Shown here in pieces: positions 1 through 36,918 of a stretch of DNA of 36,918 bases. This DNA comes from Burkholderiaceae bacterium (GTDB taxonomy: Bacteria; Pseudomonadota; Gammaproteobacteria; Burkholderiales; Burkholderiaceae): NCBI GenBank assembly GCA_028871175.1, contig JAGWNU010000013.1:1-36918 (forward strand), written 5' to 3'. Under the pieces are notes generated by a model. That model ran no database searches. It was not told where the DNA came from and saw only the letters and a program-made list of their open reading frames with translations. Positions within the stretch are counted from its first letter, which is position 1; every line of letters begins with the position of its first letter. The position numbers and the translations under genes were made by a program.

Positions 1-225
1 CAGGTGTTCCCGGATCTTGGCATGTCGACGCCGTATGCCGTCAGCGCGCGCTGCCTCGCGTATCTCGATGCGCTCAAGCCCGGTTATGTGGCTTCCTATT
101 CGATCACGATCAATGACGCGGTGCGGGTGGCTGCCACCGTGTGCGTATGTGCGCATGCGCGGTTGGACTTTGTCGCCAATGTGAGCGATGAAGTCGCGTC
201 CGGCGGCGAGCTGGAATTGTTTTGA
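1..225 (+). CDS. C-terminal fragment of an unidentified protein
   Basis: An open frame enters from the left edge and ends with TGA at 223-225, so only the last 74 or so residues are visible and the true start lies outside the window. The fragment has no motif I can assign; it is moderately hydrophobic and contains a YSITINDAVRVAATVCV stretch that looks like alternating beta-strands. It ends 20 bases before a CheY-like receiver gene on the same strand, so co-transcription and a role in signalling or chemotaxis are possible. A CheX/CheC-like phosphatase would be a natural partner, but no signature residues are visible to support that. Confidence 0.55.
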   Translation, partial: QVFPDLGMSTPYAVSARCLAYLDALKPGYVASYSITINDAVRVAATVCVCAHARLDFVANVSDEVASGGELELF

Positions 226-245
226 ATGAGAAAGAGGAAAGACCC

Positions 246-611
246 ATGAGCAAGATTCTGGTGGTGGACGATTCGAGCACCGTGCGCGACGAGGTCGCCG
301 GCTTCCTGAAGAAGAACGGCCTGGCGGTGGATACCGCCGTGGACGGCAAGGACGGCCTGGCCAAGATCAAGGCCAATCCGGGTCTCAGGCTCGTCATCAG
401 CGACGTCAACATGCCCAACATGGACGGGTTGACGATGGTCGAGAAGGTGCGGGGTGAACTCGGCAACAAGACCGTGAACGTCATCATGCTCACCACCGAA
501 AGCAGCCCGGCCATGAAAGACCGCGGCAAGGCGGCTGGCGTGAAGGGCTGGATCGTCAAGCCGTTCAAGGGCGACGCGGTGCTCGAGACGTTCAGGAAGC
601 TGGCGGGCTGA
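246..611 (+). CDS. CheY-like single-domain response regulator
   Basis: This 121-residue protein is a stand-alone receiver domain with no output domain. The acidic pair D8-D9, the phosphoacceptor D53 (in ISDVNMP), the switch threonine T83 and the conserved K105-P106 are all present and in register. Such proteins accept phosphate from a histidine kinase and act by protein-protein contact, as CheY does at the flagellar switch. I chose ATG 246, which follows a GAGGAAAG Shine-Dalgarno sequence, over an in-frame ATG at 222 that overlaps the preceding gene. No kinase is encoded next to it, so the partner is unknown. Confidence 0.9.
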   Translation: MSKILVVDDSSTVRDEVAGFLKKNGLAVDTAVDGKDGLAKIKANPGLRLVISDVNMPNMDGLTMVEKVRGELGNKTVNVIMLTTESSPAMKDRGKAAGVKGWIVKPFKGDAVLETFRKLAG

Positions 612-700
612 ACGGGCGGTGAATGCCGGAGCGGGCGGGTGATGGCGTTTCGCGCGCTTCGGGTTCAAACTCGGCCGATTGATCCGCAGGAGGCCCTGCC

Positions 701-1090
701 ATGACGATCGGATTGGCGGATGCGGTGCTCGTGCTGCACGCGCTGCTCGTCGCGTTCATCGTCGGCGGGTTGTTGTTCGTCTGGGCAGGCGCCGCGCTCA
801 AGTGCGCCTGTGTGCGCAACCGTGGTTTCCGCCTGCTGCATCTGGCGGCGATCAGCGTTGTCGCCGGGCTGGCCATCGCGAACGTGCCATGCCCGCTCAC
901 GGCGCTGGAGGACTGGCTGCGCACGGGCGCGGCGGGTTCCAGCGGCTTCGTCCAACGCTGGGTCAGTGTGTGGCTCTTCTACGATCTGCCGCCCTGGGTG
1001 TTTGCCGCCAGCTACGCGGTGTTCCTGCTTATCGTGGCGCAGACCTGGCGGTGCATTCCGCCACGCGCCAGGCGGGGCGTGCTTTTTTGA
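701..1090 (+). CDS. DUF2784-type small membrane protein
   Basis: This 129-residue protein has about four hydrophobic segments (around residues 5-30, 43-62, 82-98 and 100-118), arranged as in the DUF2784 family of inner-membrane proteins of unknown function. Typical features are the LHALLVAFIVGG opening, the conserved N-x-P-CPLTALE(D/N)WLR segment in the middle (residues about 60-73), and a basic C-terminal tail. A strong AGGAGG lies 8 bases ahead of ATG 701. The downstream neighbour is another small membrane protein on the same strand, 155 bp away. The function is unknown, and I assign only the family. Confidence 0.8.
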   Translation: MTIGLADAVLVLHALLVAFIVGGLLFVWAGAALKCACVRNRGFRLLHLAAISVVAGLAIANVPCPLTALEDWLRTGAAGSSGFVQRWVSVWLFYDLPPWVFAASYAVFLLIVAQTWRCIPPRARRGVLF

Positions 1091-1245
1091 TTCCGCCTAG
1101 GCGAATCCTTGATACGCTGAATGGCATCGAGCCGGCCTCGCACGCTGCGCCTGCAGCGTCATGGTGATGCTTGCGGCACTGCGCGCACCGCTGCGGTGCA
1201 CCGGCATGCATGCGACCCCCGGCCCGCGCGGCTGAAGGAGTCATC

Positions 1246-1578
1246 ATGCAAGAGCTCGCCTTTCGTACGCTGGTCTATCGCTATTTCTTTTTCGGATGGC
1301 TTTTCAAGGACGCCAGCCGCGGCAATCTCTTCGAGCGTTCTGCTGCCTGGCGCTTCAACCAGGCACACGCACATTGGCTCCTCGCCTATATGTGGCGATG
1401 GCTCTGGTGCGGTGTGGTCTGCTACGTCCTGGGCGGGATTGTCGAGCTGGCACTCAAGACGCCATGCCTGTCGGTACTGTTCTACGTGCCGAGCGCGCTG
1501 AGCGTGCCCATCAACGTGGTGACAGGTGTGCTGTGGATCGGTCTGAAGGCGCTGCCCGGGCCGGTGCGTGAGCGGTGA
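1246..1578 (+). CDS. Small integral membrane protein, function unknown
   Basis: The start at ATG 1246 follows a GAAGGAG Shine-Dalgarno sequence 6 bases upstream and gives 110 residues. The longer in-frame start at 1171 would add an arginine- and cysteine-rich segment that looks like intergenic translation. The protein has an aromatic N-terminal half (YRYFFFGWLFKDASRG) and two hydrophobic segments at about residues 53-68 and 77-102. I do not recognise the family. It converges with the methyltransferase gene on the other strand, with only 13 bp between the stops. Confidence 0.65.
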   Translation: MQELAFRTLVYRYFFFGWLFKDASRGNLFERSAAWRFNQAHAHWLLAYMWRWLWCGVVCYVLGGIVELALKTPCLSVLFYVPSALSVPINVVTGVLWIGLKALPGPVRER

Positions 1579-1591
1579 CGCGTGATCAGAT

Positions 1592-2452
1592 TCAGACCGT
1601 CGCGACGAGCAGTTCTTCGGCGTTGCTCGGAGGCCGCAGGCCATCCGCCCGGTCAGAAAAATAGCGCTGTGTCAGCTCCGTTGCCGAGATGTGTCGCGCG
1701 TCGCCAAAGCCATTCTCACGTGCCAGCGCCAGGATCTCGGGTGGCGTGAAGAAGCTGAGGAAGGGGGTTCCGCTGGCGCGTGCGCCTTTCTCCGCCATCT
1801 CGAGGCCGAGGCGGACTTCTGCAGCCGCCATCTCCAGCGGCAGCAGGAAGGTCATCGCCAGCATCGATCCCGGCGCGAGGCCGGCCACCTGACGCAGCGT
1901 GGCAGCATTTGCCTCCATGGTGAGATACATGCTCACGCCGGTCGAAACCACGATGGCCGGCTGGCTGGTGTCGAAGCCGGCAGCCACGAGCGCGTCCCGC
2001 CATGACTCGCGCGCTTCGAAGTCGACCGGCACGAAGCGCAGCCAGTCGGGCAGGCCAAATCCGAGGGCCGTCAGGCGCTGGCGCTTCCACGCCTGCGGGG
2101 TCGGCTGGTCGACTTCAAACACGGTCATGCGTGACGCCACATCCGGCCGGCGCTGGGCAAAGCTGTCGAGCCCCGCGCCGAGGATGACGTACTGGCGCAG
2201 GCCCAGGCCTGCCTGCTCGATCACCAGGTCTTCAATGAACCGTGCGCGCGCCACGATGGACGCGCGGAATGGGCGCGTGAACTGCGGGTCCATGTCGCCG
2301 CGTTGCTGCCAGCCAAGGTCCGGCGCCAGCAGTGTCAGGCCGATCCGGTCTTCCAGCACGTGCGGGGGTGCATCGATCTCCAGATGCAGCGCGCGCCACA
2401 AGGCCACCCGTGCTGCCGTGCTGTCTGGTACCAACAGCTGTGCATCGCTCAT
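1592..2452 (-). CDS. Class I SAM-dependent methyltransferase, PPM1/leucine carboxyl methyltransferase-like
   Basis: This is a 286-residue protein of the LCMT-like (PPM1/Tcm-type) methyltransferase family. The SAM-binding glycine motif is VILGAGLDSFAQR, followed by an acidic FEVDQP motif at the end of strand 2 and a later IVVSTGVSMYLT segment matching the family's E/G-V-x-MYL motif. These enzymes methylate carboxylates or hydroxyls of small molecules; the substrate here is unknown. ATG 2452 has a GGAGGCAGGC Shine-Dalgarno; starts further upstream would overlap the GST gene. The gene lies 20 bp downstream of the GST gene on the same strand and is probably co-transcribed with it. Confidence 0.85.
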   Translation of the reverse strand: MSDAQLLVPDSTAARVALWRALHLEIDAPPHVLEDRIGLTLLAPDLGWQQRGDMDPQFTRPFRASIVARARFIEDLVIEQAGLGLRQYVILGAGLDSFAQRRPDVASRMTVFEVDQPTPQAWKRQRLTALGFGLPDWLRFVPVDFEARESWRDALVAAGFDTSQPAIVVSTGVSMYLTMEANAATLRQVAGLAPGSMLAMTFLLPLEMAAAEVRLGLEMAEKGARASGTPFLSFFTPPEILALARENGFGDARHISATELTQRYFSDRADGLRPPSNAEELLVATV

Positions 2453-2472
2453 GCCTGCCTCCGTCGGGTCCG

Positions 2473-3138
2473 TCAATGGATGGGTTGAAATGTAGGAAAC
2501 ACCGCAGCGATCTGCACCGGCTGCTTGGTCATGCACACCGCGAAGAGATCGCTGTCGAGCCATTGCGCAAGCCACACGTGCAGCGCCGGCAACGGCTGAT
2601 CGTGAAACCAGTCAGGCTCGACCGCCGCAAACTGGCGCACGAACGGGAAGATCGCCAGATCCGTGGCGCATGGCGCCCGCCCGCCCAGATAGCGCTGGCG
2701 CTGCAATCGTGCTTCGAGCGGCGTCAGCAATGTCGCTACCGCGTTTGCGCGTGCCGTTTCGCGGGTCGTCTCTTCGTGCGGATAGCGGTCCGGATACTTG
2801 TAGCGATCCAGGTGTCGTTTGAATGCGCCGTCGTTCGTGTTGAGCAAGAGCAGGTTGTCTTCGGACTGGGCGCGGCTCCACCAGCCGTCGGCGTCGGGTG
2901 ATTCGAGCGCCCACCGCATGATGTCCCAGCTTTCTTCCAGGACGCTGCCGTCGGTCAGGCGCAAGACCGGCACCGTACCCTTGGGCGACAGGGCCAGCAG
3001 TTCTGCGGGTTTGTCGCGCATGACGATTTCGAATGTCTGAAAAGGCCGCCGGGCCTGCAGCATCGCCAGGCGGGCACGCATGGCATAGGGGCATCGGCGA
3101 TAGCTGTAGAGCAACGGCAGGGCAGTGTCGATCGACAT
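2473..3138 (-). CDS. Glutathione S-transferase family protein
   Basis: The 221-residue protein has an N-terminal thioredoxin-like domain (about residues 8-85) with a YRRCPYAMRARL motif, in which C16 is the likely glutathione-reactive residue. It also has the cis-proline motif GTVPVL and the E-S glutathione contact (LEESWDI). An all-helical C-terminal domain follows (about 90-215). The CPY motif resembles the omega/GrxB-like GSTs, which favour thiol transfer and deglutathionylation over conjugation. The start MSIDTALPLLYS is chosen because the longer open frame reads through a low-complexity heptamer repeat. It is probably the first gene of a two-gene operon with the methyltransferase. Confidence 0.87.
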   Translation of the reverse strand: MSIDTALPLLYSYRRCPYAMRARLAMLQARRPFQTFEIVMRDKPAELLALSPKGTVPVLRLTDGSVLEESWDIMRWALESPDADGWWSRAQSEDNLLLLNTNDGAFKRHLDRYKYPDRYPHEETTRETARANAVATLLTPLEARLQRQRYLGGRAPCATDLAIFPFVRQFAAVEPDWFHDQPLPALHVWLAQWLDSDLFAVCMTKQPVQIAAVFPTFQPIH

Positions 3139-3181
3139 GGGTGAAGCAACGGGCGTGATTGTCCGGGTGCGACAGGTTAAC

Positions 3182-3219
3182 GGGTTCTGGGTTCTGGGTT
3201 CTGGGTTCTGGGGTCGGGG
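3182..3219 (+). repeat. GGGTTCT heptamer tandem repeat with G-quadruplex potential
   Basis: Four consecutive copies of GGGTTCT are followed by GGGG and TCGGGG. The result is five G3 tracts separated by TTCT loops plus one more G4 tract. This satisfies the usual G3-N1-7 quadruplex pattern, with the G-rich strand being the + strand, which is the template strand for the GST gene. The repeat lies about 45 bp upstream of the GST start and just after the stop of the GlxA-type regulator gene. Confidence 0.8.
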
Positions 3220-3238
3220 TCTGCGCTGCCAGCCAGTT

Positions 3239-4201
3239 TCACGCCGCCAACTGCGCCCGCGCCGATCGGCCAGAACGCCGCACGGACTGCGGGGGGTGCC
3301 CGAACACCCGGATGAACGCCCGCCGCATGCGCTCCGGGTCGGCAAAGCCCACGGCACGGGCGATGTGCTCGAGCGATTCATTGCCCGCCTCGACGCGGGG
3401 GCGAGCGGCTTCTGCGCGGAGCTTCTCGATGGCCTTGGCGGGCGTCTGGCCGGTCTCGGCCACGAAGGCGCGATCGAACTGACGCCGGCTCAGATGCGCG
3501 ACTTCGGCCAGGCGATCGACATCCAGCGCTTCGTGCAGGTGGTCGCGTGCATAGCTGAGCGCGCGGGCGATGCGGGTGGACGCCGGATCCAACTCCAGCA
3601 GGGCCGAAAACTGTGACTGGCCGCCGGGCCGCCGGTGATACACCACCAGTTCGCGCGCCACGGCACGGGACACGTCGATGCCCAGGTCGGCTTCGATCAA
3701 CGCCAGCGCGAGGTCAATGCCGGACGAGATGCCGGCGGACGTCCACACCGGACCATCCTGGATGAAGATGCGGTCCGCCTGCACATGGACGCGCGGATAG
3801 CGCCGCTGCAACTGCGCCGCCATACGCCAGTGTGTCGTGGCGCGGCGGCCGTCGAGCAGGCCTGCCGCAGCCAGCGCGAATGCGCCGGAACAGACGCTGG
3901 TCATGCGCCGTGAATGCTGCGCGGCTTCCCGCACAAAGGCAATCAGCCCGGGTGAGAACGCACCGTCACGTGGACCATTGCCACCGGAGATGACGAGCGT
4001 ATCGAAGGCGGGGTCATCCAGGACCTGTGTCTGCATGACGAGGCCGGGCGCGCTTTGCACCTGCGCGCCGGCCTCGGACAACACTTCGATGCGATATGCA
4101 GGATGGGCGGCCAGCCGGTTCGCCACGTCGAAGGCGGTCAGTGGCCCCGTGAAATCCAGCAGGCTGCAACCCGGAAACACCAAAAAGCCGATTCTGCGCA
4201 T
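3239..4201 (-). CDS. GlxA-type transcriptional regulator (DJ-1/PfpI domain plus AraC helix-turn-helix)
   Basis: This 320-residue protein has two domains. Residues 3-185 form a DJ-1/PfpI (class I glutamine amidotransferase-like) domain with the elbow cysteine C104 in SVCSGAF and the downstream TTHW motif. Residues about 215-310 form an AraC/XylS double helix-turn-helix (LAEVAHLSRRQFDRAF then IARAVGFADPERMRRAF). In GlxA regulators the amidase-like domain is thought to sense a small metabolite. The gene is transcribed divergently from an MFS exporter, with 89 bp between the starts, so that exporter is the likely target. Confidence 0.9.
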   Translation of the reverse strand: MRRIGFLVFPGCSLLDFTGPLTAFDVANRLAAHPAYRIEVLSEAGAQVQSAPGLVMQTQVLDDPAFDTLVISGGNGPRDGAFSPGLIAFVREAAQHSRRMTSVCSGAFALAAAGLLDGRRATTHWRMAAQLQRRYPRVHVQADRIFIQDGPVWTSAGISSGIDLALALIEADLGIDVSRAVARELVVYHRRPGGQSQFSALLELDPASTRIARALSYARDHLHEALDVDRLAEVAHLSRRQFDRAFVAETGQTPAKAIEKLRAEAARPRVEAGNESLEHIARAVGFADPERMRRAFIRVFGHPPQSVRRSGRSARAQLAA

Positions 4202-4210
4202 GATGTCTTG

Positions 4211-4232
4211 AAATGAGGGAATAACGTCATTT
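4211..4232. promoter_or_regulatory. Inverted repeat AAATGA-N10-TCATTT in a divergent promoter region
   Basis: A perfect 6-bp inverted repeat with a 10-bp spacer lies between the GlxA-type regulator start and the MFS start. The two arms are on the same helical face, as expected for a dimeric DNA-binding protein. It is short, so it could have arisen by chance. Confidence 0.35.
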
Positions 4233-4290
4233 GCGCCAGATGTTGCTCCGCCAGACTGCCGCTGTCAAACGCATTTCCGGAGGGACGATC

Positions 4291-5550
4291 ATGACGACTG
4301 CGGTACTTTCCTCATCAGCCGCTGGGCAGTTCTCGCGCCATCACCGTTGGAAGGTCCTCGGAGTGGGCGTAGCGGCCAACGCCAGTTTTTCAGCGGCATT
4401 CTCGGGTATTCCCACGACGGCGGTGTTCATCCGCTCCGCCTATCACCTGGGCAATGCGGAGCTTGGCATCGCCCTCGGGCTGCTCGGGCTCGGGATTGCC
4501 ATCAGCGAGTTGCCGTGGGGCCTGCTGACCGACCGTTGGGGCGATCGCACCGTGCTCCTGGCGGGCCTCGGCCTGACGGCGCTGGCGCTGCTGCTGATGG
4601 CCGGCTTTGCGGCGCCTGCGCATGGCAATGTGCCGCCGCTGACGTGGCTGGCTGCGGGCATGCTGAGCGTCGGCTTGCTGGGCGGCAGCGTGAATGGCTC
4701 CAGTGGCCGCGCCGTGATGGGCTGGTTTCGCGAAGGCGAGCGTGGGCTGGCCATGAGCATCCGCCAGACCGCCGTGCCGCTGGGCGGTGGCATTGGCGCG
4801 CTCGTGCTGCCGAGCCTGGCGGCGCACGCGGGATTTGCCGCGGTGTATGGCGTGCTCGCAGCCGCCTGCGCGCTCACAGCAGTGCTGACGTGGCTGTGGG
4901 TGCACGAAGCCGCGCCGGCAGCAGACGCTGGCGTTGCTCGCGTGGTTTCCGAGGGGCCCGGCCCGTTGCGCGACGTGATGCTCTGGCGGATGGCGCTGGC
5001 GATCGGGCTGCTGTGCGTGCCACAGGGCGCGGTGGTGGCATTTGCCACCGTCTTCCTGCGCGACTTCGCACATGCCGATGTGCTCACCCTGAGCTTGACC
5101 ATGGCGGCGGTGCAGGGCGGTGCGGCGGTGATGCGCGTGTGGAGCGGCCGGTGGACGGATCGCCACGGCAACCGACGTGCCTATCTGCTGGCCTGCGCAC
5201 GCTTGAGCGCCGCCCTGTTCGTCGTGCTGGCTGGCGTGGCATGGCTCACCGGCACGCTGCACGCCGACCTGGCAGTCATGCGTGGTGTGCTGGTGGCCGC
5301 CATCGTGGCGGGCGGCATTTGCGTGTCGGCGTGGCACGGTGTCGGCTACACCGAGATGGCCACGCTGGCGGGCGCGCAGCGCGCCGGCACGGCGCTGGGC
5401 CTGGGCAATACGGGGGCCTTTGCAGCGCTGGGGCTCACGTCGCTGTTTTTGCCGCATGTGCTGGCATGGTCGTCCTGGCCGGTCGTGTGGCTCTTGGCGG
5501 CGGGCTGCGCCCTGATCGCATGGCGGGTGCTGCCTGCCGCCGATCGATAG
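4291..5550 (+). CDS. Major facilitator superfamily transporter
   Basis: The protein has 419 residues from ATG 4291, which is preceded by CCGGAGGG; an ATG-less upstream extension has no support. It shows about 12 hydrophobic segments and the MFS motif A between TM2 and TM3 (G-L-L-T-DRWGDRTVLL), repeated imperfectly in the second half (SGRWTDRHGNRRAYLL). The drug- or metabolite-exporter type is likely, but the substrate cannot be read from the sequence. It lies divergent from a GlxA-type regulator, which probably controls it. A G-rich/C-rich hairpin follows the stop. Confidence 0.88.
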   Translation: MTTAVLSSSAAGQFSRHHRWKVLGVGVAANASFSAAFSGIPTTAVFIRSAYHLGNAELGIALGLLGLGIAISELPWGLLTDRWGDRTVLLAGLGLTALALLLMAGFAAPAHGNVPPLTWLAAGMLSVGLLGGSVNGSSGRAVMGWFREGERGLAMSIRQTAVPLGGGIGALVLPSLAAHAGFAAVYGVLAAACALTAVLTWLWVHEAAPAADAGVARVVSEGPGPLRDVMLWRMALAIGLLCVPQGAVVAFATVFLRDFAHADVLTLSLTMAAVQGGAAVMRVWSGRWTDRHGNRRAYLLACARLSAALFVVLAGVAWLTGTLHADLAVMRGVLVAAIVAGGICVSAWHGVGYTEMATLAGAQRAGTALGLGNTGAFAALGLTSLFLPHVLAWSSWPVVWLLAAGCALIAWRVLPAADR

Positions 5551-5553
5551 GCT

Positions 5554-5579
5554 GGGGGTCCCGCCGGCCCCCTTCGTTT
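5554..5579 (+). terminator. Possible Rho-independent terminator after the MFS gene
   Basis: GGGGG, a 9-base spacer and CCCCC form a short GC stem directly after the MFS stop, followed by the T-rich tail TTCGTTT. The tail is imperfect. The rest of 5580-5774 contains nothing I can assign. Confidence 0.4.
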
Positions 5580-5774
5580 CTGCCTGCACTGTTGCGCAGG
5601 CTGCCCGTTGCGTGGCCGCTGTAGACCCTGACCGGGCCGGCCATCATGGCGATCTTCCGGCAACGAAATCCACCCAGACGGCTGGCGGGTCCGAAGACCT
5701 GGCCGTCAAGTGCTTGGCCGCCTTCCAGGGGGGGCTGCGTGATGACGGTGCGCCATGCGTCCTCGTCGTACTGC

Positions 5775-6539
5775 TCAGATGAAGCCACCGTCGGTCATCA
5801 GCGTGCGGCCGGTGATCCAGCGGGCATCGTCCGAGGCGAGGAAGGCCACCGCGTCGGCAATGTCCCCGGGCTCCGCGAGGCGGCCGAGCGGCGTCGAGTC
5901 GCGCATGCGGGCCTTCACTTCATCGGGAATCGGCGCCGTCATGTCGCTGCGCGTCAGTGCCGGTGCCACGGCGTTGACGGTGATGTTGCGAGGTCCGAGT
6001 TCCACGGCAAAGGCATGCGTCAGCGCGCCCACGGCGGCCTTGCTGGCCGCATAGACCGCCAGCCCGGCACGCGGCCGATACACGAGGCTGGACGACACGT
6101 TGACGATGCGCCCGCCGCGCGCCGGCACGTGCGGCAGGACCGCCTGCGTGACAAGAATGGTGGAGAACGCGTTGGTCCGGAACTGCACGTCGAACGAGGC
6201 CAGATCGATGCTGCCCACCGGTTGGTTTTCCAGGATGCCGGCGTTGTTGACGAGGATGTCGATGGCGCCGAAGGCCTCGCGCACGGTGCCCGTCATCGCG
6301 TCGACCGACGCGGCGTCGCTCACATCGGCCTGCACGGCAATGGCGTGCGCACCCGTTGCGCGAATGGACTGGACCACCGCGTCCGCCTCTTCCTGCTTGC
6401 TGCGATAGACCACCGCCACGCGTGCGCCATCTGCCGCGAGACGACGCGCGACCGCAGCGCCGATACCGCGCGAGCCTCCGGTGACGATGGCGGTGCGGCC
6501 CGACAGGCGCAGTGCGATGGCAGATGGGGTTGGCGACAT
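5775..6539 (-). CDS. SDR family oxidoreductase (FabG-like)
   Basis: A 254-residue classical short-chain dehydrogenase/reductase. It has the cofactor motif TGGSRGIG at residues 20-27, with VVYRS after strand 2 (a basic residue pointing to NADP(H)), D72 in ADVSD, NNAG at 98-101, the catalytic serine region S149-S151, and Y163-x3-K167. The C-terminal TDGGFI ending is typical of FabG-like enzymes. It reduces or oxidises a carbonyl/hydroxyl of unknown substrate. The gene lies 108 bp downstream of the CGNR regulator on the same strand. Confidence 0.9.
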   Translation of the reverse strand: MSPTPSAIALRLSGRTAIVTGGSRGIGAAVARRLAADGARVAVVYRSKQEEADAVVQSIRATGAHAIAVQADVSDAASVDAMTGTVREAFGAIDILVNNAGILENQPVGSIDLASFDVQFRTNAFSTILVTQAVLPHVPARGGRIVNVSSSLVYRPRAGLAVYAASKAAVGALTHAFAVELGPRNITVNAVAPALTRSDMTAPIPDEVKARMRDSTPLGRLAEPGDIADAVAFLASDDARWITGRTLMTDGGFI

Positions 6540-6647
6540 GGTGTTCTCCTGAATGAGTGAAGGTTTCGGGAGAACAGGTTACGAATCGCGCGGACCGTGC
6601 GCAGCGGGGGCCGCAGCGACGCGGCGTTCCAGTGGTGGAACGACCTG

Positions 6648-7226
6648 TCAGCCTTGCTGGCGCCTGCGGTATTCCGCCACTTTATGTCGATTGCCGCAGA
6701 CGGCCATGCTGCACCAGCGGCGCTTGTGCGACTTCGTGCGGTCGTAGAACCAACGCGTGCATTCCGGGTGTTCGCACATGCGCACGAGCCCGAAATCCCC
6801 TTCGGCCAGCAGGTGGGCTGCCGCCTCGGCCAGCGGGGCGAGGCACTGCTCGACCGAATCGGCCGGGCGCAGGCGCTCCACGCGTGGCGTCTTGTCGTTC
6901 CACACCAGCACCGGATGGCTTGGCGCCTGGCGCAGGAGAACGTTGATCGCGTCCGCGTTGGCGGCGCGGCCGGCCTTGCGCGCCTCAACCAGCATGCGGG
7001 TCACCTCGCGCAGATGGCGCGCCACAGCCAGCAGCACGCCCGGTGGATAACGCCCCGCCAGCGGCTCGGCAAGCCAGCCAGCGCGTATCAGCCAGTCAGA
7101 GACATCGGCATCGGTCTGCCAGCAATCGTGCGGCTGGCCATTGGCGTTGGCCACGGTGTTGAGCATGTCGAGCACCGGATGATCGGCGATCAGCGGGGGA
7201 ATCTCCCGGGATGCGGTGGCGGGCAT
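6648..7226 (-). CDS. CGNR zinc-finger / ABATE-domain transcriptional regulator
   Basis: The C-terminal 40 residues carry the hallmark C-x4-C-x(n)-C-x4-CGNR zinc finger (CEHPEC ... RRWCSMAVCGNR), which binds DNA. The N-terminal part is the ABATE ligand-binding-like domain with the opening LDMLNTVAN. The start is uncertain: ATG 7226 gives 192 residues and begins just before the conserved domain, while the frame stays open to an ATG at 7304. Neither has a clear Shine-Dalgarno. It is divergent from the nitronate monooxygenase gene and upstream of the SDR gene, and could regulate either or both. An AT-rich GTTATAAC lies in the shared upstream region (about 7274-7281). Confidence 0.8.
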   Translation of the reverse strand: MPATASREIPPLIADHPVLDMLNTVANANGQPHDCWQTDADVSDWLIRAGWLAEPLAGRYPPGVLLAVARHLREVTRMLVEARKAGRAANADAINVLLRQAPSHPVLVWNDKTPRVERLRPADSVEQCLAPLAEAAAHLLAEGDFGLVRMCEHPECTRWFYDRTKSHKRRWCSMAVCGNRHKVAEYRRRQQG

Positions 7227-7376
7227 GGCGTTGTCGCAAAGAATCTGGATACGCGACTGTAACCCGTCAAGATCGTTATAACAGTTAGATGGTGGTGGTG
7301 ACACGAGCGCCGAAAACCCGTCGGACGGGCCCTCGAATTACCATGTGGCATTCAAGGTTCCCTGCTGGAGACGATC

Positions 7377-8447
7377 ATGAGCGCATGGCCCGATGCCCGC
7401 GTGCTGAAGTTGTTCAACATCGAAGTGCCCATCGTGCTGGGACCGATGGCCGGCGCGGCCGGTGTCGAACTGGCCATTGCCGTGGCGCGGGCCGGTGGGC
7501 TCGGTTCGTTGCCGTGCGCCATGCTGAACGCGGAGCAGATTCGCCAGCAGGTCGAGCAGTTTCGGGCAGCCGTGCGCGCCCCCGTCAACCTGAACTTCTT
7601 CTGCCATACGCCGCCGCAGCCCGATGCAGAGCGCGAGGCCAAATGGCGCGCCCACCTCGCACCGTATTACGCTGAGTTCGGGATCGACCCGGCCACACAG
7701 GCGCCGACTGCCAACCGCGCGCCGTTCGACGAGACCACCTGTGCGCTGGTGGAAGAACTGAAGCCCGAAGTCGTGAGTTTCCACTTCGGCCTGCCGACTC
7801 CCGAATTGCAGGCGCGGGTGAAGGCGACCGGCGCAAAGATCCTCTCAGCCGCTACGACCGTGGAGGAAGCCCGTTGGCTGGAAGCGCGTGGAGTGGACGC
7901 CATCATCGCCATGGGCAACGAAGCCGGCGGGCACCGCGGCATGTTCCTCGCCAAGACGATCGAATCGCAGGTGGGCACCTTTGCGCTCGTGCCGCAGGTC
8001 GCCGACGCCGTGAAGGTGCCGATCATTGCCGCCGGCGGTATTGGCGACGCGCGCGGCGTGGTGGCCGCGTTCGCGCTGGGCGCATCGGCTGCGCAGATCG
8101 GCACGGCCTACCTGCTGTCGCCCGAGGCAAAGACGTCGGCCATCCACCGTGCTGCACTGAAGCGGGCGACCGATGCGGATACAGCCCTCACCAATCTCTT
8201 TAGCGGGCGGCCGGCGCGCGGCATCGTGAACCGGCTGATGCGCGAGATCGGGCCGATGAGCCCGCTTGCGCCGGCTTTCCCTACCGCGGGTGGGGCGCTG
8301 GCGCCCTTGCGTGCCAAGACCGAACCCGCGGGCTCGGGCGATTTCATCAATCTGTGGTCCGGGCAGGCAGGCCGATTCGCCACCGAAGACTCCGCCGAGG
8401 CCATCACGCGGCGCATCGCCACGCAGGCGCTGGAACGGCTTACCTGA
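7377..8447 (+). CDS. Nitronate monooxygenase (NPD family, FMN-dependent)
   Basis: A 356-residue TIM-barrel flavoenzyme of the 2-nitropropane dioxygenase/nitronate monooxygenase family. The opening PIVLGPMAG, the N-x-N-F-F-x-H segment (NLNFFCHTP), the conserved GNEAGGHRG with putative catalytic base H186, and the phosphate-binding IIAAGGIGD and GTAYLL motifs all fit. Such enzymes oxidise alkyl nitronates with O2, often detoxifying propionate-3-nitronate. GGAG precedes ATG 7377 by 8 bases. It lies divergent from a CGNR regulator and ends at a strong terminator. Confidence 0.88.
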   Translation: MSAWPDARVLKLFNIEVPIVLGPMAGAAGVELAIAVARAGGLGSLPCAMLNAEQIRQQVEQFRAAVRAPVNLNFFCHTPPQPDAEREAKWRAHLAPYYAEFGIDPATQAPTANRAPFDETTCALVEELKPEVVSFHFGLPTPELQARVKATGAKILSAATTVEEARWLEARGVDAIIAMGNEAGGHRGMFLAKTIESQVGTFALVPQVADAVKVPIIAAGGIGDARGVVAAFALGASAAQIGTAYLLSPEAKTSAIHRAALKRATDADTALTNLFSGRPARGIVNRLMREIGPMSPLAPAFPTAGGALAPLRAKTEPAGSGDFINLWSGQAGRFATEDSAEAITRRIATQALERLT

Positions 8448-8475
8448 GTTGTCCGGGGGCGTCGTTTCCCGCGCG

Positions 8476-8507
8476 GGCACGCCAGGCGGCGTGCCCGTTC
8501 CGTTTTG
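8476..8507 (+). terminator. Rho-independent terminator after nitronate monooxygenase
   Basis: A perfect 9-bp stem GGGCACGCC / GGCGTGCCC with a 4-base loop (AGGC) is followed by GTTCCGTTTT. It lies 29 bases after the stop codon and is the natural terminator of the + strand gene. Confidence 0.85.
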
Positions 8508-8542
8508 CATCACAGAACGGAATGCGAACAATATGAAAATAT

Positions 8543-8578
8543 CATGTAACTTGGAAAATATATTTACCAGGTTACTTG
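8543..8578. repeat. 36-bp AT-rich inverted repeat between convergent genes
   Basis: CATGTAACTTGG and CCAGGTTACTTG are inverted with 10 of 12 bases matching around the 12-base AT core AAAATATATTTA. It lies in a notably AT-rich island (about 8520-8600) between the 3' ends of the nitronate monooxygenase and LysR genes. The role is unknown. Confidence 0.6.
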
Positions 8579-8680
8579 TGACGCGGGAGCTATTCCCAAA
8601 GCCTGATCTGTAAACGCATCACGAAGGGCGGTGCGCGCATGCTCGATTTACGGGGCCGCACGTCGAAACAAGAAGGCGTC

Positions 8681-9598
8681 TCAGGCGATCGGCCGCATGG
8701 TGGCTTCAGCCGCGAAGCGCTCGCGCAGGAATGCGACGAGCGCCTTTACGGAAGGGGGGACGCCCGTGCGCGATGGATACAACGCGTGCAGGTCGGCCGG
8801 CTCGGGCGTCCATCCCGGCAGGACTGTGCGCAGGCGGCCCTCGCCAAGCGCCGCGTGGCAGCAGTGTTGCGGCAGGATGGCAAGCCCGAGCCCCGCAATG
8901 GCAGCCTCGCGCAGCGCGAGGAGGTTGTCGGCGGCAAAGCGGGGCCGAATCGGCAACACCATGCGGTGACCGCGCGCGTCAAGCAGCACCCAGTCGCGGC
9001 AACGCGTGAGCGCGCCCTGGCCGAGGCACGGGGTGTTTTCCAGGTCGGCAGGCGTAACCGGTTCACCCACCCGTGCGACCAGGGCGGGGCTGGCCACCAA
9101 TACGCGCGGCGAGACCGCCAGGTGGCGCGCCACCACCTCGCGCGAGGGCAGCGGCCCCGTTGCCGCGCGGATGGCCACATCGATGCGCTGCTCGATCAGG
9201 TCGACATAGGTGTTGGACAGATCCAGCTCGATGCGCAGCTTCGGATGGGAGTCAGCAAACTCGGCCAGCCAGCGGGCGAGCAGCGTTTCGGCCAGCAATG
9301 GCGATGTGCCGACCCGCAGCACACCGGCCGGCTCGCTGCGTGCGGCGCCCGCCAGCGCTTCGATGGCAGCGGAGGCATCGGCCATCTCGCGCGCATGCCG
9401 ATAGACCGCTTCCCCCACCGGCGTAACCGACACGCGATGGCTCGAGCGGTGCAGCAGCCGCGTACCGAGTTGCGTCTCGAGCTCGGCAACGCGGCGGCTC
9501 AGGCGCGACTTGGGGATGCCGGTGGCGCGCTCGGCAGCGGAAAAGCCGCCGGCCTCTACCACGCGCGTAAAAAGGTACAGATCGTCAAAGCGCTTCAT
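8681..9598 (-). CDS. LysR-family transcriptional regulator
   Basis: This 305-residue protein has an N-terminal winged helix-turn-helix (about residues 4-62: FTRVVEAGGFSAAERATGIPKSRLSRRVAELE) followed by a periplasmic-binding-protein-like effector domain (about 90-295) that opens with GVLRVGTSPLLAE. The HTH belongs to the large group similar to the DsdC/CrgA regulators. It is divergent from a serine hydrolase gene with a 338-bp spacer; LysR proteins often control a divergent neighbour, but the length of the spacer makes this less certain. There is no obvious Shine-Dalgarno before the chosen ATG. Confidence 0.9.
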   Translation of the reverse strand: MKRFDDLYLFTRVVEAGGFSAAERATGIPKSRLSRRVAELETQLGTRLLHRSSHRVSVTPVGEAVYRHAREMADASAAIEALAGAARSEPAGVLRVGTSPLLAETLLARWLAEFADSHPKLRIELDLSNTYVDLIEQRIDVAIRAATGPLPSREVVARHLAVSPRVLVASPALVARVGEPVTPADLENTPCLGQGALTRCRDWVLLDARGHRMVLPIRPRFAADNLLALREAAIAGLGLAILPQHCCHAALGEGRLRTVLPGWTPEPADLHALYPSRTGVPPSVKALVAFLRERFAAEATMRPIA

Positions 9599-9936
9599 GG
9601 CGGATGGGGTTGCAGATGATCCGCGATTGAAGCATAGCTGCGCGGTATCGCGGTGGACCCCGCGTGCGGCTCGAAAGGGCCCATGCGAGGGGGCACCCGC
9701 CTCACCCTGCCAACACAGGAAAATCAGGATTGCCGCCCGCGCACCGCAGGCGCAACCTTGCCGCTGTGAGTACCATCATGCGGCGGGTAAAAAAGGAGGG
9801 AGCAAGGGCGGGTGTGGCCCCAAGCGCCCCTCCCATCCACATTGTCCTGGACCGGCAGGCGCGATGCAGAAGCACGCGGGCCGGATCGAAGTCGTACACC
9901 CCGCCCTCGGCGTGGGCATGCAAGCAAGGAGAAGGC
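9599..9936. other. Intergenic region between divergent LysR and serine hydrolase genes
   Basis: This 338-bp stretch lies between the divergent starts. The only clear features are purine-rich Shine-Dalgarno-like clusters (AAAAAAGGAGGGAG near 9790 and the AAGGAGAAGG used by the hydrolase). A frame is open across it on the + strand, but its composition is non-coding and no start in it has a better ribosome site than 9937. I found no convincing LysR box. Confidence 0.5.
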
Positions 9937-11199
9937 ATGGATATGAAACGTGGGCAGGCGCAGGGCATGTCCCGCGATCGGCTCGATCGGGTCGGCCGTT
10001 TCATCGACGATGCGTACATTGCACCCGGCAAACTGCCGGGTGCCCTCGTCCAGGTCTGGCGGCGTGGCGAGCGGGTGCTGAACGCCGTGCTCGGTCAGGC
10101 CGACCGCGAGCACCAGGTGCCGCTGACCGAGGATGCGATCTTCCGCATCTACTCGATGACCAAGCCCATCACGTCGGTCGCGTTCATGATGCTGGTGGAG
10201 GAATGCGAGGTCGCACTCGATGACCCCGTCAGCAAATTCATCCCGGCATGGCAAAACCTGGGCGTGTATGCGGGCGGCTTCATGGAGAGCTTCCAGACGA
10301 GCCCGGCGGCGCGGCCGATGCGCATGGTCGACCTGCTGCGCCATACCTCGGGCCTGACTTACGGCTTTCACCAGAACACCAACATCGACGCGGCATATCG
10401 CCGGCTGAAACTCGGTGACATCGCCACCGCCGGCACGCTCGACGACATGATCGACAAGCTCGCGGGCTTGCCGCTGGAGTTCTCGCCCGGCGAGGCGTGG
10501 AACTACTCCGTCTCCACCGACGTGCTCGGCTATCTGGTCGGCAAGATCAGCGGCATGCCGTTCGAGACCTTCCTGAAGGAACGGATATTCGATCCGCTGG
10601 GCATGGTCGATACGGCCTTCTACGTGCCGGAAGAGAAGGCATCACGCCTGTGCGCCTGCTACGCCGTCGGGTCGCTCGGCTCGAAGGTGGTGGCCGAGCG
10701 GCCGGCCTTGCAGGACGATCCGCACACCAGTGTCTACCTCAAGCCGCCAAGCTTTGTTTCGGGCGGGGGCGGCCTCGTGTCCACCGCAGCAGATTACCTG
10801 CGCTTTGCTCGCATGCTGCTGCAAGGCGGTGAGCTCGATGGCGTGCGCCTGCTGGGTCCGAAGACGCTGGAGCTGATGACCGCCAACCACCTGCCCGGCG
10901 GGGCGGACATCTCCAGCATGTCGCGGCACTCCATGTTCAGCGAAGCCGCTTACGACGGCGTCGGATTCGGGCTCGGCTTTGCGACCACGGTGGCACAGCC
11001 CGCAACGCTGATCCCGGGCAGCACGGGCGATTTCTTCTGGGGCGGTGCGGCTGGCACGTTCTTCTGGGTCGACCCACGGGAAGACCTGATCGGCCTGTTC
11101 CTGACGCAGGTGCTGCCGTCATCGGCGTACCCGGTACGCCGGCAACTGCGTACGTTGGTCTACAGCGCGATCACGGAGTCGGAGGGGGGCGCGCGCTGA
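9937..11199 (+). CDS. Serine hydrolase, class C beta-lactamase/EstB-like esterase family
   Basis: From ATG 9937 (AAGGAG 6-7 bases upstream) the protein has 420 residues. The nucleophile motif S73-M-T-K76, the tyrosine motif Y190-S-V, and a WGG (in FFWGGAAGTFFWVDP) in place of the KTG box are the signature of EstB-type esterases and family VIII carboxylesterases, which share the AmpC fold but usually cleave esters. No signal peptide is visible, so it is probably cytoplasmic, which argues against a resistance beta-lactamase. The substrate is unknown. Confidence 0.87.
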   Translation: MDMKRGQAQGMSRDRLDRVGRFIDDAYIAPGKLPGALVQVWRRGERVLNAVLGQADREHQVPLTEDAIFRIYSMTKPITSVAFMMLVEECEVALDDPVSKFIPAWQNLGVYAGGFMESFQTSPAARPMRMVDLLRHTSGLTYGFHQNTNIDAAYRRLKLGDIATAGTLDDMIDKLAGLPLEFSPGEAWNYSVSTDVLGYLVGKISGMPFETFLKERIFDPLGMVDTAFYVPEEKASRLCACYAVGSLGSKVVAERPALQDDPHTSVYLKPPSFVSGGGGLVSTAADYLRFARMLLQGGELDGVRLLGPKTLELMTANHLPGGADISSMSRHSMFSEAAYDGVGFGLGFATTVAQPATLIPGSTGDFFWGGAAGTFFWVDPREDLIGLFLTQVLPSSAYPVRRQLRTLVYSAITESEGGAR

Positions 11200-11397
11200 G
11201 CGTCGGCGCTGCGGCCCGGTTCGGACGAGGGGAGGGCACGTCACCGCGATCGGCGGGTCGCCGGTGCGTGTCTTCAGGCTCACGGAGGCGGGCAGGTTGC
11301 CAGGACCGCGTGCCGACCCATGCGGACTGTGGGCATCTTCGAGGCCAGATAAAATTGAACTCCCATTCATCAAAAAGGTTCTGCGGGAGTCCATCCG

Positions 11398-11820
11398 ATG
11401 TTGAAGAAGACGGTCGTCCTTGTTTTGCTGTCAGTCGGGGCTGCTACCGCCATCGCAGCCCCCGCCTTCACCGGTCCCGACCTGAGCGGCGTCTACACCT
11501 GCAAGGGGATGGACGCGCACGAAGGCGCGTACACCGGCACGGTGACCCTCGAACTGGTGCGCGAACAGAGCACGGCAAGCTACGGTGCCTACCGCTTCAA
11601 GCTCGAGGTGCCCGGCTATGGCGCGTATCCGGGGGAAGCGGCCTCCAATGGCACCCAGATGGCCATCCATTTCGCGCTGACTGACCAGGCCACGAAGGAT
11701 TACGGCACGGGCATCGCATCGTTCCGCAAAAAGCAAGGCAAGTGGAGCTTCAAGAAGTTCTACTTTGAACCCGAATTCAAGGGCGGCAACTACGGCACCG
11801 AAGCGTGCGTGCAGCGCTAG
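11398..11820 (+). CDS. Small secreted protein of unknown function
   Basis: This 140-residue protein has a clear Sec signal peptide: two lysines, a hydrophobic core at residues 5-20 and an AIAA cleavage region near residue 21. The mature part has two cysteines (in YTCKGMD and TEACVQR) that could form a disulfide, and a beta-rich pattern with repeated aromatic residues (TGPDLSGVYTCKG opening). I do not recognise a named domain. GGGAG lies 9 bases upstream of the start. It appears to be a single-gene unit. Confidence 0.75.
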   Translation: MLKKTVVLVLLSVGAATAIAAPAFTGPDLSGVYTCKGMDAHEGAYTGTVTLELVREQSTASYGAYRFKLEVPGYGAYPGEAASNGTQMAIHFALTDQATKDYGTGIASFRKKQGKWSFKKFYFEPEFKGGNYGTEACVQR

Positions 11821-12242
11821 TCGTTCGTCAGAATGGTCCCGCAGGGGGGGCGGGTCTCTTTCACGCCGACGGGATGCGCCTGCCTTGCCGCACATGGTTT
11901 GACGCCGTTGCAGGCAGAACAGAACGCGTCATTCAGGAGGGGCGGGATGGATTCATTGGCTCGCTTGCCATGGCCTCGACTTTGCCTTCGCGCCAGAACG
12001 AAATAGGCATAGCCACGGGCATCCGCATGACTTGATGCCTGGCCAAGGCAACAAACAATGCATGACCTGCTCGTCACTGTTCTGTAAAGTTCGTGGATCG
12101 GTTGTGGCGATGGTGTTCAAAACCCCGTCCCGGCCCATTGACTCTACTTGCCCTGCAAGCCCTTGTTCCTTGCGTCTGGGAATTCTGGCGAACATCGCTG
12201 CCTTCTCTTTGCAGAAACAGGACTTGTGCCACTTCCTGGCTT
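11821..12242. other. Gene-poor interval upstream of the PadR gene
   Basis: This 422-bp stretch shows no conserved coding frame. It contains one very short frame with a perfect Shine-Dalgarno (listed separately) and a 6-bp stem GGCATC / GATGCC near 12020-12040. Nothing else could be assigned. Confidence 0.5.
11947..12006 (+). CDS. Candidate 19-residue small ORF with an ideal ribosome-binding site
   Basis: AGGAGG at 11935-11940 stands exactly 6 bases before ATG 11947, the optimal arrangement, and the frame runs 19 codons to TAG. The predicted peptide is basic and rich in Leu and Arg (MDSLARLPWPRLCLRARTK). No homology can be judged at this length. It lies about 240 bp before the PadR gene and could be a leader peptide or a small protein, or a chance match in GC-rich DNA. 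Confidence 0.3.
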   Translation: MDSLARLPWPRLCLRARTK

Positions 12243-12782
12243 ATGTCCATCCAACACGCGCTGCTCACATCCCTGCTTGAAAAGCCCTCGTCCGGCTACG
12301 AGCTTGCCCGCCGCTTTGACAAATCGATGGGCTATTTCTGGAGCGCCACGCATCAGCAGATCTACCGCGAGCTTGGCCGCATGGCAGAGGCCGGCTGGGT
12401 AAGCGCTGAAGAAGAGGAAGACAGCCGCAAGAAGACCTACACCGTCTTGCCGCCCGGCCGGGACGAGCTTGCGCGGTGGGTGCTGGAGCCGACGGTATCG
12501 TCGGACAACCGCGAAGAAGTGCTGGTGAAGCTGCGCGCCGAGGCGGTGATCGGCCCGCTCGGTTTTGCCGACGAGATGCAGCGTCTGATCACGCAGCATC
12601 GCACGCGCCTGAACACCTTCCGCGAGATCGAGGAACGCGATTTCTCCGGTGCGGATCTCACGCGCGCGCAGCGGCTGCGGCACGCGGTGCTTCAGCGCGG
12701 CATCGTCTATGAAGAAGGCTGGCTCGCGTGGGCAGGCGAAGTGCTGCCGTTGCTGGAGCCAGCCTCGGTAACGACGGCCTGA
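12243..12782 (+). CDS. PadR-family transcriptional regulator, AphA-like
   Basis: This 179-residue protein has an N-terminal PadR winged helix (residues about 3-80: ALLTSLLEKPSSGYELARRFDKSMGYFWSATHQQIYREL, then the wing and KKTYTVLPPGRDEL). The C-terminal helical dimerisation domain (about 90-175) is of the Vir_act_alpha_C type found in Vibrio AphA. Its stop is 4 bp from the stop of the convergent flavin oxidoreductase gene. The operon that ends there begins with a promoter bracketed by palindromes of the AphA-site type, so it is the most likely target (inference). The ATG at 12243 starts the conserved domain; no strong Shine-Dalgarno is present. Confidence 0.87.
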   Translation: MSIQHALLTSLLEKPSSGYELARRFDKSMGYFWSATHQQIYRELGRMAEAGWVSAEEEEDSRKKTYTVLPPGRDELARWVLEPTVSSDNREEVLVKLRAEAVIGPLGFADEMQRLITQHRTRLNTFREIEERDFSGADLTRAQRLRHAVLQRGIVYEEGWLAWAGEVLPLLEPASVTTA

Positions 12783-12786
12783 CGAT

Positions 12787-13791
12787 TCAGGCGGTTGCCT
12801 TATCGCCTGCCGGGGCGCGCAGCGCCTCGATATTGCCCAGGCGGCGGCGTGCCACTTCAAACTCTTCAGCAAAGCGCTTGACGAGCTCCGCTGCCGGCAC
12901 CACGCGCTTGACCGCGCCCACGCCCTGGCCGGCGCCCCAGATGTCTTTCCATGCCTTGGCCTTGGCGCCGCCGCCCGAGCCGAAGTTCATCTTGCTCGGG
13001 TCGGATTCCGGAAGCGCGTCCGGGTCCAGGCCGGCGCCTTCGATGCTCTTGCGCAGGTAGTTGCCGTGCACGCCGGTGAACAGGTTCGTGTAGACGATAT
13101 CGCTGGCGGTGCTTTCCACGATCGCCTGCTTGTAGCCTTCCACCGCGTTGGCTTCTTCGGTGGCGATGAATGCGGATCCGACGTAGGCCAGGTCCGCACC
13201 CGCTGCCAATGCTGCCAGGATCGCATTGCCGTTGGCGATGGCGCCCGACAGCAGCAGCGGACCGTCAAACCATTCGCGAATTTCGTGGATCAGCGCAAAC
13301 GGCGAGGTCGTGCCCGCATGGCCGCCCGCGCCCGCCGCCACCGCGATCAGGCCATCCGCGCCTTTCTCGATCGCCTTCTTGGCAAATTTGTTGTTGATGA
13401 CATCGTGCAGCACGATGCCACCGTAGCTGTGCACCGCCTGGTTCACGTCTTCACGCGCGCCCAGCGAGGTGATGACGATGGGCACCTTGTACTTCACGCA
13501 CAGCTCCAGGTCGTGCTCCAGGCGGTCGTTCGACTTGTGCACGATCTGGTTGACGGCAAACGGTGCCGACGGCTTGTCGGGGTGCTGCGCGTCGTATTCG
13601 GCCAGCTCCGTGGTAATGCGCTGCAGCCAGGTCTCCAGCAGCTCTGCCGGGCGCGCATTCAGCGCCGGGAACGAGCCGACCACGCCCGCCTTGCACTGCG
13701 CGATCACGAGGTCAGGGTTGGAAATGATGAACAGCGGCGAGCCCACCACGGGCACGGACAGGCGGTTTTTCAGGATCGGCGGGAGCGACAT
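12787..13791 (-). CDS. NAD(P)H-dependent flavin oxidoreductase / nitronate monooxygenase-like
   Basis: A 334-residue FMN TIM-barrel protein of the NPD family, from a subfamily different from the gene at 7377. It shows PVVGSPLFIISN at the start, LCVKYKVPIVITSLG in the middle, the AAGAGGHAG motif with candidate catalytic base H158, LLLSGAIANGNAILAALAAGADLAYVGSAF for FMN phosphate binding, and a C-terminal WGAGQGVG segment. Activity is either nitronate oxidation or NAD(P)H:flavin/quinone reduction. It is the second gene of an operon behind the NTF2-like gene (54-bp gap). Confidence 0.88.
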   Translation of the reverse strand: MSLPPILKNRLSVPVVGSPLFIISNPDLVIAQCKAGVVGSFPALNARPAELLETWLQRITTELAEYDAQHPDKPSAPFAVNQIVHKSNDRLEHDLELCVKYKVPIVITSLGAREDVNQAVHSYGGIVLHDVINNKFAKKAIEKGADGLIAVAAGAGGHAGTTSPFALIHEIREWFDGPLLLSGAIANGNAILAALAAGADLAYVGSAFIATEEANAVEGYKQAIVESTASDIVYTNLFTGVHGNYLRKSIEGAGLDPDALPESDPSKMNFGSGGGAKAKAWKDIWGAGQGVGAVKRVVPAAELVKRFAEEFEVARRRLGNIEALRAPAGDKATA

Positions 13792-13845
13792 GACAGTCTC
13801 CGTTGGTCTTGGTATGGAATCGGAACGGGAATCGGGGAAGGCTGT

Positions 13846-14289
13846 TCAGGCACCGGCCTTGAGCAGACCGAGCTTGTCGCCCAGCTTGGCGCCCATGGCC
13901 GCGCCAAGCGCCTGCAAGCCAGTGGCAGGGCGGACCATGACTTCGAACTCGACGATTTTGCCAGCGGCGTTGAAGCGGATCATATCGATGCCCTTGAGAG
14001 CCTTGCCGCTCACGTTGGCACTGAACTCGAGCACCACGCTGGCGCCATCGTCGGTGGCGAAGCTGCGGTGGTATTTGAAGTCTTCAAAGACGGTGTTGAC
14101 GGTGCGCAGCACCAGCGTGGTTGCCGCGCGCCCTGGATACGGCGTGTGCGCCACCGGGGAGCGGAACACGACCTCATCGGCGAACAGCTCGTCGAGCGCG
14201 TCCATGTTGCCGCTCTCGAGCATGGCGTGCCACGCGTTGAGCGTGGCCTGCGACGAGGCGGGCAGAGCGGCGGGAATGGGCTGGGTCAC
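13846..14289 (-). CDS. NTF2-like / SnoaL-fold protein
   Basis: From a GTG start at 14289 with GGAGGAGAC just upstream, the protein has 147 residues. It has the NTF2-like pattern: helix (WHAMLESGNMDALDELFADEVVFRSP), then a curved beta-sheet with DMIRFNAAGKIVEFEVMVRP near the end, as in SnoaL-like cyclases, isomerases or non-catalytic ligand-binding proteins. No catalytic residue set can be recognised. It is the first gene of an operon with the flavin oxidoreductase. The promoter just upstream is bracketed by two identical palindromes. Confidence 0.85.
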   Translation of the reverse strand: MTQPIPAALPASSQATLNAWHAMLESGNMDALDELFADEVVFRSPVAHTPYPGRAATTLVLRTVNTVFEDFKYHRSFATDDGASVVLEFSANVSGKALKGIDMIRFNAAGKIVEFEVMVRPATGLQALGAAMGAKLGDKLGLLKAGA

Positions 14290-14308
14290 GGTGTCTCCTC
14301 CACGGGAA

Positions 14309-14324
14309 ATGCAACAGGTTGCAT
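14309..14324. promoter_or_regulatory. Operator copy 1 (ATGCAACAGGTTGCAT), downstream of the predicted start
   Basis: This is a perfect 16-bp palindrome with a 2-base centre. It lies about 6-21 bases downstream of the predicted transcription start of the NTF2-like gene. An identical copy overlaps the -35 hexamer, 51 bp away centre to centre (close to five helical turns). Confidence 0.7.
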
Positions 14325-14336
14325 CAGTGTGGGGGC

Positions 14337-14365
14337 AACATAGCACAGCACCTAGTGCTATGCAA
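14337..14365 (-). promoter_or_regulatory. Predicted sigma-70 promoter of the NTF2-like/flavin oxidoreductase operon
   Basis: On the minus strand the -35 TTGCAT (14365-14360) and -10 TATGTT (14342-14337) are separated by 17 bp, with a TGC extended -10 element directly upstream of the -10. Transcription would start near 14330. The -35 lies inside one palindrome and the other palindrome follows the start. Confidence 0.6.
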
Positions 14366-14377
14366 CAGGTTGCATAG
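14358..14377. promoter_or_regulatory. Operator copy 2 (CTATGCAACAGGTTGCATAG), overlapping the -35
   Basis: This is a perfect 20-bp palindrome. It contains TATGCA-N6-TGCATA, which matches the recognition pattern known for AphA of the PadR family, and it overlaps the -35 hexamer. A further inverted repeat (TAGCAC / GTGCTA, 14341-14360) lies between the two operators. Confidence 0.7.
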
Positions 14378-14402
14378 TGTGCCGATTCGAACCCAAAGGC
14401 GC

Positions 14403-14870
14403 TCAGCCAGCAGGCTGATCGGTGTGCTGTGCGCGCACCACGATGACCGTGCGATGCGACAGTTTCACGGTGCGTTCGGCCACGCTGCCCAGCAGGATGC
14501 GCGCAAGGCCGTGCTTGCCTTGCGAGCCGACCACAATGGTGTCGGCCTGCCAGCGCACGGCTTCGTGTTCGAGGGCGCTACCGATGTCGTCGTCGGTTGC
14601 TTCGAGCATCAGCACGCCGGTTTCTGCAGCCGTGCCTTCCGCGTCGAACTGGCGCTGGAGTTCGACTAGTGAAGCGCTGGCTGTGCGATGCGCCTCTTCG
14701 CGTAACTTGTCGACGCTGTAGATTTCGCGCGACTCCGGCATGTTGGGTGAGCCGATCGCCCAGACGACCCGGACGCGGCCATTGAAGGCGCGGGCGAGGG
14801 CGGCAGCTTCCTCGACTGCCAGATGGGCTTCGTGGGTGCCGTCGAAGGCGGCAAGAATGCGTTGATGCAT
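14403..14870 (-). CDS. Universal stress protein UspA family
   Basis: This 155-residue single-domain USP starts with MHQRILAAFDGTHEA and contains the ATP-binding signature G-2x-G-9x-G-S near the end (VVGSQGKHGLARILLGSVAERTV). This is the hallmark of the ATP-binding UspFG/MJ0577-like group. It is a cytoplasmic stress protein of unknown partner. GGAG lies 8 bases upstream of the start. It is separated from the NTF2-like operon and probably stands alone. Confidence 0.9.
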   Translation of the reverse strand: MHQRILAAFDGTHEAHLAVEEAAALARAFNGRVRVVWAIGSPNMPESREIYSVDKLREEAHRTASASLVELQRQFDAEGTAAETGVLMLEATDDDIGSALEHEAVRWQADTIVVGSQGKHGLARILLGSVAERTVKLSHRTVIVVRAQHTDQPAG

Positions 14871-14963
14871 AGGGGCGCTCCGCAGGATCGGAATGAGAAT
14901 GGCGTCACTGTAGCAGCGCAAGTGGGCAAGGCTGCACCCCGGGTGTGCCCGGGTTGCTCCGCA

Positions 14964-15863
14964 TCAAACCGATGCGGCAGTGCGCGCTGGGTGCGCCAGC
15001 AGCAAGTCGAGCAGCCCTTGCGCCGCCACTGACAGGCTGCGCCCGTCGCGCCGGATGACATACAGCGTGCGTACGAGCCCAGGCAGCGGCAGCGGCCGCA
15101 CCGCCAGCGCCGGCAAACGGAACTGGAACAGCGCCAGCGCGGGAATGACGGTGATGCCCAGGTTGGCCGCCACCAGCGCGGCCGCCGTAGCCAGGTGCTC
15201 GACTTCCATGCCGCTGCGCAGCTTGGTCGGGTGCAGCGCCGCATCCAGGTATTGCCGGATGCTCGTGTTGCGCGCGAGGTGGATGAACGGCGTGTCGACG
15301 AGGTCGCCCACGGCCAGCGCCGGCTTGCGCGCGAGCGGGTGATCCTGGTGGCAGACGAGGTGGAAGTCGTCGGTGCAGAATGGTTGCGCGGCCAGGCCCG
15401 CCATGTCGGCGCCCATGGCCGCAATGGCGAAGTCCGCCGACCCGCGCCGGACCATGTCGATGCACGGGTCCGACAGTTGATCGTGCAGCGCCAGTTGAAT
15501 GCCCGGATGCTGTGCAGAGAACGCGGCCAGCACGCCCGGCAGAATGCCCGCCGCGATCGACGGCAAGGCGGCCACCGTTATGCGCCCCGTGCGGGCTGCG
15601 GCGCGATCGCGCAGCTCCGAAAACGTCGCCTCGAAATCGGCCAGCAGGCGCAGCGCCGATTCGGCGAAGGCTTCGCCCTCCGGGGTCAGTTCAACATGGC
15701 GCGTATTGCGGTCGAACAGGCGCACGCCGGCATCGGCCTCCAGGTTCTGAATGAGCGCGCTGAAGGCCGATTGCGACAAGTGGCACGTCTGTGCCGCCTG
15801 CGTGAAGTTCTTGTGCTCGCGTAGCGCGGCAAAGGCGCGGAGCTGCTTGACGGAAAGGTTCAT
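14964..15863 (-). CDS. LysR-family transcriptional regulator (last gene of the CitMHS-AtuA operon)
   Basis: A 299-residue LysR protein with HTH at residues 4-62 (KQLRAFAALREHKNFTQAAQTCHLSQSAFSALIQNLE) and an effector-binding domain from about residue 92. The pattern resembles CynR/CbbR-type regulators. It lies 27 bp after the small AtuA-related gene on the same strand, so it is probably the fourth gene of the operon and controls it from within. There is no clear Shine-Dalgarno. Confidence 0.88.
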   Translation of the reverse strand: MNLSVKQLRAFAALREHKNFTQAAQTCHLSQSAFSALIQNLEADAGVRLFDRNTRHVELTPEGEAFAESALRLLADFEATFSELRDRAAARTGRITVAALPSIAAGILPGVLAAFSAQHPGIQLALHDQLSDPCIDMVRRGSADFAIAAMGADMAGLAAQPFCTDDFHLVCHQDHPLARKPALAVGDLVDTPFIHLARNTSIRQYLDAALHPTKLRSGMEVEHLATAAALVAANLGITVIPALALFQFRLPALAVRPLPLPGLVRTLYVIRRDGRSLSVAAQGLLDLLLAHPARTAASV

Positions 15864-15890
15864 GGCGATGCCGGGCGTGGTTGCGCCAGC

Positions 15891-16211
15891 TTAGCCCGGA
15901 ATCTCCAGCGTGAGCAGGGCGCTGGACAGCGATTTGCCATGCGCATCCAGCGCCAGCGAGCGCGTCACGCCACCGGCCAACGCACCGTGCAGCACGAAGT
16001 TGAGCGCGCCAAGCTGCGGCAGCACGTAGCGCTCGACATCGCCGCGGACGAGGTCAGCGAAATGCGCGCGCACGCGTTCGACCGTGACGTGTTGTTCGAG
16101 CACGGCGAAGTCTTCGGCGCATTCCGGACGAAGCGCGATGACGGAGATGCACGAGATGTCGCCCTTGTCGCCGGCACGGGTGTGGGCGAGATCGCGGAGG
16201 GTGCGGGGCAT
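15891..16211 (-). CDS. AtuA-related small protein (separate C-terminal domain)
   Basis: The 106-residue protein matches the AtuA-like ferredoxin-fold domain that follows the catalytic-like part in longer AtuA/DUF1446 proteins. The core is LAHTRAGDKGDISCISVIA and LNFVLHGALAGGVTRSLALDAHGKSLSSALL. The gene starts one base after the stop of the AtuA gene (TGA-C-ATG), which implies translational coupling and an obligate complex or domain-level partnership. The biochemical function is unknown. Confidence 0.85.
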   Translation of the reverse strand: MPRTLRDLAHTRAGDKGDISCISVIALRPECAEDFAVLEQHVTVERVRAHFADLVRGDVERYVLPQLGALNFVLHGALAGGVTRSLALDAHGKSLSSALLTLEIPG

Positions 16212-16212
16212 G

Positions 16213-17568
16213 TCAGCTCTCCAGAATGTGCACGGCGTGCGGGGCGAGTTCAGCGGGAATCAACGTCGACGCCACGGCGATGATCTCGCGCGCGCTCTTG
16301 GTCGCGCCGCCGCCGCCGGACGGGCCGCACGTCAGCAGGGTTTCGACTTCGTTGCCGATGCGCACGGCTTCGGCCATCGACTCGGTGCGCGCGGCCACGC
16401 GCACGCGCACTTCGTACGGTTCGGCATCGGTGCGAGAGAGGGCTGCACCGTGCAGCGCATCCACGCCGATCAGCTCGAAGCGCGTTTCCGTCATCTGCAC
16501 GCCGGTCAGCGCCAACCGCTCGCGCACGATGTCGAGCGCCAGCTTGCCGCGCGCCACCGCGTTGGGGCCGGCATAGCTGATCTGACCTTCGCCGATATAG
16601 CTGTCGAGATAGCCGATCGAAACCTTCAACTGGCCCGTGCGCGGTGTGCCGGTGGCGCCTTCAATGACGACGCGGTCTTTGCCGCCGCTGTGCATGCGCA
16701 CGTTGGAGAAGTCCGCCACCACGTCTGGCGTGAGGTACCGCGCCGGGTCATGGATCTCGTACAGCAACTGTTCCTTGCACGTAGCTTCGGTGACGAGGCC
16801 GCCAGCCGTGGCGACTTTGGTGATGAGCACCGAGCCGCCTTCACCCACTTCGCCAATCGGAAAGCCCAGGCGCGCAAGGTCGGGTACGTCCTTGATGCCG
16901 GGGTCGGCAAAGTAGCCGCCCGTGATTTGCCCCGCGCATTCGAGCAAATGCCCGGCAAGCGTGCCGCAGCCCAGGCGATGCCAATCGTCCATGCGCCATC
17001 CAAAGGCGTGGATGAGCGGCCCGAGCGCGAGCGCCGGATCGGCCACGCGCCCGGTGATGACGACGTCCGCGCCTTGCGCCAGCGCATCGACAATGCCTTG
17101 CGCACCGAGATACGCATTGGCTGACACCATGCGCGCGTGCAGCGACGCGACCGGGGCGCTGCCATCCATCAGCGTGAAGTCCTGGCCGCGGGTTTGCAGC
17201 AGGTCGAACACATCGTCGCCGGTCACTGCTGCCACGCGCAGCTTCAGGCCCAGCTCGCGGGCGATGTCGCGCGTGCGCTCCGCCGCCGCCTGCGGGTTGG
17301 CCGCGCCCATGTTGGTGACGATGCGGATACCGCGTGCCGCGCATGCCGGCAGCACGGCGCGCATGCGCGCTTCGAGCAGTGGGTCGTAGCCATGCGACGG
17401 GTCTTTGCGGCGCACCTGCTGCGCGAGCGCGATGGTGCGCTCGGCCAGGCACTCGAACATCAGCACGTCGATGTCGCCGTGCTCTGCGAGCTCCAGCGCC
17501 GGTTCGATGCGGTCGCCCGAATAACCGGCGCCGCCGCCGATGCGGAATGTTTTCAACGCGGTCTGCAT
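16213..17568 (-). CDS. AtuA family protein (DUF1446; acyclic terpene utilisation-type)
   Basis: This 451-residue protein is the N-terminal DUF1446/AtuA domain as a stand-alone gene. Landmarks are IGGGAGYSGDRIEPALELAEHGDIDVLMFECLAERTIALAQ near the start, IRIVTNMGAANPQAAAE, VITGRVADPALALGPL, and a C-terminal CGPSGGGGATKSARE. AtuA was named from citronellol/geraniol catabolism in Pseudomonas, but its reaction is not established. Here it is paired with a citrate-type transporter, so a role in metabolising a polycarboxylate or a derived acyl-CoA is more likely than terpene use (inference). The start is 4 bp downstream of the transporter stop. Confidence 0.88.
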   Translation of the reverse strand: MQTALKTFRIGGGAGYSGDRIEPALELAEHGDIDVLMFECLAERTIALAQQVRRKDPSHGYDPLLEARMRAVLPACAARGIRIVTNMGAANPQAAAERTRDIARELGLKLRVAAVTGDDVFDLLQTRGQDFTLMDGSAPVASLHARMVSANAYLGAQGIVDALAQGADVVITGRVADPALALGPLIHAFGWRMDDWHRLGCGTLAGHLLECAGQITGGYFADPGIKDVPDLARLGFPIGEVGEGGSVLITKVATAGGLVTEATCKEQLLYEIHDPARYLTPDVVADFSNVRMHSGGKDRVVIEGATGTPRTGQLKVSIGYLDSYIGEGQISYAGPNAVARGKLALDIVRERLALTGVQMTETRFELIGVDALHGAALSRTDAEPYEVRVRVAARTESMAEAVRIGNEVETLLTCGPSGGGGATKSAREIIAVASTLIPAELAPHAVHILES

Positions 17569-17572
17569 GCCA

Positions 17573-18871
17573 TCACCACGGAAGCACGCCCAGCACCACG
17601 GCCACTGCGGTCATCAGCAGCGAGGCACCGAACAGGAAGGGGATCGAGAATTTCTGGTGGTCGGCCAGCTCGATGCCGCACAGGCCCACCACGAGGAAGG
17701 TCGCCGGCGTGAGCGGGCTGACCGGGAAGCCGGTAGTCATCTGGCCGAGCACGGCGGCCTGCGCCACATGCACCGGCGCAACCCCCAGCATCTTCGATGC
17801 TTCTGCCACAACCGGCAGCACGCCGAAGTAGAACGAATCCGGATCGAACAGCAGCGACAGCGGCATCGACAGCACCCCCAGCACCACCGGAATGTGGTGT
17901 GCCATGCCGGGCGGAATGAAGTCGACCGCCGTCTTCGCCATCGCCGTGAGCATGCCGGACTTGCTCATGATGCCGGTGAACACGCCTGCCGCCAGCAGAA
18001 TGCTCGCCATCATCAACGCGGCCTTGGCGTGGGCGTCCACCCGCTGGCGCTGCTGATCGACATTCGGGTAGTTGATGAGCAGCGCGGCCACCACGCCCAG
18101 CATGAACATCACCACCGGGTCGACCTTGCCGCTCACCATCACGCCCATCACGACGACGGTAAGGATGATGTTGATCCAGAAATTGCGCGGGCGGCGCAGC
18201 GCCTGTTCTGCATCTGACAGCGGGCGTGCAACGACTTGCGCGCCACCAGCGTGGTTGGTGAGGCCCAAGCGTTTTTCTTCACGCTTGCCCAGCAGCCATG
18301 CGCACGCGAACACGAAGATGAGCCCCGCAATCTGCACCGGGATCAGCGGGTTGAAGATGTCCGTGACGGGCATGTGCAGGGATGCGGATGCGCGAATCAT
18401 TGGCCCGGTCCACGGCAGGAAGTTCACGCCGCAGGCCATCGACGTCACGCACGCCAGGATGCGGCGGTCCATGCCCAGCCGATCGTACAGCGGCAGCATG
18501 GCAGGAATGGTGATCAGGAACGCCACCGCGCCCGAGCCGTCCAGATGGATCAGCAGCGCCAGTAGCGCCGAGCCCACCACGATGCGCGGCGGGCGGCTGC
18601 CCACAGTGCGCAGGATGCGGTCGATGATCGGGTCCAGCATGCCGGCGTCGGTGACGATGCCGAAGTACAGGATGGCGAAGATGAACATCCCCGCGACGGG
18701 CGCGACGTCCTTGATGCCGCCGATGATGAACTTGCTGGTGTTCAACCCGAAGCCGCCCACGAGCGCGGCGATGACGGGAATGGCAATGAGCGCGACCAGC
18801 GGTGACATGCGCTTCGTCAGGATGACGACAAACAGCGCCACGATGGTCAGCAGCCCGAGCAGTGCGAGCAT
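17573..18871 (-). CDS. CitMHS family citrate/divalent-cation symporter-like transporter
   Basis: The 432-residue protein has about 12 hydrophobic segments and family landmarks of CitMHS transporters: MLALLGLLTIVALFVVILTKRMSPLVALI at the start, IHLDGSGAVAFLITIPAMLPLYDRL, SMACGVNFLPWTGP, and near the end LFDPDSFYFGVLPVVAEASKMLG. Relatives transport citrate complexed to Mg2+, Ca2+ or other metals with H+. The exact tricarboxylate is not predictable. It is the first gene of a four-gene operon with AtuA, the AtuA-related protein and LysR. It is divergent from a hydrolase gene, with 190 bp between the starts. Confidence 0.9.
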   Translation of the reverse strand: MLALLGLLTIVALFVVILTKRMSPLVALIAIPVIAALVGGFGLNTSKFIIGGIKDVAPVAGMFIFAILYFGIVTDAGMLDPIIDRILRTVGSRPPRIVVGSALLALLIHLDGSGAVAFLITIPAMLPLYDRLGMDRRILACVTSMACGVNFLPWTGPMIRASASLHMPVTDIFNPLIPVQIAGLIFVFACAWLLGKREEKRLGLTNHAGGAQVVARPLSDAEQALRRPRNFWINIILTVVVMGVMVSGKVDPVVMFMLGVVAALLINYPNVDQQRQRVDAHAKAALMMASILLAAGVFTGIMSKSGMLTAMAKTAVDFIPPGMAHHIPVVLGVLSMPLSLLFDPDSFYFGVLPVVAEASKMLGVAPVHVAQAAVLGQMTTGFPVSPLTPATFLVVGLCGIELADHQKFSIPFLFGASLLMTAVAVVLGVLPW

Positions 18872-19061
18872 GGTCTCCTCCGAGTTTTTTGGATTCGGAA
18901 CCCCTGTTGGCGGGATTTAGGAGCGACTGTAGAAGTTGGCGATCTGCCTGTGAAACAGAATATTTGGATCGATTGATTGAATTGTTGAATGAATGGCTCC
19001 GGCAGGGCTCGCCGAATGGCGGCAGAATCTGTCGCGTTTTCGATGCCCGATCCAACGTCAC

Positions 19062-19610
19062 ATGAGCGCTCCTGCGACCGTCCTGATCCTGCCCGGCTGG
19101 CAGAACTCCGGCCCTGAACATTGGCAATCCCGCTGGGAGCGGCGGCATGGCGACCGTCGAGTGCAGCAGCGTGAGTGGTTCACCCCCAAGTGCGCCGACT
19201 GGGTCGCGGCTCTCGATGCGGCCGTTGCGGCCGCGCCGGGCGACGTCGTGCTGGTGGCGCACAGTCTGGGCTGCATGCTGACCGCGCATTGGGCGGCGGT
19301 GTCCGCTCACACGGGCCGCGTACGCGGTGCCCTGCTGGTCGCCCCGCCGCAGCTTGACCGCGCTGACGCGCCGCCGGAACTGGCCGATTTCCGCCCGGTG
19401 CCGCAGCAGCGCCTGCCGTTTCCGGCCACGCTCATTTTCAGTGGCAACGATCCGTTCAGCGATGCCGCGTGGAGCCGCCATCAGGCTGACGTGTGGGGCG
19501 CCCAACCCATCGATCTGGGTGCGCGGGGCCATATCAACGCGGAATCGGGCCTGGGCGACTGGCCGGAAGCGCGCGCCATTGTTGCCAAGTGGACCAAAAG
19601 CCCCACCTGA
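19062..19610 (+). CDS. RBBP9/YdeN-family serine hydrolase
   Basis: A 182-residue small alpha/beta hydrolase. It has LILPGWQNSGPEHWQSRWE at the start, the nucleophile elbow AHSLG with S68, D130 in SGNDPF, and H157 in RGHINAESGLGDW, which is the signature end of the RBBP9/YdeN group. These are cytoplasmic hydrolases of unknown physiological substrate. ATG 19062 starts at the conserved strand 1. It is divergent from the CitMHS operon and followed 51 bp later by the cadA ATPase gene. Confidence 0.88.
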   Translation: MSAPATVLILPGWQNSGPEHWQSRWERRHGDRRVQQREWFTPKCADWVAALDAAVAAAPGDVVLVAHSLGCMLTAHWAAVSAHTGRVRGALLVAPPQLDRADAPPELADFRPVPQQRLPFPATLIFSGNDPFSDAAWSRHQADVWGAQPIDLGARGHINAESGLGDWPEARAIVAKWTKSPT

Positions 19611-19624
19611 AAGGAAAGGTAGGC

Positions 19625-19655
19625 TTGACCCTGGAGCTTCTTCAGGGTTTTGAAT
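19625..19655 (+). promoter_or_regulatory. MerR-type promoter and operator of cadA
   Basis: A -35 TTGACC (19625-19630) and a -10 TTGAAT (19650-19655) are separated by 19 bp, the long spacer characteristic of MerR-family activated promoters. The spacer holds the dyad ACCCTG-N9-CAGGGT (19628-19648), with two further matching pairs inside. This is the layout of CadR/PbrR/ZntR sites. The cognate regulator is encoded at 22065-22535. Transcription should start about 19661-19663, that is, at the cadA ATG. Confidence 0.82.
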
Positions 19656-19661
19656 GGAGGC

Positions 19662-22013
19662 ATGAAACCGGATCACGCCCCCTCCCTGCCTTCCCGCGAC
19701 CATGCCGCCAAGCCGGAAACGTCCGGCTGCGGTGGGTGCTGCGGCCACGATCAGTTGGTTGCGACAGACACCTCCCGTCATGCTCATGACCACGATCACA
19801 ACCACGCGCACGAAGCGGATGCGCCTGTTGATGCCGCCGCACGCGCCAGGGCCACCGGCCGCACGACCGTGCGCATCGAGCAGATGGACTGCCCGACCGA
19901 GGAGCGCATGATCCGCACCAAGCTGGGCAGCGCCGAGGGTGTGGTCGCGCTGGAGTTCAACCTGCTGGAGCGCCATCTCACCATCCATCACACCGTAGAT
20001 GACGTGACGCCCTTCCTCGAAGCGTTGCGCGCCATCGGCATGGGTGGCGAGGTGCTGGAAGCGCACGATCGCGCTGCCGCCGCGCCTGCGGAACCTGCCG
20101 GCATTTCGCGCCGCACGTGGCTGCTGGGCGCGGGCGGCGTGGCCGCGTTTGGCGCCGAGGTCATCGCCTGGTCGCTGGGTGATCATGCATGGCCGGTGCT
20201 GGCCTTGGCGCTGGCCTCCATCGCGCTGGCCGGCGGCCCGACGCTGCGCAAGGGCTGGATTGCCTTGCGCGCGCTCACGTTCAACATCAACTTCCTGATG
20301 GCGGTGGCCGTGATCGGCGCGCTGCTGATCGGCAAGTGGGCCGAGGCGGCCATGGTGATCTTCCTGTTTGCCGTGGCGGAGGCCATCGAGGCCCGTGCGC
20401 TGGTGCGCGCCCGCGATGCAGTGCGCGCGCTCACCGCCATTGCGCCCGACACTGCAGAACTGGCTGACGGCAATGGCGGATGGCGCGACGTGGCGGTTGA
20501 AGCAGTCGGCATCGGCGCGCGCCTGCGTGTGCGGACGGGCAGCCGCGTGCCGGTCGACGCGCGCATTGTCAGCGGCCGTGCGGCGCTCGACGAATCCCCC
20601 GTGACCGGCGAGAGCCTGCCGGTGGAGAAGACCATTGGCGACACTGTCCTGGCCGGCACCATCGTCACCGATGGCGTGATCGAGGCGCAGGCCACGGCCG
20701 TGGCGGCCGACAGTACGCTTGCCCGTATTGCCGGCGCCATCCAGCAAGCGCAGGCGCAGCGCGCGCCCACGCAGCGCTTTGTCGACCGGTTTTCGTCCAT
20801 CTACACGCCGGCGATGATGGTGCTGGCGCTGGCGGTTGCCGTCATCGGGCCGCTGGTCACTACCGAAGGCTGGCTGGCGTGGACGTACCGCGCGCTCGTG
20901 CTGCTGGTGATTGCCTGCCCGTGCGCGCTGGTCATTTCCACACCCGTGACGGTCGTGAGCGGCCTGGCTGCGGCTGCGCGGCGTGGCATCGTCGTCAAGG
21001 GTGGCGTCTATCTGGAGAGTGGCAGGCGCCTGCGCGCGCTGACGCTCGACAAGACCGGCACGCTCACCACAGGGCGCCCCGTGCTTGACGCCGTGATGTT
21101 GCCGGACGGTTCACGCCGAGCCGTCGCTGAACTGCATGCAACGACGGACGCGGCACACCTGCGCGCGCTTGCGGTGGCTGCGGCGCTGGACGCCAACACG
21201 ACACACCCGATTGCGGTGGCGATCGTGCAGGCCGCAGCCGCACACGGCGCGGTCGCGGCAGGCGCCATCCAAGACCTTTCCGTGCTGCCTGGCCGTGGTG
21301 TGGCCGGCACGCTCGGCGGCGTGCGCTGGCATCTTGGGAACGCGGCCCTCGTGGCAGACCGCGGCTTCGATACGTCGGCCTGGCGCGCGGCGGCCAATCG
21401 GCTGCAGGCCGAGGGCATGTCCGCCGTCACGCTGTGCGATGCAGGCGGCGCCGTGGCCTTGTTCGGCGTGCGCGACCGCGAGCGCCCGGAAAGTGCCCAG
21501 GCCATCGCCGATTTGCGCGCGCTGGGCGTGCTGCCTGTCATGATTACCGGGGATGACCGCCGCGCGGCGCAGGCGATCGCCAGGACGGTCGGTATCGATC
21601 AGGTGCGCGCAGAACAGCTGCCCGAAGACAAGCAGCGCGTGGTTGGGGAACTTGCCGAGCAGCATGGTTTCGTCGGCATGGTGGGCGATGGCATCAACGA
21701 CGCACCGGCGCTTGCGCGTGCCGATATTGGCTTTGCCATGGGCGCGGCCGGTACCGCAACGGCGCTCGAAGCCGCCGATGTCGCCATCATGGACGACGAC
21801 CCGCGCAAGCTCGCGAGCTTCATCCGCATCAGCCGTCGCACGGTTGCGGTGCTGCGTCAGAACATTGCCCTGGCGCTGGGCATCAAGGCTGTGTTCCTCG
21901 CGCTCGCGGTGATGGGCGAGGCTACGCTGTGGATGGCGATCTTCGCCGATGTGGGCGCAAGCCTGCTGGTCGTCTTCAACGGGCTGCGGGTGATGCGCAC
22001 GCGCGCTGCGTGA
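19662..22013 (+). CDS. cadA: Zn/Cd/Pb-exporting P1B-type ATPase
   Basis: This P1B-2 ATPase has 783 residues from ATG 19662. It has an N-terminal cysteine/histidine-rich metal-binding tail (C23, C26, C27; His cluster about 40-50), then an HMA-like domain with one cysteine, MDCPTEE (C77), typical of Cd/Pb/Zn exporters. Next come the A-domain TGES motif, the CPC transport motif at 419-421 (IACPCALVIS), the phosphorylated D463 in DKTGTLT, TGDDRRA, and GDGINDAP. It pumps divalent heavy metals from the cytoplasm to the periplasm. A GGAGG lies only one base before this ATG, too close to serve, and the MerR-type promoter places the mRNA 5' end at the ATG. A TTG at 19650 falls inside the -10 and is unlikely to be used. 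Confidence 0.92.
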   Translation: MKPDHAPSLPSRDHAAKPETSGCGGCCGHDQLVATDTSRHAHDHDHNHAHEADAPVDAAARARATGRTTVRIEQMDCPTEERMIRTKLGSAEGVVALEFNLLERHLTIHHTVDDVTPFLEALRAIGMGGEVLEAHDRAAAAPAEPAGISRRTWLLGAGGVAAFGAEVIAWSLGDHAWPVLALALASIALAGGPTLRKGWIALRALTFNINFLMAVAVIGALLIGKWAEAAMVIFLFAVAEAIEARALVRARDAVRALTAIAPDTAELADGNGGWRDVAVEAVGIGARLRVRTGSRVPVDARIVSGRAALDESPVTGESLPVEKTIGDTVLAGTIVTDGVIEAQATAVAADSTLARIAGAIQQAQAQRAPTQRFVDRFSSIYTPAMMVLALAVAVIGPLVTTEGWLAWTYRALVLLVIACPCALVISTPVTVVSGLAAAARRGIVVKGGVYLESGRRLRALTLDKTGTLTTGRPVLDAVMLPDGSRRAVAELHATTDAAHLRALAVAAALDANTTHPIAVAIVQAAAAHGAVAAGAIQDLSVLPGRGVAGTLGGVRWHLGNAALVADRGFDTSAWRAAANRLQAEGMSAVTLCDAGGAVALFGVRDRERPESAQAIADLRALGVLPVMITGDDRRAAQAIARTVGIDQVRAEQLPEDKQRVVGELAEQHGFVGMVGDGINDAPALARADIGFAMGAAGTATALEAADVAIMDDDPRKLASFIRISRRTVAVLRQNIALALGIKAVFLALAVMGEATLWMAIFADVGASLLVVFNGLRVMRTRAA

Positions 22014-22064
22014 TCGCTCGGCCGCTTCTGCCTGGGCGCCCTGATGGCAAGCGCAGGGCGCGGG

Positions 22065-22535
22065 TCAGCGATGCACCCCGCGGATGTGCCGATGGCTGTG
22101 TTCGGCGTCGCCGTGGTCGTGGCCGTGAGGGTTCGCTGCGACCGGCTCTTCATGCAGGGATTGCAACACGCCGCATTCGGCCACGGACGCCGCCGTCGTG
22201 CAGCGCCGGCCAATCGCCTCGATCTGGCGCCTGAGCTCGGTCAGTTCGGCGATGCGCGTTTCCACGTGGCGCAGGTGTTCATCGAGCAGGTTGTTGATCT
22301 CTTCGCACGAGGCCTGCGGGTTGGCCTGCAATTCGAGCAGCCGGTGGATTTCAGTGTGTGCCATGTCGAGCGACCGGCACTTCGCAATGAAGGCCAGTTG
22401 CTCGGCATGTTCGGCTGAGTAGACGCGGTAGTTGTTGGCGGCGCGCGCCGGCGGCGGCAGCAGGCCCTGCGCCTCATAGAAGCGGATGGTTTCGATGCTG
22501 ATGCCCGTGCGCTGGGCGAGCTCGCCAATTTTCAT
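22065..22535 (-). CDS. cadR: Cd(II)/Pb(II)-responsive MerR-family regulator
   Basis: This 156-residue MerR protein has a winged helix at residues 1-70 (MKIGELAQRTGISIETIRFYE) and a long dimerisation helix. It has the three cysteines expected of CadR/PbrR sensors: one in AKCRSLDM, one in SCEEINNL and one in ECGVLQ. It also has a histidine-rich C-terminal tail (HGHDHGDAEHSHRH), as in Pseudomonas CadR. It activates the cadA promoter by unwinding its 19-bp spacer. Here it is convergent with cadA, not divergent as in many relatives, and lies 17 bp downstream of the cysteine-rich protein gene, so it is probably co-transcribed with that gene. Confidence 0.9.
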   Translation of the reverse strand: MKIGELAQRTGISIETIRFYEAQGLLPPPARAANNYRVYSAEHAEQLAFIAKCRSLDMAHTEIHRLLELQANPQASCEEINNLLDEHLRHVETRIAELTELRRQIEAIGRRCTTAASVAECGVLQSLHEEPVAANPHGHDHGDAEHSHRHIRGVHR

Positions 22536-22552
22536 ACGCGTTTGCGGGAAGG

Positions 22553-22939
22553 TCAGAAGACGGTGGGTTCGGTGGTTACGGCTTCGACACCGGCCACCTT
22601 CAGGCAAGCGTCCAGGCAGGCGCGACACGCCGCTGCGCAGGCCGTGCAATGGCCCTGGTCGTGATGATCGCATGCTTCGGCGCACTGGCTGCAGATCTCG
22701 GCGCAGTCTTCGAGCAGCAGCTCTGCGAACTCACTGTTGCGCTCCAGGAAGGCGCGGGTCACGGCGCAGTATTGCGCGCAATCCGTGCACACGCTGATGC
22801 AGCGTGCCATGGCTTCGGCGTGGCCGTTCTTGTTGCATTCCGTCGCGCAATGATTGCAAGCGTTTTCACAGGCCTGGAGCGCCTGGACCACACTGGCAAA
22901 ACGCTTGGCATTCTCTTTCGCGGTCGGACGATTGGTCAT
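22553..22939 (-). CDS. Four-helix bundle metal-binding protein (Csp/DUF326 family)
   Basis: The 128-residue protein carries 17 cysteines arranged in CxxxCxxC-type repeats on successive helices (CENACNHCATEC, CISVCTDCAQYC, CAEICSQCAEAC, CTACAAACRACLDAC). This is the pattern of copper-storage proteins (Csp), which bind many Cu(I) ions inside a four-helix bundle. There is no signal or Tat peptide, so it is the cytosolic type (Csp3-like). GGAGA precedes the ATG at 22939. It precedes cadR in the same orientation, which suggests that it may buffer Cd, Pb or Zn as well as Cu (inference). Confidence 0.9.
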   Translation of the reverse strand: MTNRPTAKENAKRFASVVQALQACENACNHCATECNKNGHAEAMARCISVCTDCAQYCAVTRAFLERNSEFAELLLEDCAEICSQCAEACDHHDQGHCTACAAACRACLDACLKVAGVEAVTTEPTVF

Positions 22940-22987
22940 GTCGGTTCTCCTTGGGCGGTGGATGTGCACGCTCGCGCGCTTTGGACA

Positions 22988-23019
22988 GGATGAGCCCAGG
23001 CGTCGCCTGGGACCCATCC
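22988..23019. terminator. GC-rich hairpin between leuA and the csp-cadR unit
   Basis: CCCAGGC-GTC-GCCTGGG with flanking GGATG / CATCC forms a strong stem-loop about 50-80 bases after the leuA stop. On the leuA strand it lacks a T-run, so it may be a Rho-dependent end, an mRNA-stabilising hairpin, or part of the csp 5' region. Confidence 0.4.
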
Positions 23020-23066
23020 CTTCAATTTAGCAACTCGCGCACCACAGCGTGAGGCCGACCTGCGCG

Positions 23067-24779
23067 TTACGCTACCGTTGCCTGGGCACTACTGCGGCGC
23101 AGCATGCCTTGGCCGGTGCGTGCGATCAGGCGATTGACCCCGCCCACCACGGCACGAATCGACGCGGTCGTGAGGTTCGCATCCACGCCCACGCCGAACA
23201 CGCTGCCCGCCACGCCTGTTGCCGCCAGTTCCGCAAACGCAATGGCATCGGCGTTGGCGCCCTGGCCCAGCGCACGTTCCTCGTAGTGATGGATCGAGAC
23301 CGGTGCGGTCAGCACATGCGACAGCGCATGCACCAGCGCATCGAGCGGGCCATTGCCGCTGCCTTCGCAAATATGCTCGTGATCGTCGATGTTGACGACC
23401 AGGCGGATGTGCTGGCTGCCATCGTCGCGCTCGGTCAGGCGGTGCGATACGTAGCCGATCGCACCATCGCTGCGCAGGTAAGTCTGCTGAAACAGCGCCC
23501 AGATGTCGGCGCCGGTGGCTTCGCGGCCACTGGCATCGGTCAGCTTTTGCACCGTGCTGCTGAACTCGACCTGCAGGCGGCGCGGCATCGCCACGCCATA
23601 GCCGGATTCCAGCAGATACGCGATGCCGCCCTTGCCCGACTGGCTGTTCACGCGAATGATCGAGTCATACGTGCGGCCAACGTCGGCCGGGTCGATGGGC
23701 AGGTAGGGCATTTCCCACAGCGCATCGGGTTTCTGCACCGCAAAGCCCTTCTTGATGGCGTCCTGGTGCGAGCCCGAGAACGCCGTGAACACCAGGTCGC
23801 CCACGTACGGATGGCGCGGATGCACCGGCAGCTGTGTGCAGTCTTCGCAGGTCCGTGCCACGTCATTGATGTGCGAGAAATCCAGCTCCGGATCCACGCC
23901 TTGCGAATACAGGTTCAACGCCAGCGTGACGAGATCCACGTTTCCGGTGCGCTCGCCGTTGCCGAACAGGCAACCTTCCACGCGATCGGCGCCCGCCATC
24001 ACCGCCAGTTCAGCCGCTGCCACGGCCGTGCCGCGGTCATTGTGCGGATGCACGGAGAGGATGATCGAATCGCGGCGCGCCAGGTTGCGATGCATCCATT
24101 CGATCTGGTCTGCGTAGATGTTTGGCGTGGCCATCTCTACCGTGGCAGGCAGGTTGAAGATGATCTTGTGCTCAGGCGTCGGTTCCCAGACCTCGGTCAC
24201 CGCGTTGCAGACCTCCAGCGCGAAATCCAGCTCGGTGCCGCTGAAGACTTCGGGGCTGTATTGGTACGTCCACTGCGTCTCGGGCATCGTTTCCGCAATC
24301 TCGCGGATCAGCTTGGCGCTTTGCACGGCAATGCGCTTGACGCCCTCGCGGTCGGTGTTGAACACCGTGCGGCGGAACACCGGCGCGGTCGCGTTGTAGA
24401 CATGGATGATGGCGCGCTTCGCGCCGCGCAGCGATTCCATCGTGCGGCGGATCAGGTCTTCGCGCGCCTGCGTCAGCACTTCGATGGCCACGCCGTCGGG
24501 GATGTGTCCACCCTCGATCAGCTCGCGCACAAAATCAAAATCGGTTTGAGAGGCGGCGGGGAAAGCAGCTTCGATTTCCTTGAAGCCGATCTGCACGAGC
24601 ATCTTGAACATGCGCATCTTGCGCTCGGCGTTCATGGGCTCGAACAGGGCCTGGTTGCCGTCGCGCAGGTCCGTGCTCATCCAGATCGGGGCACGGGTGA
24701 TGGTCTTGTTGGGCCAGGTGCGATCGGCGAGGGCGATTGCGGGGAAGGGGCGGTACTTGGTGGCGGGGTTCTTCAACAT
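23067..24779 (-). CDS. leuA: 2-isopropylmalate synthase
   Basis: A 570-residue enzyme that condenses acetyl-CoA with 2-ketoisovalerate, the committed step of leucine synthesis. The length fits the longer LeuA class rather than the approximately 515-residue enterobacterial class. R39-D40 in [11 protein letters not shown] are the catalytic pair. The metal-binding histidines are in [11 protein letters not shown], and [14 protein letters not shown] is the second family signature. The C-terminal domain (about 430-560) is the leucine-binding regulatory domain. The gene is preceded on its own strand by a 281-nt leader that carries a leucine-rich leader peptide, indicating transcriptional or translational attenuation in addition to feedback inhibition. 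Confidence 0.93.
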
Positions 24780-25002
24780 GGGGAGTGCGTCCTGTGAGAT
24801 CGAGATCGGGTTCGTACAACGGGGACGGCCGCGCGGGCGGCGTCCGGGGTGGCCGGAATCGGGTTCGGGATGTGGCGGCCAGACAGCCACGGGCGCGTGG
24901 TCTGGCAACCGGTCAGTAGTCGTAGCGAAAGCGGGATCGAGGCAGGCATGAGCGGCTCCAACGATTCGGCGCACGGACTGCGCCACACACAAGGCCCGTC
25001 GC

Positions 25003-25072
25003 CGCGTAGGGCACGGACCGGTCAAACACCGGAACGAGGGGAAAAGAGAGGTCTACGCGCTTACACGCGTAG
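25003..25072 (-). promoter_or_regulatory. Leu leader RNA with mutually exclusive stems
   Basis: On the leuA strand, segment 1 is CTACGCG (25072-25066, overlapping the last Leu/Arg/Val codons of the leader peptide), segment 2 is CGCGTAG (25059-25053) and segment 3 is again CTACGCG (25009-25003). Segment 2 can pair with either 1 (6-base loop) or 3 (43-base loop), each 7 bp perfect. A smaller hairpin (CCGGT-GTTTG-ACCGG) lies in the 2:3 loop. The rest of 24780-25002 has another 6-bp stem GGCGCA / TGCGCC (24967-24983), but I see no hairpin followed by a U-tract. Confidence 0.6.
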
Positions 25073-25153
25073 TAGCGAAGCGGATAGCAGACCGCGCACG
25101 CACGAGAGGATGCGCGCTTGAGCGGAGAGGAGGGTGGTCTGCTGGAAGTGCAT
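25061..25153 (-). CDS. leuL: Leucine-rich leader peptide of leuA
   Basis: A 30-codon frame ends in TAA just inside the stem region. It has seven leucines: L8-L9 (CTC CTC), L16 (CTC), L22-L23 (CTG CTA) and L27-L28 (CTA CTA). CTA is a rare leucine codon in this GC-rich sequence, and the last four leucines fall within the final nine codons, right at the 1:2 stem. No Shine-Dalgarno precedes the ATG. The predicted promoter puts the transcription start at the A of the ATG (25153), so translation would be leaderless. The symbol leuL is used by analogy with enterobacterial leucine leader peptides. Confidence 0.7.
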   Translation of the reverse strand: MHFQQTTLLSAQARILSCVRGLLSASLLRV

Positions 25154-25159
25154 TGGTTG

Positions 25160-25189
25160 ATGATGCTGGCGCGGCGACGATGTTGTCAA
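25160..25189 (-). promoter_or_regulatory. Predicted promoter of the leu leader and leuA
   Basis: On the minus strand a perfect -35 TTGACA (25189-25184) and a -10 CATCAT (25165-25160, 4 of 6 consensus) are separated by 18 bp. The start would be at about 25153, the first base of the leader peptide ATG. The -10 is weak, so the exact start needs mapping. Confidence 0.6.
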
Positions 25190-25423
25190 GGCGCCGGGGC
25201 AGGTTGTTGGCGGTTTGCCTCGCTTTCCGCACGGATAGGGCCGCGAGCGCGGGTGCATCAAGATGGATCAGCCCCGCACATGCCAGGCCGGCCCCATGTG
25301 AAGTGGCCGCCAGCAAAACCCGGCCGAACCTGCTTTAATACACCCCGTTCATGCCGCCAGCCCGCTGTATCAAAGGGTTCATAACGGTACGACTCCCTCA
25401 CGCCCCACAAGGAGAATCCCCCA

Positions 25424-25882
25424 ATGGTCACGTTGAATGTCAACGGTAAACCGGTGGAAGTTGATGCAGATCCGTCGACGCCGCTGCTCTGGGCGCTGCG
25501 CGACAACCTTGGCCTGACCGGCACGAAATTCGGTTGCGGCGTCGCATCGTGCGGCGCCTGCACGGTGCACCTGAACGGCCAGCCCACACGCAGTTGCGTG
25601 CTGCCGATTTCCGCAGTGGTCGGCCAGCAGATCACCACCTCCGAACATATCGCCGACGACAAGATCGGCAAGGCCGTCCTCGATGCCTGGGTCAAGCACG
25701 ATGTGGCGCAGTGCGGCTACTGCCAGAGCGGCCAGATGATGAGCGCGGTGGGTTTGCTGCGCACCAAGAAGAAGCCGACTGACGCCGATATCGACAGCGC
25801 CATGGCCGGCAACCTGTGCCGTTGCGCGACGTATCAGCGCATTCGTGCGGCGATTCACGATGCCGCGAAATCGCTGGCCTGA
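25424..25882 (+). CDS. iorA: Isoquinoline 1-oxidoreductase-like alpha subunit, [2Fe-2S] protein
   Basis: This 152-residue small subunit of a molybdenum hydroxylase has a plant-type ferredoxin domain with C38, C43, C46 and C58, and a C-terminal helical [2Fe-2S] domain with C97, C100, C132 and C134 (QCGYCQSGQ ... NLCRCATYQRI). It passes electrons from the Mo centre of the large subunit. AAGGAG lies 8 bases before ATG 25424. The large subunit gene follows after 19 bp. The IorAB-type two-subunit enzymes lack an FAD subunit and hand electrons to a cytochrome or another acceptor, which is not encoded here. Confidence 0.92.
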   Translation: MVTLNVNGKPVEVDADPSTPLLWALRDNLGLTGTKFGCGVASCGACTVHLNGQPTRSCVLPISAVVGQQITTSEHIADDKIGKAVLDAWVKHDVAQCGYCQSGQMMSAVGLLRTKKKPTDADIDSAMAGNLCRCATYQRIRAAIHDAAKSLA

Positions 25883-25901
25883 CCCCACCGGAGAATCCCC
25901 G

Positions 25902-28145
25902 ATGCGTATCCGAAATCTTGAAGCGCTGGCCGGTGGCGGCGCGCAACATCAACCGGCGTTGGCCGACGCACGCGCGGCCACGCTCGACCGCCGCAGCTTT
26001 CTGAAACTCACCACGCTGGCCGGCGGGGGCCTGGCGCTGGGCATCGCGCCCGTGTTGGTCGGCGCGCAGGATGCCAAGGCCAAGCCGCCATCACCGCCTC
26101 AGGCGTTCATCATCATTGCGCCGGACAACACCGTCACCGTGGCGGTGAACCGGCTGGAGTTCGGCCAAGGCGTGCACACGGCGCTGCCGATGGCACTGGC
26201 CGAAGAGCTCGACGTCGATTGGCGCAACGTGCGCGGTGTGCTCGCGCCTGCAGCCGATGCCTACAAGGACCCGGGCTTCGGCATTCAGATGACGGGCGGT
26301 TCAACCGCGCTGAACCATTCGTTCCAGCAATACCGCGAACTGGGCGGCCGGGCACGTGCCATGTTGATCTCGGCGGCGGCCGAGCGCTGGAAGGTTGATC
26401 CGTCCACATGCCGCACGGCCAACGGCGTGGTTACGTCGGGCAGCCACCGCGCCACGTATGGCGAACTCGCCCAGGCCGCGATGGCGCTGCCGGTGCCGGC
26501 CCAGGTCACGCTGAAGAACCCTTCGCAGTTCCGCATTGTCGGCAAGCCGACGCCCCGACTGGATGCGCGCGCGAAGCTCGACAGCTCGCTCAAGTTCGGC
26601 CTCGACACGCGCCTGCCCAACATGAAGGTGGCCGTGCTGGCCCGCCCGCCGCGCTTTGGCGGCAAGGTGGCCAAGTACGACGTGGCTGCGGCCAAGGCGG
26701 TGAAGGGTGTGGTCGATGTGCTGCAGATCCCGACCGACCGTAGCGGCACGGGCGTGGCCGTCATTGCCGACGGATACTGGCCGGCCAAGCAGGGCCGCGA
26801 CGCGCTGCAGGTCACGTGGGAAGACGCCGGCTCGAAGGTGTCGACGCCGGCGCTGATGGAGGAATACAAGAAGCTCGCCGGCCAGCCCGGTACGGTGGCC
26901 AGGGCCGCTGATGTGAGCGCGATCCCATCCGCCGCCACCCGTATCCAGGCCGAATACGAATTCCCGTATCTCGCCCACGCGCCCATGGAGCCCCTGAACT
27001 GCACGATCGACGTCCAACAGGACGGCGGCAAGATCAGCGGAGCCAAGGTGTGGGTCGGCTCGCAATTCCAGACCATTGACCAGGGCGCCATCGCCAAGGT
27101 GCTGGGCGTGTCGCCCGAAAAGGTCGAATTGAACACGATGATGGCGGGCGGCGGCTTCGGTCGGCGCGCGATTCCCACGTCCGACTACGTGGTCGAAGCC
27201 GCCAACGTGGCGAAGGCCTACGCGGCTGCCGGGCATAACGGCCCCGTCAAGGTGATCTGGAGCCGTGAAGACGACATCCGCGGCGGCTACTACCGCCCGA
27301 TGCATCTGCATCGCGTCAACGTGGGCGTGGACAACAGCGGCAAGGTCGTCGGCTGGGACCACGTGATCGTCGGTCAGTCGATCCTCAAGGGCACGCCGTT
27401 CGAAGCCTTCATGGTCAAGAACGGTGTGGACGAGACCATGGTCGAGGGCGTGATCGAGAACGACTACGGCTTTCCGATGCAGCTGACGGTGCACCATCCC
27501 AACGTGGATGTGCCGGTGCTGTGGTGGCGTTCCGTGGGCCACACGCACACGGCCTACGTGATGGAAACCATGGTCGACGAGGTCGCGCATGCGGCCAAGC
27601 AAGACCCGGTGGCCTTCCGCCTGGCACGCTTTACCGGCAAGGAACATGAACGCCATCGCGCCGCGCTGCAACTGGCCGTCGACAAGTCCGGCTACGGCAA
27701 GCGCAAGCTGCCCAAGGGCCAGGCGTGGGGCGTCGCGGTGCATGCCTCGTTCGAGTCGGTGATCGCGTATGTGGTGGAGGTGTCGGTCGACCAGGGCAAG
27801 CCGCGTGTGCATCGCGTCACGGCTGGCGTGCATGCCAATCGCGTGGTCAACCCGATGGGCGCGGAAGCGCAGATCCAGGGCGCCTGCGTGTTCGGCCTGG
27901 CGATGATCCAGCCGGGCTTTGCCATCGACATCGAAAACGGCGCGACGAAGAACAGCAACTTCACCGACTACCCGCCCGTGCGCATGCCCGATGCGCCGCC
28001 GGTGAACGTGTTCTTTGTGCCATCGGAAGACAATCCGACGGGCCTGGGCGAACCCGGCACGCCGCCGATCGCGCCTGCCGTGGCCAATGCGGTGTTTGCA
28101 CTCACCGGTAAGCGGCTGCGCAAGCTGCCGTTTGACACGGTGTGA
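25902..28145 (+). CDS. iorB: Isoquinoline 1-oxidoreductase-like beta subunit, molybdopterin-binding
   Basis: The large subunit has 747 residues from ATG 25902 (GGAG upstream; the longer frame from 25845 overlaps iorA). It opens with a Tat-type signal around R30-R31 (LDRRSFLKLTTLAGGGLALGIAP), so it is folded and exported to the periplasm with its partner. Xanthine-oxidase-type motifs follow: EFGQGVHTALPMALAEEL, FGIQMTGGSTA, AHAPMEPLNCTI, a GGGFGRRAIP Moco loop, WRSVGHTHTAY, and a C-terminal GLGEPGTPPIAPAVANA with the conserved active-site glutamate. Substrates of this family are N-heterocycles or aldehydes; this one's is unknown. Confidence 0.92.
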   Translation: MRIRNLEALAGGGAQHQPALADARAATLDRRSFLKLTTLAGGGLALGIAPVLVGAQDAKAKPPSPPQAFIIIAPDNTVTVAVNRLEFGQGVHTALPMALAEELDVDWRNVRGVLAPAADAYKDPGFGIQMTGGSTALNHSFQQYRELGGRARAMLISAAAERWKVDPSTCRTANGVVTSGSHRATYGELAQAAMALPVPAQVTLKNPSQFRIVGKPTPRLDARAKLDSSLKFGLDTRLPNMKVAVLARPPRFGGKVAKYDVAAAKAVKGVVDVLQIPTDRSGTGVAVIADGYWPAKQGRDALQVTWEDAGSKVSTPALMEEYKKLAGQPGTVARAADVSAIPSAATRIQAEYEFPYLAHAPMEPLNCTIDVQQDGGKISGAKVWVGSQFQTIDQGAIAKVLGVSPEKVELNTMMAGGGFGRRAIPTSDYVVEAANVAKAYAAAGHNGPVKVIWSREDDIRGGYYRPMHLHRVNVGVDNSGKVVGWDHVIVGQSILKGTPFEAFMVKNGVDETMVEGVIENDYGFPMQLTVHHPNVDVPVLWWRSVGHTHTAYVMETMVDEVAHAAKQDPVAFRLARFTGKEHERHRAALQLAVDKSGYGKRKLPKGQAWGVAVHASFESVIAYVVEVSVDQGKPRVHRVTAGVHANRVVNPMGAEAQIQGACVFGLAMIQPGFAIDIENGATKNSNFTDYPPVRMPDAPPVNVFFVPSEDNPTGLGEPGTPPIAPAVANAVFALTGKRLRKLPFDTV

Positions 28146-28169
28146 TCGTCATCGTCGCGTGATGTGATG

Positions 28170-28207
28170 AAAGCCGGCATGCAGCAATGTGTGCCGGCTT
28201 TCTTGTT
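28170..28207 (+). terminator. Rho-independent terminator after iorB
   Basis: A 10-bp perfect stem AAAGCCGGCA / TGCCGGCTTT with a 12-base loop is followed by the T-rich tail CTTG. It sits 24 bases after the iorB stop and separates iorAB from ohr. The A-run on the left arm makes it potentially bidirectional. Confidence 0.75.
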
Positions 28208-28264
28208 CAGCGGACCGTTTCTTGCGTCCGGCAACGCGTTGTTCATCCCGCAGAGGGGCACGTC

Positions 28265-28699
28265 ATGGCATTGAATATTCTGTATACCGCCCACGCCACC
28301 GCCACCGGTGGCCGCAACGGCCACACGCAGACCGAAGATGGCCAGGTCTCGCACAACCTGTCCGTGCCGAAGTCGATGGGAGGCCCTGGCAAGCCCGACA
28401 CGACCACGCCGGAAGACCTGTTTGCCGCGGGTTACGCCGCGTGCTTCGGCTCGGCGTGTGACTTTGTTGCCAAGAGCATGCTCAAGCTCAATCCGAGCAA
28501 CATCGAAATCCATTGCGATGTGGACATCGGTACGCGTCCGGAAGGCGGCTTCGGCCTGAACGTCGGGCTCACCGCACGCATCAGCGGCCTGTCTCAGGGG
28601 GATGCCGAGGCCCTGGTCGCCAAGGCACATGAGGTGTGTCCATATTCGAACGCCACGCGCAACAACGTGGAAGTCACGCTCAAGACGGAGGTGGTGTGA
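28265..28699 (+). CDS. ohr: Organic hydroperoxide resistance protein, OsmC/Ohr family
   Basis: A 144-residue Ohr peroxidase. The peroxidatic C60 (GYAACFGSA), the resolving C125 (HEVCPYSNATRNN), R17 in GGRNG and E50 in TTTPEDLFAAGYAACF are all in place. It reduces organic hydroperoxides using lipoyl-type thiols. Two additional cysteines (C65, C84) are present. A 10-bp palindrome CAACGCGTTG (28232-28241) lies just upstream of the start and could be an operator, but no OhrR gene is nearby. The stop overlaps the start of the next gene (TGATG). Confidence 0.93.
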   Translation: MALNILYTAHATATGGRNGHTQTEDGQVSHNLSVPKSMGGPGKPDTTTPEDLFAAGYAACFGSACDFVAKSMLKLNPSNIEIHCDVDIGTRPEGGFGLNVGLTARISGLSQGDAEALVAKAHEVCPYSNATRNNVEVTLKTEVV

Positions 28700-29295
28700 T
28701 GGCGTTGCGGCCTGTTGTCGGCGTCTTGCTGGCCGCGGGCCGCGGCAGCCGCTTTGACCCGACAGGCGTGGCCAACAAGTTGATGGCGCCGCTGCCGGAC
28801 GGCACCCCCGTGGCGGTGCAAGCCGCGCGGCACTTGAAGCAGGCGCTGGGCGATGTGGTCGCGGTGGTGCCTGCCGCGGCCACGCATGGCGCGCAGGTTG
28901 AGCTGCTGGCTGCGCTGCTGGCCGAGGCCGGCTGCGAGGTTGTTTTCTGCGCCGATGCCGCACGTGGCATGGGGGCCAGCCTGGCCGCCGGCGTGGCGGC
29001 GCGCCCGGAGGCGGGCGGTTGGGTCATCGCCCTGGCCGACATGCCGTGGATTGCCCCAGGCACCATCGCCGAGATCGCCCGTGCTGTTGACGCGAGCCAT
29101 TGCGTCGCCCCTTTTCATGCCGGGCAGCGCGGTCACCCGATCGGTTTCGGCGCGGCATTCTTCGCTGGCCTGACGTCGCTCGACGGTGACGAGGGCGCCC
29201 GGCGGTTGATCCATCCGGGCACGCTCATCCGGATCAATACCAACGACGCAGGCACCCTGCGCGATATCGATACGCCGGCCGACCTGGCGCGGTGA
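28699..29295 (+). CDS. MocA-like molybdopterin nucleotidyltransferase
   Basis: The start ATG 28699 overlaps the ohr stop by one base, giving 198 residues. It has the MobA/MocA-type NTP-transferase fold: VGVLLAAGRGSRFDPTG..NKLMAPL (nucleotide-binding loop plus lysine), VIALADMPWI (metal-binding D) and HPIGFGAAFFAGL. MocA attaches CMP to molybdopterin to make MCD, the form used by xanthine-oxidase-type enzymes. That fits its location just downstream of iorAB. The overlap with ohr suggests coupled translation. Confidence 0.85.
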   Translation: MALRPVVGVLLAAGRGSRFDPTGVANKLMAPLPDGTPVAVQAARHLKQALGDVVAVVPAAATHGAQVELLAALLAEAGCEVVFCADAARGMGASLAAGVAARPEAGGWVIALADMPWIAPGTIAEIARAVDASHCVAPFHAGQRGHPIGFGAAFFAGLTSLDGDEGARRLIHPGTLIRINTNDAGTLRDIDTPADLAR

Positions 29296-29803
29296 TGCAA
29301 CGAGACGGCCTGGCCGGTCCCTGAGCAAGGCGCCGCCGCGCATCACGGTCTGCTGACCCGGGATGGCGCCGCCAGATTCCCCCGTCAGAAGAGCCGCCAT
29401 GGCAGTCAGAAATCCGGCGGTATCCACGTGCCTACGCCACGTGGCGGCGCGATCGGAGGAGAACTGCCCTGCGCAGGGCATATGCCCCCGACAGTCTTCC
29501 CACGGGGTCATCTCCCCCGAGCGTATGCCCACCTCATTTACTGAAAGCGCGTTTCATATCGTGAAATTCTGATCGGAATTTTCCGGCGCCGTCTTCCCGT
29601 TTGCTGAAAAGGCGTTCCGCATTGCAAAAAACGATACCTATCTATTTGAAAAATAAAGAGAAACTAACTCTTATGTCTTATATAAGACCTTGCTGCGTTG
29701 CGTCAGGGGAGCCTTACAATATTTCCACGCTGCTCGCTTCGGTATCCGGAGCTGCACATGCAACCCTTTCTTTTGAAACGCGCTTTATTTCCAGGAAATT
29801 GAC
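29296..29803. other. Upstream region of aceA
   Basis: This 508-bp region has no convincing coding frame. The left half is GC-rich and contains two CCACGTG hexamers; the right half (from about 29530) is AT-rich and carries the aceA promoter region, including a 14-bp palindrome (listed separately). One possible sigma-70 pair is TTGAAA (29646-29651) with TCTTAT (29669-29674), 17-bp spacing. Confidence 0.5.
29675..29688. promoter_or_regulatory. Palindrome GTCTTATATAAGAC in the aceA upstream region
   Basis: This is a perfect 14-bp palindrome in AT-rich DNA, 115 bp upstream of the aceA start, close to the best promoter candidate. A partial extra half-site (CTCTTAT) precedes it. It is a likely binding site for a regulator of glyoxylate-shunt or acetate metabolism; I cannot name the protein. 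Confidence 0.65.
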
Positions 29804-31390
29804 ATGGCCCAGTATCAAGACGACATCAAGGCAGTTGCCGGTGTGAAAGAAACCTACGGCAGCGCATGGAACGCGATCAACCCCGAGTACGCTGCGCGCA
29901 TGCGTGCCCAGAACAAGTTCAAGACGGGTCTGGACATCGCCAGGTACACCGCCAAGATCATGCGCGCCGACATGGCCGCCTACGATGCTGATCCGGCCAA
30001 GTACACGCAGTCCCTGGGTTGCTGGCACGGCTTCATCGGCCAGCAGAAGATGATTTCCATCAAGAAGCACTTCAAGAGCACCGAACGCCGCTACCTGTAC
30101 CTGTCGGGCTGGATGGTCGCCGCGCTGCGCTCGGAGTTCGGCCCGCTGCCGGACCAATCGATGCACGAGAAGACTTCTGTCAGCGCGCTGATCCGCGAGC
30201 TGTACACGTTCCTGCGCCAGGCCGATGCCCGTGAACTGGGTGGCCTGTTCCGCGAACTGGACGCCGCCAAGGACGCAGCCGCCAAGGCCGCCATCCAGGA
30301 AAAGATCGACAACCACGTCACCCACGTGGTGCCCATCATTGCCGACATCGACGCCGGTTTCGGTAACGCAGAAGCCACCTACCTGCTGGCCAAGCAGTTC
30401 ATCGAAGCGGGTGCCTGCTGCATCCAGATCGAAAACCAGGTGTCGGACGAAAAGCAGTGCGGCCACCAGGACGGCAAGGTCACCGTGCCGCATGAAGACT
30501 TCCTGGCCAAGATCCGCGCGATCCGTTACGCGTTCCTGGAGCTGGGCGTGGACGACGGCATCATCGTGGCCCGTACCGACTCGCTGGGCGCCGGCCTGAC
30601 CAAGCAGATCGCCGTGACGAACACGCCGGGCGACCTGGGCGACCAATACAACTCGTTCCTCGATTGCGAAGAACTGTCGGCCGACCAACTGGGCAACGGT
30701 GACGTCGTCATCAAGCGCGACGGCAAGCTGCTGCGTCCGAAGCGCCTGCCGAGCAACCTGTTCCAGTTCCGCGCCGGCACGGGCGAAGCACGTTGCGTGC
30801 TGGATTGCATCACCTCGCTGCAAAACGGTGCCGACCTGCTGTGGATCGAAACCGAAAAACCGCACATCGGCCAGATCGGCGGCATGGTCAAGGAAATCCG
30901 CAAGGTCATCCCGAACGCCAAGCTGGTGTACAACAACAGCCCGTCGTTCAACTGGACGCTGAACTTCCGTCAGCAGGTGTATGACGCCATGAAGGAAGCG
31001 GGCAAGGACGTGTCGGCCTACGAGCGCGGCCAACTGATGAGCGCCGAGTACGACGACAGCGAACTGGCGAAGCTCGCCGACGAGAAGATCCGCACGTTCC
31101 AGGCTGATGCATCGCGCGAAGCCGGCATCTTCCACCACCTGATCACGCTGCCGACGTACCACACCGCCGCGCTGTCGACCGACAACCTGGCCAAGGAATA
31201 CTTCGGCGACCAGGGCATGCTCGGTTACGTGGCTGGCGTGCAGCGCAAGGAAATCCGCCAAGGCATCGCCTGCGTCAAGCACCAGAACATGTCGGGTTCG
31301 GACATCGGCGACGACCACAAGGAATACTTCAGCGGCGAAGCTGCGCTGAAGGCGGCTGGTAAAGACAACACGATGAACCAGTTCCATTGA
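29804..31390 (+). CDS. aceA: Isocitrate lyase
   Basis: A 528-residue isocitrate lyase of the long (Pseudomonas-like) subgroup. The catalytic motif is K-Q-C-G-H (K217 to H221, C219 the catalytic cysteine). The metal/substrate segments are IIADIDAGFGN, ARTDSLGAG and NNSPSFNW. It cleaves isocitrate to glyoxylate and succinate in the glyoxylate shunt, needed for growth on acetate and fatty acids. AGGA precedes ATG 29804. No malate synthase gene is adjacent, so the shunt is split in this genome region. Confidence 0.95.
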   Translation: MAQYQDDIKAVAGVKETYGSAWNAINPEYAARMRAQNKFKTGLDIARYTAKIMRADMAAYDADPAKYTQSLGCWHGFIGQQKMISIKKHFKSTERRYLYLSGWMVAALRSEFGPLPDQSMHEKTSVSALIRELYTFLRQADARELGGLFRELDAAKDAAAKAAIQEKIDNHVTHVVPIIADIDAGFGNAEATYLLAKQFIEAGACCIQIENQVSDEKQCGHQDGKVTVPHEDFLAKIRAIRYAFLELGVDDGIIVARTDSLGAGLTKQIAVTNTPGDLGDQYNSFLDCEELSADQLGNGDVVIKRDGKLLRPKRLPSNLFQFRAGTGEARCVLDCITSLQNGADLLWIETEKPHIGQIGGMVKEIRKVIPNAKLVYNNSPSFNWTLNFRQQVYDAMKEAGKDVSAYERGQLMSAEYDDSELAKLADEKIRTFQADASREAGIFHHLITLPTYHTAALSTDNLAKEYFGDQGMLGYVAGVQRKEIRQGIACVKHQNMSGSDIGDDHKEYFSGEAALKAAGKDNTMNQFH

Positions 31391-31867
31391 AGCGGACGGT
31401 TTCCGCGATGCATCGAGCGCCCCGGACGGGGCGTCTCGTCGCGGGACCGAAGTTGTCCACAGCACCGATCACACCGCTTGCAGATCCCTTCGCAAGCGGT
31501 TGAGCGACAAGGGTTTGTTGCACGATGTAACAACGCCCCGAGATGTGGATAACCCATGCCGAGCGGGCCGGGGAGATGTGCGCTGCACGTTCACCCGGAC
31601 CCGTCAAGCGCTTTGTTGACTTGGTACGCGGCGGGTAACCGGGTTATGCACAGAAGATGTGGATAAGTCTGTGGGAAACCGTATCCGAGCCGCATCGCAT
31701 CGGGTTTTTGTCGGCGTTGCATGCGAATTCGGCAGGGGTCGTCCGGATGCCTCCCGACGCACGATGCAACGCTTGATTACAACTTGAAACAGCAAGAGCA
31801 GCACGCCTTGACCAGACTACTGGTACGCGGTCACACGATCGCAACCGACGTCCAGAAAGGAGAAAAC
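31391..31867. other. Gene-free region with DnaA-box-like sites and hairpins
   Basis: Four 9-mers match or nearly match the DnaA box TTATNCACA: 31453-31461 (TTGTCCACA, + strand), 31544-31552 (TGTGGATAA, minus-strand orientation), 31644-31652 (TTATGCACA) and 31658-31666 (TGTGGATAA). A 9-bp perfect stem (31473-31500, loop of 10) and a near palindrome TTGTTGCA-CGA-TGTAACAA (31515-31533) lie between them. A GC-rich hairpin (CGCCCCG-GA-CGGGGCG, 31418-31433) follows aceA but has only a weak T-rich tail. The right part is the promoter region of the lipoprotein gene. Confidence 0.6.
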
Positions 31868-32071
31868 ATGGTCCGGGTACTGACGATATTACTGGCCGGC
31901 GCCACGCTGCTGACGGCCACTGGCTGTGCAGACATGACGGCGCGCCAACGCAATACCGCCCTCGGTGCGGGCATCGGCGGACTGGCCGGCGCGGCCCTGA
32001 TTGGCGGCCCCGGCGCGACGCTGGGTGGTGCCGCGCTGGGTGGCCTAGTTGGTAATGTATCGACGCGCTGA
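31868..32071 (+). CDS. Small glycine-zipper lipoprotein (OsmB-like)
   Basis: The 67-residue product from ATG 31868 (AAGGAG upstream) has a signal peptide ending in LLTATGC, a plausible lipobox with the lipidated cysteine at about residue 20. A glycine-zipper segment follows, with repeated GxxxG and GG spacing (GAGIGGLAGAALIGGPGATLGGAALGG). OsmB and related proteins have this plan and insert in the outer membrane, often under osmotic or stress control. It is followed by an intrinsic terminator. Confidence 0.8.
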   Translation: MVRVLTILLAGATLLTATGCADMTARQRNTALGAGIGGLAGAALIGGPGATLGGAALGGLVGNVSTR

Positions 32072-32091
32072 CAACGCCTCGCCCCAACAAG

Positions 32092-32118
32092 AAACGGACC
32101 TGCACGGTCCGTTTTTTT
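32092..32118 (+). terminator. Rho-independent terminator after the glycine-zipper gene
   Basis: A 9-bp stem AAACGGACC / GGTCCGTTT with a 5-base loop TGCAC runs into seven T's. It is also the end of the convergent GGDEF/EAL gene, whose stop codon overlaps the T-run, so it may serve both strands. Confidence 0.92.
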
Positions 32119-34771
32119 ATGCCTGTGCGCGGCTGTGAGTGCGCAGCAGACTTTCGAGCGCCGGCACTTCCAGCGGCCGGCCAAACAGGAAGCCCTGGAC
32201 TTCGTCGCACGCATGCGCGGCAAGAAACGCCGATTGCTCTGGCGTCTCCACCCCCTCGGCCGTCACCGTCATGTTCAGCGCCCGAGCCATTGCGATGATG
32301 GTCTTGGTGAGCACCACGCAGTCGGCCACCGCTGGCACGCCGCTGATGAACGAGCGGTCGATCTTGATGTTATGGATCGGCAGGCTGCGCAGGTACGACA
32401 ATGACGAGAAGCCGATGCCGAAATCGTCGAGCGAGATGCGCACGCCGCGTGCCGCAAGGCTTGTCAACAGCCGCTGCGTCGAGAGGCGATCAGCCAGCAG
32501 CACGCTTTCCGTCAACTCCAGTTCCAGCCGCGAAGGCGTCAGTCCCGATGCCTTGAGAGCCTCGTCCACGTCGCGCTCGATGACGCCGGCATCGCACTGC
32601 CGGGCCGAGACATTGACCGAGATGCGTCCCGTGAAGCCAAAATTGCGCTCCCACGCCTGGCCCCTCGCGCATGCCTGCATCAGTGCCCAGCGGCCCAGTT
32701 CGAGGATATAGCCCGACTCCTCCGCCACGGCGATGAACTCGGTGGGCGAGACGGCGCCCAGTTCCGGGTCCGACCAGCGCATGAGCGCTTCCACCGCCAC
32801 GAGTTCGCCCGAAGCCAGCGCGTACTTGGGCTGATAGACCAGCCTCACCTGACCGCGCGCGAGTGCGCGGCGCATGCGCTCGTTCAGGGTGAAGCGGCGC
32901 AGTATCTGTGTTTCCAGCGCGCGCGAGTACCGCGTGACGCGGTTGCGGCCGTTCTCCTTGGCGCGATACATGGCGGCTTCGGCACGGCTGACGAGCGTGG
33001 CGGCGTCGCCGCCGTCTTCCGGAAACACCGCGATGCCGATGCTGGCCGACAGGTGGACTTCGCGCTCGCCGCCGGCAAACGGTTTGGCCAGCGCGCCGAG
33101 CACCTGCAGGGCGAGCGCGTCCGCCGCATCGGGATCGTCGATCGCCACGCTGAACTGGTCGCCGCCCAGCCGCGCCACCAGCGCGCGCTGCCCTGCCTCC
33201 GCGCGGATGCGTTGTGCCGCCACATTCAGCACTTGATTGCCGATATGGTGGCCCATTGCCTCATTGACCGTCTTGAAGTGATCCAGCCCGACATATAGCA
33301 GCGCCGACTGGCCGGTCGAGGGCAGTGCCAGGCGCGCATCGAGCCGCTCGATGAAAGCAGCGCGATTGGGAAGGCCGGTCAGCGAGTCCTTGGTTTCCAG
33401 CAGGCGCAGCTGTTCGTAGGTCGAGCGTTCGGCGGTGATGTCGGTGAAGGTGACCAGCACCGCATGCGGCGAGGCGCTGTCGGGCGAGAACATCGGCAGG
33501 ACCGACTCGCGCAGCCAGACGATCTGCCCGTTACCGGCAGGCACGCCGACGACGACATTGCTGATGGCCCGTCCGGTCCGTGCAGCCAGCGTGGTTGGCC
33601 ATGCCGCGCGAGGCAGGATTGCGCCGTCTTCGCCAAAGACCATGTCGCTCAGGGACATGCGTGGGCGGCCCTTCCAAGATGTGCCTGTTAGGTGGAGGAT
33701 CTGCGCCGCGCTGCGGTTGTATGAGAGCACGCGCCCGTCAGTGGAAAGCGTGAGCACACCCTCGCTCAGGTGATTGACGACCAGCCGGTACTGATCGCGC
33801 AAGTCGCGCGCCTGGCGGTATTCGCTCTCCAGGCGCAGGAGCTTGGCCAGGGCGCTGGTGTAGTGGGCGCATGCGCTGCGCAGGGTAGCGTCGTCGGGCG
33901 TGAGGCGCTCGGGCGCGGCATAGAACAGGCATAGCAGATCGTCGCCCATCGACATGTCGCGTGGCTGCGCCGGAATGCGGCACAGCCACGCGGGCAGCGC
34001 GATGCCCAGCGCGCACGTGAGCGTCTCACGCAGGGCGGTTGGTGCATTGGACAGGCGGATCAGTTCGATGGGCGCCAGCGCGCCCAGCAGCGGCGCGACG
34101 CGAGCAAGTTCGATATCGACCTCGGGCGCGGTTGCTTCTCCACGGCGTGCGAGTTGCACGCGCGCACCCTGCGTGCCGTAGAGCCTCGCTCGCCCGGAAA
34201 CGACGCGCACCACCACGCACAGTACGTCCGGTAGTGCCGCCTCAAGCGCGCGCAGCACGGCATGCAGCCGCTCGCCAAGCGACGCCGCTGATGGCAACGT
34301 GGACAAAAGATGGTCCAGATGTTCGTGCGGTAGCGCCGCCCCGATGGCTTCTGCACTCAGGACGCGCTCGGCCGGCTTGCCCGGCAGTTGCGCATCGAGC
34401 GGCATGGGCAGCCCATGGACGACAACCTGTTGTGCGGGCAGACCATCGAAGCGGGTGGGCGTCACAGTCAGCCGAACGGTCACCGGTTCAGTGGACGCCT
34501 CAGGAGACCTGACGGAGGCCAGCCGTGCCGCCGGTGTGGTCGCGACTTCCGGCGCGATGGCGTGAGCTTCGACGGTGCCGGGCGCGCCAGGCGAGGTCGG
34601 CGCATCCAGAAAGAAGCGCGAGAAGGGTTCTCCCAGCAGCTCGTCTGCAGAGCGCGCGCGCACCATGCAAACGCCCGCCGCATTGGCGTACACGATGCGG
34701 CCCTCGAGAACGACATAGAGGGGCACAGGCAGGCTTTGCGCCGACAGCGGGTAGGAAAGTTCGTCTTGCAT
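32117..34771 (-). CDS. PAS-GGDEF-EAL cyclic-di-GMP signalling protein (degenerate GGDEF)
   Basis: The protein has 884 residues from ATG 34771, chosen because GGAG lies 7 bases upstream. Domains in order: PAS-like (about 15-60), a GAF-like sensory region (about 150-315), PAS (about 325-450), GGDEF (457-615) and EAL (630-875). The GGDEF signature is GGDQF (536-540), so the catalytic glutamate is missing and diguanylate cyclase activity is doubtful. The EAL domain keeps E661 in VEALMRW, ELTESVLL, DDFG (782-785), KIDRSF and the EVQGFLFG end, so it is probably an active c-di-GMP phosphodiesterase. There is no signal peptide or membrane segment. A candidate promoter (TTGCAT, 17 bp, CATGAT) lies at 34873-34901. 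Confidence 0.92.
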   Translation of the reverse strand: MQDELSYPLSAQSLPVPLYVVLEGRIVYANAAGVCMVRARSADELLGEPFSRFFLDAPTSPGAPGTVEAHAIAPEVATTPAARLASVRSPEASTEPVTVRLTVTPTRFDGLPAQQVVVHGLPMPLDAQLPGKPAERVLSAEAIGAALPHEHLDHLLSTLPSAASLGERLHAVLRALEAALPDVLCVVVRVVSGRARLYGTQGARVQLARRGEATAPEVDIELARVAPLLGALAPIELIRLSNAPTALRETLTCALGIALPAWLCRIPAQPRDMSMGDDLLCLFYAAPERLTPDDATLRSACAHYTSALAKLLRLESEYRQARDLRDQYRLVVNHLSEGVLTLSTDGRVLSYNRSAAQILHLTGTSWKGRPRMSLSDMVFGEDGAILPRAAWPTTLAARTGRAISNVVVGVPAGNGQIVWLRESVLPMFSPDSASPHAVLVTFTDITAERSTYEQLRLLETKDSLTGLPNRAAFIERLDARLALPSTGQSALLYVGLDHFKTVNEAMGHHIGNQVLNVAAQRIRAEAGQRALVARLGGDQFSVAIDDPDAADALALQVLGALAKPFAGGEREVHLSASIGIAVFPEDGGDAATLVSRAEAAMYRAKENGRNRVTRYSRALETQILRRFTLNERMRRALARGQVRLVYQPKYALASGELVAVEALMRWSDPELGAVSPTEFIAVAEESGYILELGRWALMQACARGQAWERNFGFTGRISVNVSARQCDAGVIERDVDEALKASGLTPSRLELELTESVLLADRLSTQRLLTSLAARGVRISLDDFGIGFSSLSYLRSLPIHNIKIDRSFISGVPAVADCVVLTKTIIAMARALNMTVTAEGVETPEQSAFLAAHACDEVQGFLFGRPLEVPALESLLRTHSRAQA

Positions 34772-35707
34772 CCCACGCTCCAACCAAAGTGTGGCCCACG
34801 ATATCGCGTGACGCAGGGATCCGCAGGCGACGAAATGGGGGCTGGCCGGCGGAAGTGGAGACCATGACATTCATCATGCGCAAAAGATTCACGCCATGCA
34901 AATTGTTAATTTGTGCTGAATACAACACATACCGGGACCGGCCGGTCGCCGGGGCGCGGAGGGGTCTGGCCCCGGTACAGCCCGTGTTGACCCGTTGACC
35001 TGATTGCGGCCAGTGGGTCTCGTCCTGCTTGGCCGCGCGAACACTTGGCTGCGGAATCGTTCGATTTGGGGGGGCAACGGCGTCCATCTCAGGGCGCGCA
35101 TTCATACAGGTGTACCTATCGCCAGAATGAAATCCGCATCGATGCGTTCGATTGGCCTTGGCAGAAAGAATTGCGCCGAGGCAGCAAAATCGAAGGCCTA
35201 TCCGCACGCCAAATCGCGAAGCAACCGGTAAAACGACACGGTACGGACGCATTGGCCGCTGCCGTGTTGCGCCGCCTGCCAAGACACGCCCCGCTTTGAA
35301 AAATCTTCCACAGCAAATCGGCGGGGAATTACTTTGAGCATCAGCGCCCCTCCATTCCAATGTCTTCAGCTTGCGTGTGAACCTCGATTACGCTGGCGGC
35401 GCAGCGGCAATGGTCGCCAAACACCTTTGCCAGCAAGGTGCCGGACTTGCGCGAGGGCTGTGAATGCGGCGCTGGAATGCAACGCGGTATCGGTTTGAAG
35501 TCAAGTGATGTCGCGCGCGTTAATCCAATGCTTCAATTCGATTTTTGTGGTGGATTGCACAGCATCCGATGTGCGTGAATTGATTGATGCGAGCGCATGT
35601 GCTTGATGGAAGCTTGCGGTACGGAGGGGCAATGTTGAAAAATCGTTTCTGTTAAGAATAGAATTGATCTAATATCTGACCCACACCAGACTTTATCCGG
35701 AGCGTAT
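34772..35707. other. 936-bp region without an assignable gene upstream of the H-NS-like gene
   Basis: No frame here has a recognisable protein. It contains the promoter region of the GGDEF/EAL gene (including an inverted repeat CAAATT-GTT-AATTTG at 34899-34913), a 12-bp palindrome GACCGGCCGGTC (34936-34947), and a GC-rich stem CCGGGGC / GCCCCGG nearby. From about 35450 it becomes AT-rich, leading to the H-NS-like gene promoter (TTGAAA at 35635-35640, 18 bp, TAGAAT at 35659-35664). A frame of 84 codons at 35045-35299 has some protein-like composition but no ribosome site and no family; it could be a decayed gene. Confidence 0.45.
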
Positions 35708-35998
35708 ATGGCGACATACAAGGAATTGATTGCCCAAAAGGCCAAGTTGGAAGAACAGATCGAAACCGCTCGCGCCAAAGAGCTGGAAACCGTGATCCAG
35801 CAAGTGCGCCAGACGGTTGCCGAATATGGCCTGACGGTTGAAGACCTGGGCTTGGCGCCGCGTCGCGGTCGGCGTGCCGGTGCCAAGGCGCCGGTCCCTC
35901 CCAAGTATCGCGATCCGAAGACAGGTGCAACATGGTCGGGTCGCGGCCGTGCGCCGGCCTGGATCGGCAAGAATCGCGACAAGTTCCTGATCGCCTGA
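35708..35998 (+). CDS. H-NS histone-like DNA-binding protein
   Basis: This 96-residue protein is a typical short H-NS/BpH3-type protein of Burkholderiaceae. It has an N-terminal helix for dimerisation (residues 2-40, E/K-rich: LIAQKAKLEEQIETARAKELE), a basic linker (RRGRRAGAK) and the C-terminal AT-hook-like domain KYRDPKTGATWSGRGRAPAWI. It silences AT-rich and foreign DNA. GGAG lies 7-9 bases upstream. It is followed by an intrinsic terminator and preceded by an AT-rich region, and may regulate its own surroundings. Confidence 0.93.
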   Translation: MATYKELIAQKAKLEEQIETARAKELETVIQQVRQTVAEYGLTVEDLGLAPRRGRRAGAKAPVPPKYRDPKTGATWSGRGRAPAWIGKNRDKFLIA

Positions 35999-36033
35999 TT
36001 GCCTGATTAGCGCCCAGCGCGCACGGCAATTGG

Positions 36034-36064
36034 AAATGGCCCACCTCATGCGGTGGGCCGTTTT
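36034..36064 (+). terminator. Rho-independent terminator after the H-NS-like gene
   Basis: An 8-bp stem GGCCCACC / GGTGGGCC with a 6-base loop extends to about 12 pairs through flanking A/T and G-T pairs and ends in GTTTT. It lies about 40 bases after the stop codon. Confidence 0.88.
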
Positions 36065-36103
36065 CATTGGCGCGCACCACGATCATTCCGGTATAACGTG
36101 CGC

Positions 36104-36849
36104 ATGACGCCCCGCCTGCCTAAATACCTTGAACTGGCCGATCGCATCCGGCTCGACATCCTGCATGGAGCGTTGCCGGCCGGTAGCGTTGCGCCCAGTG
36201 AGAACGAAGTGGCTCTGCGCTACGGGGTATCGCGGTTGACGGCGCGCCGTACGCTGAACGAGCTTGCGGCGCGCGGGCTGCTCAAGCGCTCGCGCGGACA
36301 ACGCAGCGTAGTGCTCGACCGGGTAGGGCCGCATCGGCTGGTACTTTACGCGCCAGGCCAGTCGGATGCGGCGCTCGAGTACACGCCTGGTGCCGTCTAT
36401 ACCGTCAGTGCGTTCCGGCTGGAGCCGGCCGATCACACCGTGGCGGCCGCCCTGGGGCTTGAGCTGGGCGCGCAAGTCGCCTTCGTCGAGCGGCGCGCCC
36501 AGGTGGGTGGGCAGCCGGTCATGCTCTTGCGCACGTGGTTGACGTCGCGGCTGGCGGCCATGCTCGAGGCGCGCGACTTCGAGGACCGTCTGTTCGTACA
36601 GGTGTTCCAGCGCGCCAACCTGACCATCGCCCGCTCGCCTGCGTGGCAGATGCCCATCAGGCCGCGCAGCTTGACGTGAAGGCCGGGGTACCGCTGGTGC
36701 GCGTGCGTCGCATCGGCTACAGCGTGGCCGACATGCCGATTTCGCTGACGTATTGCGATTTCTCGCCCGATCGCTACACGCGCGAAGTTGACCAGGTGAG
36801 CGACAAGCCCCGCCGTTTAGGACGGGGAAGGATAGCGTGGACGGCGTAG
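36104..36849 (+). pseudogene. GntR/HutC-family regulator, frameshifted and truncated by an IS element
   Basis: The N-terminal winged helix (residues 5-72: LELADRIRLDILHGALPAGSVAPSENEVALRYGVSRLTARRTLNELAARGLLKR) and most of a UTRA effector domain are in the frame beginning at 36104, which stops at 36679. The rest of the UTRA domain (AAQLDVKAGVPLVRVRRIGYSVADMPISLTYCDFSPDRYTREVD) continues in the -1 frame to about 36800. The switch lies between about 36630 and 36655 and is explained by one missing base. After VDQV the reading frame runs into the end of an IS200/IS605-type element, so the C-terminus is also cut. It might still make a DNA-binding fragment of about 191 residues. A -10 TATAAC lies 7 bases before the ATG and no Shine-Dalgarno is present. 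Confidence 0.8.
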
Positions 36850-36918
36850 CCGTCCTTGTCTTTGGGGTTCAGTGTGGCGTTTGCTGCTGCTCGATGTACT
36901 GGCGCACGATGGAAATCG
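36800..36918. mobile_element. End of an IS200/IS605-family element (incomplete)
   Basis: The sequence contains a subterminal hairpin (36808-36827: CCCCGCC, loop GTTTA, GGACGGGG, with a bulged A). Hairpins with GTTTA/TTTAG loops close to the end are typical of Y1-transposase elements. A second perfect stem GGACGGC-GTA-GCCGTCC (36839-36855) follows. The 3' end of a transposase-like frame lies just inside, on the minus strand. The exact left boundary is not known, because these elements do not make target duplications; the element continues past the window. Confidence 0.7.
36869..36918 (-). CDS. C-terminal end of an IS200/IS605-type TnpA transposase (partial)
   Basis: Only the last 15 codons are in the window, ending in TGA at 36871-36869: ISIVRQYIEQQQTPH. 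The pattern xxYIExQ-TP at the very end is characteristic of IS200/IS605 TnpA proteins, whose last helix has this form. The gene runs toward the element end seen at 36808-36827. TnpA (Y1 HUH) excises and inserts single-stranded DNA. The identity rests on 15 residues plus the adjacent hairpin. Confidence 0.6.
   Translation of the reverse strand, partial: ISIVRQYIEQQQTPH

Follow-up and report, generated by a model that had tools for sequence, protein, structure and literature searches.

A predicted leaderless leucine leader, a second Leu-codon frame and a candidate pseudoknot upstream of leuA in Burkholderiaceae

The leu leader of enterobacteria lies upstream of leuA, carries rare Leu codons near its end and is led by a Shine-Dalgarno (SD) sequence. 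How could a leucine leader serve leuA if its ribosomes were to load on the very 5' end of the mRNA, and what lies between such a leader and the gene? The question is raised by a 36,918-nt stretch of DNA from a Burkholderiaceae bacterium (contig JAGWNU010000013.1 of assembly GCA_028871175.1; hereafter the window, meaning the whole stretch analysed), in which an earlier note, made from the sequence alone, had read a Leu-rich frame upstream of leuA as a leaderless leader peptide. The elements that bear on this reading are the following.

23067..24779, minus strand: leuA, encoding 2-isopropylmalate synthase (TIGR00970 type, 570 aa; TIGR00970 score over its cut-off)
25061..25153, minus strand: ORF1, a 30-codon leucine leader predicted to be leaderless (sequence MHFQQTTLLSAQARILSCVRGLLSASLLRV and stop; genus alignment)
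25070..25090, minus strand: control codons CTG CTA TCC GCT TCG CTA CTA of ORF1, the four Leu codons identical in 16 genomes
25160..25165, minus strand: -10 hexamer CATCAT, after an 18-nt spacer and ending 6 nt before the ORF1 ATG
25184..25189, minus strand: -35 hexamer TTGACA, kept in 16/16 genus sequences

ORF1 has the make-up of a leucine leader, being short, on the same strand as leuA and upstream of it, with its Leu codons clustered: seven of its codons specify Leu, three of these are CTA, four fall within the last nine codons, and the frame ends 281 nt before the leuA ATG at 24779. The coordinates and all of these counts, the 30 codons included, had been given correctly in the earlier note, which left unstated that leader and leuA both lie on the minus strand. 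Among the 617 Leu codons of 12 long ORFs of the window that were taken as genes, 6 (0.97%) are CTA, compared with three of seven in ORF1. The TTGACA-18-CATCAT pair is the sole promoter-like site found on either strand of 24740-25430 (10 of 12 matches; 0.1 ± 0.2 sites in shuffles). The seventh base downstream of the -10 hexamer is the A of the ORF1 ATG, a spacing that puts the predicted +1 on the start codon, and no SD sequence precedes it.

All 16 searched genomes of the window's genus, which is probably Ralstonia, contain leuA (the other 15 proteins are 93–97% identical to that of the window), and the 16 upstream regions can be aligned. ORF1 runs without interruption to its UAA in every one of them, with 30 codons in 13 and 32 in three, and CTG CTA ... 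CTA CTA is invariant in 16/16; lack of conservation of the Leu codons in relatives, which the earlier note had named as an outcome that would speak against its reading, was not observed. The -10 element has the form CANTAT in 14 of the 16, and L085, L094 and L096 share a 6-nt in-frame insertion, TCG CTA, that adds one CTA codon. The pattern TTGACA-N29..31-ATG-N55..85-CTACTA has a single match per genome, at leuA, in 15 of the 16 genomes and none in the remaining one (G012, locus L093), and a reversed control pattern has no match in any of the 16. The ORF1 ATG is kept in the same proportion, 15/16: L093 has ACG at this position, yet retains TTGACA, the Leu codons and the stop, which would fit a lost leader, ACG serving as the start codon, or an error in the sequence. 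Amino-acid-level selection on ORF1 was not detected in a codon test (synonymous fraction 0.41 versus 0.32 expected).

As to the surroundings of leuA, the DNA adjoining its end (window 19650-23017) holds a gene probably encoding a heavy-metal P-type ATPase, together with a MerR-like regulator and a small protein rich in Cys, as judged from translations read by eye. Genome G000 encodes a second LeuA-like protein with 30% identity (G000:C32:7966-9546, L082). Rfam gave no match at the gathering score across the whole window, nor up to E 5 within 24700-25430.

To what extent does this start arrangement recur beyond the genus? We compiled 161 leuA upstream loci from named genomes, other genomes of the family, plasmid and chromid records and model hits. 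An ATG-initiated ORF with at least four Leu in 10 codons is found upstream of leuA at 108 of these, and 83, 15 of them from the window's genus, remain under a stricter score in which CTA counts as well. TTGACA (at least five of six positions) is present at -34..-38 from an in-frame ATG in 72 of the 83 leaders, 59 of them exact (35 at -36 and 31 at -37), compared with 17 of the 624 control ATGs taken from these regions, one of them exact; where a leader had several in-frame ATGs the one with the best -35 was chosen, which favours the leader side of this comparison. Omitting the genus rows leaves 57 of 68, in good agreement with the earlier note's placement of the predicted start at the A of the ATG behind TTGACA/CATCAT with 18-bp spacing, and with its identification of a leucine leader in a beta-proteobacterium. 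A 4-base SD match occurs at none of the 83 leader ATGs versus 54 of the 83 leuA starts, which extends to the wider set the lack of an SD that the note had pointed out for this one leader. The 83 leaders form 24 clusters by peptide similarity; 15 clusters show the -35 spacing and nine do not. The nine include L128, L069, L170 and L171, whose leaders run directly onto a pseudoknot (see below) and which are not leaderless by the spacing criterion. The peptides themselves are dissimilar (MHFQQTT...GLLSASLLRV in the window, MYRAQTT...GLGLLLRASI in Paraburkholderia, with others ending SLRLA), so what is conserved is the start position and the Leu codons. Sequence comparison thus gives good support to ORF1 as a leaderless leucine leader with its +1 predicted at the A of the ATG. 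In the Thiomonas-like loci L008 and L011-L013, leuA is preceded by a different leader, likewise conserved and containing Leu (...RGLMLRLLRVDVERRLRPAR).

Several folds could connect translation of ORF1 to the fate of the transcript.

25136..25144, minus strand: 5' arm of the proposed stem 1:2, CAGCAGACC, pairing with 25093-25086 (GGTCTGCT)
25053..25072, minus strand: terminator-like hairpin CTACGCG..CGCGTAG of the consensus fold, over the last ORF1 codons, its loop holding the UAA stop
25031..25052, minus strand: pyrimidine-rich tract ACCTCTCTTTTCCCCTCGTTCC, mostly unpaired in the consensus fold
25018..25032, minus strand: hairpin CCGGT-gtttg-ACCGG, kept in the genus

Stem 1:2 overlies the first Leu pair of ORF1, and the fold of Methylobacillus L009 contains the same stem. 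The stop-in-loop hairpin overlaps CTA28, with folds of the same kind in L122 and L146, and the pyrimidine tract behind it is a candidate for a weak U-tract or a Rho-loading site. A single terminator-like site was found, versus 0.3 ± 0.7 in shuffles, and the whole leader of the window is mildly more stable than its shuffles (z -1.68; 5 of 100 shuffles were as good). None of the 51 pairs of the ORF1-to-ORF2 consensus fold, stem 1:2 included, has changed on both sides among 15 genus sequences. A pairing of the ORF2 SD with GCTTC of ORF1, part of the same fold, was set aside because it comprises only five pairs and is broken in one sequence.

The region between ORF1 and leuA contains two further elements that the earlier note had overlooked, a second frame with Leu codons and a candidate pseudoknot.

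24956..24961, minus strand: SD sequence of ORF2, TTGGAG in 15/16 genus sequences (TGAGAG in L085)
24773..24949, minus strand: ORF2, a 58-codon frame with putative translation; ATG, open frame and end position kept in 16/16
24849..24910, minus strand: candidate H-type pseudoknot (layout scan, P1 alignment and covariance model)
24910-24900 with 24884-24874, minus strand: pseudoknot helix P1, one mismatch (GGTTGCCAGAC/GTCTGGCCGCC)
24890-24886 (GTGGC) with GCCAC at 24876-24872, overlapping P1, or at 24853-24849, minus strand: pseudoknot helix P2, predicted

Near its start ORF2 reads CTT TCG CTA CGA CTA (TTT for CTT in L088), and its UGA overlaps the leuA start in ATGTTGA. It ends 7 nt into leuA in 16/16, an end position that follows from ATGTTGA itself and has a chance of one frame in three. 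Its length, stop included, is 59, 62, 63 or 66 codons across the genus, and the gap between ORF1 and ORF2 varies freely from 106 to 122 nt, being 111 nt in the window. Stops are rare in the other two frames of this region as well (3/16 and 5/16), and openness alone therefore says little. A selected ORF2 peptide was considered and found unsupported (synonymous fraction 0.25 versus 0.30 expected); since the codon tests reveal no selection at the amino-acid level, conservation of ORF2 may be due to the RNA alone, and that of codons 1-26 is more easily accounted for by RNA structure.

P1 closes a loop containing GTGGC, which is able to pair with a downstream GCCAC. In a scan for this layout, the limits of which were fixed after the first examples, 25 of 160 loci scored above the best of 159 shuffles (18.95), among them Herbaspirillum, Cupriavidus, Methyloversatilis, Denitromonas, Parvibaculum, Ochrobactrum, R. 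leguminosarum and three of the four actinobacteria. The window's genus scored 18-20: 14 of its 16 loci did not exceed the best shuffle, only L093 and L096 exceeded all, and the best match in L083 lay elsewhere. Loci without a matching layout scored nearly as high (L136 18.6; L013 and L137 17.9). With genus scores this near to those of shuffles, the case for a pseudoknot in the genus rests on homology to the stronger loci. In an alignment of 20 loci selected for having P1 (A1), 96.4% of the P1 cells are paired and seven of the 11 pairs have changed on both sides, whereas slid controls reach at most 53.6%. P2 shows matched changes in some loci (GTGGC/GCCAC, GCGAC/GTCGC in L014, CCGGC/GCCGG in L155).

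With a covariance model built on P1, the window's genome gives one significant match, which is a training sequence; the next best has E 0.48. Nine of 274 genomes of the class match it, including the window's own, with one match each. Seven of the eight matches in other genomes lie just upstream of leuA, the sequences of L166 and L167 being identical; the eighth, L173 (G310), is a weak match (E 7.6e-4) with no leuA found in the stretch searched. Alpha-proteobacterial matches are L162 (5.6e-5) and L163 (8.2e-5), and the Burkholderia, Paraburkholderia and Pandoraea loci tested against the model gave nothing significant. Of 252 genomes of the class sampled separately, 51 have the long-type leuA and eight of these 51 are among the P1 matches, which makes the pseudoknot module far from universal. 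Alpha-proteobacterial copies of leuA in Ochrobactrum (L162, by scan and model) and Shinella (L164, by eye only) have Leu codons before a similar pseudoknot-like fold with the P2 sequence changed. The Herbaspirillum loci L078 and L080, from H. frisingense and H. chlorophenolicum, show a tandem as in the window, i.e. a leaderless CTA-rich leader and then a second short ORF before a long pseudoknot; this ORF ends ...PLLAL in L080 and, on reading, ...PPLAL in L078.

Could ORF1 be all that matters, with classical attenuation at an intrinsic terminator formed by the hairpin 25072-25053 and CTCTCTTTT, while ORF2 and the pseudoknot are incidental parts of the 5' UTR? The stop codon in the hairpin loop, the T-rich tail and stem 1:2, a competitor that spans the first Leu pair, would all suit such a mechanism. 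However, the terminator score is not above that of shuffles, the tail after the hairpin is a mixture of C and U and, by position, a ribosome would cover the hairpin both when stalled at CTA27/28 and when at the stop. Furthermore, P1 covaries and tracks leuA, which makes an incidental pseudoknot unlikely. We give this explanation perhaps one chance in four. Regulation through the RNA only, with a protein binding the pseudoknot and neither ORF translated for control, would account for the lack of amino-acid-level selection in both ORFs and would find a parallel in the S. coelicolor leuA leader, where, according to PMC1262725, Leu-codon mutations behaved unlike classical attenuation. It sits poorly with a start codon held at a fixed distance from the promoter, with Leu and CTA clusters kept in dissimilar peptides and with the in-frame TCG CTA insertions of three genomes, and we regard it as improbable. 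That the promoter fit is coincidental, transcription starting elsewhere and ORF1 being read from a longer leader, is highly improbable, since despite the weak match of CATCAT to a -10 element the spacing recurs in 72/83 loci compared with 17/624 control ATGs, and an SD match in 0/83.

The reading we prefer, with a probability of about 0.7, is that the leuA leader senses leucine through two tandem modules, as a variant form of ribosome-mediated control. It builds on features that the comparison of genomes supports, namely the promoter position, the lack of an SD, the conserved frame and Leu codons, and the covarying P1. In the first module, ORF1, transcription would start at the A of the ATG, and the ribosome would consequently load on a bare 5' end. 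If leucyl-tRNA reading the rare CUA codons ran short, the ribosome would stall near the end of ORF1; stalled at CTA27/28 it would block the stop-in-loop hairpin and so keep hairpin and pyrimidine tract from halting transcription or letting Rho load. Release would permit the hairpin, as the presumed off-state structure, and expose the pyrimidine tract, with intrinsic termination, Rho-dependent termination or translational control as possible outcomes; the direction of control, and the level at which it acts, are deduced from this layout. In the second module, 111 nt downstream, the SD-led frame with its CTT/CTA/CTA codons would run onto the pseudoknot. Since the ORF2 stop overlaps the leuA start, ribosome movement through ORF2, if it is translated, could set leuA translation by coupling, and we suggest that ORF2 and pseudoknot together provide a second, translational step.

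A broader version of the tandem reading would see in it a widespread two-tier sensor, in which a leaderless 5'-end leader acts on transcription and a ribosome-gated pseudoknot at leuA on translation, the pseudoknot belonging to one ancient family common to actinobacteria, alpha- and beta-proteobacteria and travelling with the long-type leuA. This we put forward tentatively, at somewhat less than even odds.

The comparative evidence points to leaderless initiation as a fixed part of how leucine leaders are designed across much of the Burkholderiaceae sampled, and in some relatives, and not as a curiosity of one genome. It makes testable how a ribosome that loads at the 5' end reaches the control codons in time. 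It also extends the pseudoknot of the actinobacterial leuA type to proteobacteria, where P1 covaries and P2 shows matched changes, and tandem modules of this kind would offer a natural setting in which to tell apart transcriptional and translational control by one amino acid.

How does this arrangement relate to known systems? The closest parallel in layout is the LEU element of actinobacteria (Seliverstov et al. 2005; PMC1262725). As described there, it comprises an ORF with a run of Leu codons, a pseudoknot, and a base stem in which the Leu codons pair with the leuA SD; the paper also reports that mutating Leu codons in the leuA leader of S. coelicolor gave results at odds with classical attenuation, and proposes protein binding to the pseudoknot. 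Like the LEU element, the window places a Leu-codon ORF and after it a candidate pseudoknot ahead of leuA, the pseudoknot being weaker in the genus than elsewhere and the Leu codons just before it interrupted by TCG and CGA. Our scan found the order P1-loop-P2-P1'-P2' in the actinobacterial loci L155, L156 and L158, not in L157. The actinobacterial loci differ from ours in sequence, none of L155-L158 being matched by the P1 model (R1), and in the position of the leader stop, which lies in the loop in L155 and L158, whereas ORF2 of the window reads on to leuA. The base stem is absent from the six genus genomes tested, in which the longest complement is 4-5 nt and not above shuffles. Nine of the 31 loci tested for complementarity between Leu codons and leuA SD have p ≤ 0.05 against shuffles: the Cupriavidus-type L115, L116 and L159 (11 nt) and L117 and L120 (9 nt), the Rhodocyclales-type L019, L023 and L029 (9 nt), and Microbacterium L156 (10 nt). 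The complement is not above shuffles in the actinobacterial L155 and L158, for which the leuA starts were guessed. Lacking the base stem, the window element resembles the LEU element in layout and is not filed as a member. In the Cupriavidus-type L115, L116 and L159 the leader Leu region (CTTCCTCGCTA) has an 11-nt perfect complement to the leuA SD (TAGCGAGGAAG) and the leader stop lies within the pseudoknot loop, i.e. the full LEU-element layout in a beta-proteobacterium.

Leaderless leaders have precedents. In Streptomyces lividans the leader leuL1, which precedes leuA, is reported to be leaderless (PMC8079986); like ORF1 it is short and Leu-rich, and it is described as lacking a typical Rho-independent terminator. 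It differs in being actinobacterial, in its 15 codons and in that the passages on it describe one leader and no second Leu-codon frame. The trpL RNA of Sinorhizobium meliloti (peTrpL/rnTrpL attenuator) similarly begins with the ATG of its leader ORF; it responds to tryptophan and is terminator-based, with no second module described in the excerpts of PMC7298713. The earlier note's interpretation of a leucine leader with a predicted start at its ATG is supported by the comparison; its view that leaderless initiation and a leucine leader are an unusual combination is not, given these two cases. LeuL of Campylobacter jejuni shares with ORF1 rare Leu codons near the leader end and a position upstream of leuA, the difference being that the C. 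jejuni small ORFs were found, according to PMC3847290, through an upstream ribosome binding site. Among the literature matches listed, with subscription journals mostly outside, there was nothing on a beta-proteobacterial leader family, on promoter-start spacing or on a proteobacterial pseudoknot. The main texts of the transcription start site papers on B. cenocepacia and C. metallidurans contain none of 'leader peptide', 'leucine' and 'attenuat', nor 'isopropylmalate' in the case of B. cenocepacia or 'leuA' in that of C. metallidurans. The leaderless leucine leader as such was already known; what the sequences add to it appears to be a beta-proteobacterial leader family, a fixed spacing between promoter and start codon, and a proteobacterial counterpart of the pseudoknot.
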